From Bryobacterales bacterium (lineage in GTDB: Bacteria; Acidobacteriota; Terriglobia; Bryobacterales; Bryobacteraceae): a stretch of DNA of 64,000 bases. Shown piece by piece: positions 1 through 64,000 of the stretch. Under the pieces are notes generated by a model. It was not told the origin of the DNA. It did not search any database and saw only the letters and a program-made list of their open reading frames with translations. The stretch lies in the NCBI GenBank assembly GCA_947446025.1, contig CANFEY010000001.1, positions 1-64,000 of the forward strand. The letters are read 5' to 3'. The translations under genes and the position numbers were made by a program. Numbering within the stretch: position 1 is the stretch's first letter; each line of letters begins with the position of its first letter.

Positions 1-122
1 GGCGGTTCGCAGGCCTACGCTCCCGCCACCCTCGCAAATCCTTCAAACTAAGGCCCATCCACCCTGTGGACTGGTCTACTTTCTCTCCGCCCCACTGGTC
101 TAGTTTTACTCCGCCCTTGACA
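1..122 (+). mobile_element. Right end of an IS21-family-like insertion sequence (remnant at window edge)
   Basis: Two direct copies of a 22-base motif beginning ACTGGTCTA and ending CTCCGCC lie at 70-91 and 94-115 (about 19 of 22 identical, period 24), followed by TTGACA ending at 122. Read from the other strand the element starts TGTCAAG, and multiple subterminal repeats of this kind are typical of IS21-family ends. An open frame ending in TAA at 49-51 could be the last codons of an istB-like gene, but only 16 residues are visible and they are not diagnostic. The rest of the element lies outside the window, so the family call is an inference from end structure. Confidence 0.45.
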
Positions 123-308
123 CAAATCGCCGGTCGCGCTGAGCAACCTCAAAGCATAGTCGCCGCCTTGTCTGGCGGAAAGATCAGCCACAGGATCACG
201 TAACGTTTCGAGTCGCATGCGCTTCACTTTTTCATGAAACTTGCGGCGAGCTGCTTCGAGATCCTTGGCGTCAGCGAACTCGGAGAGACTTAGTGGAAGG
301 ATCAGCAC
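123..308 (-). pseudogene. Small ORF truncated by the IS21-like element
   Basis: A minus-strand frame opens at a GTG at 306-308 and encodes about 62 residues of plausible, charged, helical protein (it includes AARRKFHEKVKRM) before running into the insertion-sequence end at 122. The residues read from inside the element are not protein-like. The frame stays open upstream of the GTG for at least 20 codons without a better start, so the 5' end is uncertain. I do not recognise the family. It lies directly 3' of the tRNA-Pro gene on the same strand. It may be a remnant of island cargo or simply a chance ORF. Confidence 0.3.
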
Positions 309-418
309 CGTCTGTATTCCTCGGAACCAGATTACAGCAGGAGAGCCCGATTCCGTACAATCTTCCGTACGTAAGCCGGTCGGAGCAATGTGGCACCAAC
401 CTAAACGTCTGATGAATA

Positions 419-495
419 TGGTCGGGGCGGCGGGATTTGAACTCGCGACCCCCTGCGCCCAAGGCAGGTGCGCTACCAGGCTGCGCTACGCCCCG
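419..495 (-). tRNA. tRNA-Pro (anticodon UGG)
   Basis: On the minus strand the 7-bp acceptor stem pairs CGGGGCG (495-489) with CGCCCCG, followed by the discriminator A and an encoded CCA (421-419). The D stem is GCGC/GCGC, the anticodon stem CCTGC/GCAGG encloses loop CTTGGGC with anticodon TGG, and the T arm is GCGAG-TTCAAAT-CCCGC. All arms of a canonical 77-base tRNA are present. A -10-like element lies 10 bases upstream. Confidence 0.96.
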
Positions 496-505
496 ACATT
501 GCTTC

Positions 506-514
506 ATTGTAGCA
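506..514 (-). promoter_or_regulatory. Extended -10 element of the tRNA-Pro gene
   Basis: TGCTACAAT on the minus strand matches the extended -10 form TGnTAnnnT and ends 10 bases before the first base of the tRNA, the distance expected for a start just ahead of the mature 5' end. No convincing -35 box is visible. Confidence 0.6.
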
Positions 515-811
515 GCCTATGGGTGGTTTCCCGTGGTATTCTAGAAGTCAATCTGGTAGAGGAGCGAGGGCCATCAGTATCCCTGCTGCACATTTCCGAG
601 GGCTCGGAGCGCGGGGTGAAAGGGGCAGCTTCGCCGAAATCGCAGCCTGCGGCCTTGCGCGCGGCGATTGGTGATGTGTGGTCAACACCCACTCACTGTC
701 ATTCGACCTGAAGTTTGCGGGGCGGATGGAGCGCTATCGGGAAGTGGCTACACTCTTCCTTCGCAGTCTATTCGGACTGCCGCTCCTGCCCCCCCCTTGG
801 CGGATACTTGT
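515..811. other. Intergenic stretch between tRNA-Pro and dapE
   Basis: About 300 bases with no credible coding sequence; the open frames here are overlapping, low-quality and without homology that I recognise. The only structure I can point to is a TACACT at 749-754, a possible -10 for the dap operon that would give a leader of about 50 bases, and a run of eight C at 789-796. Confidence 0.4.
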
Positions 812-1819
812 ATGAACGCATATGAATTGACGCGAGCCCTCATTGACATCGATTCGGTCACGCCGAATGAAGAGCGCGTGGGTGATTTTCTGTTTGCGCA
901 TTTGGTCGAGCTTGCTGGGCGCACGCATGGGCGCGTGGAGAAAATCGAGGTCGAGCCGCATCGCAACAACATTCTGGCTACGTGGGGAAAGCCCATCGTA
1001 ACCTTATCCACGCACATCGATACGGTGCCGCCATTTTTCGCGTCGCGCGAGGACGACACGCATATTTGGGGGCGCGGGGCGTGTGATACCAAGGGGATTA
1101 TCGCGTCGATGATTCACGCGACGGAGGCGTTGGTTGCGGAGGGAGTCCGCGGCGTGGCGCTGTTGCTCGTGGTCGGCGAAGAGCGCAATAGTGCAGGGGC
1201 GTTGCACGCCGCCAAGGACAATCGTGGGAGCCGGTTCATCATCAACGGGGAGCCTACGGAGAACAAACTGGCGTTGGGGTCGAAGGGCGCACTGCGGTAT
1301 GAAATTGTGGCGTCCGGGAAGATGGCGCATTCGGCGTATCCTCATTTGGGCGAATCGGCGATCAACAAGCTGCTGGACGCGCTGGAGCGCATCCGCAAGA
1401 TCGAGATGCCGAACGATGAAGTGCTGGGGCCGAGTTCGCTGAACATCGGCACGATCAAAGGCGGCCGCGCGCCGAACGTGATTCCAGACGATGCGCGTGC
1501 GGAGGTTTTCTTTCGCTTGGTGGACTCGGGCGATTCGTTGCGGGCGGCGACCGAGCAGGCTGTTGCGGGATTGGCGGAGGCGAAGTTCGTGCTTAGCATT
1601 CCAGCGGTGCGATTGGGGTCGATGGACGGGTTTGAGACCGCGGTTATGGCGTACACCACAGACATCCCAGCATTCGGCGGAGCTTGGGGGCAGCCATATT
1701 TGATTGGGCCCGGCAGCATCCACGTGGCGCATACCGACCAGGAGCGCATTCCGAAGGCCGAGATTACCGAGGCCATCCAGATCTATCAAAACTTAGTGAG
1801 GCGTTTGATTCGAGTATGA
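812..1819 (+). CDS. dapE: M20 family succinyl-diaminopimelate desuccinylase
   Basis: A 335-residue M20 metallopeptidase-fold amidohydrolase. Visible motifs are H68-I-D70 (first zinc ligand), bridging D92 in GRGACDTKG, and the catalytic Glu pair E123/E124 in VGEER. M20 proteins of this group include ArgE and DapE. DapE is chosen because the gene heads an operon with asd, lysC, dapB, dapA and dapD, where it would hydrolyse N-succinyl-LL-diaminopimelate in the cytoplasm. The start at 812 is chosen because homology begins there (MNAYELTRALIDIDSV); an upstream in-frame start at 668 would add 48 unlikely residues. Its TGA overlaps the asd ATG by four bases. Substrate by sequence alone is not certain. 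Confidence 0.85.
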   Translation: MNAYELTRALIDIDSVTPNEERVGDFLFAHLVELAGRTHGRVEKIEVEPHRNNILATWGKPIVTLSTHIDTVPPFFASREDDTHIWGRGACDTKGIIASMIHATEALVAEGVRGVALLLVVGEERNSAGALHAAKDNRGSRFIINGEPTENKLALGSKGALRYEIVASGKMAHSAYPHLGESAINKLLDALERIRKIEMPNDEVLGPSSLNIGTIKGGRAPNVIPDDARAEVFFRLVDSGDSLRAATEQAVAGLAEAKFVLSIPAVRLGSMDGFETAVMAYTTDIPAFGGAWGQPYLIGPGSIHVAHTDQERIPKAEITEAIQIYQNLVRRLIRV

Positions 1820-2850
1820 GCAAGCAGTACAGAGTAGCGATTGCCGGAGCCACTGGCGCGGTCGGCGTAGAGTTTTTGCGATTGTTGGAGGAGCGCAAGT
1901 TCCCGATGTCTAGCTTGCGTTTGCTCGCCTCCGCGCGTTCGGCGGGGAAGAAGATGCAGTTCGCGGGTCGCGAGATTGCGGTGGAAGAGCTGACCGACAC
2001 CAGTTTCGCGGACGTCGACATCGCGTTCTTCAGCGCGGGTGGGTCGATTTCCAAGGTCTATGGACCCATGGCGGCCAAGGCGGGCGCGGTGGTGGTGGAT
2101 AATTCGTCGGCGTTCCGCATGGACCCTGCGGTGCCGCTGGTCATCCCGGAGATCAATCCGGAGGCGTGTGAAGCGCACGGGGGAATCATCGCGAATCCGA
2201 ACTGCTCCACGATCATCGCGATCACGCCGCTGTGGCCGATTCACAAGGCGAATCCGATCCGGCGGTTGATCGCGGCGACGTATCAGGCGGCGTCCGGCGC
2301 TGGGGCGGCGGCGATGGAGGAGCTCGAAGAATCCACGCGCGCGTATCTGGAAGGGCGGCCGTTTGAGCAGAAGATTCTGCCGCATCCCTACGCGTTCAAT
2401 CTGTTTAGCCACAACGCGAAGATCGATCCGGCGACGGGCTATAACGAAGAAGAAACCAAGATGGTCAAGGAGACCAAGAAGATTTTCTCCGATCCGGGGA
2501 TTCGCGTCAGCGCGACTTGTGTGCGGGTGCCGGTGTTGCGGGCGCACTCTGAGGCGCTGAACATCGAATGCGAGCGGCCGATCACTCCTGCGGAGGTTTC
2601 GGCATTGTTGGCGAACGCGCCTGGCGTGAAGATCGTGGATGACATGGAGAAGAACTACTTCCCGATGCCGAAGGATGCGTCGGGCAAGGACGATATTCTG
2701 GTGGGCCGTATTCGTCAGGATACGAGCGACCCGTCGGGGAAATCCATCGCCATGTTTGTTGCAGGGGACCAGCTATTGAAAGGCGCCGCGCTCAATGCCG
2801 TGCAGATCGCAGAGGTGTTGGTGGAGCGGGGTTGGGTACACGGCGCATGA
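1816..2850 (+). CDS. asd: Aspartate-semialdehyde dehydrogenase
   Basis: A 344-residue NADPH-dependent dehydrogenase that reduces aspartyl-4-phosphate to aspartate semialdehyde, the branch point for lysine/diaminopimelate, threonine and methionine. The N-terminus has the Rossmann motif AGATGAVG (about residues 9-16), and the active-site Cys is C130 in NPNCSTI. The start is the ATG of an ATGA overlap with dapE; a longer open frame from 1684 lies inside dapE and is rejected. The 3' end overlaps lysC in the same ATGA fashion, so translation of the operon is probably coupled. Confidence 0.96.
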   Translation: MSKQYRVAIAGATGAVGVEFLRLLEERKFPMSSLRLLASARSAGKKMQFAGREIAVEELTDTSFADVDIAFFSAGGSISKVYGPMAAKAGAVVVDNSSAFRMDPAVPLVIPEINPEACEAHGGIIANPNCSTIIAITPLWPIHKANPIRRLIAATYQAASGAGAAAMEELEESTRAYLEGRPFEQKILPHPYAFNLFSHNAKIDPATGYNEEETKMVKETKKIFSDPGIRVSATCVRVPVLRAHSEALNIECERPITPAEVSALLANAPGVKIVDDMEKNYFPMPKDASGKDDILVGRIRQDTSDPSGKSIAMFVAGDQLLKGAALNAVQIAEVLVERGWVHGA

Positions 2851-4190
2851 TCGTGATGAAATTCGGCGGCACGTCGGTGGAGTCGGCCGAGGCCATCCGG
2901 CGCGTGGCGGCGATCGTGCGCGCGCGGCTGGACCGGCATCCCGTGGTAGTGGTGTCGGCCATGGGCAAGACGACCAACAAATTGCTGGCGATTGCCGCGG
3001 CGGCTGTCGCGGGTGAGTTGGACCGCGCGTTGACGCTGCTGGGTGAGTTGCGTGAGTTTCATTTGAAGGAAGCTCCAGGGCTTGGTGGACCCGTCACCGA
3101 GCACTTCGCGGAGTTGGAGGCGTTAGTGCGCGGGCTCGCGGTGATGGGCGAGTTGACGCCGCGCGCGACGGACGCGATCTCGGCGTTGGGGGAGCGGCTC
3201 TCGAGCCTGGTGGTGGCGGAGCAGTTCCGGCAGGAAGGCATGGACACGGCGCACGTGGATTCGCGCAGCGTCGTCGTGACGGACCGGCGGCACACGCAGG
3301 CGGCTCCACTGTTCGGGCAAACCAATGAACGGTTGTCGAAGACGATCCCTCCGCTGGCGGCGAAGCAGGTCGTTGTCATGGGCGGCTTCATCGCGTCCAC
3401 TGAAGATGGTGTGACGTCCACGCTGGGGCGTGGCGGGTCGGATTACACGGCGTCGATTGTGGGCGCGGGTATTGGCGCAGAAGAAATTCAGATTTGGACG
3501 GATGTGGATGGGATACTCACTGCTGATCCCACGATTCTCCCCGGTGGGCATCGCGTGAAGGTGTGCTCCTTTGCGGAGGCCGCGGAGTTGGCGTATTTCG
3601 GCGCGAAGGTGCTGCATCCGGCTACGGTGCTGCCGGCGATTGAGAAAAACATTCCGGTACGCATCCTGAACTCGCGGCGGGCGGACTCGCCGGGGACGCT
3701 GATCGTCAGGAGTCCGCCGGCTTCAACAAGCCCGATCCGCTCCATCGCGTGCAAGAAAAACATCACGCTGGTGAACATTGTCTCCACGCGGATGCTGATG
3801 GCGCATGGATTCTTGCGGCGGATTTTTGAAGTGTTTGATCGCTTCGAGACGCCGGTGGATATGCTGGCGACTTCCGAGGTCAGTGTTTCTCTCACCATCG
3901 ACAACACCAGCGCGCTGGATGCGATCTGCGCGGAGCTGGCGACGTTTGCCGATGTGACCGTGCAGGACGCGCAATCGATCGTGTGCATGGTGGGCGAAAA
4001 TATCGGCGCGTCCGGGACTGTTGTGGCGCTGGCGTTCGCGGCGTTGAAAGATGTCAAGGTACGCATGGTTTCGCAGGGGGCCTCGCAGCTCAATTTGAGT
4101 CTGGTGGTGGATGCCAGTGACCTTACGCGGGCTGTAGAATCGCTGCATCGGGAGTTTTTCACGAATTTTGACCCGGAGGCGTTCGAATGA
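2847..4190 (+). CDS. lysC: Aspartate kinase
   Basis: A 447-residue enzyme that phosphorylates aspartate, the first step of the aspartate family pathway. The signature KFGGTSVES is at residues 5-13, followed by the amino-acid kinase domain and, from about residue 295, a C-terminal region of tandem ACT regulatory modules, as expected for an allosterically inhibited aspartokinase. The ATG at 2847 overlaps the asd stop; a TTG at 2832 would add five residues and is less likely. No homoserine dehydrogenase domain is fused. Confidence 0.95.
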   Translation: MIVMKFGGTSVESAEAIRRVAAIVRARLDRHPVVVVSAMGKTTNKLLAIAAAAVAGELDRALTLLGELREFHLKEAPGLGGPVTEHFAELEALVRGLAVMGELTPRATDAISALGERLSSLVVAEQFRQEGMDTAHVDSRSVVVTDRRHTQAAPLFGQTNERLSKTIPPLAAKQVVVMGGFIASTEDGVTSTLGRGGSDYTASIVGAGIGAEEIQIWTDVDGILTADPTILPGGHRVKVCSFAEAAELAYFGAKVLHPATVLPAIEKNIPVRILNSRRADSPGTLIVRSPPASTSPIRSIACKKNITLVNIVSTRMLMAHGFLRRIFEVFDRFETPVDMLATSEVSVSLTIDNTSALDAICAELATFADVTVQDAQSIVCMVGENIGASGTVVALAFAALKDVKVRMVSQGASQLNLSLVVDASDLTRAVESLHREFFTNFDPEAFE

Positions 4191-4861
4191 AGTTATCCAT
4201 AGTGGGCTACGGGAAAATGGGCCGCATGGTGGAGCAGTTCGCGCCGGAGTTAGGGTTCACCGTGCACTCGAAGATCGACGTGGGCGATCCGCTCGCGAAT
4301 GCGAAGGGTGCGGACGTCGCCATCGAGTTCAGCACGCCGGAGGCTGCGCTGGGCAACATCGAAGGACTTGCCGCGCTGGGAATTCCCACGGTTACGGGCA
4401 CTACGGGATGGCTGCATGAGATGGCGCGCGTGCAGGCGGTGATGGCGAAGAATGATGCGGCGCTGATCTGGTCGGCAAATTTTTCCATTGGAGTGAACGT
4501 GCTGCTGCGGGCGGTACACGAGGTCTCGCGGCTGCTTGCTGATGAGCCTGCCTACGAGGCGTGGGCGTGGGAGATTCACCATAGCGCGAAGAAGGATGCT
4601 CCGTCGGGGACGCTGCTGGCGCTGGTGCGCGAGATGAAGGCGGCGGGTTATGCGCGGCCGGTGAGCGAGAGTAGCAATCGCGCGGGCAAGATCGCTGGCA
4701 CGCACGAGATCGGCTTCGATTCGGCGGAAGACACGATCACGCTGCGGCACACGGCTCGCACGCGTGAGGGTTTCGCTCGCGGAGCGTTGCGGGCGGCGCA
4801 GATGATTCAAGGGCGCAAGGGCGTGCACGAGTTCAAGGACTTATTTGGAGCAACAAGATGA
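4187..4861 (+). CDS. dapB: 4-hydroxy-tetrahydrodipicolinate reductase
   Basis: A 224-residue NAD(P)H-dependent reductase of the diaminopimelate pathway. The N-terminal nucleotide-binding motif GYGKMG is at residues 7-12, TGTTGW follows in the middle, and the DapB signature IHHSAKKDAPSGT lies in the C-terminal half. It is shorter than the roughly 270-residue E. coli enzyme and belongs to the compact form seen in some other phyla. It starts inside the lysC stop (ATGA) and its own stop overlaps dapA. Confidence 0.94.
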   Translation: MKLSIVGYGKMGRMVEQFAPELGFTVHSKIDVGDPLANAKGADVAIEFSTPEAALGNIEGLAALGIPTVTGTTGWLHEMARVQAVMAKNDAALIWSANFSIGVNVLLRAVHEVSRLLADEPAYEAWAWEIHHSAKKDAPSGTLLALVREMKAAGYARPVSESSNRAGKIAGTHEIGFDSAEDTITLRHTARTREGFARGALRAAQMIQGRKGVHEFKDLFGATR

Positions 4862-5766
4862 CAACTTTTAGAGGATGCGGCACTGCGTTAGTGACCCCGT
4901 TCCGCGCGGACGGGTCGCTGGATGAAGCTACCTTACGCAAGCTGGTGCGGCGGCAGATCGAGGCCGGGATCGACTTCCTAGTGCCTTGCGGGACGACGGG
5001 CGAGAGTCCGACGCTGACGGACAAGGAACACCTGCGCGTGTGCGAGATTACCGTGGAGGAAGCAGCGGGCAAGACTCCGGTGATGGGCGGGGCGGGCGGC
5101 TACAACACGTCCGAGGTGGTAGAGCTGGCGAAAGAGTTGAAGCAGATCGGTGTGGACGGACTGCTCTCCGTGACTCCGTACTACAACAAGCCGAACCCCG
5201 AGGGGCTGTACCAACACTACAAAGCGATTGCGGCGGCGACGCCGTTGCCGATCATCGTTTACAACATTCAGGGACGCACGGGGATCAACGTGGAGCCTGC
5301 GACGTTGAAGCGGCTCGCGGAGATCGACACGATTGTGGGCGTGAAAGAGGCGTCGGGCAACATCTCGCAGATGGCGGCGATTGCGCACATGCTGCCGCCG
5401 GATTTCAGCATCCTGTGCGGTGACGATTCGATCACCATCCCGCTGATCGCGGTGGGTGGGCACGGGGTGATCTCGGTTGTCTCAAACGAGATCCCTGGAG
5501 AGATGACGGAGCTGGCGGATCTGGCCCGCAAGGGTGACTATGCCGGAGCCCGCGCAATTCAGCGGAAGTTTTTCGATCTGATGAACGTCAATTTCTGTGA
5601 ACCGAATCCTGGACCGGCAAAAGCCGCGATGGCGATGATGGGGCTGTTGGAGCCTGTCTATCGCTTGCCCATGGTGCCGGTGTCGGAAGCGAGCCGTGCG
5701 CGTATTGAAAGTGTATTGAAGGGCTGCGGCCTGTTGGCCGCCGCACGGAGCAATCATGCTGACTAA
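4858..5766 (+). CDS. dapA: 4-hydroxy-tetrahydrodipicolinate synthase
   Basis: A 302-residue class I aldolase of the NAL/DapA family that condenses pyruvate with aspartate semialdehyde. Schiff-base Lys K163 sits in GVKEASGN, the catalytic Tyr Y135 in [10 protein letters not shown], and the substrate-binding PCGTTGES motif is near residue 42. It is flanked by dapB (4-base overlap) and dapD (11-base overlap), confirming its pathway over N-acetylneuraminate lyase. Confidence 0.96.
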
Positions 5767-6607
5767 GGCGATGCAGACTGAGATTGAACAAGTATTCGAC
5801 AACAAGCCGGCCGCGTACACCGAAGAACACTTCGCGCTGTTTGCGCGTTTCAAAGCGGCGCTGAACGCGGGCACGATCCGCGCGGCGGAGCCCGATGCCT
5901 CCGCTCCCACGGGCTGGCGCGTGAACGCGTGGGTGAAGAAGGGCATCCTGCTGGGGTTCCGCTTGGGCGGCATCGTGGACATGTCCATCGATACCGCGCG
6001 GCAGCCGTTCTTCGACAAGGCGACCTATCCGGTGAAGCAGTTCTCGGCGACCAGCGGCGTGCGCATCGTGCCCGGCGGATCGAGCGTGCGCGACGGCTGC
6101 TACATCGGCAAGAGCGTGACTTGCATGCCCCCGATGTACATCAACGTGGGCGCGTGGGTGGACGACGGCACCATGGTGGATTCGCACGCGTTGATCGGAA
6201 GCTGCGCGCAGATCGGCAAGAACTGCCACATCTCCGCCGCGGCGCAGATCGGCGGAGTTTTGGAGCCGGTGGGAGCGATGCCTGTGATCGTGGAAGACGA
6301 TGTGATGGTGGGCGGCAATACGGGTATCTATGAGGGGACCGTGGTGAAAACCCGCGCGGTGCTGGGCAGCGGCGTGATTCTGACGCGCTCTACGCCGGTG
6401 TACGATGTCGCGCGCGGGGTGGTGCTGTCCGCGACCGACGACATGCCGCTGGTGATTCCCGAAGGCGCGGTGGTCGTCGCTGGATCGCGCGCTATCACGA
6501 AGGGTGCCGGTAAGGATTGGGGTGTGTCGCTTTACACGCCCGTGATCGTGAAGTATCGTGATGCAAAGACCGATGCTCGTGTGCAATTGGAGGATTTACT
6601 CAGATGA
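5756..6607 (+). CDS. dapD: 2,3,4,5-tetrahydropyridine-2,6-dicarboxylate N-succinyltransferase
   Basis: A 283-residue left-handed beta-helix (hexapeptide) acyltransferase, close in length to E. coli DapD (274). Central hexapeptide turns run from about residue 100 ([17 protein letters not shown]) to 230, with the DapD-type [12 protein letters not shown] segment. It succinylates tetrahydrodipicolinate; with dapE this shows that the succinylase branch is used. The ATG at 5756 overlaps the end of dapA by 11 bases; ATG 5771 (MQTEIEQ) is an alternative start. Confidence 0.94.
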
Positions 6608-7155
6608 AACTCGCAGCCCTGCTTCTGTTTACCAGTGTGTTGACGACAGTTCTGTTCGCGGAACAACCGCGCTACATGGGCGATGGACAATTGCAGCGGC
6701 CCACAGGGGTTCGCGAGTGGATCTACTTGAGCAGCGGTATGGGCATGCAGTACGGCAACGGGGCCGCGGGCAGCGAATTCACCAACGTCTTCGCGGAGCC
6801 GACGGCTTACCGGGAGTTTGTGAAGACGGGCAAGTGGCCTGAGGGGACGATGCTCGCGATGGAAGTGCGTCGCGGCGAGAGCAAGGGCTCGATCAACAAA
6901 GACGGCCGCTTCCAGACCGATCTGCTGGCGCTGGAAGTGACGGTGAAAGACACGAAGCGCTTCAAGGCCGACGGGTGGGAGTACTTTGCGTTCGGCGGGA
7001 AGGTGCAGACGGCGAAGGGCATCGGCCAACAGGGCGGCTGCAACGCGTGCCACAACAAGAATGCCGCGGTGGAGAATACGTTCGGGCAATTCTACCCCAC
7101 GATTCTCGAAATCGCACGCGCCAAGGGCACTGTCAAAAAGACAGCCGAAGAGTAA
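6604..7155 (+). CDS. Secreted cytochrome P460-like c-type haem protein
   Basis: A 183-residue protein with an N-terminal signal peptide (about residues 1-19) and one c-type haem site C146-N-A-C149-H150, followed by the Asn-Phe-rich QFYP ending typical of the cytochrome P460 family. That family includes periplasmic haem proteins acting on hydroxylamine or NO, but the larger acidobacterial group is uncharacterised, so no reaction is assigned. It overlaps dapD by four bases (ATGA) and so looks co-transcribed with the lysine operon, an unexpected neighbour. Its 3' end overlaps the convergent barrel gene by 23 bases. Confidence 0.8.
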
Positions 7156-9736
7156 AGCGGAACGCCCGGCCGTCGTTGAGCGTGTTGGTGATCTGGCCGA
7201 AGTTCGGGGAACCGAGTTGCGTGCCGGGGTCCGCGAATTGCGGCGTGTTGAAGAGGTTGATCGATTCGCCGCGGAGTGTGGCGGACAGATCGCCGCGCAG
7301 TGCAAAGGTCCGCTGCAGCGACGCGTTCACGTTCGCGATCTTGCCTTTGCGGAATGTGTTGCGTCCGATGTTGCCGGCCATTTGGCGGGGCGCGTCCATG
7401 AAAGCAAACGCCGAGCGCGGCAGCTGCGCCAGCGACGTATCTGGGTTGCCCACGATGCGGCCCAGCACGGTTGGGTCCACGACATTGATGCGGTCCCCGA
7501 ATGCTCCATCCAGGTTGCCGTTGCCCAAACCATCGGAGCCGGATTCTGCGGTGAACGGCGTGCCGCTCTTCAGCAAGTACACGCCCGCAAGGCTCCAGCC
7601 CTTGACGATGGAGCGCAACAGGCCGGTGCCGCCGCGCCCGGTGTCGTAGGTGGTTTGCAGCAGGAAAGAATGGGGCTGATCGAAGTCGCTGAGGCCCTTG
7701 AGATCCTTTTGAATGCCGGCACCGCTCTGGCCGCCTTGCGTGCGCACTTCGTTGCCGCCGGCGGTGGTGGTGTAGTCGTTACCGAGGTCGATGGCCTTGC
7801 TGAGCCAGTAGGACGCGTTGAACGTCATGCCGTGCCATGCGGTGCGTGTAACGGTGACCCGCGCGGCGTCGTAATACGCGCGGCCGCCGTTGTGGACCAG
7901 CAGGCGGTCGAAGATGCTTTGCTCGGGGCGGCGGTCATTGATTGTGGCCGATCCGAATGCGATGCCGGGAACGAACACGGCCCGGTTGAGCACCCACGAG
8001 GTGAACAGCTTGTGCGCGCGGCTGCCGGCGTAGCCGAGTTGCAGGTGCCAATCGCGCGTGGGATCGAGTTCCCAGCTGAAGTTGTAGGAGTGTTCGTAGG
8101 GCGTCGCAAGGTCGGGGCTGATTTCGTAGACGGCGGAACGGGAGCCTGCGCCGAAGTTCACCAGGTCCAAGCCTTTTGTCGGATTGACCAGCGCGGGGGC
8201 GGGAATGCTGATGCGCAGGTTGTATGGAAGATTCAAGCGGTCCTGGCCGTAGGTGGCGGGGAAGATCTGACCGAACAACGTTGCGTAGGCGGCGCGCAGG
8301 ACGCCGAGCCTGCCGGGCATGCGATAGGCGAAGCCGAAGCGCGGGGAGAAGTTGTTCCAATCAGAATCGAACTTCAGGTTTGAGCGGCCAGTCACGTCCA
8401 CAGGGCGCGTGAGAGGCTCCCAGCTCATGCCGAAGTTTACCGTCAACTTACCCAGAGTCAGGCGGTCACCGGCATAGGCGTTCATCTCCCAGGAGCGGAA
8501 GCCGCGGTACCAGGTGCCGAGCTGCTGCACGAATGACGACGGCAGGCCGAGGCGCATGTTGGTGATGGCATCGCGTCCGAAATCGGGGCGGAATTGAGTG
8601 ATGCCGAGACCGCCGTCGGGCTCGATGCCGTTGGTCTGTAGGCGGGTGACGCTGAATCCGGTGACGACGGCATGGCGGCCGCGCGTGTTCTGGACGGAGG
8701 CGGCATAGCGGAAGCGATTCTGCGCGCGGTCGAGCGGCACGGCGGGCGATGGACCCAGGCGCGCGAGGCCTGTGACCAGAAGCGGTCCGTTTTCACCTCC
8801 GGGAGCAGGTGCCAGCAGGGAGCCTTGCCGGTCAAAACCGATGGATGAGCTCATCAGAGTTTGTGGCGACCATGTGTGATCCCAGGTGATGCGCGCTGCG
8901 TGTGATTTGTTGCGGGTGTTCGGATTCTGGGCGCGCACAAACTGGAACGCGTCGACTTTCTGTCCAGTGAATTGATAGCGGAAAATCAGGCGGTTCTTCG
9001 CGCCGATGCGTTGCGTGAGTTGGCCGTTGGCAACGTCGGTATCAATGAGTTGTGGGGCGTTGGTGTTGTGCGCGCGTTCGGCGATGTCGGGGCGGTTGGG
9101 GGCGACGTTGGGGTAGCCGTCGATGATGTTCTGCACGGCGAGCCGTGTGGCCGGGTCGGTGGCGAGGGGCGTGCGTTCCGATGGCAGAGGGATGAGGATG
9201 TTGCCGTTCACTTGGCCGCGTGACTTGTCTTGCGAGCCGGTGATGGAGAGGAAGCCGCCCTTCCAAACCTCACCGCCGATGGTTCCGCCGTAGACATTCT
9301 GGCGGGCGGGGCGCACGCCGCCGACCTGGAAAAACGACCGCGCGCTGAAGATGCTGTTGTTGTGCGTGAGGTAGACGTTGCCGTGCCAATTGGTGCCGGA
9401 TTGCGGCTGCGCGTGGATCGGCGCGCGCGACGCGTTGCCGTATTCGGCGGAGTAGTAGCCACGGTCCGCCTGGAACTCTGGGACGATGGTCGCAGTGGTG
9501 CCGACGCGGGTATTCAGCTCTTGCGCCGCGCTGTTGTTGACCAAGTTGATGGCAACGTTCTGGTTGCGGTTGCTCTCGCCGCCTTGCGCGTTGGTCTGGC
9601 CGAGCAGATTGAGGTTGGTGCGGTTCTGGGTGGCGGTGGAATCCACGGCTTCTGCTGGTTTGGCGGGAGCAGGAGAGGGGGGCTGCGCGCAGAGCGCGGA
9701 TACAAACACAAATAGAGCAAGGCCCGGTCGAAGCAT
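7133..9736 (-). CDS. Oar-like TonB-dependent-receptor barrel without N-terminal plug
   Basis: About 867 residues from ATG 9736. A signal peptide ending near ALCAQ is followed by a short Pro/Ala linker and then directly by the EF...GYYSAEYG and SGTNWHGNVY segments, which in full-length acidobacterial Oar/TonB-dependent receptors follow the plug. The remainder is a long outer-membrane barrel ending in FTLRLSF with the usual terminal Phe. The CarboxypepD-like regulatory domain, a TonB box and most of the plug are absent. A longer open frame to 9784 overlaps the divergent gene and is rejected. Only 29 bases separate it from the divergent metallo-beta-lactamase-like gene. Substrate unknown. Confidence 0.8.
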   Translation of the reverse strand: MLRPGLALFVFVSALCAQPPSPAPAKPAEAVDSTATQNRTNLNLLGQTNAQGGESNRNQNVAINLVNNSAAQELNTRVGTTATIVPEFQADRGYYSAEYGNASRAPIHAQPQSGTNWHGNVYLTHNNSIFSARSFFQVGGVRPARQNVYGGTIGGEVWKGGFLSITGSQDKSRGQVNGNILIPLPSERTPLATDPATRLAVQNIIDGYPNVAPNRPDIAERAHNTNAPQLIDTDVANGQLTQRIGAKNRLIFRYQFTGQKVDAFQFVRAQNPNTRNKSHAARITWDHTWSPQTLMSSSIGFDRQGSLLAPAPGGENGPLLVTGLARLGPSPAVPLDRAQNRFRYAASVQNTRGRHAVVTGFSVTRLQTNGIEPDGGLGITQFRPDFGRDAITNMRLGLPSSFVQQLGTWYRGFRSWEMNAYAGDRLTLGKLTVNFGMSWEPLTRPVDVTGRSNLKFDSDWNNFSPRFGFAYRMPGRLGVLRAAYATLFGQIFPATYGQDRLNLPYNLRISIPAPALVNPTKGLDLVNFGAGSRSAVYEISPDLATPYEHSYNFSWELDPTRDWHLQLGYAGSRAHKLFTSWVLNRAVFVPGIAFGSATINDRRPEQSIFDRLLVHNGGRAYYDAARVTVTRTAWHGMTFNASYWLSKAIDLGNDYTTTAGGNEVRTQGGQSGAGIQKDLKGLSDFDQPHSFLLQTTYDTGRGGTGLLRSIVKGWSLAGVYLLKSGTPFTAESGSDGLGNGNLDGAFGDRINVVDPTVLGRIVGNPDTSLAQLPRSAFAFMDAPRQMAGNIGRNTFRKGKIANVNASLQRTFALRGDLSATLRGESINLFNTPQFADPGTQLGSPNFGQITNTLNDGRAFRFTLRLSF

Positions 9737-9750
9737 GTATCTTCTTATGC

Positions 9751-9756
9751 TACACT
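9751..9756 (+). promoter_or_regulatory. -10 element of the B3-like MBL gene
   Basis: TGC precedes TACACT, giving an extended -10, and only 9 bases separate it from ATG 9766. A transcript starting about 7 bases downstream would be nearly leaderless. Confidence 0.5.
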
Positions 9757-9765
9757 GCCTCAACG

Positions 9766-10614
9766 ATGCGGACTGTTCTCTCATTCCTTCTCTGCGCCGG
9801 CGTGGCTATGGCGCAGGCCCCCAAGCAAGCAAAAGGCAAGGCCAACGCCTTCGCCGGTATCGACTGGAACGCTCCGTTCCCAGCGCACAAGATCGTCGGC
9901 AATGTTTACTTCGTGGGGTCGGAGCAACTTGGCTCGTTCCTGATCACGACGCCGGCGGGGCACATTCTGATCAACAGTGACTACGAAGAGACCATTCCGG
10001 TAATCAAGGCGTCGGTGGAGAAGCTCGGCTTCAAATTCGGTGACATCAAGATTCTGCTGGGCAGCCACGCGCATCCGGACCACATGTCCGGCGATGCGCT
10101 GTTCAAGGAGCTGACGGGCGCGCGCGTGATGGTGATGGAGCAGGATGTCCCCGCCCTGCGTAACATGCGCCAGGGCGGCAAGGAACATCCGATGGACCGC
10201 ATCCTGAAGGATGGCGATACGGTTGAGTTGGGCGGCGTCACGCTCACGGCGCATCTCACCGCGGGGCACACGCAAGGTTGCACTACGTGGACGTTGAAGG
10301 CGGAAGAAGGCGGCAAGATGTACGACGTCGTGGTGGTGGGCAGTCTGAGTCTGAACGCCGCGGTACTGGTGAGCAATGCAGCCTATCCGCGGATCGCGGA
10401 TGATTTCCGCCGCAGCTTCGCGACCATGCGGACACTGAAGGCGGATGTTTTCGTGGGCTCGCACAACGGCTTCTTCCAGATGACGCAGAAGTACGCGAAA
10501 GTGTCCGCGGGCGGCACCAATCCCTACATCGACCCGGCGGGCTACAAGGCGCTGATTGATTCTTCCGAAAAAGCCTTCAATGACCGCATGCGGGAGCTGA
10601 CGCAGAGCAAGTGA
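9766..10614 (+). CDS. Secreted metallo-beta-lactamase-fold hydrolase, subclass B3-like
   Basis: 282 residues with a signal peptide ending near residue 16 (VAMAQ). The zinc motif is H101-A-H103-P-D105-H106, with H168 in AGHTQGCTTW and H233 in VGSHNGFF, the ligand layout of subclass B3 enzymes (HxHxDH, H, H) rather than the glyoxalase or RNase Z branches. Known B3 proteins hydrolyse beta-lactams in the periplasm, but many environmental members are untested, so resistance is only a possibility. The stop overlaps the GTG of surE. Confidence 0.8.
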   Translation: MRTVLSFLLCAGVAMAQAPKQAKGKANAFAGIDWNAPFPAHKIVGNVYFVGSEQLGSFLITTPAGHILINSDYEETIPVIKASVEKLGFKFGDIKILLGSHAHPDHMSGDALFKELTGARVMVMEQDVPALRNMRQGGKEHPMDRILKDGDTVELGGVTLTAHLTAGHTQGCTTWTLKAEEGGKMYDVVVVGSLSLNAAVLVSNAAYPRIADDFRRSFATMRTLKADVFVGSHNGFFQMTQKYAKVSAGGTNPYIDPAGYKALIDSSEKAFNDRMRELTQSK

Positions 10615-11300
10615 GCGCCCCGCGATTTCTGCTGACCAACGATGACGGGTGGGATGCGCCGGGTCTGGCGGCGTTGAAGATGCTCGCCGCAGAGTTTGGT
10701 GAGGTCTTCGTTCTGGCTCCGCTGGAGCCGCACTCCTATGCGGGGCATCGGGTCACGACTGACGCGCCCCTGCGGCTCACCGAAACGGCAACGCGGGAAT
10801 TCGCACTGTCCGGGACGCCGGCCGATTGTGTGCGGGTGGCGTTGACGGAGGTGTTCCGCGAGGTGGACTGGGTGCTGGCGGGCATCAATCGCGGTGGAAA
10901 TCTGGGGGCAGATCTCTACACGTCGGGTACGGTGGCCGCGGCTCGGGAGGCGGCGCTACTGGGCAAACCCTCCGTGGCGATCTCGCAGTTTCTGCGGAAG
11001 GGCGTGCCGCTCGATTGGGCCCGGTCGTGCGAGCTATTGCGCCCGGTGTTACGGGGTCTGCTGGCCGACGGATGCGCGGCGAAGGATTACTGGAACGTCA
11101 ACCTACCGCACGTTGCGGAGGGGATCGAACCGCCGGTGGAAGCGTGTGAGCCGGACGATCAGCCGTTGGACGTGCGCTACCGTTGGGAGGATGGGTTGCT
11201 GCACTACGCGGGGTCCTATCCTGCTAGGCTTCGGTCGGTTGGCAAAGATGTGGAGCGGTGTTTCGGCGGCTCCATCACGGTGAGCAGGCTGAGGCTGTAG
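10611..11300 (+). CDS. surE: 5'/3'-nucleotidase SurE
   Basis: A 229-residue metal-dependent nucleoside monophosphate phosphatase. The family signature LLTNDDGWDAPG begins at residue 7 with D11-D12 as metal ligands; GINRGGNLG near residue 90 carries the conserved Asn, and YTSGTVAAAREA follows. It begins with GTG overlapping the preceding stop (GTGA), so it is probably translated together with the MBL-fold gene. Length fits the family (about 250). Confidence 0.93.
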   Translation: MSAPRFLLTNDDGWDAPGLAALKMLAAEFGEVFVLAPLEPHSYAGHRVTTDAPLRLTETATREFALSGTPADCVRVALTEVFREVDWVLAGINRGGNLGADLYTSGTVAAAREAALLGKPSVAISQFLRKGVPLDWARSCELLRPVLRGLLADGCAAKDYWNVNLPHVAEGIEPPVEACEPDDQPLDVRYRWEDGLLHYAGSYPARLRSVGKDVERCFGGSITVSRLRL

Positions 11301-11320
11301 TTAGTGAAAGACCCGAAATG

Positions 11321-11412
11321 GCAGGCGAAACCGCCTGTCCTACCTTCGCGAACCGCTGATCCTTCGTGGTAGCGCAGGCGGTTTCGCCTGCGTGGCAGGT
11401 CGGGAACCTGCC
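11321..11412. repeat. REP-like inverted repeat pair plus third hairpin downstream of surE
   Basis: Three hairpins lie in 92 bases: CAGGCG-aaac-CGCCTG (11322-11337), GCAGGCG-gttt-CGCCTGC (11374-11391) and GGCAGGT-cggga-ACCTGCC (11394-11412). The first two are the same sequence in opposite orientations, the arrangement of paired REP/BIME elements. They separate surE from a convergent gene and could also act as a bidirectional transcription stop. No T-run is present. Confidence 0.6.
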
Positions 11413-11420
11413 CCACGTAG

Positions 11421-12200
11421 TTACTTTCCTACCAAGCGATCCTGGTCGATGTTGAATTCGTTGCACACGTATTCCAGCAGCTCCCAGTTGTCGTGATAGA
11501 GGAACTGGCGGGTGAATTTGTGCGGTGCGGTGAGCGCGCCGGGATCTTCGATGGTGATCTCGACGTTCACGTGGCCCAGGTCGGGGCGGGTGTAGCGTTC
11601 GGTGACATGGAGCTGATCGGTGTGGGGCAGGCCCTGCCCGTTGAGCCAGGTCTTGTCGTTGAAACCGACCGAATCCACCACCAGGGTATCGTTGCCTTCC
11701 CACTTGCCGATGGAGTGGCCCATCCACAACTGATCCAGGCCTTTGCCGTGGCCTCGACCGTCGAGGAAGACTTGGCGGTAGCTGTGGACGTTGCCTTCGT
11801 CGAGGATGACGAAGAGGTTGTTGGTCTGCACAAATTTCTGCGGGAACGGTGAGATGCGGGGGACGCCGGCGGGAAGGCAGAAGCCCTCGGGATCATCCTT
11901 GCTGAGGCTGGCGCGGCGGTCCTCGTAGACTTTCTGCGCCCAGGGTTGCAGCGGCAGGGCGCCGCCGTAGTTGGCGAAATTAGCAGGGGCGTAGACGCCG
12001 TTGAAGTCCACTTTGCCATCGGGCATGCGAGGCGTGGGGCCTTTGGGAGTTCCGTCGTCTTTTGCTTTTGTGTCTGCCGCTTTTGTGCCTGCTTTGCCGC
12101 CGCCCTTTGCGGGCGCCTGCGCGGCGATATCTACCGGAGCCAGCGGGAGCAAAGCAGCAACGGCACAGGCGGCCATCAACCATCCGTAGTTTTTATTCAT
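11421..12200 (-). CDS. Secreted conserved acidobacterial protein of unknown function
   Basis: 259 residues with a signal peptide (cleavage near APVDIAAQA), then a Lys/Gly/Ala-rich linker to about residue 55 and a globular domain. The latter includes PEGFCLPAGVPR, QLWMGHSIGKWEGNDTLVVDS and TERYTRPDLGHVNVEITIEDP. This block is repeated across Solibacter-like genomes as an uncharacterised secreted protein. Its ATG lies two bases after the stop of the DUF6152 gene, so the two form an operon and probably act together outside the cytoplasm. I assign no reaction. Confidence 0.7.
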   Translation of the reverse strand: MNKNYGWLMAACAVAALLPLAPVDIAAQAPAKGGGKAGTKAADTKAKDDGTPKGPTPRMPDGKVDFNGVYAPANFANYGGALPLQPWAQKVYEDRRASLSKDDPEGFCLPAGVPRISPFPQKFVQTNNLFVILDEGNVHSYRQVFLDGRGHGKGLDQLWMGHSIGKWEGNDTLVVDSVGFNDKTWLNGQGLPHTDQLHVTERYTRPDLGHVNVEITIEDPGALTAPHKFTRQFLYHDNWELLEYVCNEFNIDQDRLVGK

Positions 12201-12202
12201 GT

Positions 12203-12643
12203 CTACTTGCCTGTCGCCGTGGAGGATTGCGGTCCGCCGTCTTCCGCCGCGCCTACGAACACGCGCTTGCCGCTGGCCAACGTGAAGCTGCGTCCGTTGC
12301 CGTGGATGGAGCCGTCCTTGAGCGGGCGCGGGTCCTTGGCCTTGTAGGCTTCCACGGTGACGGCGTCGCCGGTTTTGAGGGAATCGCGATTCCAGCCTTG
12401 ACGGGCGAGAGCGTTCGGGCTCAGAGTCTCCAGCGCCCAGGTGTCGGTTTTGCCGCCGTCATTCTTGACGTCCACGTAAACGTAGGCGTGGGGATTGGTC
12501 CACTTCAGTTCCTTGACCACGCCCTTTAGCGTGATGGGCTGGTTGGAATCGTACTCGGCGGCAAAGGAATGATGGGCCAGGATCGGCACCGCGGCGGCCA
12601 GCAGGACGGACGCAGCGAGAATGGCCACGCGTGTGGATTTCAT
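12203..12643 (-). CDS. DUF6152 family secreted protein
   Basis: 146 residues from ATG 12643: a signal peptide followed by AHHSFAAEYD, the hallmark of the DUF6152 family, then the small beta-rich domain VKELKWTNPHAYVYVDVK that resembles nucleic-acid-binding OB-like folds. An in-frame GTG at 12652 would add three residues. It is first gene of a two-gene unit with the following secreted protein. Function is not known. Confidence 0.75.
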   Translation of the reverse strand: MKSTRVAILAASVLLAAAVPILAHHSFAAEYDSNQPITLKGVVKELKWTNPHAYVYVDVKNDGGKTDTWALETLSPNALARQGWNRDSLKTGDAVTVEAYKAKDPRPLKDGSIHGNGRSFTLASGKRVFVGAAEDGGPQSSTATGK

Positions 12644-12662
12644 AGAGATCACCCCACCGGCG

Positions 12663-12671
12663 ATTGTAGCA
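12663..12671 (-). promoter_or_regulatory. Extended -10 element of the DUF6152 gene
   Basis: TGCTACAAT on the minus strand, 19 bases before ATG 12643; it implies a short leader of about a dozen bases. Its first base touches the adjacent palindromic repeat. Confidence 0.5.
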
Positions 12672-12691
12672 AATGGTGTCTGACACCATTT
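12671..12691. repeat. Dispersed palindrome AAATGGTGTC-T-GACACCATTT (copy 1)
   Basis: A perfect 10-bp inverted repeat around a central base overlaps the stop codon of the AAA ATPase gene. A copy identical apart from the central base lies at 58364-58384, also over a stop codon. The GGTGTCnGACACC core is a widespread dispersed element in several bacterial phyla. Confidence 0.8.
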
Positions 12692-14039
12692 AATCGTTGA
12701 CGTCGACGCTTTCCACGAAACAGGTATGGAAGGCGTGGTCGAGCAGTTCCGGGGTCAGCTTCGAAGGGAGGCTTTCGAAGTTGATGATGTCGATGGCGTG
12801 GTTGATGATGTCGCGCGGGTGGCAGCGGCGGTAGCGGCGGCCGCCGTCGATGTAGTGTTTCTGCACGAACGCCTGAGCCAGACCGGGAGCGCAGTCCAGT
12901 TGTTTGGAACGGGCGAACCGCTCAAAGATCTGGATGTACTCGCCGGGATTCGGGCTGCGCAGGAACATCTTGTATTGAATGCGGCGCAGGAAGGCTTCGT
13001 CGCCCAGGTTGTCGGGCCGCAGGTTGGTGGAGAAGATCAGGAACGCCTCGAAGGGCACTGTCATCTTGCCGCCGGATTGAAAGCTGAGGTAGTCGACGCC
13101 GCGCTCCATCGGGACGATCCAGCGATTGAGGATTTCCTGCGGCGATGCCATCTGGCGTCCGAAGTCATCCACCAGATAGATGCCGTTGTTGGCCTTGACC
13201 TGGAAGGGCGCGTCGTAAACCTTTGACACCGCGTTGTAGCTCAAGTCCAGCATCGACATGGTGAGTTCGCCGCCCGTCACGATAAACGGGCGCTTGCAGC
13301 GGAACCAACGGCGGTCATAGCCGCTGTGCGAGGTGAGAGACAGCACTTCCGGACCATCGTCGTCGATCTTCTGGTGGTAGATGGGATCGTAGACTTGAAT
13401 GATGTTGCCCTGGCACTCAATCGCGTACGGCATGTAGATGGGCGAAGTATCCACGTTGAAGAGCGCTTCCGCCAAAGCTGTTTTGCCGTTGCCGGGTTGG
13501 CCGTAGAGCAGGAAGCTCTTGTTGGAATTCACGGCGGGTCCGATTTTTGCCAGAATGTCCTGCTCCACCACCAGGTGACTGAAGGCCTGCTTCAGCGTGG
13601 CCGGGTTCAGCCAGTTGTTCTTGAGCTTCTGATGGCGCACTACGTCGACGTACTGGTAGAGAGGCACGGGCACGGGTCCCGCGTATTGGTTGTTTTCCAG
13701 GTGCTCACGCGTGGTGGCGCGGCCGGCATCCGCCAGGAAGAACACGCCGGAGCTATTGCCCATGCCCAACGATTTGCGCACACCCACTGTGTGGGAGCGC
13801 TTCAGGTTCTCCAGCAGTCCGTCGATCAGGCTGAATTCGAGTCCCAGGGCGCCCGCGAGATCGCGGCCCAGCATTTCACCTTGGAAGTAGAGGAACTTCA
13901 GCACCAGCTGTTCGATGATCGCCGGGGAGATTCCAGTGTGTTCCAGGGAGTCGGGAACGGGCGGGGTTACGCAGGTATCTCTTGTAATTTCAGACAGTTG
14001 ATCGCTTAGCGCGGAGAGGGAGTCAGCGAGTGCACTCAT
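12690..14039 (-). CDS. AAA-type ATPase with N-terminal winged-helix-like region
   Basis: 449 residues. Residues about 35-110 look like a winged-helix module (IIEQLVLKFLYF...GLLENLKRSHTVG). The ATPase core has Walker A GQPGNGKT at 180-187 and Walker B-like IYLVDDFG at 287-294, followed by a sensor segment FLIFSTNLRP and a C-terminal helical lid. Similar proteins are annotated as predicted ATPases with chaperone activity, sometimes near pilus genes, but no pilus genes are present here. It stands alone between convergent-repeat DNA and a TlpA gene, so its partner is unknown. Confidence 0.75.
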   Translation of the reverse strand: MSALADSLSALSDQLSEITRDTCVTPPVPDSLEHTGISPAIIEQLVLKFLYFQGEMLGRDLAGALGLEFSLIDGLLENLKRSHTVGVRKSLGMGNSSGVFFLADAGRATTREHLENNQYAGPVPVPLYQYVDVVRHQKLKNNWLNPATLKQAFSHLVVEQDILAKIGPAVNSNKSFLLYGQPGNGKTALAEALFNVDTSPIYMPYAIECQGNIIQVYDPIYHQKIDDDGPEVLSLTSHSGYDRRWFRCKRPFIVTGGELTMSMLDLSYNAVSKVYDAPFQVKANNGIYLVDDFGRQMASPQEILNRWIVPMERGVDYLSFQSGGKMTVPFEAFLIFSTNLRPDNLGDEAFLRRIQYKMFLRSPNPGEYIQIFERFARSKQLDCAPGLAQAFVQKHYIDGGRRYRRCHPRDIINHAIDIINFESLPSKLTPELLDHAFHTCFVESVDVND

Positions 14040-14083
14040 ACCTGTTTATATCGGGCGTAGGGCCTGGGACCTACAGTGCGGTC

Positions 14084-14611
14084 CTAGTTGGCCAGCAGCT
14101 GCTCGATGCTGCGGCGATAGACGTCCTTCGCCACCAGACCGGTGTGGCGGACGGCGACGCGGCCTTGGCGGTCCAGGATGTAGGTGGTGGGGAGGGCCTC
14201 GATGTCTTTGTAGGGAGAGGGCATCTTGCCGTCATCCAGCACCACGCGATAGTTCATGGTCTGGGCTTTCATATACGGGCGCACGGCCGCCCAGCCTTCT
14301 TCGTCCGAGGAAACGCCTAGCACCGCGAAGCCGCGGTCCTTGTATGTCTGCTCGAATTCCTTGAACCACGGGATTTCTACTTCACAGGGTCCGCACCAGG
14401 TTGCCCAGAAGTTGAGCAGGACGACTTTGTCTTTATAATCGGACAGTTTGACTTCCTTGCCGTTGGAGTCAAACAGCTTGAAATCGACCGCCGCAGTACG
14501 TTTTTCCGGTGCCGCCAGCTCCAGCTTGCCGCTGGTGGGCGCGAAGGTGTAGGTGATGGCGAGCGCTCCCACGATGAGCGCGCCCCAAGCGATGGTGTTT
14601 CTCAGTGCCAC
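14084..14611 (-). CDS. TlpA/ResA-like membrane-anchored thioredoxin
   Basis: 175 residues starting at GTG 14609-14611. An N-terminal hydrophobic segment (about residues 5-22) acts as an anchor or signal, and the redhox-active motif WCGPC has C73 and C76 within LLNFWATWCGPCEVEIPWF. The cis-Pro region ALPTTYILD follows. Such proteins reduce disulfides outside the cytoplasm, often for cytochrome c maturation or redox repair. DoxX lies just upstream in the same direction, separated by 19 bases. Confidence 0.88.
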   Translation of the reverse strand: MALRNTIAWGALIVGALAITYTFAPTSGKLELAAPEKRTAAVDFKLFDSNGKEVKLSDYKDKVVLLNFWATWCGPCEVEIPWFKEFEQTYKDRGFAVLGVSSDEEGWAAVRPYMKAQTMNYRVVLDDGKMPSPYKDIEALPTTYILDRQGRVAVRHTGLVAKDVYRRSIEQLLAN

Positions 14612-14630
14612 TCTTCCGATGTTCGCACGA

Positions 14631-15029
14631 TCACTGCTTGCCGCGCATGGCGTCGACGCTCCAGGGCCCGGCTCCGGCCGCGGCCAGCCACAGGAAGGTG
14701 AAGCAATACAGCACGGTGATCTCGCCGCCGTTCAGGATGGGGAAAACGCTCATGGGCAGGTGGACCATGAAGAACGCCACTGCCATCTGTCCCGAGAGGA
14801 TGAAGCCGGTGAGACGGGTGAACAGTCCCAGGATGATCAGCGCTCCGCCGAAGGTTTCAAGCACGCCTGCGGCTCCCATCATGGACGCCAGTTCAGCCGG
14901 GTTGCCCTGCCCGTCCAGGCCGTTGAGCCAGCCGAACATCTTCTGGTAGCCGTGGAGAGAAAACGTAAAGCCCGCGATAATGCGGAGCACGGAGCGCAAC
15001 TGAGGCTCCCAAGGCGCAAGGAATGTCAT
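14631..15029 (-). CDS. DoxX family membrane protein
   Basis: 132 residues with four predicted membrane helices, starting RIIAGFTFSLHGYQKMFG and ending near GPWSVDAM, the DoxX family pattern. ATG 15029 is chosen because an upstream frame is not protein-like and because an extended -10 lies six bases upstream. Followed by the TlpA-like gene, which suggests a redox or envelope role; members of the family are implicated in thiosulfate or oxidative-stress pathways but the specific role is unknown. Confidence 0.85.
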   Translation of the reverse strand: MTFLAPWEPQLRSVLRIIAGFTFSLHGYQKMFGWLNGLDGQGNPAELASMMGAAGVLETFGGALIILGLFTRLTGFILSGQMAVAFFMVHLPMSVFPILNGGEITVLYCFTFLWLAAAGAGPWSVDAMRGKQ

Positions 15030-15035
15030 GGGGAC

Positions 15036-15044
15036 ACAGTAGCA
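15036..15044 (-). promoter_or_regulatory. Extended -10 element of the doxX gene
   Basis: TGCTACTGT on the minus strand, with only six bases between the hexamer and ATG 15029, which predicts a leaderless or near-leaderless mRNA. Confidence 0.45.
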
Positions 15045-15057
15045 CAGCCGGCGCGGT

Positions 15058-15339
15058 CTAGTGAGGAGCTTGGCCTTCGGGAACGTATCCGGGAGGAACT
15101 GCTGAGCCCTGGCCGAAGAAGTATTCTTCCATCTGCTGCATGACGAACTCTTGCGCTTCCTTGGTGCCAAGGTTGAGGCGGTACTCATTCATGATCATCT
15201 TCAACCGCTCTACCCAGCCGCTCCAGGCCTCTTTGGAGACGTTTTCGAAGATGCGCTGGCCCAGTGGGTTGTCGAAGGGTGGCTCACTGAGACCAGGGAG
15301 TTCTTTTTGCAGCTTGACGCAGGTTACGATCCGGTCCAT
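15058..15339 (-). CDS. yggX: Fe(2+)-trafficking / oxidative damage protection protein YggX
   Basis: 93 residues matching the small YggX family (about 90 residues): MDRIVTCVKL at the N-terminus carrying the conserved Cys7, then PFDNPLGQRIFENVS and WKE-type AWSGWVERLKMIMNEYRLN. In gamma-proteobacteria it protects Fe-S clusters and is linked to MutY; here it stands alone between DoxX and a small unknown gene. ATG 15339 follows an extended -10 by eight bases. Confidence 0.93.
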   Translation of the reverse strand: MDRIVTCVKLQKELPGLSEPPFDNPLGQRIFENVSKEAWSGWVERLKMIMNEYRLNLGTKEAQEFVMQQMEEYFFGQGSAVPPGYVPEGQAPH

Positions 15340-15347
15340 ATAGCACC

Positions 15348-15356
15348 AGGATAGCA
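15348..15356 (-). promoter_or_regulatory. Extended -10 element of yggX
   Basis: TGCTATCCT on the minus strand; eight bases separate the hexamer from ATG 15339. Confidence 0.5.
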
Positions 15357-15372
15357 GCTACTACTAGTCACA

Positions 15373-15657
15373 TTACTGGGCGACGGCTTCGCGGACTTCG
15401 CGCTTTGCTTTGACGGATTCGAGATACTCGGAAAGCTTGAGGGGCGAATGGCCGCCTTTTTCCATCTGGCGTTGGACCGCACGCTGGTAGCGGCGCAGGG
15501 TTTCGCGGCGTGCGGCATCGCGCAGGCCACAGGCTTCAATGTCGAGCAGGAGTTCCACTTCCCAGGGGCGGAAGGTGTTGCGGGCCATATTGCCTCGCAG
15601 GACCTCCTGGATCAAGCGGTTGAACTGAGCTAAGACTGCATCGTCGTCGGGAATCAT
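15373..15657 (-). CDS. Small conserved protein of unknown function
   Basis: 94 residues, mostly helical and charged. It contains NTFRPWEVELLLDIEACGL, a segment I associate with short acidobacterial hypothetical proteins, and an alkaline region RRETLRRYQRAVQRQMEKG. No signal peptide or membrane segment. Codon use fits its neighbours. It lies alone between yggX and the SirB1-like gene, same strand, with no overlap. Function unknown. Confidence 0.65.
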   Translation of the reverse strand: MIPDDDAVLAQFNRLIQEVLRGNMARNTFRPWEVELLLDIEACGLRDAARRETLRRYQRAVQRQMEKGGHSPLKLSEYLESVKAKREVREAVAQ

Positions 15658-15738
15658 TCGGCTGTCTATTTCATCGGCACAAGGCTTGCAAATCTTAAGA
15701 TCCCTCCCGGTACTAACTGTTACGGGAAAGTACCAAGT

Positions 15739-16542
15739 TTAGTTGTTCTGGGCGACCCAGCGGCGAAGGGAATCGAGCTGCCGTTGGATAGTATCTCTAT
15801 CGGATGCAAGGGGTTGCAGCGTCAGGTAGGCCTCCAGATCGACCCTCGCCGCAGCGTAGCGCTTCAGCTCCAAGGCCAGAGCGCCGCGCATTTTGTGCCA
15901 TCCTGCGGTCCCAGGGGCCCCGTCCAACAGGAAATCCAAAGTTTTGATGGCTCTCTCATGGTCCCGCGCCTGCATGTAGGCGCGGTGAAGATTCTGCAAC
16001 ATCCTCATTAGAATCTGTTTGTTGCTGACCCGGGCCAAGAGTTGCGGATCGGCAATTTTGGCTCCCGCCATGGCGAAGCACTCCCCTGGGGTCACCACCC
16101 GCCCTCCTCCAAACGGGTCGATGTAGGCCGCGAACCGCCCGTCGTCGAACTGGACCACGAACCGGTTGGGCAGCCCGATCCCGAACACCGGCATGCTCAG
16201 CCGCCGGGCCACTTCCATGTACAGAAGGGACAGCGTAATCGGAATCCCGGTGCGGCGCTCCAGCACTTGGTTGAGACAACTGTTGAGCGGATCAAAGAAC
16301 GCGGATTCGTTGGCGCGGAATCCCAGTTCGCCGAAGAGGTAGCTCTGGGCTTTTTCCACGAAGTCGCGCCCGTCATTGAAGTTGCGCAGCCGGTCGCCCA
16401 GGTTGGCGGCGAGTTCGTTGATCTGATCGAGCACGGGCTGGTGTTCCAGGTCCGGGAACTGGATGCGGGCGAGGTCGAGCGCGGCGCGGTCCAGGCGGGC
16501 GTTGGGACTTTCGGATACTAGCAACTGCCTGAGGTAGTCCAC
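15739..16542 (-). CDS. SirB1-like transglutaminase-fold/TPR protein
   Basis: 267 residues. The first 170 match the SirB1/transglutaminase-like family (SYLFGELGFRANESAFFDP, LERRTGIPITLSLLYMEVARRL, GIGLPNRFVVQF) and the C-terminal 80 form TPR-like helices (RAIKTLDFLLDGAPG...). The family lacks a proven enzymatic activity. The start is GTG 16540-16542, placed eight bases after a GATAAT -10-like box. Divergent from the Uma2 gene, with 41 bases between the two starts. Confidence 0.82.
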   Translation of the reverse strand: MDYLRQLLVSESPNARLDRAALDLARIQFPDLEHQPVLDQINELAANLGDRLRNFNDGRDFVEKAQSYLFGELGFRANESAFFDPLNSCLNQVLERRTGIPITLSLLYMEVARRLSMPVFGIGLPNRFVVQFDDGRFAAYIDPFGGGRVVTPGECFAMAGAKIADPQLLARVSNKQILMRMLQNLHRAYMQARDHERAIKTLDFLLDGAPGTAGWHKMRGALALELKRYAAARVDLEAYLTLQPLASDRDTIQRQLDSLRRWVAQNN

Positions 16543-16550
16543 TGGTCTCT

Positions 16551-16577
16551 ATTATCGCCCCTAACTGGGTGTAGAAT
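16551..16577. promoter_or_regulatory. Compact divergent promoters of the SirB1-like and Uma2 genes
   Basis: On minus, GATAAT (16556-16551) lies 8 bases before GTG 16542. On plus, TAGAAT (16572-16577) lies 6 bases before GTG 16584. Both genes would have leaderless or nearly leaderless transcripts. Confidence 0.45.
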
Positions 16578-16583
16578 GACAAC

Positions 16584-17117
16584 GTGGCCACCACACCAAC
16601 TCAGTTGATGACGTTTGCTGAGTTCGAGCAACTGCCTGAGCCGCAGGGCTACCGGCTCGAACTACACCGTGGAGAACCTGTCCAAGTGCCCCCTCCAAAG
16701 AATCCGCACTTCGTAGTGCAGCAAACCCTGAGAGACCTTCTCGCCAACGCGGCGGGAACCAACGGTCGGGTGGTCACAGAGGTGGGCTTTCGCGCGCACT
16801 CGGAATTTGAGTTCCGTATCGCGGACGTCGCCTACTTTTCCCGGGAATCATGGGCCATATTTCAAACGGAGTCCTACTTCAAAGGTGCCCCTGAACTGGT
16901 CATCGAGGTTCTCTCCCCATCCAACACGGCGTCTGAGATGTTGGAGAAAGAATCACTTTGCCTCGAAAACGGGGCGCGTGAATTTTGGATCGTGGACATG
17001 GACCACCGCCTGGTCAAAGTTTCCACGCCGGACGGCCACACCATGACCTACAAAGCGATGCAGCAAATCCCGCTCCTGTTCGGCGGCACCCTGCCGGTGG
17101 ACGACATTTTCAGGTAG
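16584..17117 (+). CDS. Uma2 family (PD-(D/E)XK-like) protein
   Basis: 177 residues matching the Uma2 family of predicted restriction-endonuclease-fold proteins: [11 protein letters not shown] supplies the conserved Asp, [12 protein letters not shown] the ExxSP motif, and [12 protein letters not shown] the Lys/Glu-containing strand. Members are very numerous in cyanobacteria and soil bacteria and are usually not linked to restriction systems. Starts at GTG 16584, six bases after a -10-like TAGAAT. The following kinase pseudogene begins two bases after its stop. Confidence 0.85.
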
Positions 17118-17119
17118 TC

Positions 17120-19744
17120 ATGCCTCTCGCACCCGGCACACAACTTGGACCATACGAACTGCTCTCGGCCATCGGTTCCGGAGGGATGGGTGAGGTGTAC
17201 AAGGCCCGTGATCCGCGGCTGGACCGGATCGTCGCCATCAAGGTATCCACGGCGTAATTTTCGGAGAGGTTTACGCGCGAGGCGCGGTCGCTGGCTTCGC
17301 TGAACCATCCGCACATCTGCATTGTCCACGACGTCGGGCCCAACTACTTGGTGATGGAATACCTGGAGGGCGACACGCTGGCGCAGCGGATCGCGCGCGG
17401 GCCGATTCCGTTTGCTGAGGCGATGCGGTTCGCGCAAGAGATGGCCGACGCGCTGGACGCCGCGCATCACAAAGGGATCACGCATCGCGACATCAAGCCG
17501 GCCAACGTGATGGTGGTGAAGACGGGGACCAAGCTGCTCGACTTCGGGCTTGCGCGCATCGAACAAGGCCCGATTTCGCAGAGCGACGAAACGCTGACCA
17601 TGGCGGCGATGACGCAGCCGGGGACCATCCTGGGTACCTTCCAATACATGGCTCCCGAGCAACTGGAAGGCAAGGAAGCCGACGCGCGCAGCGACATCTT
17701 CTCCTTCGGCGCGCTGCTCTACGAAATGCTGACGGGGCAGCGGGCGTTTCACGGGAAGAGTCAGGTCGGGTTGTTCGCCGCGATTCTGGAGCACCATCCG
17801 ACGCCGGTCTCGACGACGCAGCCAGCGGTCCCAACGGAACTCGATCGTTTCCTGGCGATCTGCCTTTCCAAGAATCCTGACGACCGGTTTCAGACGGTTC
17901 GGGAATTGATGCGAGAGCTGAAGTGGATCGCGGAGAAGCCAGCGACGGCTCCGGTGGCCGCCACCGCCGAATCTGCACCGCCGCCTGCGAAACCCGCACG
18001 CTGGCCCTACGCGCTGGCAGCCGTGGGACTGCTCGCCGCGGCAGGACTCGCGGCGCTCCACTTCACCGAGAAACCGGACCAGCTCCCACACCTTCGTTTC
18101 CAGGTAACACCGCCGGAAGGTGTTGCATTCGCAGGCTCGCCTCCCCGCATCGCCCTCTCGCCTGACGGGACCCAGATCGCTTTCAATGGGTTCAAGGACG
18201 GCAAGGTGCTGATGTGGGTGCGGCGCCTCGATTCCGGCGATGCCCGCCCGCTCCCCGGATCGGAGGACAGTGAGATTCCGTTCTGGTCACCCGACAGCAA
18301 AACCGTGGGGATTTTCGCCAGTGGCAAACTCAAGCGCATCGACGTTACCAGCGGAACCGTACAGGTGCTTTCCGATGCCTCCGTCAACGACGGAGGCGGC
18401 AGCTGGAGTCCCGACGGACAAACGATCCTCTTCGGAGGGCGCAACCCCAATATCGAGATCCGGCAGATTCCAGCATCGGGTGGAACCGCCGTTCCCGTCC
18501 TAAAATTTCTCCCGCAAGAAACGTTACAGCGCTGGCCGCGCTTCCTGCCGGACGGCAAACACTTTGTCTACTTCTCCACCGGTAAGTCAGCCCAGGACAC
18601 GGGGATCGCCGTAGCGTCATTGGACGGAAAGGAACGCAAGTTTCTGATGAGTTCCGCCGCCATGGCCGAGTTTGCGGACGGGTACCTGTTCTATCGGGCG
18701 GAAGAAGCCTTGGTCGCGCGGCCCTTTGATCCGGCGAAGCTGGAGTTCACCGGTGAACCAGTGCAGGTTCTTGCCAGCGTAGCCGCGGTCGCGAACGGAC
18801 GGATTTCCGCCAGCATCGCGTCCAGCGGATTTCTGGTGGCGAGCGAAGGGCAGGCGCGCGGCGGAAACAACGCCCTTACTTGGGTAGACCGTTCGGGCAA
18901 ACAAATGTCTACAGTGGGACAGCCTGGCACCTATGCCAACCCTTTTCTTTCCCCTGATGGCCGTCAACTCGCCGTCTCGTTGGTGACTCCCCAGGACCCG
19001 GGAGATGTTTGGAGCATCGATCTCACGCGCAACGTCTCTAGTCGAGTCACATTCGATCCCGCGGTCGACGGCTCTCCCGTTTGGACTCCGGACGGCCGCG
19101 CGCTCCTATTCCTTTCCCAAAGGAAGGGCCCTGCGCAGATCTATACTAAGCCGTCTTCCGGGTTAGGAGAAGAACAGCTTCTGGTGCTGTCAGATGCGGC
19201 TGGTCTACAGCCGCAGAGCGCGTCCCCTGATGGGAAGTGGCTCTTGGCTGTGAAGAATCCGGGTAGCGGCGCGCGCGACGTGTACGCGTTTCCTCTGCTC
19301 GAAAAGGGTGAACCGATTCCGGTCCTGACCTCGTCATTCGATGAGGGGGGTGCACGCTTCTCTCCGGATGGCCGCTGGATCGCGTACATGTCGAACGAAT
19401 CCGGGCAGATGCAAGTTTACGTGCGTTCGTTCCCGGGGAGTGAGCGCAAGCTACAGGTTTCGATGATGGGCGGCAGCCAACCGCGCTGGCGTCGCGATGG
19501 TAAGGAGCTTTACTACTTGGACGGGGAAGGGGCCATGGTGGCCGTTGCCATCAAGTCGCTCTCCCCGTTGGAATTGGGAGGCAGCGCAGTCTTGTTCCCT
19601 ACCACCCTGCCCATAGGCCCCGCTCGATCCGACTATGACGTGACCGCAGACGGCTCACGCTTTCTGCTGAACCGGCCTATCACCACGGCAACGCAAGCTT
19701 CGCTCACGGTCATCCAAAATTGGCAGGCGCTGCTGAAGAAGTAG
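17120..19744 (+). pseudogene. Ser/Thr protein kinase with TolB-like propeller, interrupted by one in-frame stop
   Basis: An 874-codon frame from ATG 17120 encodes a Hanks-type kinase: Gly-rich loop [16 protein letters not shown] Lys, HRDIKPANV catalytic loop, DFGLA, APE; then a membrane segment near residues 294-315 and an extracytoplasmic TolB/PD40 propeller. Codon 46 is TAA (17255-17257), directly after VAIKVSTA and before FSERFTREARSL, where intact relatives continue without a gap; a Glu codon GAA or GAG is expected. No frameshift is present, and the reading frame after the stop is intact to 19744. A protein reinitiated downstream (open from TTG 17348) would lack the nucleotide-binding loop and Lys. 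Alternatively the stop is a sequencing error. Confidence 0.85.
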
Positions 19745-19762
19745 AACCCCAGCGTGGCTCCT

Positions 19763-19770
19763 GCTACACT
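19763..19770 (+). promoter_or_regulatory. Extended -10 element of the mrfA-like gene
   Basis: TGCTACACT (19762-19770) ends 10 bases before ATG 19781, giving a leader of only a few bases. Confidence 0.5.
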
Positions 19771-19780
19771 GGGCGAATAT

Positions 19781-22108
19781 ATGGCGAACGACAATCTGAC
19801 CCTGGCCTTTCCTGAACCGGCCCAGGAACGCATCCTGGCTAGGCAGACGGGGTTGTTCGGAGCCATTGCCCGATTCGAAGAATGGATGACGCATCCGGAT
19901 TCGCCGGTGCGGGCGATCAAGAAGCAGGAGGCGCGCGCGGGAGAGTTCGCGGCGTTCCCGGAGGCGCTGGCTCCCGCGTTGGGGAAGGCGCTGGTGGCGC
20001 GCGGGGTCACTCAGCTTTACTCGCATCAGGAGGAGGCGTTCACGCATTCGGCGGCGGGGAAGAACGTTGTAGTGGTCACGCCGACGGCCAGCGGCAAGAC
20101 GCTGTGTTACAACCTGCCGGTGATGGACGGGTTGATGCGCGATCCGCATGCTCGCGCGCTGTACTTGTTCCCGACCAAGGCGCTGGCCGAAGATCAGCTG
20201 CACGAGTTGCAAGGCGCGGTGGACGCGGCGGGGTCGGATTTACGGGTGTTCACCTACGACGGCGATACGCCGCAGGACGCGCGGCGGGCGATTCGCGAGC
20301 GGGCGAACGTGGTGCTGACGAATCCCGATATGCTGCACGCGGGCGTGTTGCCGCATCATACCAAGTGGGCCAAGGCGTTTGAGAATTTGCAGTACATCGT
20401 GATTGATGAGCTACACTATTATCGGGGCGTGTACGGCAGCCATCTGGCGAACGTGCTGCGGCGGTTAAAGCGCGTGTGCGAGTTTTATGGATCGAAGCCG
20501 AAGTTTATCTGCTGCTCGGCGACGATTGCGAATCCGAAGGAGTTGGCCGAGGCGCTGACGGGGGAGCCGTTCGAGTTGGTGGACCGCAACGGCGCGCCTT
20601 CGGGCGACAAGTACGTGGTGTTCTACAATCCGCCGGTAGTGAATCGTCAGCTCGGCATCCGCCGGAGCTACTTGAACGAGACGCGGCGCATGGCGAAGGA
20701 GCTACTGGACCGCGGGCAGCAGACGCTGGTGTTCGCGAACTCGCGGCTGGCGACTGAGGTTCTGCTGACGTATCTAAAGGACGACCATTCGGGCGTGCGC
20801 GGTTATCGCGGCGGCTACTTGCCGAAAGAACGCCGCGAGGTCGAGCGCCAATTGCGCGACGGCGAGACGCGCTGCGTGGTGGCGACGAATGCGCTGGAGC
20901 TGGGGATCGACATAGGATCGTTGGATGCTGTGGTGATGGCGGGATATCCGGGCACCATTGCGTCCACTTGGCAGCGGGCGGGGCGCGCGGGGCGGCGGCA
21001 GACGACGTCGCTGGCGGTCTTGGTGGCGTCGAGCGCGCCGCTGGACCAGTTCATCGTCGAGCATCCGGAGTACTTCTTCGAACGGCCGCCGGAGCATGCG
21101 CACATCAATCCTGACAACCTGGAAATTCTGCTGGGGCACCTGAAGTGCGCGGCGTTTGAGCTGCCGTTGCGGGATGGCGAGGCGTTCGGCAAGCATGACA
21201 TCGGCGATCTGTGCCGGTTCCTGGAAGGCCAGAAGTTGCTGCACCATTCGGGGACCACGTGGCATTGGACATCCGACAGTTATCCGGCGGACGCGGTGAG
21301 CTTGCGGTCGATCTCCAGCGACAATTTCGTGGTGGTGGACATCACAGGGGACCACCAGGTGATCGCGGAGGTTGCGTTCACGGCGGCGCTGACCACGCTG
21401 CACGAGAAGGCGATCTACCTGCACGATGCGCGGCAGTATCAGGTGGAACGCTTCGACTACGAGGGCCGCAAGGCGTACGTCCGGCGGGTGGATTCGGATT
21501 ACTTCACCGATGCCATTGACTACACGCAGGTGAAGGGGCTGGACGAGTTCGCATCGTCGCCAATGAGCACGGCCAAAGCAGCGTACGGGGATGTGCGGCT
21601 GAACCGGCAGATTGTCGGCTTCAAGAAGATCAAGTTCTACTCGATGGAGAATATCGGCGCGGGCAACCTTTCCATGCCGGAGCAGGAGATGCACACCACA
21701 GCGTTCTGGCTGCATTTCCCCGCGACGTTCCTGGCGCGTTTCCCGGATCTATCGCCGACGGAGAAGCAGGGCGGACTGGTGGGGTTAGCGGCGCTGCTGC
21801 GGACGGTGGGCGCGCTGCACGTGATGTGCGATCCGCGCGACCTGGGCATTTCCATCACCGAAGACATCGCGGGCAGCGTGCAGGTCTTCGAGCCGAACCT
21901 GTATCTCTACGACAACTATCCCGGCGGCATCGGGCAAAGCGCGGCGTTGTTCAAGCTGGCTCCCAGGCTGATCGCGGGGGCGGAGCAATTGCTGGCGGGC
22001 TGCAAATGCGAAACGGGTTGCCCGAGCTGCGTTGGGCCCATCGGCGAAGTAGGAGAGCGCGGCAAGGAGACTGCGGGGCGGATTCTTAGAGAGCTGCTGG
22101 CGTCCTGA
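19781..22108 (+). CDS. MrfA/YprA-type DEAD-box DNA helicase with C-terminal zinc domain
   Basis: 775 residues. The SF2 helicase core has Walker A TPTASGKT (100-107), DExH-box IDELH (208-212), SATI motif III and QRAGRAGR motif VI near residue 400. The C-terminal DUF1998 region ends in a four-Cys cluster CKCETGCPSC (about 740-749), as in Bacillus MrfA, a 3'-5' DNA helicase of mitomycin-damage repair. The partner exonuclease MrfB is not adjacent. ATG 19781 is preferred over 19754 because of the -10 element just upstream. Confidence 0.88.
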   Translation: MANDNLTLAFPEPAQERILARQTGLFGAIARFEEWMTHPDSPVRAIKKQEARAGEFAAFPEALAPALGKALVARGVTQLYSHQEEAFTHSAAGKNVVVVTPTASGKTLCYNLPVMDGLMRDPHARALYLFPTKALAEDQLHELQGAVDAAGSDLRVFTYDGDTPQDARRAIRERANVVLTNPDMLHAGVLPHHTKWAKAFENLQYIVIDELHYYRGVYGSHLANVLRRLKRVCEFYGSKPKFICCSATIANPKELAEALTGEPFELVDRNGAPSGDKYVVFYNPPVVNRQLGIRRSYLNETRRMAKELLDRGQQTLVFANSRLATEVLLTYLKDDHSGVRGYRGGYLPKERREVERQLRDGETRCVVATNALELGIDIGSLDAVVMAGYPGTIASTWQRAGRAGRRQTTSLAVLVASSAPLDQFIVEHPEYFFERPPEHAHINPDNLEILLGHLKCAAFELPLRDGEAFGKHDIGDLCRFLEGQKLLHHSGTTWHWTSDSYPADAVSLRSISSDNFVVVDITGDHQVIAEVAFTAALTTLHEKAIYLHDARQYQVERFDYEGRKAYVRRVDSDYFTDAIDYTQVKGLDEFASSPMSTAKAAYGDVRLNRQIVGFKKIKFYSMENIGAGNLSMPEQEMHTTAFWLHFPATFLARFPDLSPTEKQGGLVGLAALLRTVGALHVMCDPRDLGISITEDIAGSVQVFEPNLYLYDNYPGGIGQSAALFKLAPRLIAGAEQLLAGCKCETGCPSCVGPIGEVGERGKETAGRILRELLAS

Positions 22109-22115
22109 ATGGGCG

Positions 22116-22884
22116 CTAGTTGTCGGTCGGCGGACTTACGGCTTGCACCACAAGAACGGGCATGGCAACCCGTGCGGATTCCAGACGTAGACCCAGCGCC
22201 TGAATTGCAGAGAATACCGAAATGTCGTCGGGCTGGTTGCCGCTGGTGAGGTGGAAGGGCGTTGCCTCCAGCGTGACGTCATACGTTCCCGTCAATCCGG
22301 TTTTGTCCACAATAGGGCGGTCGACGAAACGGCGCAGGTCACGGGCAAGCTCCTGGTGACGTGGGTGTCCTCGAGGACTTCCGTGCGGTCTTCTACCGGG
22401 CGGTCCCCTTCCAAGCGGCCGGTGGAAATCACGAGCGATTTAGTGGGAGTATCGGGCTTGCTCTCCCTCAATTTGACGCCGTTCCTGCCGGGCAAGAGCG
22501 AATAGACCGGAGTTTCGCGGGGCTCCCGGTGAATCTTCAGCTGGAAGCGCGTAGCCAACAGCTGCTGTAGCATTTCCCGCGCCTCCGCACGGGTGGGCGC
22601 TCCGGTACCGGGCGCTTTCGCCTGAATCGTGAAGACGCCTGGTGCGAGGCGAAGTCCTGGACTCAGGACCAGCTGATCGTATTCGAGTCCATAGGCCTCC
22701 CGAACCAGGGATGGACATCGTATACCTCAAACGTCACCGTCGGTCCCGCGACCGAGTATTCGACGAACTTATTGAATACCGCCGCAGGGTGAATGGCCGC
22801 CACCTCAAACGTGCGCGGTGCCGGTTGAGCCCAGGTTCCGGCGAGCACGAATAGGAGGGAGGAGAAGATTCGTGGGACCCGCAT
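22116..22884 (-). pseudogene. TIGR03435 family secreted protein, broken by two frameshifts
   Basis: Three consecutive minus-strand frames carry successive parts of one TIGR03435 protein, a family expanded in Solibacter. Part 1 (from ATG 22884) has a signal peptide and TFEVAAIHPA. Part 2 reads REAYGLEYDQL and then EMLQQLLATRFQLKIHREPRE. Part 3 reads VDKTGLTGTYDVTLE and ends normally at TAG 22116. The first shift lies near 22708-22713 (consistent with loss of one base) and the second between about 22340 and 22400. A TATAAT box eight bases upstream of the start is intact, so decay appears recent, or the assembly contains indel errors. Confidence 0.8.
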
Positions 22885-22892
22885 TCGCTCCG

Positions 22893-22898
22893 ATTATA
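22893..22898 (-). promoter_or_regulatory. -10 element (TATAAT) of the TIGR03435 pseudogene
   Basis: A perfect TATAAT on the minus strand, eight bases ahead of ATG 22884. Confidence 0.5.
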
Positions 22899-24018
22899 GT
22901 GCCTGGAGAGCTGGTGTGGAAGGACCCCGCCGCAATCGAATGAGTGCGACTTCGGGCGGCGCGCCGATGCGTACGGGCATCCCGATGGTGCCGATGCCGC
23001 GGGTGACGTAGATCGCCGAGCGGCCTTCGCGATAGGTTCCATAGACGTAGGGCGTGGAGAATTTCGCTACGTTGAAGTTGGCGTTGGCCAGCTCCAGGTT
23101 GATTTGTCCGCCGTGCATGTGGCCGGAGAGTGCCAGGTCCCAGCCCTGTTTGGCGATGTGGGGAAACATATCGGGGTTGTGGTTGAGCAGCAGATTGAAC
23201 TCGCCGGACCGCATCAGGCCTTTGGTATCCGCCGCGTAGTTCCAGCGGTTGTCTTCGTGATCAATGCCGGCCAGGTTGACCTTCGCCGAACCAAACTGCA
23301 GAGTGGTTTGGCGGGCCCGCAGAAAGTTCATGCCGAGCCGGGCGGCGCGATCCGCGGTATACGCCTCGGCACGGATGTAGCGCTCATGGTTGCCGTTACA
23401 GCCGAAGACGCCCGCGTCGGCGCGGATGTGGCGCAGTTCCTCCAGGCAGTCGTCGATGGAGTCGCGGATGCCGGTGATCAGGTCCCCGGTGACGGCGGCC
23501 AGTTGCGGACGGGTTTCGTTCGCCATCGCCACGCACCATTGCAGGTCAGCGCGGCTGAGGAACGGACTGAGGTGGATATCGCTGATCTGCGCGATGCGCA
23601 AGCCGTCGAGGTCGGCGGCCAGATCGGGAATAGCCAGGTCGACCTCCTTCAAGGTGAACTGGCGGCGGCCGATAAAGACACCGTAGCCGAACACCGCAGC
23701 CGGCGCAGCCATAGCGGCGGTAGTCAGCAATTGGCGGCGCTGCGGGATTACCCGGCGGCTCGCCAACCCCATGCCGGTGGTGAAGATGACGATGAGGGAC
23801 CATCCGAAAGCCACCCCGCTCAGCATCAGCCAACGAAACGCCGCGTCCAGGCCGGCGGCTTGCAGCAGCGTTACAACAAACGCGGCGGTGAACAGGGCGG
23901 CCCCGCCCAGAATCAGCGCGCGAAACACCCTCCCCGGAAGCAGCCGCAGCAGCACGGGACAAGCGGCCAGCGCCACCACCATCGCCACCAGGTCCGGCAA
24001 GAAGCGCTTCCACAACAT
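22894..24018 (-). CDS. Membrane-anchored metallophosphoesterase (YkuE-like)
   Basis: 374 residues. Four hydrophobic segments fill the first 115 residues; a calcineurin-like phosphoesterase domain follows with ISDIHLSPFL, VTGDLITG, GNHERY, a His-rich NHNPD and GHMHGGQ, giving the complete two-metal ligand set. Relatives act on envelope or lipid phosphoesters (UDP-diacylglucosamine pyrophosphatase LpxH is a distant cousin), but a lipid A role is not claimed because lpxI is present nearby. ATG 24018 has TATACT eight bases upstream. Confidence 0.85.
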   Translation of the reverse strand: MLWKRFLPDLVAMVVALAACPVLLRLLPGRVFRALILGGAALFTAAFVVTLLQAAGLDAAFRWLMLSGVAFGWSLIVIFTTGMGLASRRVIPQRRQLLTTAAMAAPAAVFGYGVFIGRRQFTLKEVDLAIPDLAADLDGLRIAQISDIHLSPFLSRADLQWCVAMANETRPQLAAVTGDLITGIRDSIDDCLEELRHIRADAGVFGCNGNHERYIRAEAYTADRAARLGMNFLRARQTTLQFGSAKVNLAGIDHEDNRWNYAADTKGLMRSGEFNLLLNHNPDMFPHIAKQGWDLALSGHMHGGQINLELANANFNVAKFSTPYVYGTYREGRSAIYVTRGIGTIGMPVRIGAPPEVALIRLRRGPSTPALQAL

Positions 24019-24026
24019 CTTTTCCG

Positions 24027-24067
24027 AGTATAGCCGTTTGACCCGGGGACCCGTCCACGCTTACCCT
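24027..24067. promoter_or_regulatory. Divergent promoters of the phosphoesterase and M23 genes
   Basis: Minus: TATACT (24032-24027), eight bases before ATG 24018. Plus: TACCCT (24062-24067), six bases before ATG 24074. The second is a weaker match. Confidence 0.4.
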
Positions 24068-24073
24068 GTCAGA

Positions 24074-25306
24074 ATGGACCGAAACACCCGCGTGATTTTC
24101 GGGTTCCTCGTAGTGGGAGCCATGTTCGCAGTGCCGTATCTGACGGGCGCGTTGTATGTACCGCCCCCGCCTGCTCCTCCCGCGGTTCCGGCATATGAAG
24201 CTCCCCGGCAAGTCACGGAGCGTCTGGCGATTCAAGAGGGCGACACCATGGACGGGATTCTGGCCGCGGCCGGCCTCGACTCCGTCGTGCGGTTCGACAT
24301 CGTGGGAGCGTTCAACGCGGCGTACGACATCCGCAAGGTCCGCGCGGGGCGGGAGTTGGTGCTGACGCGCTGGGAGAAGACGGGCGAGGTGGCGTCGATC
24401 GAGTACACGGTGGACGCCGATCACCAGGTGCGCCTGTTCCGGGGCAACGGTGTGAGTGAAGCCGAAGTGGTGGAGATTCCCGGCGTGGTCAGAGAGGTGC
24501 CTGTCTGCGCGACGCTGCAAGGTTCGCTGGCGGCGACCATGGACCGGGCCGGAGAAAGCTTCCTGCTGGCAATGATGATGGCCGAGGTGCTGGCGTTCGA
24601 CATCGATTTCTACCGCGACCCGCAGTTGGGCGACGATTTTTGCCTGCTGGTGGAGAAGAAATTTTACGAGAACGGGCAAGCCCCGACGATCCGGCGCATC
24701 CTGGGAGCGCGCTACAACAATGCCGGGCATTTGTCGGATGCGTACTACTTCGGGGGCAGCTATTTCGGCGGCAAGGGCGAATCCTTGAAGGCTGCGTTTC
24801 TGCGTTCTCCGTTGGAGTTCGATGCGCGGGTGAGTTCGCATTTCTCCTCATCGCGGCTGCATCCGGTGCTGCACACGGTCCGGGCGCACAACGGCACGGA
24901 CTACGCGGCTCCCGAAGGCACGCCGGTGCGGGCGGTAGCGGGGGGCAAAGTGGTGGGGGCGGGGATGTCGGGCGGTTCCGGCAACATGGTCACCATCCGG
25001 CATGACGGCGGGCTGCAGACGCAGTACCTGCACCTATCGCGGATCTTGGTTCACGTGGGCCAGCAGGTAGAGCAAGCCGCGCGGATCGGGCTGGTGGGGC
25101 AGACGGGGTTGGCGACGGGTCCGCACCTGGATATCCGGATCAGCCGCAACGGCAGCTATCTGAATTGGGAAAAGATGCGCTCGCCGCGGACCGAATCGCT
25201 GGCCGGTGCGGTGAAAGAGCAGTTCCTGCTGGAGCGGGACCGGATGGTGGGGGTGATGAACTCGGCTGTGGGGCCGGTTCCCGACCGGCCTCTTAGGGCT
25301 GAATAG
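24074..25306 (+). CDS. M23 (LytM-like) peptidoglycan hydrolase
   Basis: 410 residues with an N-terminal membrane segment (about 7-27), a LysM/OapA-like region (IQEGDTMDGILAAAGL) and a C-terminal LytM domain. Zinc motif HNGTDYAAP supplies His and Asp, and YLHLS a catalytic His. The usual HxH motif is HLD in GPHLDIRIS, so the third zinc ligand is Asp. Layout matches MepM-type endopeptidases that cleave cross-links in the periplasm. An open frame from 23771 extends into the divergent gene and is rejected. The end overlaps the convergent TIGR03437 fragment by 14 bases. Confidence 0.87.
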   Translation: MDRNTRVIFGFLVVGAMFAVPYLTGALYVPPPPAPPAVPAYEAPRQVTERLAIQEGDTMDGILAAAGLDSVVRFDIVGAFNAAYDIRKVRAGRELVLTRWEKTGEVASIEYTVDADHQVRLFRGNGVSEAEVVEIPGVVREVPVCATLQGSLAATMDRAGESFLLAMMMAEVLAFDIDFYRDPQLGDDFCLLVEKKFYENGQAPTIRRILGARYNNAGHLSDAYYFGGSYFGGKGESLKAAFLRSPLEFDARVSSHFSSSRLHPVLHTVRAHNGTDYAAPEGTPVRAVAGGKVVGAGMSGGSGNMVTIRHDGGLQTQYLHLSRILVHVGQQVEQAARIGLVGQTGLATGPHLDIRISRNGSYLNWEKMRSPRTESLAGAVKEQFLLERDRMVGVMNSAVGPVPDRPLRAE

Positions 25307-25630
25307 CGATAACCACTTTGTCCGAGCTAGTCAGGCCGCCCTGGCGGATCTGAAGCGGCACGGCGTTGCCGGTGATGCCGGCGGGCACCACCACGTTGAT
25401 CTGGTTTACTCCGGGGAATTGCGGTGTTAGTCCGCTGAAAGCCGGAGTCACGGCGACGCCGCCGAAGAGGATGGTGGGAACACTCACGGTGGTGCGGAGC
25501 GGATTTCCTGGCGCACCGTTGGCGACCGTGGGGGTGACCGGGCCGAGGCCGTTAGCGTAGACGATCAGCGTCTCACCGGGGCGTGCAGGGCGGGTTGTAA
25601 TTCCGGGAATTGCGCCCGGGGCTGCCGTCG
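25293..25630 (-). pseudogene. TIGR03437 C-terminal domain, 5'-truncated
   Basis: On minus, a frame ending at TAA 25293 encodes the C-terminal module of TIGR03437 proteins: PGITTRPARPGETLIVYANG, then FGGVAVTPAFSGL and VNQINVVVPAGI...GNAVPLQI. Homology fades near 25630, with no signal peptide or start upstream. There the sequence becomes the antisense of a radical SAM gene. The full-length protein would normally have several hundred more residues. Confidence 0.7.
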
Positions 25631-26446
25631 CTGGAACAACTCGGCACCCGCTGGGTGGTGTTCACCGGAGGCGAGCCGCTGATGCACTCCAATCTCTTCG
25701 CACTGTGCCAGCCACTGCGAGCGCGTGGAATCGAGGTAAGCATCCTTTCCACAGGTCTGCTCTTCGAACGATACGCAGCGCAAATCGCCGAACATGTGGA
25801 CAGCGCCATCGTGTCCTTGGATGGTCCGCCCGAGTTGCACGATGCTATCCGGCACACGCCCGGCGGCTTCGATCGCATCGCGCGGGGTGTTGCCGCGATC
25901 CATGCGGTATGCCCTGAATTCGCCATCGCAGCGCGAACTGTCGTCCAACGCCGCAACCACCGCGCACTCACGGAAACTGCGGCTGCGGCGCAAGCGCTCG
26001 GGCTCGCGTCCATTTCCTACCTGGCAGCCGACCTCACCTCCACCGCCTTCAATCGCGCCCAGCCGTGGCCCATCCTCCGGCAGAACGAAATTGCCCTGGC
26101 CGCGTCGGACCTCGCGGCGCTCGATAGCCAGCTGGAAGCAGTGGCCGCGAATCCCTTTGTTGTCGATAGTCCCGCGCACCTCGCACGCATCGCGCAACAC
26201 TTCCGCGCCCACCTGGGTTTGACGGCTTATACCTCTCCGCGCTGCAACGCCCCGTGGGTTTCCGCGTTGATGACGGCTGATGGGCAAGTGCAACCGTGCT
26301 TCTTCCATCCGAGTGTTGGGCGCTCGAGCATGCCCCTGACGCAAGTGGTAACTTCGCCGCAAGCTGTCGCGTTCCGGGAAGCCTTAGACGTCGCCACCGA
26401 CCCAACCTGCCAGCGTTGCGTCTGCTCGCTCTACCTTAGTCCGTGA
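25610..26446 (+). pseudogene. Radical SAM protein lacking its N-terminal [4Fe-4S] motif
   Basis: About 278 codons, open from a TTG at 25610, after an in-frame TAA at 25598. Homology begins at VVFTGGEPLMHS, the second conserved block of radical SAM enzymes, and continues through SLDGPPELHDAIR to C-terminal Cys residues CNAPW, PCFF and CQRCVC, which resemble a SPASM-type cluster region. The essential CxxxCxxC SAM-cluster motif, expected about 30-40 residues earlier, is missing, so the remaining product cannot be a functional radical SAM enzyme. The 3' end overlaps lpxI by 11 bases. Confidence 0.72.
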
Positions 26447-27248
26447 GCAGAGCCGCGATCACCGCGATGCCCGCCGCGTTGGCGAGCGTGATCAGATGGT
26501 CCCGATCCAGCAGCAGAGTCCTGCCCGCATCGATGGCCAGCGCCGTGGTTCCCGTCTCACGCATGACGTCGATCGTCTGCGGCCCAACCACAGGCACATC
26601 GAACAACAAGTGTCCCCGTCGGCGTGAGCCTTTGATCAGGCGTAGCGGCTTGCCCTCTACTAATGACGCAGCGCGGCGCAGCATAGCGTCTGTGCCCTCC
26701 ATCGCCTCCACGGCCACCACCGCGCGCTCGGCAACTGCGACGCTCTGGCCCACGTCGTGCATCGAGAGCGCACCAGCGATGCGCCGGCCATAGGCGATGT
26801 CGCGCTCTTCATCGGAGGTCGGCTTGCGTTTGGTGAGTACGCCCTCGGGTGCGAGCAGGTCCTTCAACAGCAGCGTGGAATCCGCGAGCGTGATGCCTTC
26901 GTCGGCCAGGACCTTCGCCACCCCGCCAATCAACGCGTCGGTGTTCTTTGCTTCCAGCGACATCAGCAACTTCGCCAAGCGCCAATCCGGCACGATGGAG
27001 GAAAAGATGCTAACGTGCTTCACCTGACCGCACATCATCAGTTGCGAGACGCCTTCCTTCTTGCAGATGTCGATGAGCTTGCTCAGCGCGCCGAGCGAGA
27101 TCCAATAGCAGCTCGACGCCAACTGCTCGATTTCGGGTGAGGCTTCTTCCTTGATGCCGATGGCGACCACGTCCATTCCGGCCTTGCGCGCGGCTTCCAG
27201 CGCCAACACCGGAAACCGGCCATTGCCAGCGATCATGCCCAGTTTCAT
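26436..27248 (-). CDS. lpxI: UDP-2,3-diacylglucosamine pyrophosphatase LpxI
   Basis: 270 residues of the LpxI (DUF1009) family: N-terminal GMIAGNGRFPVLALEAARKAG, central KRKPTSDEERDIAYGRR, and C-terminal GSRRRGHLLFDVPVVGPQTI. It makes lipid X from UDP-diacylglucosamine, replacing LpxH. Placement directly after lpxA, with a four-base overlap, supports the assignment. The 3' end runs into the convergent radical SAM remnant. Confidence 0.93.
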   Translation of the reverse strand: MKLGMIAGNGRFPVLALEAARKAGMDVVAIGIKEEASPEIEQLASSCYWISLGALSKLIDICKKEGVSQLMMCGQVKHVSIFSSIVPDWRLAKLLMSLEAKNTDALIGGVAKVLADEGITLADSTLLLKDLLAPEGVLTKRKPTSDEERDIAYGRRIAGALSMHDVGQSVAVAERAVVAVEAMEGTDAMLRRAASLVEGKPLRLIKGSRRRGHLLFDVPVVGPQTIDVMRETGTTALAIDAGRTLLLDRDHLITLANAAGIAVIAALLTD

Positions 27249-28021
27249 TTGATGAACCCGCGCTCGGATGTGCTGATGAAGTCGAGCAACTCTTCGAGTT
27301 CCGGCGTCGAGGGGATCTCTTCGCGGATCTTCGCCACTGCTTGCGAGGTGTTCAACTTCGCCCGCGTCATCAGGCGGAATGCCTTGTGCAGAGCCTCAAT
27401 GTTCGCGGTGCCGAAGCCGCGCCGCTCCAGCCCCGTGGCGTTCGCGGAGAACGTCTTGACGTCGCGCGGACTTACCGTGGTGGAGAACGGCAGCACGTCC
27501 TGCGTAATCACGCTGTAGCCGCCGATGATGCAGTGGCGTCCGATGCGGCAGAACTGATGCACCGCGCTGCCCGCGCTCACCACCGCCCAATCGCCTACGG
27601 TCACGTGGCCGCCCAGTGTGGCACCGTGCCCGATCACCGTATGGTTGCCCACATGCGTATCGTGCGCCACGTGAGTATACGCCATCAGCAGGTTTTCATC
27701 GCCGATGGAGGTGAGCATCCCGCCCCCCTCCGTGCCGCGGTGAATTGCCACGAACTCGCGGATCTGGTTGCGATTCCCAATGCTCGTGCGGGAACGCTCC
27801 CCCTTGTACTTCAAGTCCTGCGGAGCAGCCCCGATGGTGGAGTACGGAAAGAACACGTTGTCCTCGCCGATCTCGAGCGGGCCTTCCAGGTAAACGTTTG
27901 CCTTCAAGTGCGTGCGCGGGCCGATGGATACGTCCGCGCCGATCACGCAGAAAGGTCCGATTTCGGCGGAGGGATCGATCACCGCCGCCGCGTCTACAAT
28001 CGCGCTGGGATGGATCGCCAT
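27245..28021 (-). CDS. lpxA: UDP-N-acetylglucosamine acyltransferase
   Basis: 258 residues, close to E. coli LpxA (262). Left-handed beta-helix hexapeptide repeats run through residues about 10-190 with the LpxA blocks IHRGTEGG, YTHVAHDTHVGNHTVIGHG (catalytic His) and GGYSVITQDVLPF, followed by the C-terminal helical domain (LNTSQAVAKI). Catalyses the first step of lipid A synthesis using acyl-ACP. Located between fabZ and lpxI in one minus-strand operon. Confidence 0.96.
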   Translation of the reverse strand: MAIHPSAIVDAAAVIDPSAEIGPFCVIGADVSIGPRTHLKANVYLEGPLEIGEDNVFFPYSTIGAAPQDLKYKGERSRTSIGNRNQIREFVAIHRGTEGGGMLTSIGDENLLMAYTHVAHDTHVGNHTVIGHGATLGGHVTVGDWAVVSAGSAVHQFCRIGRHCIIGGYSVITQDVLPFSTTVSPRDVKTFSANATGLERRGFGTANIEALHKAFRLMTRAKLNTSQAVAKIREEIPSTPELEELLDFISTSERGFIK

Positions 28022-28022
28022 C

Positions 28023-28463
28023 TTAGGCGGGCCGGTCCTGCAGGATGCACATACAGGTGGCCTCGGCCACGATCTCGCCGTCCACTTTCGCCACGCCCGA
28101 CATCTTCGCCAGGATCGACTTGCGCTTGATCAGCGTCATCTCGATCACCAACTGGTCGCCGGGGCGCACCGGCTTGCGGAATTTCGCCCCTTCCACTGAA
28201 GCCAGCAGCACCAGCTTGGTGGCGCGGTCCGGAATGGTGCTGAGCACTTGCACGCCCGCCACTTGCGCCATCGCTTCAATTATCAGCACCCCCGGCATCA
28301 CCGGGAAATCGGGGAAGTGGCCGTCAAAGAACGGCTCATTGGAGGTGACGTTCTTGATCCCAATAATGTGGGTGTCGTCCATCTCCGTGATGCGGTCCAC
28401 CAGCAGCATCGGGTAGCGGTGGGGCAGAATCTTGCGGATTTCGTCGGTATTCAGAACAGGCAT
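28023..28463 (-). CDS. fabZ: (3R)-hydroxyacyl-ACP dehydratase
   Basis: 146 residues of the hot-dog fold. Catalytic His in FFDGHFPDFPVMPG and Glu in LIIEAMAQ, plus the N-terminal ILPHRYPMLLVDR block, define FabZ. It dehydrates beta-hydroxyacyl-ACP, competing with LpxA for the same acyl-ACP pool, hence the conserved fabZ-lpxA order. One base separates it from lpxA. TGTTACAAT lies 11 bases before ATG 28463. Confidence 0.96.
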   Translation of the reverse strand: MPVLNTDEIRKILPHRYPMLLVDRITEMDDTHIIGIKNVTSNEPFFDGHFPDFPVMPGVLIIEAMAQVAGVQVLSTIPDRATKLVLLASVEGAKFRKPVRPGDQLVIEMTLIKRKSILAKMSGVAKVDGEIVAEATCMCILQDRPA

Positions 28464-28474
28464 GCAGTCCGACT

Positions 28475-28483
28475 ATTGTAACA
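28475..28483 (-). promoter_or_regulatory. Extended -10 element of the fabZ-lpxA-lpxI operon
   Basis: TGTTACAAT on the minus strand, 11 bases before ATG 28463. On the plus strand a weaker TACTAT (28490-28495) stands 12 bases before the lptC-lptA start, so the two LPS operons share a 44-base divergent region. Confidence 0.5.
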
Positions 28484-28507
28484 AGCGGTTACTATAGAGA
28501 TACGTCT

Positions 28508-30718
28508 ATGCGCCGTCTTCGCTGGCTGTTGCCGGTGGCTATCATCGCGATCCTGGGAACCGTGGGCGTAGTGTATGTGCGGCAGATGGCGCTGCAATCC
28601 CAGAACGCGCCGCAGAGGCCCACGCTGCTCAGCGACGGAATTCAGGGCGAGGCGCAGGACTGGTGCTACGAACAATCCCAGGGCGCCAATCCGAAAGTCG
28701 AGATCTGCGCCTCCAGGATGGTCCGGACCGGGGAAAAGATTGAGATGCAGGGCGTCAAGCTGCACCTTTTCCACGAAAACGCGACCGAATACGATTTGGT
28801 GACCAGCGACTTCGCGCAGTTCGACCTCACCGAACGCAATTTGTTTTCGCAGGGCAACGTGGAGATAACGCTTGCCGTCCCCGTGGAGGGACCTGCTCCT
28901 GGCCGGCTGCTCAAGATCCATAGCTCCGGCGTCGAGTTTTCCAGTGAGACCGGCGAAGCAGCCACCACGCGCCCAGTGCGCTTCGAATTCGACCGCGGCA
29001 GCGGGTCCTCTGTGGGCGCGCACTACAACCCGGCCACCCGCGAACTGCGCATGGATAGCCAGGTGTGGCTGGAATGGCTCGGCAAGACGCCCGAGGCGCA
29101 GGCTATGCACATCGAATCCGGCGAGGCGTTCTACCTGGAGAATCAGTCCAAGGTGGTGTTTAAGCCGTGGACCAAACTCACCCGGGGCGGTCTCCACATG
29201 GAAGGCGCATGGACCGAAGTGCTACTGGAAAACGGCGACATCAAACGTGCCGACACCAATGACGGCCGCGGCACGCAAGTTTCTCCGGGCAAGAAAGTCG
29301 AATTCGGGGCCAAGTCCCTGCACATCCTCTTCGACGAACACATGAACGTGAAGTACGTTCTGGCCGAGCCGCAGGCGTCCCTCATCTCCACGGCAGCCAC
29401 CACGCGAACCACCGTCACCGCAGATCGTCTGGACCTGGACTTTGCCGCCGTAAACAAAGAAAGCCTGCTGACCAAGGTCTCGGCTTCCGGCAAGACGGAA
29501 GTGACTGCTGAGCCCATTGCGCGCCCCGGCGTCCTGACGCCTGAAACGAGGGTCCTCAAGAGCGAGGTGGTCCATATGCTGATGCGACCGGGCGGCGAAG
29601 AGATCGACCGTGTGGAAACCGCCGGTCCCGGCACCCTGGATTTCCTCCCCAACCGCCCGGAGCAGCCCAAACGTAATCTGAAGGGCGACATGATCTGGAT
29701 CTACTACGGTCCCGAAAATCGCATCGAGCACTTCCGCTCCACCAACGCCACCACGCGCACGGAGATGAAGCCGCCCCGCGTCACGGAGAGCAAAGAGATT
29801 CTGGCGTATTTCGATGCGCAGAGCACCCTCACCCGCCTGGAGCAGAACACGGATTTCCGCTACGAAGAAGGCGACCGCCGCGCCAATGCCCGCAAGGCAA
29901 CTTTTGAGCAGGTCAAGGATTTGCTGACGCTGGACGGCGCGGCCAGCACGTCCGATCCCACGGGCAGAGTCAACGCGGACCGCATCACGCTCGATCAGAA
30001 GTCCGGCGACTATCTTGCTGAAGGGAACGTTTCCACCACGCGCCAGCCTTCGCGCAAAGGCGGATCGTCGGCCATGCTCTCCAGCCAGGAAATCATGCAG
30101 GCGACGGCGAAGCGGATGACCTCCACCGAAAAGAACCAGAAGATCCACTACGAAGGCGACGCCCGCGCGTGGCAGGGCGCGAACCGCGTCACTGCGGACC
30201 GCCTGGATATCGACCAGGAAAAACACGTCATGGAAGCGCACGGCAAGGTGGAAACGCAGTTCGTCGATAAGTCCGCCAAGTCCGGCGTGCCGGCGTTCAC
30301 CAGCGTGCGCGCCCAGGACCTGGAGTACTCCACCGAAACCCGCATCGCCCACTACACCGGAGGTACCCACCTGGAGCGGCCCGGCCTTACCGTGAACTCA
30401 AAAGAATTGCGCGCGTTCCTCAAGGACGCCACTTCCGATACATCGCTCGACAAAGCGTTTGCCGATGGCGCTGTGCGGACCGTTATGGTCACCACCGAGC
30501 CGGGCAAACCCAAGTACTCCCGCACGGGTCTTTCCGAACACGCCGAGTATTACGCCGGTGAACAGAAGGTGATTCTCAACGGCGGCCTGGTCAAGGTTGA
30601 TGACAGCGTGAAAGGCAAGAGTGAGGGCACGGAATTGACCTGGTTGGCGAAGGATGATAGTCTGCGGATGGACGGCAATAAGTCCAATCAGGTCCGTACC
30701 GTCATCCCCAAAAAGTGA
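28508..30718 (+). CDS. Fused LptC-LptA LPS transport protein
   Basis: 736 residues. A single N-terminal membrane anchor (about residues 5-25) is followed by an LptC-like region ([11 protein letters not shown]...[27 protein letters not shown]) and then by a long OstA/LptA-type beta-jellyroll region with repeated units such as [31 protein letters not shown] and [21 protein letters not shown]. In E. coli LptC (191 residues) and LptA (185) are separate; here one long polypeptide could build the periplasmic bridge. The next gene, lptB, overlaps its stop by four bases, which supports the assignment. Confidence 0.82.
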
Positions 30719-31440
30719 GCATTCTTCAAACCGCGGAGATAGCCAAGGCGTATCGCGGCCGCAAGGTCGTCGATAACGTATCGATCCGCGTTGAACAGGG
30801 CGAGGTTGTAGGACTGCTGGGACCCAACGGTGCCGGGAAGACGACCTCGTTCTACATGATCGTCGGCCTGATTCTGCCCGATTCCGGCAAGGTGATGCTG
30901 GATGGCGATGAGATAACGTCGCTTCCCATGTATCAGCGCGCACGCCGCGGCATCAGCTATCTGCCGCAAGAGGCGTCGGTGTTCCGCAAGCTGACGGTGG
31001 AAGACAACCTCATGGCGATCCTCGAGACGTTGCCGATTTCCAGGCGCGATCGCATGGATCGCATGAATCGCCTGATCGCCCAGCTGGGCTTGGAGCAAGT
31101 TCGCCACAGCAAGGGCTACGTGCTCTCCGGGGGCGAACGGCGGCGCACGGAGATTGCGCGCAGTCTGGTGATTGAGCCCAGTTTCCTATTGCTGGACGAA
31201 CCGTTTTCCGGCATCGACCCCATCCAGGTGATGGAGCTGCAGCGCATCATTCTGGACCTAAAGCAGTCCGGGATCGGAATTCTGGTGACGGATCACAGCG
31301 TGGAGAAAACTCTGGCGGTGACGGACCGGGCCTACATCATCAATGACGGGAAGATCTTCAGAAGCGGAACGCCGGACGAACTGGGTCACGACCCAGAAGC
31401 CCGGCGTGTGTACTTAGGGGAAAACTTTACGCTGGGTTAG
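30715..31440 (+). CDS. lptB: LPS export ABC transporter ATP-binding protein
   Basis: 241 residues, the usual LptB length. Walker [10 protein letters not shown] (36-44), Q-loop [15 protein letters not shown] signature LSGGERRR, Walker [13 protein letters not shown] and switch His in VTDHSVEKT. It powers extraction of LPS from the inner membrane with LptF/LptG, which are not in the window. Starts with GTG overlapping the lptC-lptA stop (GTGA). A hairpin covers its stop codon. Confidence 0.95.
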
Positions 31441-31462
31441 CCCCGTGCGTGAGCTCGGGGCT
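31439..31462. terminator. Hairpin between convergent lptB and the 31465 gene
   Basis: AGCCCCG (31439-31445) pairs with CGGGGCT (31456-31462) around a 10-base loop. It starts in the lptB stop codon and ends two bases before the stop of the opposing gene, the right place for a bidirectional terminator. There is no T-run on either side. Confidence 0.45.
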
Positions 31463-31464
31463 CC

Positions 31465-31917
31465 TTAGGCTGCCGCGCCTGCCGACGCGCGCTCGCCCAT
31501 GGCGTTGGCGAAGTGCGAAATCACCGTGGTCATTTCATCCAGTGCATGCCTCGCCGCGGCGGGCGAGAAGCGTCCCACGGTCTTGAACAAGATCCGCGCG
31601 GAGGTGTAGTTCATCTGGAGCATCCGGTCTTCCACGCGGAACTCCGCGTTGCCGCCGTTTGCGTTTTGAATCAGGTTGGATACCAGCGTAAAGTCGCGTT
31701 CCAAAGATGCGCTCAGTTGATCCAAATCCACCGGACCCGCCTCGCGCAGCATGGCATGTACTTCCAAGAAGCTCATTTGGTTCGCCGCAGCGACCTCGCA
31801 TGCGTAGTCCCGAGTCGTCTTCGCGCTTAGGATCAACAGGCAGGTATAGCGGAACCAATACCCAAACAGCAGCACTGAGCCGAAAATGATGAGTATTGTC
31901 GTGGCTGTCTCGAACAT
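31465..31917 (-). CDS. Membrane-anchored protein of unknown function
   Basis: 150 residues from ATG 31917 (a GTG at 31938 would add seven). One N-terminal membrane helix (about residues 4-26, TTILIIFGSVLLFGYWF) is followed by a soluble, largely helical region and an Ala-rich tail. No recognised domain. Transcribed convergently towards lptB. Base use resembles its neighbours. Confidence 0.6.
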   Translation of the reverse strand: MFETATTILIIFGSVLLFGYWFRYTCLLILSAKTTRDYACEVAAANQMSFLEVHAMLREAGPVDLDQLSASLERDFTLVSNLIQNANGGNAEFRVEDRMLQMNYTSARILFKTVGRFSPAAARHALDEMTTVISHFANAMGERASAGAAA

Positions 31918-32058
31918 TGAGTTTTTTCCCGACCTCACGAACTCTGTAGGAATCCGTGAGCCTTTTCTCTACACGAGCAGAGTAACATCGGATTTATCGG
32001 GGAACAATAGGTCTGTAAGGTGCTAAGGTGGTTTTGCCTAAGGTCCAATAGGACGATA

Positions 32059-32598
32059 CTAGAACAGCATCGCGGAGGGTACTGCGTTTGGGTTCGATTC
32101 GCAGTATTTGCGCCACAGACTGGCGTATGACTCGGTAATGTATTCGGCGGGGGAGTAGCCCAACTTTAGAGCGGTGGTATCAATCCAGTCGGCTGGCCCC
32201 TCCAATTCCAGGAAATTCCCCGCAGGGGTCTCATCTATAGTGATGATGCCGGGCTGGCCAAGGGCGCAGTACGTCGTCCGATACTTCTCGTAGCGAAAGC
32301 CGGGCTGGTACCCGAGCCTCGCAAGGACCAGCTCAAACGCGGCACCATCGGCGACGTCCACCTCGATCTCCTCGCGACTTTTGTGCAGGGTGCGCTGGGC
32401 GGGTCCTTTATAGGTGAGCGTGCCGCGTTCCCCGCGCTTGCGGAGGCGGAGCGCCTGACCCGTGCGGCGCAACTCGCCTGCGCGGTCAAAGAGCTGATCG
32501 GCCTCCAGTTCCCTGGGAGTGCGGAGCTGGTAGCCCAGCGTCTCAATTTGCACGACGACGCCCTCGCGGACCCGTAGTTTGATCTCGATTTCGGTCAT
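32059..32598 (-). CDS. CYTH domain protein (class IV adenylate cyclase / triphosphatase-like)
   Basis: 179 residues beginning TEIEIKLRV, the ExExK motif at the start of CYTH tunnel-fold enzymes. Further charged strands follow: ALRLRKRG, TLTYKGPA, REEIEVDV, RYEKYRTTY, TIDETPAGNFLELEG. Members bind triphosphates and act as inorganic triphosphatase, thiamine triphosphatase or adenylate cyclase, which the sequence does not distinguish. ATG 32598 is chosen because the ExExK motif must be at the N-terminus; an upstream start would add 21 residues. Confidence 0.85.
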   Translation of the reverse strand: MTEIEIKLRVREGVVVQIETLGYQLRTPRELEADQLFDRAGELRRTGQALRLRKRGERGTLTYKGPAQRTLHKSREEIEVDVADGAAFELVLARLGYQPGFRYEKYRTTYCALGQPGIITIDETPAGNFLELEGPADWIDTTALKLGYSPAEYITESYASLWRKYCESNPNAVPSAMLF

Positions 32599-32672
32599 CC
32601 TTGCCGCCTCACCGCTCCCTAGCGGTCGCGATTGCAGCACTGAGCCGCCATGCGTAAGCATGCGGACAAACG

Positions 32673-34220
32673 CTACTGCCGCCCTGCCATGTAGCGCAGC
32701 TCCTGCGCGCTCACCTTGCGGCCCCCGGCAGGCAGATGCACCGGGATGTGGCGCTGGACGTCCAGCTTCAGGCGCTCGATTTGCGCCAGCAGGTTTACCT
32801 GGTAGCCGTTGGGGTTATCCACGGGGGCGGTGGGTTCCACGTTGTTGACGTTGAACTCATCGCCATTGAGCAGGATCTTCTGCTGCGGCAGCCACACGAT
32901 CAGCATGCCATCGTTGTGGGTGCTGCCTTCCAGGTGATAGGTCTCAATGGTGTGGGTACCGTCGGTGAAGACGTTCTTTTCGCCGGCGTACTGCACCTTG
33001 GCCAGGGGCCGGGGCTTGGTCATCTCCAGCTTGTCGGGGATGAGTTTGTGCGGGTTTGCCATGACTTTTTCATAGAGTCCCTTGTTGCTCTGATGAGTCA
33101 CGATGGTGACGCCCGCCGCCACCGCCGCGCGCAGGCCGCCGGTGTGGTCGAAGTGGAAGTGTGTGTTGATCACGTAGCGGATCGGCTTGTTCGGTACCAG
33201 GCGCTTGGCCTCGGCCAGGACCTGTTCGGTTCGATCATCATTGGAGCCGAGTTCCACCAGCATCACGTAGTCCTTGAAATCGGCCACGATGGTGGCATAG
33301 CCGCCGGTGACCAGCCAGAAGCCGCCGCCGAGGTCTTCGCTCAACGGGCCAGCCGGAGCCGCGGGACCCTTCGCAGCGCCGGCTCCACCTGGGCCAGCTC
33401 CACCGGGGGCAGCGCCACCCTTGGCGGCACCCGCGCCTCCAGGTGCTCCCTTGCCCGCCGCCGCAGCAGCCGGGGTCAGGTTCACCGGTTCATTCACGCG
33501 CACGTTGGAGACGCTCAGCTCAAAAATCTTCGGCGTCCACTGCCGCTGCACAATCTTGCTGGGGAACTTTACGCCGTGGAAGTCCTTCCACCCGGTGAAT
33601 TGCGCGTTCCAGCTGATGTCACCCAGGAAATCGTGGCTGATGAGGACCTCCACCTTCTGCACCAGTCCCGCGGCGTCGATGTAGCCGCTGAGTGTGGTCG
33701 GATACGTGGCCTTGCCCTGCCCGCCCGTCATCTCCCAGCTGAGCACCTTCCACTGCTTGCCGCCCTCCAGCTTGGTGGTCAGCTTGGTCTCATGCGACAT
33801 TGCCATCTTCAGAAAACCGACGGGCGTCATCGCGGCTTCCACTTCGGCATTGAAGTTGTTGATTTGCGTGATCTGATTCTGGTTCTGCATGGGGGCGGGA
33901 GTGGTGGTGCCATTGCCGCCGCCGGGAGGATTCGCCCCTTCCCAGCGCACGCGTTTGGTACGGAACGCCTTGGCGTCGAAATCGAAGCCGCGCTCGAAGT
34001 CCGCGTTGTTGTACCAGCGCCAGTAGTCGCCGTTCTGGTTGCGCTGCTGGCCCACGGCTCCGTCGCCGCCTTCGCCCCAGATGGTGAGCGTTTTGACTTC
34101 GGTCAGACCCATGGCCTTCAAGGAATCTTCAATGGCTTTCTGCGCCGGGCTCTGCGCCGCCAGCGTCCAAACCAACGTCAAAGTGGCAACCGCGGCCACT
34201 GCCCATAGCTTCTTCAACAT
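32673..34220 (-). CDS. Secreted metallo-beta-lactamase-fold hydrolase with N-terminal domain and Gly/Ala linker
   Basis: 515 residues from ATG 34220, with Shine-Dalgarno GGAGG five bases upstream. Signal peptide (LWAVAAVATLTLVWTLAAQ), then an outer-membrane-lipoprotein-sorting-like beta domain of about 250 residues. A low-complexity linker of Gly, Ala, Pro and Lys spans about residues 265-310. The C-terminal MBL domain has HFHFDH and GSTHND. The nine-residue-scale repeats GGAGAAKG in the linker are encoded by near-repeats at about 33355-33480. The MBL domain resembles the broad hydrolase group, with no substrate indicated. Confidence 0.8.
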   Translation of the reverse strand: MLKKLWAVAAVATLTLVWTLAAQSPAQKAIEDSLKAMGLTEVKTLTIWGEGGDGAVGQQRNQNGDYWRWYNNADFERGFDFDAKAFRTKRVRWEGANPPGGGNGTTTPAPMQNQNQITQINNFNAEVEAAMTPVGFLKMAMSHETKLTTKLEGGKQWKVLSWEMTGGQGKATYPTTLSGYIDAAGLVQKVEVLISHDFLGDISWNAQFTGWKDFHGVKFPSKIVQRQWTPKIFELSVSNVRVNEPVNLTPAAAAAGKGAPGGAGAAKGGAAPGGAGPGGAGAAKGPAAPAGPLSEDLGGGFWLVTGGYATIVADFKDYVMLVELGSNDDRTEQVLAEAKRLVPNKPIRYVINTHFHFDHTGGLRAAVAAGVTIVTHQSNKGLYEKVMANPHKLIPDKLEMTKPRPLAKVQYAGEKNVFTDGTHTIETYHLEGSTHNDGMLIVWLPQQKILLNGDEFNVNNVEPTAPVDNPNGYQVNLLAQIERLKLDVQRHIPVHLPAGGRKVSAQELRYMAGRQ

Positions 34221-34333
34221 ACTCGCCTCCACAACGGAAAATCGCCCACGGGGCTCGGGAAACAACGATAGAGTATACCACCGGAGCACAGCGGCAGAGG
34301 GTCTCGGCAAGATACCATGGAAGGGAACCACCC

Positions 34334-36565
34334 ATGCTCCCCGCTCGCAGATGTTTCCTCCTCTGGCTCCCCGTGTGCCTATTCGCCCAGGCGGGTGAGC
34401 CTTTGCCGGAAAACCAGCGCCTGGCCAACTACGAAGGCCGCCCCCGTGTACGCGCTATCCGCATCCCAGAGGACGAGAAGATCACCTTGGATGGCAAGCT
34501 GGATGAGCCGGGTTGGTCCAAGGCGATCCCCGCGACGAACTTCATCCAGCAGGACCCGGCCAATGGACAGCCTGGGACCGAGAAGACCGAGGTCCGGTTT
34601 CTTTACAACAATGACAACCTCTACATGGGTGTCTACAATTTCGATTCCGACCCCAGCGGCATCATGGGCAACCAAATGTTGCGCGACGGGTTCCTTTCTT
34701 CCGATGACCGCTTTATGTGGGTGTTCGATCCCTACCTGAACGGACGAACCGGCTACTTTTTCGAAATCGGCCCCGGCGGCGCGATGGGCGATGCCCTGTT
34801 GGGCGGCGAAGGCGGTGGCGGCGGGCAGGGGCGCGCGTGGGACGGCATTTGGACGGCGAAGGTCCGCAGGGATGAGCGCGGCTGGTCGATCGAAGTCGAG
34901 TTCCCCTTCAAGACGCTGAACTTCGATCCGTCCGCGCCTGCGTGGGGCGTGAACTTTCACCGCACGGTGCGGCGCAAGCGCGAAGAGATGCTGTGGACCG
35001 CGTGGGTCCGCAATCAAAACCTGCAGGCGCTGCGCAACGCGGGGCTGCTCGAAGGCATTGCGGGAGCCAGCCAAGGGCACGGGCTGGATTTTCGCCCCTA
35101 CTTCGTGGGCAACGTAACGGAGGCTCCAGGGCAGGGGCAGCCGAACCCGGTGAGCAAAGGCAAGTACGGCGGCGACATTTTCTACAACATCACGCCCCGG
35201 CTGCGTGCGAACCTGACGCTGAACACAGACTTCGCGGAGACAGAGGTGGATCAGCGCCAAGTGAATCTGACGCAGTTCCCGCTGTTTTTTCCGGAGCGCC
35301 GGACCTTCTTCCTGGAGGGCAATGGTTTCTTCGATTTCGCCAGGTGGCAGGGCAACAACACCGTGGTCCCGTTCTTCAGCCGGCGCATTGGACTTGGCGC
35401 GGGTGTGCCGCAGCGCATCGAGTACGGCACCAAGGTGACCGGGCAGATCGGCAAGTACGATCTGGGAGCCCTCCAGGTCCGTACCGCCGCTCAAGGGCGT
35501 CTGGTGGGCGAAGACTTCACCGTGCTGCGCAGCAAACGGCGCTTCTTCAATGAGTCCTACTTCGGAGGCATGTACACCCGCCGCGTCGAACGCGGAACCC
35601 TGCGCGATCCGCGCGATACGCTGGGGGCGGACTTTTACATCGGCACCTCGCGCTACCGCGGCAATCAGAACTTGCAGTTCAGCGGGTTCTATCTGTGGAC
35701 CACCAAAGACAAGTTGAACGCTTCCCTCAAAGACGAAGGCAGTGCGCATTACGGCATCCGGCTGGACTATCCGAACGACCGCTACCAGCTCCGGGTGGCC
35801 ATGCGCGAATCGCAGAAGGCCTACGATCCGGCGGTGGGTTTCGTGGACCGCGGCAACGTGCGGCGCTATGAGACCACGGCGTTCTTCCGCCCGCGTCCGC
35901 GTAACCTGCGCTATATCCGCCAGTATTTCTACGGTCTCACGGCCAACTTTATCATCGCTCTGGACAACACGGTGCTCACGCGCCAGGTCACCCTACAGCC
36001 CTTCGGCGTGCAGACCCAAACCAACGATCAGTTCCAGGTCCGGCTCACGCACACCTTCGACCGCTTGGCGTTTCCCTTCAACCTGCCCACGGGGATCATC
36101 TTGCCTACCGGAGCATCGTACGGGTTCTTGCGGATGGAAGTGTCGGGGCAAACCGCCGATCAGCGCGTCTTCTCCGTGCAGGGAAGCTACACCACGGGCC
36201 AGTTTTACACCGGCACGCGGCGCGACATTTCGGCGACGCTGAACATCCGCCCCAAGCCCGGCGTGCTGCTGGGCTTCAACAACGAATGGAGCCGCGTGGA
36301 GTTGAAGGAAGGCAAGTTCTCTACAGCCATTGCGCGCGTGAACTTGAACTGGCAGTTCGGACCGTGGGTGAGCTACACCAACAACATTCAGTACGACAAC
36401 ATCAGCCGTGTGCTCGGCTGGCAGTCGCGCTTCCGTTGGATCGTGAAACCGGGCAACGACGTGTATCTGGTTTACACACACAACTGGCTGGAAGAACTGG
36501 AAAACGGTCGCCAGACCCTGAATCGGGGTCTGGCGACCAAGGTTACCTACGTGCGGCGGTTTTAG
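34334..36565 (+). CDS. Secreted DUF5916 protein with CBM9-like domain and outer-membrane barrel
   Basis: 743 residues. Signal peptide (LLWLPVCLFAQA), an N-terminal CBM9-like beta-sandwich (ITLDGKLDEPGWSKA...TEVRFLYNNDNLYMGVY), then the DUF5916 region with DFRPYFVG, NTDFAETEVDQRQVNLTQFP and FFPERRTFFLEG, and a C-terminal many-stranded barrel ending TYVRRF. Usually annotated as a hypothetical or carbohydrate-binding protein in Acidobacteria and Bacteroidetes. Likely in the outer membrane; ligand unknown. The 3' end overlaps the convergent Spy-like gene by four bases. Confidence 0.83.
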   Translation: MLPARRCFLLWLPVCLFAQAGEPLPENQRLANYEGRPRVRAIRIPEDEKITLDGKLDEPGWSKAIPATNFIQQDPANGQPGTEKTEVRFLYNNDNLYMGVYNFDSDPSGIMGNQMLRDGFLSSDDRFMWVFDPYLNGRTGYFFEIGPGGAMGDALLGGEGGGGGQGRAWDGIWTAKVRRDERGWSIEVEFPFKTLNFDPSAPAWGVNFHRTVRRKREEMLWTAWVRNQNLQALRNAGLLEGIAGASQGHGLDFRPYFVGNVTEAPGQGQPNPVSKGKYGGDIFYNITPRLRANLTLNTDFAETEVDQRQVNLTQFPLFFPERRTFFLEGNGFFDFARWQGNNTVVPFFSRRIGLGAGVPQRIEYGTKVTGQIGKYDLGALQVRTAAQGRLVGEDFTVLRSKRRFFNESYFGGMYTRRVERGTLRDPRDTLGADFYIGTSRYRGNQNLQFSGFYLWTTKDKLNASLKDEGSAHYGIRLDYPNDRYQLRVAMRESQKAYDPAVGFVDRGNVRRYETTAFFRPRPRNLRYIRQYFYGLTANFIIALDNTVLTRQVTLQPFGVQTQTNDQFQVRLTHTFDRLAFPFNLPTGIILPTGASYGFLRMEVSGQTADQRVFSVQGSYTTGQFYTGTRRDISATLNIRPKPGVLLGFNNEWSRVELKEGKFSTAIARVNLNWQFGPWVSYTNNIQYDNISRVLGWQSRFRWIVKPGNDVYLVYTHNWLEELENGRQTLNRGLATKVTYVRRF

Positions 36566-37113
36566 AAGCCCTTGCCGCGGCCTCCAGGACCTTTACCGCG
36601 TCCGCCGGGTCCACCCTGGGGACCACCTCCCGGACCACCAGGGCCTCCACCTGCCACAAGCCCGATCCCGGCAGCGCCCTGCACTTCTTCGCGCAGCGCC
36701 GCCGCGGCTTCCAGCGTCGCGAGTTTGGTCTTCTGCGCGGCACTCAACAGCGCCGTCATCTGTGCCCGCGCATCCGACTGGAACTTTTCGAGCCGCGCGC
36801 GCAAAGCCGTGATCTCACCCTGCAAGCTGGTGATGGTGGCCGCGTTGACCGGCGTCGCGTTCATGGCGGCCCGCAACGCCTGCATCTTGGTCCGCAGTTC
36901 TTCGGCCACCGGTTCGCCCGCCGTCATGGCTGTCTGACGGATGGCTTGAAAGCCGGCAATCTGCGAATCGCTGAGCGTCAAGTACGTCTTCACGGCGTCC
37001 ACCGGAGGCCCGCCTTTAGTCTGCCCGGCTCCGCGCCCCGGGGGCTGTGCATACGCGAGCATGGCCACTGCCAGGGCGGCGGTTCCAGCGAATCCTACGA
37101 GTTTCAGTTTCAT
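36562..37113 (-). CDS. Spy/CpxP-like periplasmic protein
   Basis: 183 residues: signal peptide (ALAVAMLAYAQ), then four predicted helices with an LTLSDSQI motif and MTALLSAAQKTKLATLE, the LTxxQ-like repeats of the Spy/CpxP family of envelope chaperones and stress sensors. The last 30 residues are almost wholly Gly, Pro, Arg and Lys. A Shine-Dalgarno AAGGAGA is present. It is divergent from a histidine kinase/response regulator operon 168 bases away, the same arrangement as cpxP-cpxRA, so it may be regulated by and feed back on that pair. Confidence 0.75.
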   Translation of the reverse strand: MKLKLVGFAGTAALAVAMLAYAQPPGRGAGQTKGGPPVDAVKTYLTLSDSQIAGFQAIRQTAMTAGEPVAEELRTKMQALRAAMNATPVNAATITSLQGEITALRARLEKFQSDARAQMTALLSAAQKTKLATLEAAAALREEVQGAAGIGLVAGGGPGGPGGGPQGGPGGRGKGPGGRGKGF

Positions 37114-37281
37114 TGTCTTTGTCTCCTTCTGCTTTCTTTGCCGGAGTCTGTTTGGCTCTCGACGGGTTCAGTATGCAGCGGGAGCACGCCGTTTGTTGAT
37201 TAAGGATTTGAAAAAACAAGCTTTACATTCTTAACAGAAGGGTTCTCGAAGCGCCGGGATGGGGCTATACTCGAAAGCGGA
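37114..37281. promoter_or_regulatory. Divergent control region of the Spy-like gene and the two-component operon
   Basis: Contains AAGGAGA ahead of the Spy-like ATG, and TATACT at 37266-37271 ten bases ahead of the kinase start. AT-rich stretches around 37200-37235 (GATTAAGGATTTG and TTTACATTCTTAACAG) stand out from the GC-rich surroundings and are candidates for response-regulator binding. No operator was defined. Confidence 0.4.
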
Positions 37282-38811
37282 ATGCGAGCCGCGACACAAT
37301 CGAAACTGCGCGATGCGGCGGTGGGGATCGTACTGTTCACGGCGCTGCTGGTGTTGGCGGTGCTGCAATACCGTTGGATCGGGCAAGTGAGCGAAGCCGA
37401 CCGCGACCGCTTGCAGCGCGATCTGCGCACCGCCGTCCGCCGCTTTAGCGACGACTTCAACACGGAGATTGAGCGGCTGGTGCAGGTGCTCACGTCGGGT
37501 CCAGCTGACCTGGAGGGCCGCGCCGCTCTATGGAACGACGTTACCGCGCACCCCGGCATTCTGAAAAAGGTCTGGGAGGCGGATGCGGTCGATCTTCCGG
37601 GGCACCTGCTTCCGCTGGCCACCCGGCTCCCGGCGGATGGGTTCCGGGGTGGGCGCGGTGGCGGAGGAAGACCCTTGAGCGTGGATGGTTCCGTGCCTGC
37701 CTTGGCAGTCCCGCGCTCCAGACCGAACCTTGGTGGTGACGGCTCTCCGCCCTCCTGGCTGATTATCGAACTCGACCGTGCCTACATCGAGGACACCTGG
37801 GTGCCGGAGTTGATCGCTAGGGAATTCGGCGAGAACTACGACGTCACAGTCACCTCTCGTGTGGGCGAAATTCCTGATGAAGCCGAGGACGCGTCGCTGT
37901 TCACGCTGCAAATCGGTCCATTTGGCCGAGGCGGGCGTGGTGGCGGACCTCCCGACAAACAGGGGAAGAGGCCGCCGTTCGGTGGACCGCCGGGGGAGGA
38001 TGCACAATGGCGCGTGATTGCGACTTACAAATCCGGCACGATGACGCAGCTGGTGGAAGGCCTGCGGATGCGCAATCTCGCGGTGAGTTTCGGCATCCTC
38101 CTATTGATGGGCGTCAGCGTGGCCATGCTGATGCGGTCCACGCGGCGGGCGAACGCGCTGGCCCGGCAGCAGATGGAGTTCGTCGCAGGCGTGACCCACG
38201 AACTGCGCACGCCGCTGGCGGTGATTCAGTCGGCGAGTCAGAATCTGGCGGACGGCGTGGCCACGGGCGAGGCGCAGGCCAAGCGCTACGGCGGCGTGAT
38301 TCACGATCAGTCCAAACGGCTCGGCAACATGGTGGAGCAGGTGCTGCGCTTCGCCGGGTTGTCCTCGGAACATGGATTGCACAAGGCTCCCGTGGATGCC
38401 GCGCCGCTGCTCGAAGAGGCCGCGGCGGATTGCCAGGCCAGCGTCAATCTGGATGCGTCACAAGCGCCCGCTATTGATGGCGATCGCGGCGCGCTGCTGC
38501 ACTGCCTGCGGAATCTGCTCAGCAACGCGGCCAAACACGGCGGCGGCGATGTGTTCGTCACGGCGCGCCCCTCCGGCGCGATGGTTGAAATTGTGGTGCA
38601 GGATAGCGGCCCTGGGATCGACGCAGCGGACTTACCGCACATCTTCGAGCCGTTCTATCGCGGCCAGCGCGCCAAAGATGACCAGGTGCAAGGCTCTGGA
38701 CTGGGGCTGAGCCTGGTTAAGAAAATCGTAGAGGCACACGGCGGCACGGTGGAGGCGAGCAGTCCGGGCGGGGCGCGCTTCCGTATCCAGCTGCCGGCGG
38801 TGAAGGCGTGA
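37282..38811 (+). CDS. Membrane sensor histidine kinase
   Basis: 509 residues. TM1 at about 13-33 and TM2 at about 262-282 enclose a roughly 230-residue periplasmic sensor domain with Gly/Arg-rich inserts (GGRGGGGRP, GRGGRGGGPPDKQ). The cytoplasmic part has the phospho-acceptor H306 in VTHELRTPL, N-box NLLSNAAKHGG, and G-boxes DSGPGI and GSGLGLSLV. There is no obvious HAMP domain. The response regulator follows with a four-base overlap (GTGA). Confidence 0.92.
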   Translation: MRAATQSKLRDAAVGIVLFTALLVLAVLQYRWIGQVSEADRDRLQRDLRTAVRRFSDDFNTEIERLVQVLTSGPADLEGRAALWNDVTAHPGILKKVWEADAVDLPGHLLPLATRLPADGFRGGRGGGGRPLSVDGSVPALAVPRSRPNLGGDGSPPSWLIIELDRAYIEDTWVPELIAREFGENYDVTVTSRVGEIPDEAEDASLFTLQIGPFGRGGRGGGPPDKQGKRPPFGGPPGEDAQWRVIATYKSGTMTQLVEGLRMRNLAVSFGILLLMGVSVAMLMRSTRRANALARQQMEFVAGVTHELRTPLAVIQSASQNLADGVATGEAQAKRYGGVIHDQSKRLGNMVEQVLRFAGLSSEHGLHKAPVDAAPLLEEAAADCQASVNLDASQAPAIDGDRGALLHCLRNLLSNAAKHGGGDVFVTARPSGAMVEIVVQDSGPGIDAADLPHIFEPFYRGQRAKDDQVQGSGLGLSLVKKIVEAHGGTVEASSPGGARFRIQLPAVKA

Positions 38812-39488
38812 GGATTCTGCTGGTGGAAGACGAGCCGGGGCTGGTCATGACGCTCTCTGACCGTCTGCGCGCCGAAGACCACGAAGTGGACGATGCGGGC
38901 GACGGTGTCACGGGCCTCGAAAAAGCCGTCAGCGGTGCGTACGACTTGGTGATCCTCGACGTGGGCCTGCCGCGCAAGAATGGCTTTGATGTGTGCCGAG
39001 GCATCCGCGAGAGCGGCAAGCATATGCCAATCCTGATGCTCACTGCGCGCGGCCAGGTGGTCGACAAAGTGGTGGGCTTGCAGATCGGCGCGGACGACTA
39101 CCTCACCAAGCCGTTCGACATGATGGAACTGATGGCCCGTGTGGGAGCGCTGTTGCGACGTGCTGAGCCGCGCGTCGCATCGGACACCCAGGCCTATGAA
39201 TTCGGCGCGGTCAAGGTCGACTTCCGGCGCGGCGAAGCGCTCAAGGCCGGCAAGCGGGTCATGCTCTCCGCCCGCGAATTTCAGCTGGTGCGCTACCTGA
39301 TTGACCGCAAGGGCGAGATCATCTCGCGCGAAAAGCTCCTGCACGATGTCTGGGGCTACAACGCGCTGCCGGAGACGCGCACCGTCGATGTCCACATGGC
39401 GTGGCTGCGCCGCAAGTTGGAAGACAACCCGCGCGTGCCTGAATACTTCGTCACCGTGCGCGGCATGGGCTACAAGTTCGAGGGTTGA
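38808..39488 (+). CDS. OmpR/PhoB family response regulator
   Basis: 226 residues. Receiver domain with acidic pocket E7/D8 and phospho-acceptor D51 in VILDVGLP, Thr in MLTARG and Lys in LTKPFD. The C-terminal winged-helix DNA-binding domain contains LSAREFQLVRYLI, LLHDVWGYN and TVDVHMAWLRRKLE. Starts at GTG overlapping the kinase stop. Its 3' end overlaps the exbD pseudogene by 19 bases. Confidence 0.95.
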   Translation: MRILLVEDEPGLVMTLSDRLRAEDHEVDDAGDGVTGLEKAVSGAYDLVILDVGLPRKNGFDVCRGIRESGKHMPILMLTARGQVVDKVVGLQIGADDYLTKPFDMMELMARVGALLRRAEPRVASDTQAYEFGAVKVDFRRGEALKAGKRVMLSAREFQLVRYLIDRKGEIISREKLLHDVWGYNALPETRTVDVHMAWLRRKLEDNPRVPEYFVTVRGMGYKFEG

Positions 39489-39882
39489 CTTGGCGATGTT
39501 TGACGGGGCAGCATCGCGATGCGGTCGAGGCCGACCCCTCGGGCGATGTCGATGACGTGGACCACGGCCTCAAACGGCAGGTCCGCCTCGCCGCCTACGA
39601 ACACAACGTGGTTGCCGCGCGTCCTGAAAACTTCGGTCAGACGCGCCTCCAGATCCGCCTCTTGGACAACCTCCTGGTTCAGGGAAACCGTAGCATCCCC
39701 GTGGACCAGCAACACGATGTGCCTTGCGCGTTGCTCTTGGGCGTCTCCGGCACCTTGGCATCGAGGCCAGTTGCGTCGCTGTTCACCACCACCATGAAAA
39801 TGATGAGCAGGACCAGCAGCACGTCGATCATCGGGGTTACGTTAATCTCGGCCTGGTGGCGGCCGCCCACGGACATTTCCAT
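39470..39882 (-). pseudogene. ExbD/TolR biopolymer transport protein with one frameshift
   Basis: ATG 39882 starts the ExbD N-terminus (INVTPMIDVLLVLLIIFMVV, membrane helix and conserved Asp). That frame leaves homology after LDAKVPETPKS. The periplasmic half continues in a second frame: HIVLLVHGDATVSLNQEVV to the stop at 39470. The shift lies near 39730-39745. Together they make a protein of the normal size (about 137 residues). No exbB or tonB is adjacent. Either a recent null mutation or a sequence error. Confidence 0.75.
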
Positions 39883-39887
39883 CGTTC

Positions 39888-39893
39888 AGTATC
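39888..39893 (-). promoter_or_regulatory. -10-like GATACT of the exbD pseudogene
   Basis: GATACT on the minus strand, five bases before ATG 39882. Confidence 0.35.
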
Positions 39894-39949
39894 CTCGCAT
39901 TCTGAGGAATTGGACACTGCAATGGCGGTGGAAGTTCCCTAGCCTTGGC

Positions 39950-41332
39950 TTAGTCTTGGAACACGTAGCCTTCTTCGCCGTGCAGGCTGACGTCCATGCC
40001 TTGAGTTTCTTCGGTCTGCTCCATACGGATGGTTGTCAGCAGGCCGGTGACCTTCAGCGCGATGAAGGTGCCGACCACGGCGAAGGCGATGCCGATGAGC
40101 GCGCCAATGCCTTGGTTCATCACCTGTGCGGCGTTGCCGTCCACCCAGCCGAGCGGGGCTGCGGCGCCGCTGGGAAGTTTCAGCGCGTTGTTGATGGAGT
40201 TGGTGGCGAACACGCCGGTCAGCAGGCAGCCCATCAAGCCGCCGACTCCGTGGACGCCGAACGCGTCCAGCGAATCGTCATAGCCCAGCTTGTACTTGAC
40301 GATGGTCACCATGGCGAAACAGGCGAAACCGGCGATCAGGCCGATCAGGATGGCGCTGAACGGCTCCACAAAGCCCGCGCCTTGGGTCACGGTGGCCAGG
40401 CCCGCGACGGCTCCGGAGATCCCGCCCAGCGCGCTGGCCTTGCCATTGCGGACGCGTTCCGCGATCATCCAGGCCAGGGCTCCCGCGGCGGAAGCGAAGT
40501 GGGTGGCCACGAAGGCGCTGGTCGCCAAGGCCGACGCAGCCAGAGCGCTCCCGGCGTTGAAGCCAAACCAGCCCACCCACAACATGCAGGCTCCGATGAA
40601 GCTCAGCACCAGGCTGTGCGGTTTCATGGGTTCGGTCGGATACCCCTTGCGCTTGCCCAGCATGATCGCCGTGACCAGCGCGCTGAAGCCCGACGTGATG
40701 TGAACCACCGTGCCGCCCGCGAAATCGAACACCGGGATCTGGCCGCCCAGGAATGGATTCAGATAGCCGCCTTTGCCCCACACCATGTGCGCGATGGGGA
40801 AGTAGACCAGGAACAGCCACAGTACGGAGAACAGGATCATCGCCTGGAACTTCACCCGCTCAGCGAATGCGCCTGCAATCAACGCGGGAGTGATGATGGC
40901 GAACATCATCTGATACGCCATGAAGGTCAGGTGAGGAATCGTAGGCGCGTAGTCGGTGTTGGGCGCCCCGCCGACGCCCTGCAGGAACAGGTAGCGCAGG
41001 TCGCCGATGAAGGCGTTGCCTTCGCCGAACACCAGGCTATAGCCGCACACCGCCCAGATCAGCGTAACCACCGCCATCATGGCGAAGCTCTGCATCATGG
41101 TCCCCAGCACGTTTTTGGTGCGGACCAAGCCTCCGTAGAACAGCGCCAGACCGGGACCGGTCATCATCAGCACCAGCGCGGCGCTGACCAGCATCCAGGC
41201 GTTGTCGCCGGCAGATTGCGCGGCCTGCACGGCGGCCTTGAGGGATGCGATTTCTTCAGTGGGAGTGGGTGTCTGGGCAAACGCGGACACCGATAGAAAC
41301 GCCCATAGGGCGCAGCTGTTTCGAATGGACAA
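39950..41332 (-). CDS. amt: Ammonium transporter (Amt family)
   Basis: 460 residues from TTG 41332, chosen because GAGGAG stands seven bases upstream and a signal peptide (ending SAFAQ) follows; a TTG at 41368 would add 12 Arg-rich residues. The mature protein has about 11 membrane helices with the Amt blocks LMMTGPGLALFYGGLVR, GGTVVHITSGFSALV (twin-His region), and DDSLDAFGVHGVGG. No glnK/PII gene is adjacent. Confidence 0.94.
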   Translation of the reverse strand: MSIRNSCALWAFLSVSAFAQTPTPTEEIASLKAAVQAAQSAGDNAWMLVSAALVLMMTGPGLALFYGGLVRTKNVLGTMMQSFAMMAVVTLIWAVCGYSLVFGEGNAFIGDLRYLFLQGVGGAPNTDYAPTIPHLTFMAYQMMFAIITPALIAGAFAERVKFQAMILFSVLWLFLVYFPIAHMVWGKGGYLNPFLGGQIPVFDFAGGTVVHITSGFSALVTAIMLGKRKGYPTEPMKPHSLVLSFIGACMLWVGWFGFNAGSALAASALATSAFVATHFASAAGALAWMIAERVRNGKASALGGISGAVAGLATVTQGAGFVEPFSAILIGLIAGFACFAMVTIVKYKLGYDDSLDAFGVHGVGGLMGCLLTGVFATNSINNALKLPSGAAAPLGWVDGNAAQVMNQGIGALIGIAFAVVGTFIALKVTGLLTTIRMEQTEETQGMDVSLHGEEGYVFQD

Positions 41333-41394
41333 GCGTGGTCTCCTCAAGCGGAGCTGCGGACGGGGCAACTCAAAATCTATCTATCGATTGTGCT

Positions 41395-41994
41395 TCAGAG
41401 AGGTGGTTTTTCGCAAGTGGGCGGGGCGAACAAACTGCGCAGTCCCCGGAGGATCCTAGGCGCGAGCCACACCACAGCCACCGCAAACACCGCGACAACG
41501 CCCAGCAGCAACACCGGGAACCAGGCCAGCAGGAAGCTCGCGCCGACGGCGAAGATATCCTCCATCAGACTGAGCGCGATGTTGGAGAACGGCTCCGGGC
41601 TGGTGTTAGCGGCCAGACGCACCGCTGCTTTGGCTCCATGCGATGTCAACGCTACGCTGCCTCCCAGCAGCATCGCTATCATGCGGATGGCGGGCTCCTC
41701 ACCCCCAAAGGCTCCAAACGCCAGCACGGCGCCGGCCGGGATACGGATGAAGGTATGCACCATGTCCCACGCGGAATCCACCACCGGAATCTTGTCGGCC
41801 ACGAATTCCACCGCATATAGCGCAGCTGCCACGCCGATCACCCAACCGTGGCCCAGCACGTCCATGTCACCGGGTAGCGCCACCCAATGGAACCGCTGCA
41901 ACAAGCCGAGCGTCGCGACCGTGGCGTACAGATTGATCCCCGAGAGCCACGCCGAGCCCATTGCGAACCCCAGCGTTGTCATCCATTCCGGCAT
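41395..41994 (-). CDS. DUF4126 family membrane protein
   Basis: 199 residues with several membrane helices; GSAWLSGINLYATVATLGLL, YAVEFVADKIPVVDSAWD and TSHGAKAAVRLAANTSPEP are the DUF4126 blocks. ATG 41994 is chosen because an upstream extension is antisense to the phosphohexomutase and not protein-like. Function unknown. Divergent from the phosphohexomutase with about 30 bases between starts, including a run of eight C. Confidence 0.82.
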   Translation of the reverse strand: MPEWMTTLGFAMGSAWLSGINLYATVATLGLLQRFHWVALPGDMDVLGHGWVIGVAAALYAVEFVADKIPVVDSAWDMVHTFIRIPAGAVLAFGAFGGEEPAIRMIAMLLGGSVALTSHGAKAAVRLAANTSPEPFSNIALSLMEDIFAVGASFLLAWFPVLLLGVVAVFAVAVVWLAPRILRGLRSLFAPPTCEKPPL

Positions 41995-42024
41995 TTTGCT
42001 GTGATGAGCCCCCCCCGTCATTCT

Positions 42025-43539
42025 ATGATGAAAAGAATGCGCTGGTCGATCCAAACACAAGTTCCACAGAATTCCTACGACTACTTCCAACAAACGCTGA
42101 TGACCGGAAACGGGTTCCGCGAATATGACGTCCGCTGGCTGCTGGGCAAGGAAATCAACCCCAACGGCTTCATCGTTATGGGAAAGAGCTACGGCACCTA
42201 CGCCAAGCGCGTGCTGAAGCAGAACCGGGTGGTGGTGGGCCACGACTTCCGCAGGTACAGCCAGGACCTGTGCAACGCGTTCATCGTGGGGCTACTCTCG
42301 ACAGGCGTGGAGGTCATCGACATCGGCATGGCGCTATCGCCCATGCTGTACTTCGCCCAGCACCTCTACAACTGCCCGGCGGGTGCCATGCTCACGGCCA
42401 GCCACAACGAAAACGGCTGGACGGGGATCAAGATTGCCAAGGGCCTTTCCTCCACTCTGGAGCCGGACGACATCATCGCTTTCCGCAAGATCGTGGAGAG
42501 TGGGGATTACGAGACCGGAAGCGGCTCCTACCAGTCCGTGGAGAATGTCTACGCCGAATACACCAAGGACGCGCTGAAGGACGGTCCGCTCAGCAAGAAG
42601 CTGAAGATCGTGGTGGCGGCGGGGAATGGGACGGCGGGGCGGTTCGCGCCGGAGATTCTGCGTGCGCTGGGGTGCGAGGTGATTGAGGTCGACTGCACCG
42701 CGGACTGGGACTTCAAGCGCTACAACCCGAATCCGGAAGACGTACACTTCCTGCACAACATCTGCGACGCCACCAAGTCGAACGGCGCGGACTTGGGCAT
42801 CGGCATCGACGGCGACGGCGACCGCATCGGGATCGTGGACGATAAGGGCCGCGAGATATTCTCGGACATTTTGGGGCTGCTTCTGGCCCGCTGGATTTGC
42901 CCGCAAAATCCCGGGCGAGCCGTGGTGATCGACGTGAAGAGCACGGGTCTGTTTTTCGATGATCCGATTCTGAAGGCCAGCGGAACGCAGGTGATCACCT
43001 GGAAGACCGGGCACTCTTACATCAAGGCGAAAGTGGCCGAGACGAACGCGCTGGCAGGATTCGAGAAGAGCGGCCATTGGTTCCTCAACACGCCAGTGGG
43101 CCGCGGCTATGACGACGCGGTGCTCTCCACCGTGCAGTTCCTGCGCATGCTGGCGGCTGTGGGGAAACCGCTTTCTGAGTTGAGTGATGAGTTGCCGAAA
43201 ACGTGGAACTCGCCCACGCTGGGACCGTATTGCGCGGACCACGAAAAGTACGCCGTGGTGGACGGCATCGCCGCGTTGTATGCACAGGACAAAGCCGACG
43301 GCGCGCGCGTGGGTGGGCAGTTGATCAAGGATATCGTCACCGTGAACGGAGTGCGCTTTCAGCTTGCCGACGATAGTTGGGGCCTGCTGCGGGCCTCTTC
43401 CAACAAGCCGTCGCTGGTCGTGGTGGTGGAATCGCGCACTTCGCGTGACCAAATGTACGACGTGTTTGACCACATCAAGGCGCGCCTGGACGCCACGGGC
43501 AAGATCGGCGAGTGGGATCAGCACATGCCGCCGCGCTAA
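42025..43539 (+). CDS. Phosphomannomutase/phosphoglucomutase-type phosphohexomutase
   Basis: About 504 residues of the alpha-D-phosphohexomutase superfamily. Phosphoserine S126 in TASHNENGWTGIK, metal loop GIDGDGDRIG, sugar-recognition loop EKSGHWF, and a C-terminal phosphate-binding domain. It interconverts hexose 1- and 6-phosphates for envelope sugar nucleotides; mannose versus glucose preference is not readable. ATG 42025, 42028 and 42037 are all possible starts; TATGAT at 42024-42029 lies seven bases before 42037 and would favour the shortest form. Confidence 0.87.
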   Translation: MMKRMRWSIQTQVPQNSYDYFQQTLMTGNGFREYDVRWLLGKEINPNGFIVMGKSYGTYAKRVLKQNRVVVGHDFRRYSQDLCNAFIVGLLSTGVEVIDIGMALSPMLYFAQHLYNCPAGAMLTASHNENGWTGIKIAKGLSSTLEPDDIIAFRKIVESGDYETGSGSYQSVENVYAEYTKDALKDGPLSKKLKIVVAAGNGTAGRFAPEILRALGCEVIEVDCTADWDFKRYNPNPEDVHFLHNICDATKSNGADLGIGIDGDGDRIGIVDDKGREIFSDILGLLLARWICPQNPGRAVVIDVKSTGLFFDDPILKASGTQVITWKTGHSYIKAKVAETNALAGFEKSGHWFLNTPVGRGYDDAVLSTVQFLRMLAAVGKPLSELSDELPKTWNSPTLGPYCADHEKYAVVDGIAALYAQDKADGARVGGQLIKDIVTVNGVRFQLADDSWGLLRASSNKPSLVVVVESRTSRDQMYDVFDHIKARLDATGKIGEWDQHMPPR

Positions 43540-43548
43540 ACTTGGTAG

Positions 43549-44193
43549 ATGAGAATTGCGCTCGTTGGAGCAACAGGATTTATCGGATCGAAGATCCTAG
43601 CCGAGGCCGTTAGCCGCGGCCACACCGTCACGGCCATTTGCCGTAACCCTGAAAAGATCGCCCCGCAGGAAAATGTGCGCACGCGTGCCGTGGACGTGAA
43701 TGACGCCGAGGCACTCGCCGACGCCGTCGCCAGCCACGACATCGTGGTCCACGCCTGCGCGCCGCCGCGCGAAATGGAGATGGAAGCCAAGATCGCCGCG
43801 CAGACCGCCATCACCACGAACATCATTGCCGCGCTGAAGGCGCGGGGGATTCCCCGCATTCTGGCCGTGGGCGGCGCGGGGACCTTGCTAATAGATGGAG
43901 TGCGCAGCATGGACCGTCCCGAATTTCCCAAGCAATTCGAGGGCGGCGCGAAGGCTACAGCGGTTGTGAAGGAACTCCTGGAAGAAGAGCACGACTTCGA
44001 TTGGACCGTGCTGTGCCCGTCGACGATGATTGTTCCGGGCGAACGCACAAGAAAATTCCGCCTCGACTTCGACGACTTGATCGTGATGCCGGATGGGACA
44101 AGCAAAATTTCCGTGGAAGACTACGCGGTGGCGTTCGTCAACGAGCTTGAGCACCCGATGTATACGGGGCACCGCTTCACGGTTGGTTACTAG
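43549..44193 (+). CDS. NAD(P)-binding NmrA/SDR-like protein
   Basis: 214 residues with the Rossmann motif GATGFIGSKI at residues 7-16, VVHACAPP after strand 4, ILAVGGAGTLL, and DWTVLCPSTMIVPGERT. It resembles atypical short-chain reductases or epimerases of about 210 residues (NAD(P)H-binding, YwnB-like), with no complete YxxxK. Nine bases after the phosphohexomutase on the same strand. Substrate unknown. Ends four bases inside the convergent VWFA-like gene. Confidence 0.82.
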   Translation: MRIALVGATGFIGSKILAEAVSRGHTVTAICRNPEKIAPQENVRTRAVDVNDAEALADAVASHDIVVHACAPPREMEMEAKIAAQTAITTNIIAALKARGIPRILAVGGAGTLLIDGVRSMDRPEFPKQFEGGAKATAVVKELLEEEHDFDWTVLCPSTMIVPGERTRKFRLDFDDLIVMPDGTSKISVEDYAVAFVNELEHPMYTGHRFTVGY

Positions 44194-45092
44194 TTGCCGA
44201 GCAGGTAGCTGGACCGGTAGTCCAGTTCGCCGGCTTCGCTCTCCAGCGCAACATCGGCCTTCTTGAGGGCCGGGTTGTGCACGGCGAGCTTCACGCTATA
44301 GTGCCCCAGGATGTGGTCCAGGGTACTGTTGATATATTCGGGGACCTCGGCGTTGGAGCGCGCGATCAGAGCGTTGCCGCCGGTGGCGGCGGTCAGTGAG
44401 ATCAAACCGGTCTGATAGGCGACGTTGAGCTGGTCATTGCGATAGCTGAGGTGGGTGATGAAGACCGGAGCCTGCTCTTTGGCCAGAGTAGCGGACACAC
44501 GGGACATGCGCTCCCGCACCAGGGAATCCATGCGGCGGCTCACATCGCCTTGGTCGCTGCGATTCACGGTCGGGTTGTCGAAGGCTTCCCGGTAGTTGTT
44601 GATGTCGCTATCGGTGACGTAAAAAATTGCGACGCGCACGCCGGACTTGGCAAGGATGGAAGAACCGATTTGCGCGGACTCTTCCACGGTTTCCAGCAAT
44701 CCCGCGCGCCCGCCCACTTGCTGCGAATGAATGGCGGCGGCAATCTTGGCGTGATCCGCAGTAGGCTCGGCCAGCACGCGCAGGCCGTTCTGGGCGGACA
44801 ATACACCCACCAGGTGGTTGGGCGGCAGCTTCTCGATCCGCTCCAGCAGCGCCGTGCGGGCTTGCTCAACCAGCGCCAGATCTTCAGTAAGGTCGAGCAC
44901 GATGAGCAGCATCAGGTCATCGGTGGGACCCTGGGCATTCAAGACCTCGGTCTTCTCACCGCCAATCATGGCGACGAGTGTGGGTACGGGTAACGATTCA
45001 CCCTCTGGCGGCCACACCGGGACCTGAATGGTATCCGCGGCAAATGCGGCCAGCGGAAAGAGCAACGGGAAAAGCGCCTTCTTAAACTGCAT
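44190..45092 (-). CDS. Secreted VWFA-related (TIGR03436-like) protein
   Basis: 300 residues: signal peptide (FPLAAFAAD), then a von Willebrand A-like fold with LMLLIVLDLTEDL in place of a canonical DxSxS MIDAS, AIFYVTDSDINNYR and TAATGGNALIAR. This is the acidobacterial VWFA-related domain layout, though it is short and the MIDAS looks degenerate. The ATG (45092) lies one base from the stop of the upstream barrel gene, so it is probably translationally coupled to it. Confidence 0.75.
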   Translation of the reverse strand: MQFKKALFPLLFPLAAFAADTIQVPVWPPEGESLPVPTLVAMIGGEKTEVLNAQGPTDDLMLLIVLDLTEDLALVEQARTALLERIEKLPPNHLVGVLSAQNGLRVLAEPTADHAKIAAAIHSQQVGGRAGLLETVEESAQIGSSILAKSGVRVAIFYVTDSDINNYREAFDNPTVNRSDQGDVSRRMDSLVRERMSRVSATLAKEQAPVFITHLSYRNDQLNVAYQTGLISLTAATGGNALIARSNAEVPEYINSTLDHILGHYSVKLAVHNPALKKADVALESEAGELDYRSSYLLGN

Positions 45093-45093
45093 G

Positions 45094-48093
45094 CTAGAAA
45101 TTGATCCTTAACCCCAATTGTACGATACGCCCGCCCGTGGAACCGACGATCTTGCCCGCGTTGAAGTTGGGGGCCGTCACGGAGCCGATGCGCGTGTCCG
45201 GCTGGTTCCAGTTGGCGTGATTGGTGGCGTTGAGCAGCGTCGCGGTGAATTCCAGCGTGCGGTCCCCTCCCAACGCCATGCGCTTGTTCAGCGTCGCGTC
45301 GTGGTTGATGGATCCGGGTCCGGTCAAGGTCTGGTGGATGCGGTCTCCGTTACCAGCAGTGAAGTTTTCGGGATTCGCGAAAGCGGCCGGGTTGAACCAC
45401 ATATTGGGACCCGGATTTTCCACGTGCGGATCGACGCCAGGGACGTAGTCCACATAGAGGCGGCCGATGCCAATGACGCTGCCCGTGTTGTTAAACGTCG
45501 GCTGCAAACGCAGTGGCTGCCCGGCGGCCCACGTTGAGGTACCGCTGAACGCCCACCCGCCCAGCAGGTGTCGGCCCATGAATCCGGAACTCAGGAATGG
45601 CTTGCCGGGTCCGAACGGGAGTTCGTAAAGGAACGTCACGTTCAAGTTATGCGGATTGGAAAACGGTGCGCGCCCAAAGGCCGACATGCGGTCGTAGACA
45701 TTTTGCACCGGAGTCGAGAAGTTGTCTTTGCGCTCAAAGCTGGTGTAGCCGACGGTCAGCGCCAAACCGCCGGAGGTCCGCTTTTCCACCTGCATATTGA
45801 AGTTGCGGTTGCGGTTGCGGCCCAGCCGGAACGTCTGCCCCGGGTCGAAATCCTGGAACTGTGGATACGGGCGCAGGGAGTTGGAGAAGGACAGCGTATT
45901 GAGTTGGTCGCGGAATTTCAAGTTCTCCAGCGGAATGGCGTTGAGTTGAGCCAGCTGCTGGTTCACCGGCTGATTCTTGCCGTCCTGCAGGTTATAGGTG
46001 GCCGAGAGAATCAGGTTCTTGGCCAGTTGGCGCTGGATGCGGATCTGGAACGTATTGGAGCTGGGCTTGACATCGGAAACGTCCCATATCTGGGCGTTGG
46101 TGCCATTGGCGGCTTCCGGCCGGAGGTCCGGGAAGCGGCTCTGGCGCAGGCCCTCGGCCAAAATCAGCGCCGGAGTTAACTGCGTATTGGGCGAAAGGTA
46201 CAGTTCGCTGCCGTTGAAGGCCTGCGTGCCGAAGTGCCCGTTTTGCGTGTTGGGATTGCCGTAGTCCCGGTTATAGCTGAGCCGAAGGACTGTGTTGTTG
46301 TCGCCCAGAACGCTCCAGGCCAGAGACAAATTTGGCTCCACGTTGGTCCAGTCCGGAATGAAAGATCTGCCGTACTTGCCCTGATTCGCCGTGACCAGTG
46401 CGCCGGGCAGGCCATTGACGGGGTTGGTTTCAGTGAGGGAAATGTTGGATTGGCGGTCGTATTTTTCGGTGCGTTGGGAGTAGCGGGACAAGTTGAGCCC
46501 GTAGGTGACCGTAAGGGAACGGGTGATTTGCCAAGTGTCGCTGAACGAGCCAATGTAGCTGTGCCACCGGTAATAGCTGGGCGAGATCACGATGGTCTGC
46601 TGCACCTGCGACGCCGCGCCCAGCAGGAAGCTGGCGAAGGGATGGCCGGTATTCACGATGCCCGGCAAGCTGGTGTAGCCGGCGCTGAAGTCGAAGCGGC
46701 CCTCGGGCGACTGCGGACGGAAGGTATTGATCTGTTGGTGGTTGGCAGACAGGTCCAGAGAGAAGCGATGGGCCTTCCAGCGCGAGGAGAACGTATTGCC
46801 CAGGTTGAAGCGGTTCTGCGCATCGCGCGAAATCGGGTTGTTCTGCCCCATCGGCGTGTAGCTGCCGTTGTTCTGCTGGTTCTGAAAGTTTTGGAAGTTT
46901 TGGTTGTTGTTGTTGTTGTTGTTGCCGCCGCCGCCGCCGAAAGCGTTGGCCGCGCCGAACTGATAGCGCGGAAATGGCTTGCCGTTCGCGTCGAGCTGAG
47001 CCACGTTCTTGTTGGGCTGGGAGTTGACGTCGATGCGGAACGTATTGACGTTGGTGGGCGACGCGGTGTAAACGTGTTCCAGGCGAATGCCCCGGCTGAG
47101 CACGTTTGAATTGGGGTTTTGCGAATTCGCCAACGTCGGAAAATTCGCTGCGGTGCCGTTCAAGCCGTCGGACTTACTGAGGCGCAGCGTCACTCGGTGC
47201 TTCTTCATGAAGCTGTGATCCACGGAGATGATGAAGCCGTTGGCCGTGTTGATCTCCGGCGTCACCGCGAAGTAGTTGTTCTGAAAGAAGGGTCCGGCGT
47301 TGGTATTCGGCTGCGGCAACTGCAGTAGGACTTCCTGGGCCTTACGGTCCAACCGCGTCACCGGGATCACGTTGTTCAGGAACTGCTGGCGGTTGTATTG
47401 GAGATTGTCGGCGCTAATCGCCACGGCGGCGTTGTACAGCGGGTTCGCGGCGGTGGTCAGCGGATCGTAAATGGGAAGCGGCGCGCCGTTGTTGTCCACC
47501 ACGTGGCTCCAGGAGCCGGTACGCTCCAGCGCGGTGGGAATGGTGTTCAAGCTGAACTGGCCCACGGATTCCTTCACGCCCTCGTAGGTAAAGGTAAAAA
47601 ACGTCTTCCCCGCTCCGTTGTAGAGCTTCGGCAAAACCACCGGGCCGGTGACGCTTAATCCGTACTGGTTGCGGCGCAACTGCCGGGGATCGCCGCCGCG
47701 CTGAACAATTTGGTGTGGATTGGCGTCGAAGGCGTTGTTACGGAGATTCTCGTAGATGCGGCCGTGCCACGCAGGCTTCGCGGCAGGCCGGTTGGTGCCT
47801 GCCCGTCCGGGGCTGGTGGTGGCCGCCGAGGCTCCGGTCAGGTTGGCGGTCTGGATCCGAAATTCCTGCATGGCCGCAGCCAGCGCGGGCGTCGGAGCCT
47901 GTATCGGGGCCTGAACGGGAGCCGGTGCGCCCGCCAGCGGTGTTCCGCCTCGGCCGCCGGGTCCACCACGGCCTTCGGGCCTCTGGGCCAACATGTTCGC
48001 CGGCAACAGGCAAACCAAACAAAAAGATACTGTTAGTAGGGCTTTGATAACGTTACTCCATGCTGACGCGGACTCATCTTTAAGGCGTTTCAC
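45094..48093 (-). CDS. Oar-like outer-membrane barrel without plug, tandem paralogue A
   Basis: About 999 residues. The start is unclear: GTG 48093 or TTG 48102. Signal peptide (LLTVSFCLVCLLPANMLAQ), a Pro/Gly linker, then immediately MQEFRIQT and GRIYENLRNNAFDANPHQ, which follow the plug in full-length relatives. The barrel ends QLGLRINF. Within it a loop of about 30 residues contains GGGGGNNNNNNN and QNFQNFQNQQNN, absent from its paralogue 100 bases upstream. No TonB box or CarboxypepD domain. The VWFA-like gene follows by one base. Confidence 0.8.
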   Translation of the reverse strand: MKRLKDESASAWSNVIKALLTVSFCLVCLLPANMLAQRPEGRGGPGGRGGTPLAGAPAPVQAPIQAPTPALAAAMQEFRIQTANLTGASAATTSPGRAGTNRPAAKPAWHGRIYENLRNNAFDANPHQIVQRGGDPRQLRRNQYGLSVTGPVVLPKLYNGAGKTFFTFTYEGVKESVGQFSLNTIPTALERTGSWSHVVDNNGAPLPIYDPLTTAANPLYNAAVAISADNLQYNRQQFLNNVIPVTRLDRKAQEVLLQLPQPNTNAGPFFQNNYFAVTPEINTANGFIISVDHSFMKKHRVTLRLSKSDGLNGTAANFPTLANSQNPNSNVLSRGIRLEHVYTASPTNVNTFRIDVNSQPNKNVAQLDANGKPFPRYQFGAANAFGGGGGNNNNNNNQNFQNFQNQQNNGSYTPMGQNNPISRDAQNRFNLGNTFSSRWKAHRFSLDLSANHQQINTFRPQSPEGRFDFSAGYTSLPGIVNTGHPFASFLLGAASQVQQTIVISPSYYRWHSYIGSFSDTWQITRSLTVTYGLNLSRYSQRTEKYDRQSNISLTETNPVNGLPGALVTANQGKYGRSFIPDWTNVEPNLSLAWSVLGDNNTVLRLSYNRDYGNPNTQNGHFGTQAFNGSELYLSPNTQLTPALILAEGLRQSRFPDLRPEAANGTNAQIWDVSDVKPSSNTFQIRIQRQLAKNLILSATYNLQDGKNQPVNQQLAQLNAIPLENLKFRDQLNTLSFSNSLRPYPQFQDFDPGQTFRLGRNRNRNFNMQVEKRTSGGLALTVGYTSFERKDNFSTPVQNVYDRMSAFGRAPFSNPHNLNVTFLYELPFGPGKPFLSSGFMGRHLLGGWAFSGTSTWAAGQPLRLQPTFNNTGSVIGIGRLYVDYVPGVDPHVENPGPNMWFNPAAFANPENFTAGNGDRIHQTLTGPGSINHDATLNKRMALGGDRTLEFTATLLNATNHANWNQPDTRIGSVTAPNFNAGKIVGSTGGRIVQLGLRINF
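46904..46939. repeat. Trinucleotide repeat (TTG)7(CCG)5 in barrel paralogue A
   Basis: Seven copies of TTG (46904-46924) followed by five of CCG (46925-46939) on the plus strand, encoding seven Asn and five Gly on minus. Repeats of this kind can change in number by slippage without breaking the frame. Confidence 0.9.
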
Positions 48094-48190
48094 ATCAGCC
48101 AAAGGTTAGTCCAGAGGTCGAGAAAACTACAACTTATATTCTACCCGGTTTTGGACCTGCCGGTGTTGGCCGTTCGGCGGACGAATAGCC

Positions 48191-50992
48191 CTAGAAATTG
48201 ATCCGCAGCCCCATTTGGACGATCCGCCCTCCGGTGGAGCCTATGATCTTGCCTGCATTGAAGTTCGGAGTTGCCACCGTGCCGATGCGGGTGTCCGGCT
48301 GGTTCCAGTTGGCGTGGTTCATAGCGTTGAGCAAGGTGGCCGTGAATTCCACGCTGTGATCGCCGCTGAGGGCGATGCGCTTGTTCAGCGTCATGTCGTT
48401 GTTGAAGCCGCCGGGGCCCAGCAAGGTCGGGTGGACGCGGGGGCTGGTGCCAGGGGTAAAATCCGGAGGATTCACGAACGCGGCTGGGTTAAACCACTGA
48501 TTCGGCGTGGGATTAGCAACGTGCGGGTCCACGCCGGGGACCTCATTGATGTACAGCGCTCCCTGCGGGATCACGCCGCCGGTGTTGTTGAATGTGGGCT
48601 GCAAACGCAGCGGCTGACCGCTGAAGAGGGTAGCGTTTCCGCTGAACGCCCATCCGCCCAGCAGGTGGCGTCCGGTGAAGCCGGAGGCCAAGAACGGCTT
48701 GCCCGCGCCGAAGGGCAACTCATACAAGAACGTGAAATTCGCAAACTGCGGGTTCACGAAACTCGAGCGCGCCCAGCCGGATTTGCGGTCGTAAAGATTC
48801 TGCACCTGTGAGGAGCTATCGTCCCGGCGGGAATTGTGTTGGTAGCGGGCCGTGAAGGCGAAGCCCGCCGAGGTCCGCTTCTCGATTTGGATGCCAAGAT
48901 TGTCAGCCCGGTAGCGGGCCAAGGCGAAGGAAGAGGCGACTTCAAAATCCTGGAACTGCGGATACGGGCGCAGGGAGTTGGCGAAGCTCAGCGTATTCAG
49001 CTGGTCGCGGAAGCGCAGGTTGTCGAGAGGGATTGCGTTCGGGTTGGCGAGGTTGTTGCCCACAAACTGGTTCTTACCGGCGTTCCAGTTGGCGTTGATG
49101 TTCAGGATCAGGTTCTTGGCCACTTGCCGCTGCAGACTGATGCCGAAGTTATTACTGACCGGCATGGTGCCGGACACATCGACGAGTTGGGCTACGGTTC
49201 CGTTGGCGGCTTCCGGGCGCAGGTCGGGAAAACGGCTGGGCCGCAGGCCGGCGGCTAGCACTAAGGCAGGGGATAGCTGCGCGTTCGTCGACAAGTACAG
49301 CTGGTTTCCGTTAAAGGCCTGTGTGGCGAAGTGTCCACTGTTCGTGAAGGCCGAATTGTAGAAGCGATTGAAGTTCAACCGCAGCACCGTATTGTTGTCG
49401 CCCAGAATGCTCCACGCCAGCGACATGTTGGCTTCCACGTTGGTCCAGTCTGGTGCGAATGCGCGGCCGTAGCCGTTGCGATTGGCGGTTACCAACGCCC
49501 CGGGGCGGTTGTTTTCGGGGTTGATTTCCTTGAAGGAGATGTTCGACTGCCGGTCGTACTTCTCGCGGCGCTGCCCGTAGTGGGAGATCCGGGTGCCGTA
49601 GGTCAACGTCAGCGACTTGTTGATCTGCCAGGTGTCAGCCAGATGCAAGTTCTGGCTGTGCCAGCGATAGTAGCTGGGGGAGATGACGATGGTCTGTTGC
49701 GCCTGCGATGTTGCACCCAGCAGAAAACTCGCAAACGGGTGGCCGGTGTTGATGATGCCTGGCAGGCTGGTGTAGCCTGCGGTGAAGTCGAAGCGGCCCT
49801 CCGGCGATTGCGGGCGGAACGTGTTGGTCTGGTGCGACTGCGCGTAGACCTCGACGCTAAAGCGATGCGTCTTCCAGCGGCTGGAGAAACTGTCGTAAAG
49901 GTTGAAATTGTTGGTGGCGTCGCGCGAGATAGGGCTGTTCTGGCCCATGCTCTGGTAGGTCCCGCCGAACTGGTAGCGGGGAAACGGCTTGCCGCGCGCG
50001 TCCAGTTGGGTGAGGTTCACGCTCTGGTTCGTCTCTGCAGAAATCCGAATATTGTTGATGTTGGTGGGCGAGGCGGTGAACACGTGCTCCACGCGGATGC
50101 CCCGGTTGATGGAGTTAATGTTGGGGTTGTTCGAGTTTGCCAAGGTGGGAAAATTCGCAGCGTTGCCGTTCAAGCCGGTGGAATTGCTGAGCCGCACCGT
50201 GACGCGGTGTTTCTGCAAGAAGCTGTGGTCCACGGACACGATGAAGCCGTTGGCGGTGTTGCGTTCCGGGGTGACCGCAAAGTAGTTGTTCTGGAAAAAC
50301 GGTCCGGCGTTGGTGTTGGGCCGCGGCAGGTAGGCCAGCGCGGCCTGCGCCACCGGGTCGAGCCGGGTAACCGGGATCTGGTTCCCGGGGAACTGCTGGC
50401 GCAGGTATTGCAGGTTCGTTTCGCTGATGGAAGACGCTGCATTGTAGGCAGGGTTCGACGCAGTGGTCAGCGGATCGAAAATGCGCAGCGGAGCGCCGTT
50501 CGGATCGACCACATGACCGTATTGGCCGAAGCGTTCCAGCGTGGTGGGGATGGTGTTGAGGCTGAACTGGCCCACCGATTCCCGCACGCCCTCGTAGGTC
50601 AGGGTAAAAAACGTCTTGCCCGCTCCGTTGTAGAGTTTGGGGAGCACCACGGGTCCGGTGACGCTGAAGCCGTACTGGTTCCGCCGTAGTTGGCGTTGCG
50701 GGCCGCCGCGCTGGGCGATCTGGTGCGGGATGGCGTCGAGCGCGTTATTGCGAAAATTTTCGTACACTCGACCGTGCCATGCCAGCTTGGCAGGCGGCCG
50801 CGCTGCGGTGGTTTTCGCGGCTCCGTTCAGGCTTACCGTCCGCGCGCGGAACTCCTCCAGAGCGGTGGTGAGCCCGGGGGACAACTGCTGGGCTGCGCAA
50901 TGGCATACGAGGCCAGCGAAGAATAGGGCGCTAAGTCTAATGGCGTCTCCGTCCAAAATTAGACGCGGGATTGAGGAAAAGAGTTCCTCCAT
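48191..50992 (-). CDS. Oar-like outer-membrane barrel without plug, tandem paralogue B
   Basis: 933 residues from ATG 50992 (MEELFSSIPRLIL). Signal-like hydrophobic stretch (LSALFFAGLVCHCAAQ), short linker, then LEEFRART and GRVYENFRNNALDAIPHQ, followed by the same barrel as paralogue A almost block for block (QYGFSVTGPVVLPKLYNGAGKTFFTLTYEGV; ends QMGLRINF). Like A it lacks the CarboxypepD domain and plug. Probably a tandem duplication. 5' extension to 51040 is open but adds no signal-like sequence. Confidence 0.8.
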   Translation of the reverse strand: MEELFSSIPRLILDGDAIRLSALFFAGLVCHCAAQQLSPGLTTALEEFRARTVSLNGAAKTTAARPPAKLAWHGRVYENFRNNALDAIPHQIAQRGGPQRQLRRNQYGFSVTGPVVLPKLYNGAGKTFFTLTYEGVRESVGQFSLNTIPTTLERFGQYGHVVDPNGAPLRIFDPLTTASNPAYNAASSISETNLQYLRQQFPGNQIPVTRLDPVAQAALAYLPRPNTNAGPFFQNNYFAVTPERNTANGFIVSVDHSFLQKHRVTVRLSNSTGLNGNAANFPTLANSNNPNINSINRGIRVEHVFTASPTNINNIRISAETNQSVNLTQLDARGKPFPRYQFGGTYQSMGQNSPISRDATNNFNLYDSFSSRWKTHRFSVEVYAQSHQTNTFRPQSPEGRFDFTAGYTSLPGIINTGHPFASFLLGATSQAQQTIVISPSYYRWHSQNLHLADTWQINKSLTLTYGTRISHYGQRREKYDRQSNISFKEINPENNRPGALVTANRNGYGRAFAPDWTNVEANMSLAWSILGDNNTVLRLNFNRFYNSAFTNSGHFATQAFNGNQLYLSTNAQLSPALVLAAGLRPSRFPDLRPEAANGTVAQLVDVSGTMPVSNNFGISLQRQVAKNLILNINANWNAGKNQFVGNNLANPNAIPLDNLRFRDQLNTLSFANSLRPYPQFQDFEVASSFALARYRADNLGIQIEKRTSAGFAFTARYQHNSRRDDSSSQVQNLYDRKSGWARSSFVNPQFANFTFLYELPFGAGKPFLASGFTGRHLLGGWAFSGNATLFSGQPLRLQPTFNNTGGVIPQGALYINEVPGVDPHVANPTPNQWFNPAAFVNPPDFTPGTSPRVHPTLLGPGGFNNDMTLNKRIALSGDHSVEFTATLLNAMNHANWNQPDTRIGTVATPNFNAGKIIGSTGGRIVQMGLRINF

Positions 50993-51176
50993 TAGTACTT
51001 CATTCCAACAGGTCGATAAGCAGAATCGATTGGACGCCAAGCCAGTTCAGGCGTAACCTGGGAATGTACACGGGCGCAATCCAGTACTCATTCGCCCGTA
51101 GCATGCAGCCGCTCTAATGGAGCTGCGGCCCACCCCGTCGGCGGTCCACCCAATCGTTGTAATTTCAGGAGGACAC

Positions 51177-51806
51177 GTGTCTCTAATCACCAGAAGTGTG
51201 CTGATTTTCACCATCTTATCAGGAGCCCTGGTGGGCCAGCCGCTTACGGCCCAGCAGACCATGCTGGACGCATCGAACGGGCAAATTCTCGCACGGCCCC
51301 GTGTGCACGATCCCAATGAACGGGGGACCATTTCCGTGCAGGAATTGCAGGATCCGCCCAGCAATCGCGGAATGCGAATGCTGGACAAGGCGAAGCAACT
51401 GATCGCACGCGGCGAAATTGCCCGTGGCATGGAGCAACTTCGCGCCGCCCAGAGAGAGACATCCGTGGAGGCCTATGCGCTGGGCATGCAGGCCACCGAA
51501 CATTTCAAGCGGGGCGACCTGGATACTGCCATGCTTGAGCTGGAAACAGCAGTGGCGCTGCGGCCCGGCATCGCGGTGAACCAGTCCAACCTTGCCTACA
51601 TGTTGGGGGTCAAGCGGCGCAATGAAGAAGCACTTGCGCACGCCAAGGCGGCCCTGCGACTGGATCCGGCGCACTGCAAGACGCGCTACGTCATGGCGCA
51701 AATTCTGCTTCAGATGGGACGCACGGAGGAGGCTGCATTCCACCTCAGAAAGGCTGCGGAAGAGATTCCGGAAGCCCGTGCTCTTCTCAGTCGCGTAATG
51801 CAGTGA
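51177..51806 (+). CDS. Secreted TPR protein
   Basis: 209 residues from GTG 51177, which has AGGAGG five bases upstream. Hydrophobic N-terminus (SVLIFTILSGALVGQPLTAQQ), then about three tetratricopeptide repeats (YALGMQATEHFKRGDLDTA; NQSNLAYMLGVKRRNEEAL; YVMAQILLQMGRTEEAA). A general protein-protein interaction scaffold; partner unknown. An open frame from 51117 extends further 5' but the Shine-Dalgarno favours the GTG. The end overlaps the next convergent gene by 20 bases. Confidence 0.78.
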   Translation: MSLITRSVLIFTILSGALVGQPLTAQQTMLDASNGQILARPRVHDPNERGTISVQELQDPPSNRGMRMLDKAKQLIARGEIARGMEQLRAAQRETSVEAYALGMQATEHFKRGDLDTAMLELETAVALRPGIAVNQSNLAYMLGVKRRNEEALAHAKAALRLDPAHCKTRYVMAQILLQMGRTEEAAFHLRKAAEEIPEARALLSRVMQ

Positions 51807-52524
51807 CGTTGGCCAGCAGGCGCGCGGGAGCCTCGGCATTGGGGAACTCGCGCGCCAGGGCCTGATACTCACGCTCGGCTGTACTGAGCAGGCCGAAGTG
51901 TTCCGCCAGCAAGCCCAGCGCCAGATGCGACTGCGGGAAATCCTTCCGCGCGCGTTGCAGCTCAGCCACGTCCTCCGTGCTCATGACGACGAACGCCGCG
52001 TCCTGGGATTCGTTGTTCGCTGCCGTGACTTGCCACGAATAGGTCCCGCCGGGATTCAGCTTCTTGGGGAGCACCCAAGCGATGTTTGGGATATTCTGCG
52101 CGCTGGCGACAATGTCTCCAGCCTTGTCCTTGAGCACAATTTTGTAGGGGCCGGGAGCGAACAGCGTCCAGCTGAGCGCCGGTTGAATCGTGTCAATGGT
52201 CTCTCTTACCGGATAGACCAGACCGAATCCACCGGGCTCCGGCAAGCCCAGCAAAGGCTCCGGCATGACGCCCTCTTCTTGAGAGAGGATCACGGCGGCG
52301 CTTTGTGCCAGCTCGTCGGGCAAAGTGCCGAGTTCCTGGAAATTGATGCCTGCGTTAGGATCGCCCTGCGGCACCGGAGCTTCTCCCGTGACCGGATTGT
52401 TGATCCCCGGCAGCGTCTGGAGCGCCCAATAGGGCACGCCCAGCACCAGCGCTATCCCCAGCACAAGCATCCCCAGCGTCATGGGGGATTTGAAGATGTC
52501 CGAGAACTTGTTTTCCTGCCGCAT
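51787..52524 (-). CDS. Membrane-anchored protein with C-terminal TPR-like region, unknown function
   Basis: 245 residues from ATG 52524 (52545 is an alternative). One membrane helix near residues 16-38 (MTLGMLVLGIALVLGVPYWAL). A middle beta-rich region follows (IQPALSWTLFAPGPYKIVLKDKAGDIV) of the type found in anti-sigma-factor-like or Ig-like extracytoplasmic proteins, then helical repeats (LALGLLAEHFGLLSTAEREYQAL). I do not recognise a family. Its promoter is shared with the divergent glycosylase gene. Confidence 0.6.
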   Translation of the reverse strand: MRQENKFSDIFKSPMTLGMLVLGIALVLGVPYWALQTLPGINNPVTGEAPVPQGDPNAGINFQELGTLPDELAQSAAVILSQEEGVMPEPLLGLPEPGGFGLVYPVRETIDTIQPALSWTLFAPGPYKIVLKDKAGDIVASAQNIPNIAWVLPKKLNPGGTYSWQVTAANNESQDAAFVVMSTEDVAELQRARKDFPQSHLALGLLAEHFGLLSTAEREYQALAREFPNAEAPARLLANVTALRD

Positions 52525-52532
52525 TGCGCTAC

Positions 52533-52539
52533 CATTATG
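52533..52539. promoter_or_regulatory. Overlapping bidirectional -10 between two divergent starts
   Basis: CATTATG reads as CATTAT on plus (5 bases before ATG 52544) and CATAAT on minus (9 bases before ATG 52524). Only 19 bases separate the two start codons, so both promoters must overlap. Confidence 0.45.
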
Positions 52540-52543
52540 CCTC

Positions 52544-53308
52544 ATGCACGCCGAGCGCCAACTGAAGATCCTGGCGAAGGAGATAGTCGCATGTGAACGC
52601 TGTCCCCGTCTGCGCGCGTATTGCCAGGAAATCGGTCGCGTGAAACGCCGCGCGTATCGCGACGAGACCTACTGGGCCAAGCCCGTCCCCGGCTTCGGCG
52701 ACCCGCGCGCGAAGTTGCTCATCGTGGGCCTGGCCCCTGGCGCGCATGGGGCAAATCGCACAGGCCGCATGTTTACCGGCGACCGGTCGGGCGAGTATCT
52801 CTACCGGGCGCTCCATGAGACCGGCTTCGCCTCCCAGCCGAATGCCGTGTCGCGTGAGGACGGTTTGGTGCTCACCGGAGCCTACATCGGAGCCCCCGGT
52901 CGCTGCGCCCCGCCGGACAACAAGCCTGCGAAGGAGGAACTCGCCAATTGCCGTGAGTATCTGGAGCGGGAGATCGATTTGCTGAAGGAGGTCCGCGTGG
53001 TGGTGGCGCTGGGCTCGATTGGGTTCGCGACGTATCTGTCGATCCTGCGCGACCGGGGGTTGATTCGGCGGTTGATCGATTTCAAGTTCGGGCACGGGGT
53101 GGAGTATCCGATTCCGAATGGTCCGGTGCTGATCGGGTGTTATCATCCCAGCCAGCAGAACACCTCGACGGGGAGGCTCACACACGAAATGCTGCAGGGT
53201 GTTTTCAGGACGGCGGACCTCCTGGTCCGCGCCGAGCTTCCGGCTCGGTTTGAGGACGATAGAAGACGAGGACGTCCGGCGCGGTCCGGAGGACCGCCCT
53301 CCACATGA
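52544..53308 (+). CDS. Uracil-DNA glycosylase, family 5 (UDGb)
   Basis: 254 residues. Four-Cys Fe-S-type pattern begins with CERCPRLR near residue 16; active-site motif GLAPGAHGANRTGRMFTGD replaces the catalytic Asp/Asn of other families as in UDGb; C-terminal motif CYHPSQQNTSTGRLT. Excises uracil and other deaminated bases from DNA. The last 30 residues (about RTADLLVRAELPARFEDD onward) are encoded by REP-like palindromes and look like an acquired tail. The stop overlaps the AzgA gene by four bases. Confidence 0.9.
   Translation: MHAERQLKILAKEIVACERCPRLRAYCQEIGRVKRRAYRDETYWAKPVPGFGDPRAKLLIVGLAPGAHGANRTGRMFTGDRSGEYLYRALHETGFASQPNAVSREDGLVLTGAYIGAPGRCAPPDNKPAKEELANCREYLEREIDLLKEVRVVVALGSIGFATYLSILRDRGLIRRLIDFKFGHGVEYPIPNGPVLIGCYHPSQQNTSTGRLTHEMLQGVFRTADLLVRAELPARFEDDRRRGRPARSGGPPST
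53212..53297. repeat. REP-like palindromes within the 3' end of the UDG gene
   Basis: Hairpins GCGGACC-tcct-GGTCCGC (53213-53230), CCGAGC-ttccg-GCTCGG (53232-53248) and GCGGTCC-gga-GGACCGC (53281-53297) fall inside the coding frame just before its stop. The outer two are related. Intergenic elements of this style recur in Solibacter-like genomes. Confidence 0.6.
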
Positions 53309-54597
53309 AGACCCTCGAACGCTATTTTGAATTCGCCCGCCTCGGCACCTCCTGGCGCACGGAAATTCTTGCGGGGACCACTACATTCTTCACGATGGCG
53401 TACATCGTCTTTGTGAACCCGTCGATCCTGCGCGATGCGGGGATGCCGTTTCAGGCGGTGCTGGCGGCCACTTGTCTCGCCGCGGCAGTGGGGAGCATTC
53501 TGATGGGCGCGTTGGCTCGCTACCCCATCGCGCTGGCGCCGGGGATGGGGATCAACGCGTACTTCACTTACACAGTGGTCGTCGGGATGCACGTGCCGTG
53601 GGAAACGGCGCTGGGGGCGGTGTTCCTCTCGGGGCTCGTCTTTCTCACACTGACGCTTACGGGAGCCTCGCAGGTGATCGTCAAGGCGATTCCGCCGGAG
53701 CTGTACGCGGCCGTGGCTTGCGGCATCGGCCTGTTCATTGCCATGATCGGACTGCGCAACGCGGGGATCATCGTGGCTAGCCCGGCTACGTTGGTGCAGC
53801 TGGGCAATCTACGCGATCCGAACACTCTGCTGGCGATCTTCGGACTGCTGGTAACGGCGGGATTGCAGGTGCGCGGAGTGCGGGCGGCGATGATGCTCGG
53901 GATACTGACGACGGTGCTGGCGGGGGCGACGACGGGACTCATTTCGTGGACTCCCGCGAGCTACAGCTTCGCGGACATGGGGGCGACGTTCGGGAAGCTC
54001 GACCCGATCGCCGCATCGCGGTTGGGGCTGCTGGAAGTCGTCTTCGTATTCCTCTTCGTGGATGTGTTCGACAATGTTGGGACGCTGGTTGGCGTGACCA
54101 AGCGGGCGGGGCTTGAAGTGGGTCCCCGCATGAAACGTGTGCTGACCGCGAATTCGCTGGCGACGCTGGTGGGAGCGGCCTCGGGGACCTCCACGGTGGT
54201 GAGCTACATCGAAAGCGCGTCGGGCGTGGTGGCGGGCGGACGCAGCGGTGTGACTGCGATCGTCACGGGGCTGCTGTTCGTGGTGGCGCTATTCGTGGCT
54301 CCGCTGGTGGGCGCGGTGCCGCAAGCGGCGACGGCCCCGGCGTTGATTGTGGTGGGGTCGCTGATGATGGCGCACGTGGGCGAGATCCCGTGGTCGAATG
54401 GCGCGGTGGCGATCCCAGCGTTCTTGACCATCCTGACGATTCCGCTCACCTTTAGCATCGCCACCGGGTTGTCCTTCGGGTTCACGGCGTACGCGCTGCT
54501 CAAATTAGTGCGCGGCGAATTCCGCAAGGACGACTGGCTGGTCTACTTGCTCGCGTGTCTGTTCATCGCGCGCTTCGTGTACTTGGGGGGAGCGTGA
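53305..54597 (+). CDS. AzgA-type purine (hypoxanthine/guanine) permease
   Basis: 430 residues with about 13 membrane helices of the NCS2/AzgA family: EILAGTTTFFTMAYIVFVNPSIL, ALAPGMGINAYFTYTVV, LFVDVFDNVGTLVGV and ASGTSTVVSYIESASGV are all diagnostic. Proton-coupled uptake of hypoxanthine, guanine or adenine. It overlaps the glycosylase gene (ATGA); nucleobase salvage next to base excision may be coincidental. The 3' end overlaps the next gene by 35 bases. Confidence 0.93.
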   Translation: MKTLERYFEFARLGTSWRTEILAGTTTFFTMAYIVFVNPSILRDAGMPFQAVLAATCLAAAVGSILMGALARYPIALAPGMGINAYFTYTVVVGMHVPWETALGAVFLSGLVFLTLTLTGASQVIVKAIPPELYAAVACGIGLFIAMIGLRNAGIIVASPATLVQLGNLRDPNTLLAIFGLLVTAGLQVRGVRAAMMLGILTTVLAGATTGLISWTPASYSFADMGATFGKLDPIAASRLGLLEVVFVFLFVDVFDNVGTLVGVTKRAGLEVGPRMKRVLTANSLATLVGAASGTSTVVSYIESASGVVAGGRSGVTAIVTGLLFVVALFVAPLVGAVPQAATAPALIVVGSLMMAHVGEIPWSNGAVAIPAFLTILTIPLTFSIATGLSFGFTAYALLKLVRGEFRKDDWLVYLLACLFIARFVYLGGA

Positions 54598-56563
54598 CCG
54601 TAACAATGTGCTGTCCCCGTGGGAGCTTCAACAACTTGCCCTCGATGATCCCCTCCACCGCTTCGCCGTCGATCTCAACACGCCCGGGTTCGTGATCAAA
54701 CAACGCCAACGCGCGCGCCGAGCATTGGTAGACGAACTCCATGCCGTTGGAAATCGCGCTGGCGGAACGCAGGTCGGCGTTGAGGTCAGTTAGATGCAAC
54801 ACGGGCACTGTGACCGAAGGTTGGATGGTGTGCGATCCCGGAGGCAACCACAAGGTACGCTCGCCACGTACGGGCCACGGGCGGCCATCCACTTGCGCTG
54901 GACCAGTCCAGGCCACGCCTACGCCGTGCCGCGATTCCACGTCGAGCTTGCCTTCTTCAGCTTCCGCGCGTTCAACAATCGCCGACGACGCCCCCAGCAG
55001 CGCCCAATCCACTTGCGCTATAGAGTTCTCAAAGTACAGCGCCACGCGCGGGAACGCTCCCGACGCCGAGTGGACCAGTTGGAACAACTCGAGGCCGGTC
55101 TGTTGCTTGGTGGGGTACACGTCCTGATAACGCTCGACGATGTTGATGTCGATGGCCAGCTTCTCCTGCCTGGGCGTCGCGTCCGCGTAACGTGCGGCGA
55201 TCAGCGGGTAACGCTGCGGACCTTGGTTCCATGTTGTGGCAGGGTCCTCGATGAGGAACGTAAAGTCGTGCCGCCCGAGCAGCGGCAGCGTCTTGGATGT
55301 GTCCGCGCCGATTTTGTCCCGCATCGAAGTATCCAGCCGGTCGTCGACGTGCGTCAGTGCCAGATCGAGCCACGGCTTGCTTTTGCGGATGCCCTCCACT
55401 TGTTCAATCCACGCCGTCTGCTGGTCACGCGCAAGCTCAGCTCGGTAGTTGAGAAAGTATCCGAGCGAGGCGGGCTTCTTCTTCCAATAGCGCGGCGAAT
55501 CGGAGGAGAACACCTCAACGGGATCGAAGCCTGAGCGAGACTCGAACTCCTCCCGGACATCCGCGTTCATCGGAGTAAAGCGGGCGGGGTTGTCCTGGCC
55601 TTCGAGCGATTCGAAGTACAGCTCAGCTAGATTGACGCCGTCCCAATCAAAGCGCGCGGCCAGCCCGCGCAGTCCGGCGGCGGCGGCGGCGAACGCATCG
55701 GGATTGGTCAGATTCATCAGCTTGCGCCAGTCGAGGTGTGCGTCTTGGCCGATGGCGGTTTTCTCGCGCCACTCCGGATGGTCGTTCCAGAAACGCTCGC
55801 TGACGTGCGGCAGCTCCACCCAGGCGTAGACCTGAATCGCGTTGCGATGGCAGGCCTCGATCAGACGGTCGAGGTAAGCGTCGCGCTCGGCGTCGCGTTC
55901 CCAGTAGTGCCACGCGGCTACGTGCAGCGCAGCGATGCCGGCGGCGCGCCACTTGGGGGCGAGGTAATCGACGTCGGCGCGCGCGCGATACGAGGAGTCG
56001 AAGAACGCCCACAATTTGGCGGAGTGAAACGGCAACGTGAGTCCAAGGTCGGTGAGCGCCTGCGGCAGGTACGGATAGCGGCTGTAGCCTTGCGCGCCCA
56101 GCGGAGTGGCGATCCATAACACCGCGCCGGAGCCTTGCCTGAAGCCGGCGAGCACCGGCGCGTACTCCCACTTTTCGCGCGCAAAGACGGTGGCGGCGGG
56201 AGGCGGCTCGACACGTGGCGCGGTGACAGCCTCCTGCCACACGATGCTGAGTTTGGGTGCCCGCGTATCCACGATGGAGCGGATGGTCACTTGCTTCCCC
56301 GTCGCGTGGAAGCCGAACGATGCAGCCACCGGGGAATCGCCTTCCAGGATGAGGATGGTTCCCCGACCCACGTGCGCACCGAAGTCACCTGAGCCCCCGC
56401 GCGGCACTACGATTACGTCCGCGTCACCCTTCTTGGATTCGGAGAGGCCTAGTGACGAGAGCGCCTCTGGCCATGAACCGCGCTCGGGGCCTTCCATCTG
56501 GAAAGAGAGCGACGCGCCAACGACCAACCGGGCAAAGAGAAAATAGCTAGCGAGTAAACGCAT
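54563..56563 (-). CDS. Secreted GHL10-like (family 10-like glycoside hydrolase) protein
   Basis: 666 residues from ATG 56563. Signal-like N-terminus (LLASYFLFARLVVGASL), an N-terminal region of about 180 residues, then a TIM-barrel-like domain resembling GHL10. This runs from KLWAFFDSSYRARADVDYLAPKW through HYWERDAERDAYLDRLIEACH, QVYAWVELPHVSERF and FDWDGVNLAELYFESLEG (candidate acidic catalytic residues) to the end of a beta-rich C-terminal part. It overlaps the upstream TPR/barrel gene by 17 bases and must be its operon partner. Carbohydrate activity is an inference. Confidence 0.65.
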   Translation of the reverse strand: MRLLASYFLFARLVVGASLSFQMEGPERGSWPEALSSLGLSESKKGDADVIVVPRGGSGDFGAHVGRGTILILEGDSPVAASFGFHATGKQVTIRSIVDTRAPKLSIVWQEAVTAPRVEPPPAATVFAREKWEYAPVLAGFRQGSGAVLWIATPLGAQGYSRYPYLPQALTDLGLTLPFHSAKLWAFFDSSYRARADVDYLAPKWRAAGIAALHVAAWHYWERDAERDAYLDRLIEACHRNAIQVYAWVELPHVSERFWNDHPEWREKTAIGQDAHLDWRKLMNLTNPDAFAAAAAGLRGLAARFDWDGVNLAELYFESLEGQDNPARFTPMNADVREEFESRSGFDPVEVFSSDSPRYWKKKPASLGYFLNYRAELARDQQTAWIEQVEGIRKSKPWLDLALTHVDDRLDTSMRDKIGADTSKTLPLLGRHDFTFLIEDPATTWNQGPQRYPLIAARYADATPRQEKLAIDINIVERYQDVYPTKQQTGLELFQLVHSASGAFPRVALYFENSIAQVDWALLGASSAIVERAEAEEGKLDVESRHGVGVAWTGPAQVDGRPWPVRGERTLWLPPGSHTIQPSVTVPVLHLTDLNADLRSASAISNGMEFVYQCSARALALFDHEPGRVEIDGEAVEGIIEGKLLKLPRGQHIVTVTLPPSTRSAR

Positions 56564-58319
56564 ACCAGACTCCGATTCGAATGTCGTTGTAGTTCGGCCG
56601 GTACGGATTCCCCGCATTCAGCAAATACACTCCGCGCAGAAAATTCACTGAGAACTGCACCGCCGCATAGCCCCACCGCACGCCCGGACCCGTCTCCGCC
56701 GTATTCGCCCAATACTCGCGCTTCAGGTCAGCCGTGCCGTTGACGTTCCAGTACACCTGTAGCCCATCCGAGAGCGTCCATCCCACCCGGTTCTGCGAAT
56801 ACACAATGGTGTCCCGATTGAAGCGGCTCACGAACAGCGCGTCATCGGTAGTCTCCGCGAACAGCCGCCGCCGGTTCACCGCCTTCGCAAAAGACAACCC
56901 GCCGCGCAGGTCTGATTGCGTTGCGCCACCTTGATAACTCACCGCGCGGCCTGCCTCGAACCACACCGTGGCGCCCTTCCACGTAGGCAACGCCATTCCC
57001 GCGGCGATGATGACGCTGCGCTCCGAAAGATACTGCGGACCCGACCCCACCAAGGATCGGATCGGCCCCCGTACGTCGCCGATGAAGCGCAAGCTCAGGT
57101 ACGGTCGAATCCCGGGCAAACGCAACTCCGTCTTGGCCTGCGCATACGCAAACGTATCCCGCCAACGGGTGGAGATCATCGGGAACGCCCACACGGTGGT
57201 CCGCAAACGCCGCACGCCCGGAGCCAGATTGCGAAACGCCTCCGTCGCTTCCTTCGCCGTGAACGTATCGGGACTCTTCCGCGCCAGCTCGAACCAACGC
57301 AGTGCCTCCCGGTCATTCTTGAGCAAGTTGTAAGTCTGCGCCAGCTTCAGGACCACGCCGTAGTCGCTTGGGTCCGACTCATACGCCGACCGCAAGTACC
57401 GGGCCGCGTCCTGCATGTAGCCCTTCTCCAGGCTGCGCTCCGCCATGAAGCGGGCATCCGGACTGGGTGTGGGCCGGTCGAGTAACTCGGGCTGCGGCGT
57501 ATCAGGAGGCGCAGGGGCACGTTCCGGCAGAACCGAGAAGTGCTGCTCCGCCGCCGGACGATTGCCCATCTCCAGATGTAAGTAGGCCAGCTCACGGCGC
57601 AATTCGTCGTTCGTGGGATCAAAGTCCAACGCGCGCTCGAATTCGTAGACGTAAGGGTAGCGATCCGGAAGCAGAACGCGTGCGCTCTCGGCCACGCGCG
57701 GTTCGCCGCCGCGGGATGCAGCCAGCAGCGCGGCCATGGCCCGGTCTGGATCCGCCACCACGCGCGCTAGGTCCAGCAGCAGATCGCGCCGGGCGGGGCG
57801 CAGCCGCCAGGCAAGTTCGTAATGCTCGGCTGCCAGCGCCCGTTCGTCGCGCTGTTCGGCGAGCTTCGCCAATTCTTCGTGCGCGCTGAAATTTCCGGGC
57901 TCTTGGGTCAGGGCCTGTTGCCAGCGGGCGATGCCGTCGCGCAGTGGACGGTCGACATTCTCAAACGCCTCGGCGGCGGTCTGGCTGCCCTGCTTGCCCA
58001 AACGCGCGAAAATGCGCCGCGCCTCCGTGGGCTCCTTCGTTTCATAGCAGAGGAACGCGTACTCCAGGGCCAGGTGCTGATCGTCCGGGTCGAGCCGCAG
58101 GGCCTCGGCGAACTGGTCGCGTGCCGCTACCGCGTCGCCGATTTTGAGCAACGTGTAGCCCAGGTCCTTACGGATATCAGCGCGGTCCGGCGCGGCGGCC
58201 GAGGCGTCGCGGAAACCGGCAACCGCCCGGTCATAGTCTTTGGCTCGCAGGGCTTGGTAGGCGTCGTCGAGCGGGGTTTGCGCAAATCCCACGGCGGCGA
58301 ACAGAAAAATTAGCAGCAC
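56547..58319 (-). CDS. Secreted TPR protein with C-terminal outer-membrane barrel (NfrA/PgaA-like layout)
   Basis: 590 residues. Signal peptide (MLLIFLFAAVGFAQ), then TPRs over about residues 18-370 (AYQALRAKDYDRAVAGF; LALEYAFLCYETKEPTEARRIF; VVLKLAQTYNLLKNDREALRWF). A C-terminal beta-rich region of 220 residues follows (SLRFIGDVRGPIRSLV, RAVSYQGGATQSDLRGGLSF, QNRVGWTLSDGLQVYWNVNG, GVWYAFTR). It resembles the C-terminal domain of NfrA-type exopolysaccharide porins. It is the first gene of a two-gene unit with the GHL10-like protein. Confidence 0.7.
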   Translation of the reverse strand: MLLIFLFAAVGFAQTPLDDAYQALRAKDYDRAVAGFRDASAAAPDRADIRKDLGYTLLKIGDAVAARDQFAEALRLDPDDQHLALEYAFLCYETKEPTEARRIFARLGKQGSQTAAEAFENVDRPLRDGIARWQQALTQEPGNFSAHEELAKLAEQRDERALAAEHYELAWRLRPARRDLLLDLARVVADPDRAMAALLAASRGGEPRVAESARVLLPDRYPYVYEFERALDFDPTNDELRRELAYLHLEMGNRPAAEQHFSVLPERAPAPPDTPQPELLDRPTPSPDARFMAERSLEKGYMQDAARYLRSAYESDPSDYGVVLKLAQTYNLLKNDREALRWFELARKSPDTFTAKEATEAFRNLAPGVRRLRTTVWAFPMISTRWRDTFAYAQAKTELRLPGIRPYLSLRFIGDVRGPIRSLVGSGPQYLSERSVIIAAGMALPTWKGATVWFEAGRAVSYQGGATQSDLRGGLSFAKAVNRRRLFAETTDDALFVSRFNRDTIVYSQNRVGWTLSDGLQVYWNVNGTADLKREYWANTAETGPGVRWGYAAVQFSVNFLRGVYLLNAGNPYRPNYNDIRIGVWYAFTR

Positions 58320-58363
58320 TCCATAAGAGTGCCCCGAGCGCGCCCAAATTCTCCCGAAAAGTT

Positions 58364-58384
58364 AAATGGTGTCAGACACCATTT
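58364..58384. repeat. Dispersed palindrome AAATGGTGTC-A-GACACCATTT (copy 2)
   Basis: Perfect 10-bp inverted repeat; identical to copy 1 (12671-12691) except for the central base. It supplies the last codons and the TGA stop (58372-58374) of the GT2 gene. Confidence 0.8.
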
Positions 58385-59124
58385 TGCGCCACCTTGGCGC
58401 GGACCGGTGCTTGGCGGCGCGCGAAGCTGCTTAGCGGAGCCATGCGGTAGCGCAGCAGCGTGGTCATGGCTTCCACGCCGTCCTGCCAGCGGATTTTCTT
58501 GCCCTCCAGAATGCCGCGCGGGTTGTAACTTACCGGAACCTCATGAATCCTGTACCCTAGCCGCCGGACCTTCGCGGTGACCTCCGGGCAAAACTCAAAA
58601 CGCATGCACTTCAGGTCCATGGCTTCCAATACCTCGCGCCGGAACGCCTTGTACGCCGTCGCCTCGTCCGTGATGCCGGCACGGAACAGCACATTCGCCG
58701 TCAGGGTGAGAATCTTATTGGCGGCCCAGTTGGCCAGCTTCATGCCTTTTACTCCGGCCATGAAGCGCGACCCGTAGACAACATCCGCCTCACCCCGGAC
58801 CAGCGGCTCCAGGATCTTCACGTAGTCGTGCGGATCGTACTCCAAGTCTCCATCCTGCACCAGCATGATGTCGCCCGTGGCCTTGGCCATGCCGATGCGC
58901 AGCGCCGCGCCCTTGCCGAAGTTCACCACCGAATGATGCACCAGCACCGTCTGCGATTCCTTGTACTGATACAGCGTCTCGGTGGTGCCGTCCGTCGAAC
59001 CGTCGTCGACGATGACCACTTCCTTCTCACATCCCGCGGGCAACGGAGCATCCAGCACGCGCTGCAACACCAGCGGCAGCGTGAGGAACTCGTTATATAC
59101 CGGCAGTAGGATGGAAATTTTCAT
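58372..59124 (-). CDS. GT2 family glycosyltransferase (dolichyl-phosphate-mannose synthase-like)
   Basis: 250 residues: LPVYNEFLTLP, the nucleotide-sugar motif VIVDDGSTDGTTE, NFGKGAALRIGM, the metal-binding DxD-like VQDGDLEYDP, and GSRFMAGVKG, with RFEFCPEVTAKVRRLGYRIHEVPV. No membrane helices. Likely transfers a sugar to a polyprenyl phosphate. The C-terminal NGV is encoded by the palindromic repeat. It overlaps the methyltransferase gene by four bases and follows it in transcription. Confidence 0.86.
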   Translation of the reverse strand: MKISILLPVYNEFLTLPLVLQRVLDAPLPAGCEKEVVIVDDGSTDGTTETLYQYKESQTVLVHHSVVNFGKGAALRIGMAKATGDIMLVQDGDLEYDPHDYVKILEPLVRGEADVVYGSRFMAGVKGMKLANWAANKILTLTANVLFRAGITDEATAYKAFRREVLEAMDLKCMRFEFCPEVTAKVRRLGYRIHEVPVSYNPRGILEGKKIRWQDGVEAMTTLLRYRMAPLSSFARRQAPVRAKVAQNGV

Positions 59125-59855
59125 TGCTTCTGCAGGACCGCGAAAATCGACTGTCCGAACGGCGGCTCTACCGCCGCTTCCAGTTTGGAGAGCACAGGCA
59201 CAATGGCCGAATCGAAGAACTTAATCTGATCCTCGGATTGCTCCGTCTTCTTCAAGATCTTGGCATTCACCCACCAACCCAGGCACCCCACCATGTTCAT
59301 ATACTTCATGCTCGCTTGGAAGCCCAGGGAGGCAGCGAGTTCGGCGAACGGCTTTTTGGAGTAGCGGCGGTAGTGTCCCAGGTTGTGGTCGATGGGTCCG
59401 TAGAGTGCCTCGTAGGCCGGTACGATCAGCAGCGCGCGCCCGCCGGTAGGCAGCACCGAATGCATGTGGCGCAGCGCGGTTACGTGATCTTCCACGTGTT
59501 CCAGCACGTTCAGGCAAACCACCGTGTCTGGACGATGCTGCTTCAGCTCCAGGAACACCGGATCGGTCACGTCCATGGATGCACCGATCAGGTTGGTTTG
59601 CCCCGGAAACGCCCGTTGCCACTGTTCGGCGCAGGCAGGTTCGATGTCGATGCCGACCACCAGTTCGCGGTCCAGCAAGTAGCGCGTGAAGTTCCCGAGG
59701 CCGCAACCGATTTCGATGACGCGGCTGCCAACGTGGGGCGCCACCAGGCGCGACTGCCAGTCAAAATAGTTGCCGGCGAAGCGCATGCGCTCCTGATCAC
59801 GGACGGTGTATTCGGCCGAGGGTTTCGGGAAAGAGTGTCTCTGTTCTAGGTGCAT
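59121..59855 (-). CDS. Class I SAM-dependent methyltransferase
   Basis: 244 residues with motif I VIEIGCGLGNFTRYLL, D/E in VGIDIEPA, and motif IV region DTVVCLNVLEHVEDHVTAL; the later VPAYEALYGPIDHNLGHYRRY segment is found in sugar or lipid-linked methyltransferases next to GT2 genes. Starts one base after the stop of the upstream secreted gene and ends inside the GT2 start, so the three probably form an operon. Confidence 0.85.
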   Translation of the reverse strand: MHLEQRHSFPKPSAEYTVRDQERMRFAGNYFDWQSRLVAPHVGSRVIEIGCGLGNFTRYLLDRELVVGIDIEPACAEQWQRAFPGQTNLIGASMDVTDPVFLELKQHRPDTVVCLNVLEHVEDHVTALRHMHSVLPTGGRALLIVPAYEALYGPIDHNLGHYRRYSKKPFAELAASLGFQASMKYMNMVGCLGWWVNAKILKKTEQSEDQIKFFDSAIVPVLSKLEAAVEPPFGQSIFAVLQKQ

Positions 59856-60707
59856 TTAGCGCGGCTGCCAGCGTAATTCGAAACGATTCCGTCCCACACC
59901 GGTCATCGCTAATTCTTGCACACGATTGCGGGAGTCCAGCAGGATCTCCATTGTCCCCTGGATTTCGCCGCCCGCCATGTTGGCCACCAGGCGGTCACGG
60001 TCGGCCAGTACCAGGCGTCCGGTGATCACGATGCGCTCGCGCCGCGTGGTGGTCAATTCCACCTGCACCCGGCCGCCGCGGTCAACGGTGACGACACTAT
60101 CCGTGAGGATGTCATCCGAGCCTCGGAAGCTGCGGTAGTAGCCGTCGCCGCGTCCTCGGGAGTCCACTTGGTCATTCCAACCGGCCAGGCCTGGTGAGCT
60201 TGGCGGGGGAAAGTTCGGCTGCGGCAAGTTAGAGGGAGGCAAGGTCCCGGGGCCGCGCGGCGGGTCGAAAATGCTGCCGTTGCCGAAGCCGCCCGATGTC
60301 AGGCCGCCGGCTGTTCCTCGCCATTCCAGGTCGAAACGGTAGGTGCCGCTGCCGCCCGACGGGTCCTCAATGCGGATTACGGCGATGCCGCGATTCTCCT
60401 GCGGCTGCCGCACCACATACTGCTTGCCGCGCCCGGATTGCGGACTGAACTTGAACTCCGCCGGATTCGACGGGACGCCCATGTTGCACTCCATGCTGCG
60501 CCACGTAGCGCGCGCGCCCGCCAGGGTGTTCATGCGGCCGTCGGCTTCCACGACCTCGATCTCCGCGGTGCCGTCCACCACAACTTCAATGGTGCACTTG
60601 CCGCGATCCCCGCCCCCGCCGGTTATCCGGCCCCGGAACGTGTCGTACGGCTGAGCAAATCCAACAGCGCAAGCGGTCAAAAACAGTGCTGCGGGCGCGA
60701 TTTTCAC
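59856..60707 (-). CDS. Secreted protein of unknown function
   Basis: 283 residues from GTG 60705-60707, with Shine-Dalgarno GGAGGT six bases upstream. Signal peptide (AALFLTACAVGFAQ), an N-terminal beta-rich domain (CTIEVVVDGTAEIEVVEADG, ATWRSMECNMGVPS). Residues 140-185 form a Gly/Pro-rich linker. A C-terminal domain follows (GRVQVELTTTRRERIVITGRLVL...RNRFELRW). I do not recognise the family. Followed closely by the methyltransferase and GT2 genes. Confidence 0.6.
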   Translation of the reverse strand: MKIAPAALFLTACAVGFAQPYDTFRGRITGGGGDRGKCTIEVVVDGTAEIEVVEADGRMNTLAGARATWRSMECNMGVPSNPAEFKFSPQSGRGKQYVVRQPQENRGIAVIRIEDPSGGSGTYRFDLEWRGTAGGLTSGGFGNGSIFDPPRGPGTLPPSNLPQPNFPPPSSPGLAGWNDQVDSRGRGDGYYRSFRGSDDILTDSVVTVDRGGRVQVELTTTRRERIVITGRLVLADRDRLVANMAGGEIQGTMEILLDSRNRVQELAMTGVGRNRFELRWQPR

Positions 60708-60727
60708 GGCGTGACCTCCAAGTACCT

Positions 60728-60746
60728 ATTATAGGGCTGCTATCCT
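60728..60746. promoter_or_regulatory. Divergent promoters of the 60707 gene and gltX
   Basis: Minus: TATAAT (60733-60728), 20 bases before GTG 60707, with SD GGAGGT. Plus: TGCTATCCT (60738-60746), 12 bases before ATG 60759. Confidence 0.5.
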
Positions 60747-60758
60747 AAGAGACGATCC

Positions 60759-62180
60759 ATGTTTCGAGTCCGTTTCGCCCCATCTCCTACGGGCTACCTC
60801 CATATTGGCAGCGCCAGGACCTTCATTTTCAACTGGCTCTACGCCCGCCACAATGGCGGGACCATGATCCTGCGCATTGACGACACCGACGTGGAGCGCA
60901 ACACCCAGGCCTCGCTCGACTCGATTTTTGAGGGGCTGAAGTGGCTCGACCTGAATTGGGACGAGTTCTATCGCCAATCCGAACGCGGCGACTTGCATCG
61001 CAAGCTGGCCAACGAAATTCTGGCGAAGGGCCACGCTTACCGGGATTTCACGCCTGCCGTGACCACGGAGGGCGAGCATTCCGGCGGGTGGCTATTTAAT
61101 CCGGGCATGCGCGAGTTGTCGACGGAAGAGAGCGAGAGGCGCGCCGCCGCAGGCGAGCCGTTTGTGGTGCGCTACCGCGTGCCGCGTGAATCCCGGGAAT
61201 CGGTCTCGTTCACTGACCTGGTTTACGGCCCGCAGACCAAGGCCACCGCCGACATTGAGGATTTCGCGCTGCTGCGCAGTTCCGGCGTGCCAACGTACCA
61301 CATGGCGTCTTGCGCCGACGACGCGGACCTGCGCATTAGCCACATCATTCGGGGCCAGGACCACCTGACCAACACCTTCAAACACCAGCTGATCTTCGAA
61401 GCGCTGGGTGTGGAGGCTCCGAACTTCGCGCACCTGCCGCTGCTAATCGCCCCCGACGGTGCGAAGCTGTCCAAACGGAAGCACGGACCTGTGGTTAGCG
61501 TCACCACCTATCGCGACGCAGGCTTCCTGCCGCACGCGTTCGTGAACTTCGTGTGCCTGCTCGGCTGGTCTCCCAAGGACGACCGCGAAAAGCTCACCCG
61601 CCAGGAACTCACGGACATCTTCACGCTGGAAGGCGTGAATCGCAGCAACGCGACCATCAACTTCACCGACGCTGACCCGTTCGACCCGAAAGCTGTGTGG
61701 CTGAACGCGGAGATGATCCGTACCATGCCGCTCGACGAACTGGCCGCGCAGCTGTTGCCGTTCGTGGCTGTGGAGCTTCCGCGCATACGCCAGATCGCGC
61801 CGCTGATTCAGGAGCGCATCAAGCTGTTGAGCGAGATCAAAACCGTCGCCGACTTCATCTTCCATGACGCGCTCGCCCCATACGATGCGGCGGAGTTGAT
61901 CCCGCAGAAGGGCGACGCTGCCATGGCCGCCAGTGCGCTCGCGAGCGCCGAAGAAATCCTGGCTACCGCTACCTTCAATCACGACGGCCTCGATAAGGCC
62001 CTGCGCGCCGGAGCCGAGTTGCTCAAGGTCAAAGCCGGACAGATGTTCCAGCCGATCCGTGTAGCCGTGTGCGGCCGCAAGAATGCTCCGCCGCTATTTG
62101 AAACACTGGAAGTTTTGGGACGCGAGGTGTGCCTAAGCCGCATCGCCGCGGCGCGCCGCCTTCTAAAGGAATCCGCATGA
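60759..62180 (+). CDS. gltX: Glutamyl-tRNA synthetase
   Basis: 473 residues, typical length. Class I motifs: HIGH-type [10 protein letters not shown] at about residues 13-22 and KLSKRKHG near 240. Catalyses charging of tRNA-Glu. Whether it discriminates against tRNA-Gln cannot be seen, but a glnS gene immediately downstream makes the indirect pathway unnecessary for Gln. The stop overlaps glnS (ATGA). Confidence 0.96.
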
Positions 62181-63850
62181 GTGACGCAGTTCCGTCGCAT
62201 TTTATCCGCGACATCATCCTTGAAGACATCAAATCCGGCAAACATGACGGCCGGGTGCAGACACGCTTTCCCCCGGAACCCAACGGCTACCTGCACGTGG
62301 GCCATGCCAAGTCAATCACCATCAACTTCGGACTCGCCGAAGAATTCGGCGGCCTGTGCAACCTGCGCTTCGACGACACCAACCCGTCGAAGGAAGAAGT
62401 CGAATACGTCGATTCTATCATCGAAGACGTCCGCTGGCTGGGCGGCGACTTCGGCGACCGGATGTTTTATGCCTCGGATTACTTCGAGCAAATCTACCAA
62501 TGGGCTGAGCAGCTGATCCAGAAGGGCCTTGCCTACGTCTGCGATCTGACCGGCGAGCAAGTCCGCGAAACACGCGGCACGCCCACCGAACCCGGCACCG
62601 AAAGCCCGTACCGCAGCCGTAGTGTGGAAGAGAACCTGGACCTGTTCCGCCGCATGCGTGCGGGCGAATTTCCCGACGGTACACGTGCGCTGCGCGCGAA
62701 GATCGACATGGCGTCGCCCAACTTCAACTTCCGCGACCCAGTGATGTACCGCATCCTGCACGCCCACCATCACCGGACGGGCGACAAGTGGTGCATTTAC
62801 CCGATGTACGACTTCGCGCACGGGCAGTCGGATTCCATCGAACGCATCACGCACTCCATCTGCACACTGGAGTTCGAAGACCACCGCCCGCTGTACGACT
62901 GGTACATCCAGCAGCTGGGCATCTATCCGCCGCGGCAGATCGAGTTCGACCGCCTCAGCATTACCTACACGCTGCTCAGCAAGCGCAAGCTGCTCACGCT
63001 GGTGCAGGATAAACACGTCTCCGGCTGGAACGATCCGCGCATGCCCACCATCTCCGGCATGCGCCGCCGCGGCTATTCGCCGGAGGCAATCAGCAACTTC
63101 TGCAAGCGCATCGGCGTATCGAAGACCAACGGAACAACTGAGCTGCAATTGCTCGAATACTACGTCCGCGAAGATCTCAACAAACACGCGTTGCGCGTGA
63201 TGGCGGTGCTGGACCCGCTGAAGGTCGTCATCGACAACTATCCCGAAGGACAAGTGGAACACATGGCGGCGGTAAACCATCCCGAGGATGAAAGCGCGGG
63301 CACCCGCACCGTACCGTTTTCCAAGGTCCTCTACATTGAGCAGGACGACTTCCGCGAAGTTCCGCCGCCCAAGTATTTCCGCTTGTCGCCGGGGCGCGAA
63401 GTACGTCTGCGCTACGGCTACTTCATCACCTGCACCAGCGTGGTCAAGGACGCGGCTGGCAAGGTGGTGGAGGTCCATTGCACCTACGATCCAGCTACCA
63501 GCGGCGGCAATGCGCCGGACGGGCGCAAGGTGAAATCGACCATCCACTGGGTCTCCGCCGAACATGCCGTCGATGCCGAAGTGCGCATCTACGAAACCTT
63601 GTTCGCCAAGGAAGATCCCAATGACGTCCCCGAGGGTGCGGATTTCACCGTCAACCTGAATCCAAAGTCGCTGGACGTGCAGCGGGCAAAGGTGGAGCCT
63701 AGCTTGCGTGGTGCGGCCGCGGGCAGCCGCTATCAATTCGAGAGACTGGGGTATTTCGCCGTGGATGCCGATAGTACCCTAGCGGTGCCGGTTTTCAATC
63801 GCACCGTGGCCCTGCGCGACGCGTGGGCGAAGATCGAGGCCAAGGCATAA
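62177..63850 (+). CDS. glnS: Glutaminyl-tRNA synthetase
   Basis: 557 residues, similar to E. coli GlnRS (554). N-terminal block [17 protein letters not shown] (HIGH motif), [36 protein letters not shown], and LLSKRKLL (KMSKS equivalent), followed by the anticodon-binding beta-barrels. ATG 62177 lies in the gltX stop; the earlier open start at 62129 is inside gltX. Adjacent gltX-glnS is a tidy translation operon. Confidence 0.96.
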
Positions 63851-63851
63851 C

Positions 63852-64000
63852 ATGGCAATTTTGGGATTAGGCGGATTACTGGGCGACGCGGCGTGCGCTC
63901 TGTTGCATAACGGTGAGCTGAAGGCGGCCATCGAGGAAAACAAGCTGCGGCGCGGGGCGCACGCGGGCGAAGTTCCGCAAGCCGCGGTGGCGGAGTGCTT
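63852..64000 (+). CDS. Carbamoyltransferase N-terminus (partial, runs off the window)
   Basis: 49 residues are visible from ATG 63852. ILGLGGLLGDAACALL followed by HNGELKAAIEENKLRRGAHAG matches the start of the carbamoyltransferase family (NodU/CmcH type, YrdC-independent carbamoyl transfer; in this family the first His-rich Asp-containing segment binds metal). It begins two bases after the glnS stop. The rest is not seen, so subfamily and substrate are open. Confidence 0.6.
   Translation, partial: MAILGLGGLLGDAACALLHNGELKAAIEENKLRRGAHAGEVPQAAVAEC

Follow-up and report, generated by a model that had tools for sequence, protein, structure and literature searches.

A two-gene TPR-barrel and glycosidase pair as the likely outer end of a dispersed Nfr-type exopolysaccharide system in Bryobacterales

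We identified a pair of overlapping genes, encoding a TPR protein with a C-terminal outer-membrane barrel and a secreted glycosidase-like partner, in a contig of a Bryobacterales bacterium (CANFEY010000001.1, assembly GCA_947446025.1), of which positions 1 to 64,000 were analysed (the window, 64,000 nucleotides). Most likely, the pair forms the end that leads from periplasm to surface in a dispersed exopolysaccharide system of the Nfr type, a reading to which we give a probability of roughly 0.6. The system would most likely be of a known kind, differing in its dispersed synthase and in its two-gene pair. A sequence-only reading had proposed an exit module of the NfrA or PgaA type with a glycosidase. 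This proposal is well supported by barrel relatives linked to NfrB, by an NfrB homologue in every pair-bearing genome tested and by a PgaB-like fold of the glycosidase. However, 12 strands are predicted for the barrel, and none of the NfrA_C, PgaA and BcsC models matches it.

Both genes lie on the reverse strand. The first (P0002, 56547 to 58319) starts with GTG and encodes an NfrA-like protein of 590 amino acids with a short signal peptide, recognised by eye. Its TPR superhelix (residues ~16–369, 57213 to 58274) consists of helices in the predicted model and matches Pfam TPR_19 (E = 2.9e-26), TPR_17 and TPR_16, and it is followed by the barrel (residues ~372–590, 56550 to 57206). The second gene (P0001, 54563 to 56563) encodes a secreted protein of 666 amino acids that resembles the PgaB glycoside hydrolase (GH) domain, with a predicted TIM barrel at residues ~181–528 (54980 to 56023). 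Read from the ATG at 56563 to the stop at 54563, it overlaps the TPR gene by 17 bases (56547 to 56563); the longest open reading frame starts at 56617 and would give 684 amino acids. The ATG falls in conserved columns, covering the codons of Tyr586, which is invariant, and Ala587, which is nearly so, in the last strand of the barrel. Of 20 relatives, nine have exactly this overlap with their genes as called, and the larger overlap in the remaining 11 comes from a mechanical longest-frame start. Both genes lie where the sequence-only reading had placed them.

The pair is a two-gene unit and is not specific to this strain. Among 250 genomes of the order, the glycosidase is found in 220 and the barrel, sought by its C-terminal 220 amino acids, in 215; the pair is missing from seven sampled genomes of genus g78. 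At all 21 loci compared, the two genes stand side by side. The next most common neighbour family occurs at six of these loci at most and the flanks are not conserved, and therefore the unit comprises these two genes only. Adjacency is likewise seen in 77 of 80 named loci. The nearest GT2 gene (58372 to 59124), which had been set apart from the pair, is real, yet neither it nor a methyltransferase gene nor a 283-amino-acid gene, each considered as a member of the system, has a homologue in any of the 20 relatives' loci. A 13-base palindrome is present at 58368 to 58380, between the TPR gene and this GT2.

Structure prediction places a 12-strand barrel over residues 372–589 of the TPR protein (mean pLDDT 86.4), at the C-terminus where one had been anticipated. 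The pTM of the model is only 0.45, and the orientation of the TPR part to the barrel is thus unreliable. NfrA_C (PF13283) gave no match to the protein at E ≤ 1, with E. coli NfrA itself scoring 9.7e-68, and the PgaA and BcsC equivalog models reached 15.7 of 366.65 bits and 15.6 of 858 bits, respectively, over the TPR part only. Using hhalign, comparison with the single sequence of E. coli NfrA was negative and that with E. coli PgaA returned only a weak TPR stretch, and a search by sequence for a solved NfrA structure yielded TPR matches only. Pfam and NCBIfam searches of both window proteins produced TPR families and a sub-threshold GHL6 match only; none of the profiles first suggested for the check (NfrA_C, PgaA and GHL10) exceeded its cut-off.

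The best matches among solved barrels are VhGalP (8xua, Z 13.8), an autotransporter (3qq2, Z 13.7), PcoB (7pge, Z 13.4) and KdgM (4pr7, Z 13.1). Since VhGalP and KdgM are oligogalacturonate porins, these matches and the size of the barrel would suit glycan uptake, in which the secreted glycosidase cuts a polysaccharide outside the cell and a KdgM/VhGalP-like 12-strand barrel imports the oligosaccharides. We consider this unlikely. The autotransporter and PcoB barrels score equally (Z 13.4–13.7), so that the resemblance to VhGalP and KdgM may be one of strand number. Moreover, a periplasmic TPR superhelix fused to a barrel is the layout of an exporter, and BcsC (9b8a, E = 2.7e-7) is among the Foldseek matches of the protein. 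The unconserved flanks across the 21 loci and the synthase genes that adjoin the out-group barrels, described below, also argue against uptake.

The partner had been called a GHL10-like glycosidase. Its TIM barrel is found in the model, between an N-terminal alpha/beta domain and a C-terminal beta domain, but GHL10 (PF02638) gives no match at E ≤ 1. As modelled, the protein is closest in fold to the GH153 domain of PgaB, and a GHL10 identity is unsupported. The best VIA-align match is the GH domain of E. coli PgaB (4p7l, Z 24.7, rmsd 3.9, 316 aligned residues); ranks 1–5 are all PgaB and the next is GH42 (Z 22.9). PgaB ranks first only in this re-alignment and is not among Foldseek's own best 50, which are led by GH66, beta-amylase, GH35 and GH42. 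Profile-profile comparison with PgaB-type GH domains gave a probability of 95, compared with 1.5 for one GH18 control. Comparison by hhalign was negative for the single sequence of E. coli PgaB and detected no similarity to E. coli YbcH (probability 0.2), and phmmer and profile searches of PDB sequences returned nothing significant. The GHL6 match (E = 0.0049) is under the curated cut-off, and GHL13 (PF14883) has no match at E ≤ 1. Some distant relatives have sub-cut-off GHL10 and GHL6 matches over the glycosidase module, the best for GHL10 having an E of 0.00029.

Acidic residues at the ends of TIM-barrel strands (D189, D308, E314, D407, D440 and D472) are invariant in 41 of 41 sequences counted from an alignment of 42, a partial second copy (L130b) having been left out. 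E314, a candidate equivalent of the catalytic D474 of PgaB, lies behind a DG motif where strand 4 ends, and the profile alignment puts it at the HDD motif, one gap away. These acids help to outline a family of glycosidases that may cleave biofilm polymers of the HexNAc type. In keeping with an exopolysaccharide role, all 12 long-form distant relatives scanned join the glycosidase module to DUF2334, which is deacetylase-like; of 16 such loci, 12 have a membrane GT2 close by and 10 have WecB.

Searching 297 genomes of the phylum with a barrel profile gave two matches outside the order, both directly upstream of genes for NfrB homologues (37% and 39% identity to E. coli NfrB, E = 1e-109 and 1e-104). 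One of these homologues is fused to a UDP-GlcNAc 2-epimerase, and Pfam MshEN matches neither. Co-occurrence was analysed in 28 chosen genomes, 18 with the pair and 10 without. The co-occurring synthase that had been proposed as a check was found in this set, in that an NfrB homologue is encoded, away from the pair, in 18 of 18 pair-bearing genomes and in only 2 of the 10 others. WecB is present in 17 of 18 and in 3 of 10, one of these three being a fragment (Fisher's test ignoring the relatedness of the genomes, 1.4e-5 for NfrB and 7e-4 for WecB). The exceptions are G012, with the pair and NfrB and no WecB; G032 and G075, of the same genus, with NfrB and no detected pair; and G057, which has neither pair nor NfrB and keeps WecB. 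The pair, NfrB and WecB are all missing from seven sampled genomes that belong to a single genus. These account for all but one of the eight jointly negative genomes, so the co-absence may go back to one event.

The window's own genome encodes both NfrB (contig 6) and WecB (contig 90), the former with GT2 and MshEN (E = 2.6e-8). Of 15 NfrB homologues of the order that were scanned, 14 have MshEN (13 over the cut-off), that of G039 being the one with none, and all 15 keep the motifs HD(A/S)ED, LTEDY and QR(T/S)RW. The homologue in G031 has four in-frame stops. No barrel or glycosidase gene was found near NfrB in stretches of 16–20 kb at 15 loci of the order, and the link between NfrB and the pair thus rests on co-occurrence and the two out-group operons. 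On draft contigs a large distance between NfrB and the pair cannot be proven; in six genomes (G008, G039, G049, G059, G074 and G104) a single contig carries both, separated by more than 1 Mb. The earlier statement that the unit holds no synthase is correct for the neighbourhood of the pair, but it missed the NfrB homologue encoded elsewhere; the synthase seems to be encoded in trans.

It is similarly improbable that the pair serves another synthase, with NfrB an independent core gene. Candidates exist in the genome, namely a protein of 1111 amino acids that reads as GH18-CE4-GT2 (contig 108) and another membrane GT2 (contig 56). In addition, the GT2 proteins near the DUF2334-fused relatives of the glycosidase are PgaC-like, not NfrB-like, in the two cases tested. 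However, as an obligate synthase the 1111-amino-acid protein fails, since it occurs in only 35 of the 250 order genomes, compared with 220 for the glycosidase. Moreover, the window's own genome has no DUF2334 partner in trans, and the out-group barrel relatives adjoin NfrB. Canonical PgaB (PF14883), also considered as a co-occurring partner, was detected in 10 of the 297 genomes of the phylum, and the three Bryobacterales in that sample all lack it. A literature search for DUF2334 and exopolysaccharide found no paper.

Least probable is action of the pair on envelope material (peptidoglycan, a lipoprotein glycan or a cell-bound polymer) rather than on an exported polymer, with a Slam- or assembly-like TPR-barrel. 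In its favour are a TPR_Slam match (E = 0.0024), weak and under the cut-off, and near-universal presence in the order, which would suit housekeeping; against it are the absence from the seven g78 genomes and the relatives of both proteins in exopolysaccharide-type operons.

As part of a dispersed Nfr-type system, the pair would receive a chain that an inner-membrane NfrB homologue (GT2 with MshEN), encoded elsewhere and probably switched on by c-di-GMP, polymerises from a UDP-HexNAc sugar. This sugar would probably be UDP-ManNAc, with WecB as its source. The TPR part would scaffold the chain in the periplasm and the 12-strand barrel would let it out. The PgaB-class glycosidase, overlapping and probably co-translated, would be held at the exit to cut or clear the chain. 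Joint action of NfrB with the pair is our inference, as are the identity of the polymer, the catalytic activity of the glycosidase and the direction in which the chain moves. More tentatively, a dispersed, probably c-di-GMP-controlled exopolysaccharide system of this kind may be near-universal in Bryobacterales and may join Nfr and Pga logics. Its port, a 12-strand TPR-barrel, would be coupled in translation to an endoglycosidase whose family is uncharacterised (related to the PgaB GH domain and found also in DUF2334 fusions elsewhere in Acidobacteriota), and the substrate would be a ManNAc-type polymer.

Bryobacterales are common in soil and poorly represented in culture. If the dispersed Nfr-type reading is true, most of them carry such a glycan system, and the scattering of synthase, precursor enzyme and export pair hides it from surveys based on operons. 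It would also give a testable role, chain trimming at the exit, to the little-understood third Nfr component. A published survey of NfrB lists proteobacterial classes and rare Gram-positives and describes linkage (PMC8669469, section 11). Our literature search for NfrB and Acidobacteria found no paper; the Candidatus Solibacter genome paper (PMC3174227) may treat such genes.

In E. coli, the third periplasmic protein of the Nfr system is YbcH, whose DUF4434 domain is a member of the TIM-barrel glycosidase clan; the window pair has the glycosidase. E. coli NfrB-NfrA-YbcH, the N4 glycan receptor system (PMC8669469, PMC8669472), has the same type of TPR and barrel outer-membrane protein, and an NfrB homologue with GT2 and MshEN, as well as WecB, are likewise encoded in the window genome. 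Activation by c-di-GMP and use of UDP-ManNAc are reported or proposed for the E. coli system in these two papers. In contrast to the E. coli gene layout, nfrB-nfrA-ybcH, NfrB and WecB are not beside the pair, which alone forms the unit, and unlike that of NfrA the window barrel has no NfrA_C match.

BcsC, PelB and other TPR exopolysaccharide porins share the domain layout of the window protein, with larger barrels; those of PgaA and BcsC have 16 strands, whereas 12 are predicted here, and matches of the window protein to these two are TPR-based only and far below the cut-offs. KdgM-family oligosaccharide porins (VhGalP, KdgM) have the same barrel size and fold, but they have no TPR domain and serve uptake, not export. 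PgaA-PgaB, which exports and trims poly-beta-1,6-GlcNAc, likewise combines a TPR-barrel with a TIM-barrel glycosidase, whose GH153 fold the window glycosidase resembles. Unlike PgaB, the window glycosidase has neither a deacetylase domain nor a GHL13 match; its distant relatives, like PgaB itself, do have a deacetylase-like domain, but of a different type (DUF2334). In the Pga system the TPR part of PgaA is reported to enhance the hydrolase activity of PgaB (PMC9384988).

The window pair lies on the minus strand, with the gene for the TPR protein P0002 (590 aa, GTG start) at 56547-58319 and that for its secreted, glycosidase-like partner P0001 (666 aa), which starts inside the last codons of the P0002 gene, at 54563-56563. 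These coordinates agree with the 17-base overlap described in a sequence-only reading of the window. By mechanical ORF calls the overlap is identical in 9 of 20 relatives, and in the other 11 it is larger than 17 bases where the longest ORF is taken. P0002 matches TPR families in Pfam; the sole Pfam match of P0001 is GHL6, at a sub-threshold E of 0.0049. Between the TPR gene and a neighboring GT2 gene (58372-59124) sits one of two window sites (58368-58380; the other is 12675-12687) of a 13-base palindrome, GGTGTCTGACACC, which is imperfect only at its center and has 4 strand matches against 0.11 expected when one mismatch is allowed. Elsewhere in the window, 45094-48102 and 48191-51040 encode tandem paralogues of 1002 and 949 aa with near-identical stretches, which by eye resemble outer-membrane receptors.

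The pair is co-inherited within the order Bryobacterales, where the glycosidase is present in 220 of 250 genomes (144 of the 163 good ones) and the barrel, the C-terminal part of P0002, in 215 (142 of 163). The two genes are same-strand neighbors in all 21 loci compared (20 relatives and the window), and the unit is thus conserved beyond one strain. The next most common neighbor family occurs in only 6 of these loci; the glycosidase and barrel genes are therefore what stays together. The GT2 gene, previously named as the nearest GT2, lacks a homologue throughout the 20 relatives' loci. Among the best 80 of 204 glycosidase relatives in named genome contigs, 77 have an adjoining barrel; one of the three exceptions is truncated at a contig start and the others are L199 and L200. 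The locus of genome G200 has no adjoining barrel, though the genome has barrel matches.

We searched 28 chosen genomes, 18 with the pair and 10 without, for NfrB, the GT2-type synthase of the E. coli Nfr system. One homologue is found in each of the 18 pair-bearing genomes (E 1e-68 to 1e-99) and in two of the ten pair-lacking ones (G032 and G075). A WecB-type epimerase occurs in 17 of the pair-bearing genomes and in three of the pair-lacking ones, one of the three being a fragment. Fisher tests give 1.4e-5 for pair versus NfrB and 7e-4 for pair versus WecB, but these genomes are related to one another. In the genus g78 seven genomes have none of the four genes (glycosidase, barrel, NfrB, WecB), and genomes of three other genera of its family carry all four; this joint absence may be one event. 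Hundreds of kilobases or more separate glycosidase, NfrB and WecB in G039 and G049, two genomes assembled as one contig each. Across 15 order loci the neighbors of NfrB are variable, and a profile search of the stretches around it found neither barrel nor glycosidase. All 15 homologues conserve HD(A/S)ED, LTEDY and QR(T/S)RW, and MshEN is present in 14 (13 over the cut-off), the one without being that of G039. An NfrB copy in G031, outside the 15, has four in-frame stops. The NfrB of the window's own genome is a 596-aa protein on contig 6 with GT2 and MshEN over the cut-off (E 2.6e-8). Contig 108 of the same genome (L142:2514-5849) encodes a 1111-aa protein with a GH18-CE4-GT2 arrangement by eye, followed by a barrel-like ORF; such a protein occurs in only 35 of 250 order genomes.

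Outside the order, the barrel profile has two matches among 297 phylum genomes, both in proteins with TPR-like N-termini, one weakly so. In both loci, L259 and L260, an NfrB homologue immediately follows the barrel gene, with 39% (E 1e-104) and 37% (E 1e-109) identity to E. coli NfrB, respectively; the L260 homologue continues into a fused UDP-GlcNAc 2-epimerase domain. Neither homologue has a Pfam match to MshEN; the alignment of the L260 protein to E. coli NfrB extends into the MshEN region. The E. coli operon has the order nfrB, nfrA, ybcH. According to parts of two papers on this system (PMC8669469, PMC8669472), NfrB binds c-di-GMP through MshEN, WecB is required for phage N4 infection, the periplasmic YbcH is dispensable for infection, and NfrA has been proposed to export a ManNAc polymer.

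AlphaFold2 models were built from alignments of 21 sequences. The P0002 model (pLDDT 86.4, but pTM 0.45) has helices at 16-369 and 12 long strands at 372-589, the TPR plus C-terminal barrel layout that had been recognized from the sequence. Its barrel matches are tied (VhGalP Z 13.8, an autotransporter 13.7, PcoB 13.4, KdgM 13.1), and BcsC is among the Foldseek matches. The small size of the barrel is the main structural doubt for the export reading; such a barrel would accommodate a single thin chain, or chains that have been trimmed, and it also resembles uptake porins. The P0001 model is confident (pLDDT 87.5, pTM 0.89). Its TIM barrel spans about 181-528; an alpha/beta domain precedes it, up to about residue 180, and a beta domain forms the C-terminus. 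Ranks 1-5 among solved structures (VIA-align) are C-terminal (GH153) domains of PgaB, with 4p7l at Z 24.7 (rmsd 3.9, 316 aligned) and GH42 behind at Z 22.9; PgaB is absent from Foldseek's own top 50. In some distant relatives the part N-terminal to the TIM barrel has a sub-cut-off match to DUF4350 and, once, to a beta-galactosidase trimerisation domain.

Single-sequence hhalign of P0001 against E. coli PgaB fails. A profile of 41 family sequences compared with one of 11 PgaB-type GH domains (E. coli and ten acidobacterial GHL13 loci) gives probability 95 (E 3.9e-8 for a single comparison), against 1.5 for ten GH18 domains, the sole control. In this alignment strand 3 VYAW pairs with IYAW and strand 4 DGVNLAE with DGILFHDD, placing E314, give or take one gap, at the position of D474, the Asp next to His 473 on its C-terminal side in PgaB of Bordetella, which part of PMC5933820 gives as the probable catalytic acid. 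D189, D308, E314, D347, D407, D440, D472, E492 and D519 are invariant across the 41 sequences and E439 is conserved in 40. Because several of the invariant acids cap TIM-barrel strands in the model, this barrel likely has an active site. E250 is invariant in 21 order sequences and is Val in two of three DUF2334 fusions inspected.

The glycosidase is matched in 78 of 299 genomes of the class sample, 13 of them outside the order, and in 11 of 297 of the phylum sample, three of which are Bryobacterales and one very weak. The outside matches take mainly two forms. The long form (about 1290-1660 aa, some cut by contig ends) occurs in 16 loci inside and outside the class (L119-L124, L126, L134, L137, L261-L267); one of them, L122, belongs to the order and is a second copy there. 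All 12 that were scanned carry DUF2334 (E 1e-42 to 7e-51), and three end, by eye, in a hydrophobic segment. A GT2 of one family is nearby in 12 of the 16 loci, and in the remaining four the stretch ends no more than 0.9 kb downstream of the gene; ten have a WecB-type epimerase. In two loci tested the GT2 is nearer PgaC (E 1e-26 and 6e-29) than NfrB, and the long-form loci share with PgaB and PgaC the layout of a deacetylase-like plus glycosidase protein beside a GT2 synthase. Seven of the loci also encode a small protein with features of secretion, which in two of its families is barrel-like by eye; L119 and L122 have an extra beta-propeller protein. The second form, in five loci, stands alone (about 710 aa) with no TPR-barrel partner. 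As an exception, L131 has a close orthologue directly after a WecB-type epimerase, in a genome 80% complete with 6% contamination. Another exception is L130:8820-12103, where two tandem copies lie near a DUF4861/GH88 protein in a locus without a TPR-barrel match. A second copy beside a 295-aa TPR-only protein with no barrel match was seen at L132:8131-11036 (genome G058). A relative 76% identical to the window glycosidase is in L179 (CALQCC020000004.1), under a title that names a Bordetella parapertussis MAG; the record looks mislabeled.

What the data establish is joint inheritance of the two genes, their arrangement and their predicted folds; the activity of P0001, the polymer and the direction of transport we infer as follows. 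NfrB in the inner membrane would synthesize a chain, which would be guided by the TPR part of P0002 and released by the barrel; P0001, probably encoded on a shared mRNA, would be held near the exit and cut or clear the chain. A precedent is the PgaA-PgaB complex, in which, according to part of PMC9384988, the PgaA TPR binds the PgaB deacetylase domain and both PgaB activities are raised. In the literature searched, NfrB and Acidobacteria are brought together in no paper, YbcH and NfrA occur together in three, and a split Nfr system is absent, by title, among the matches listed. In the tests run here the pair falls outside the NfrA_C, PgaA, BcsC, GHL13 and GHL10 families as modelled. The earlier proposal of an NfrA/PgaA-type porin with a GHL10-like partner is not borne out as family membership, but is supported in kind: the pair would function as NfrA together with a hydrolase of the PgaB type.
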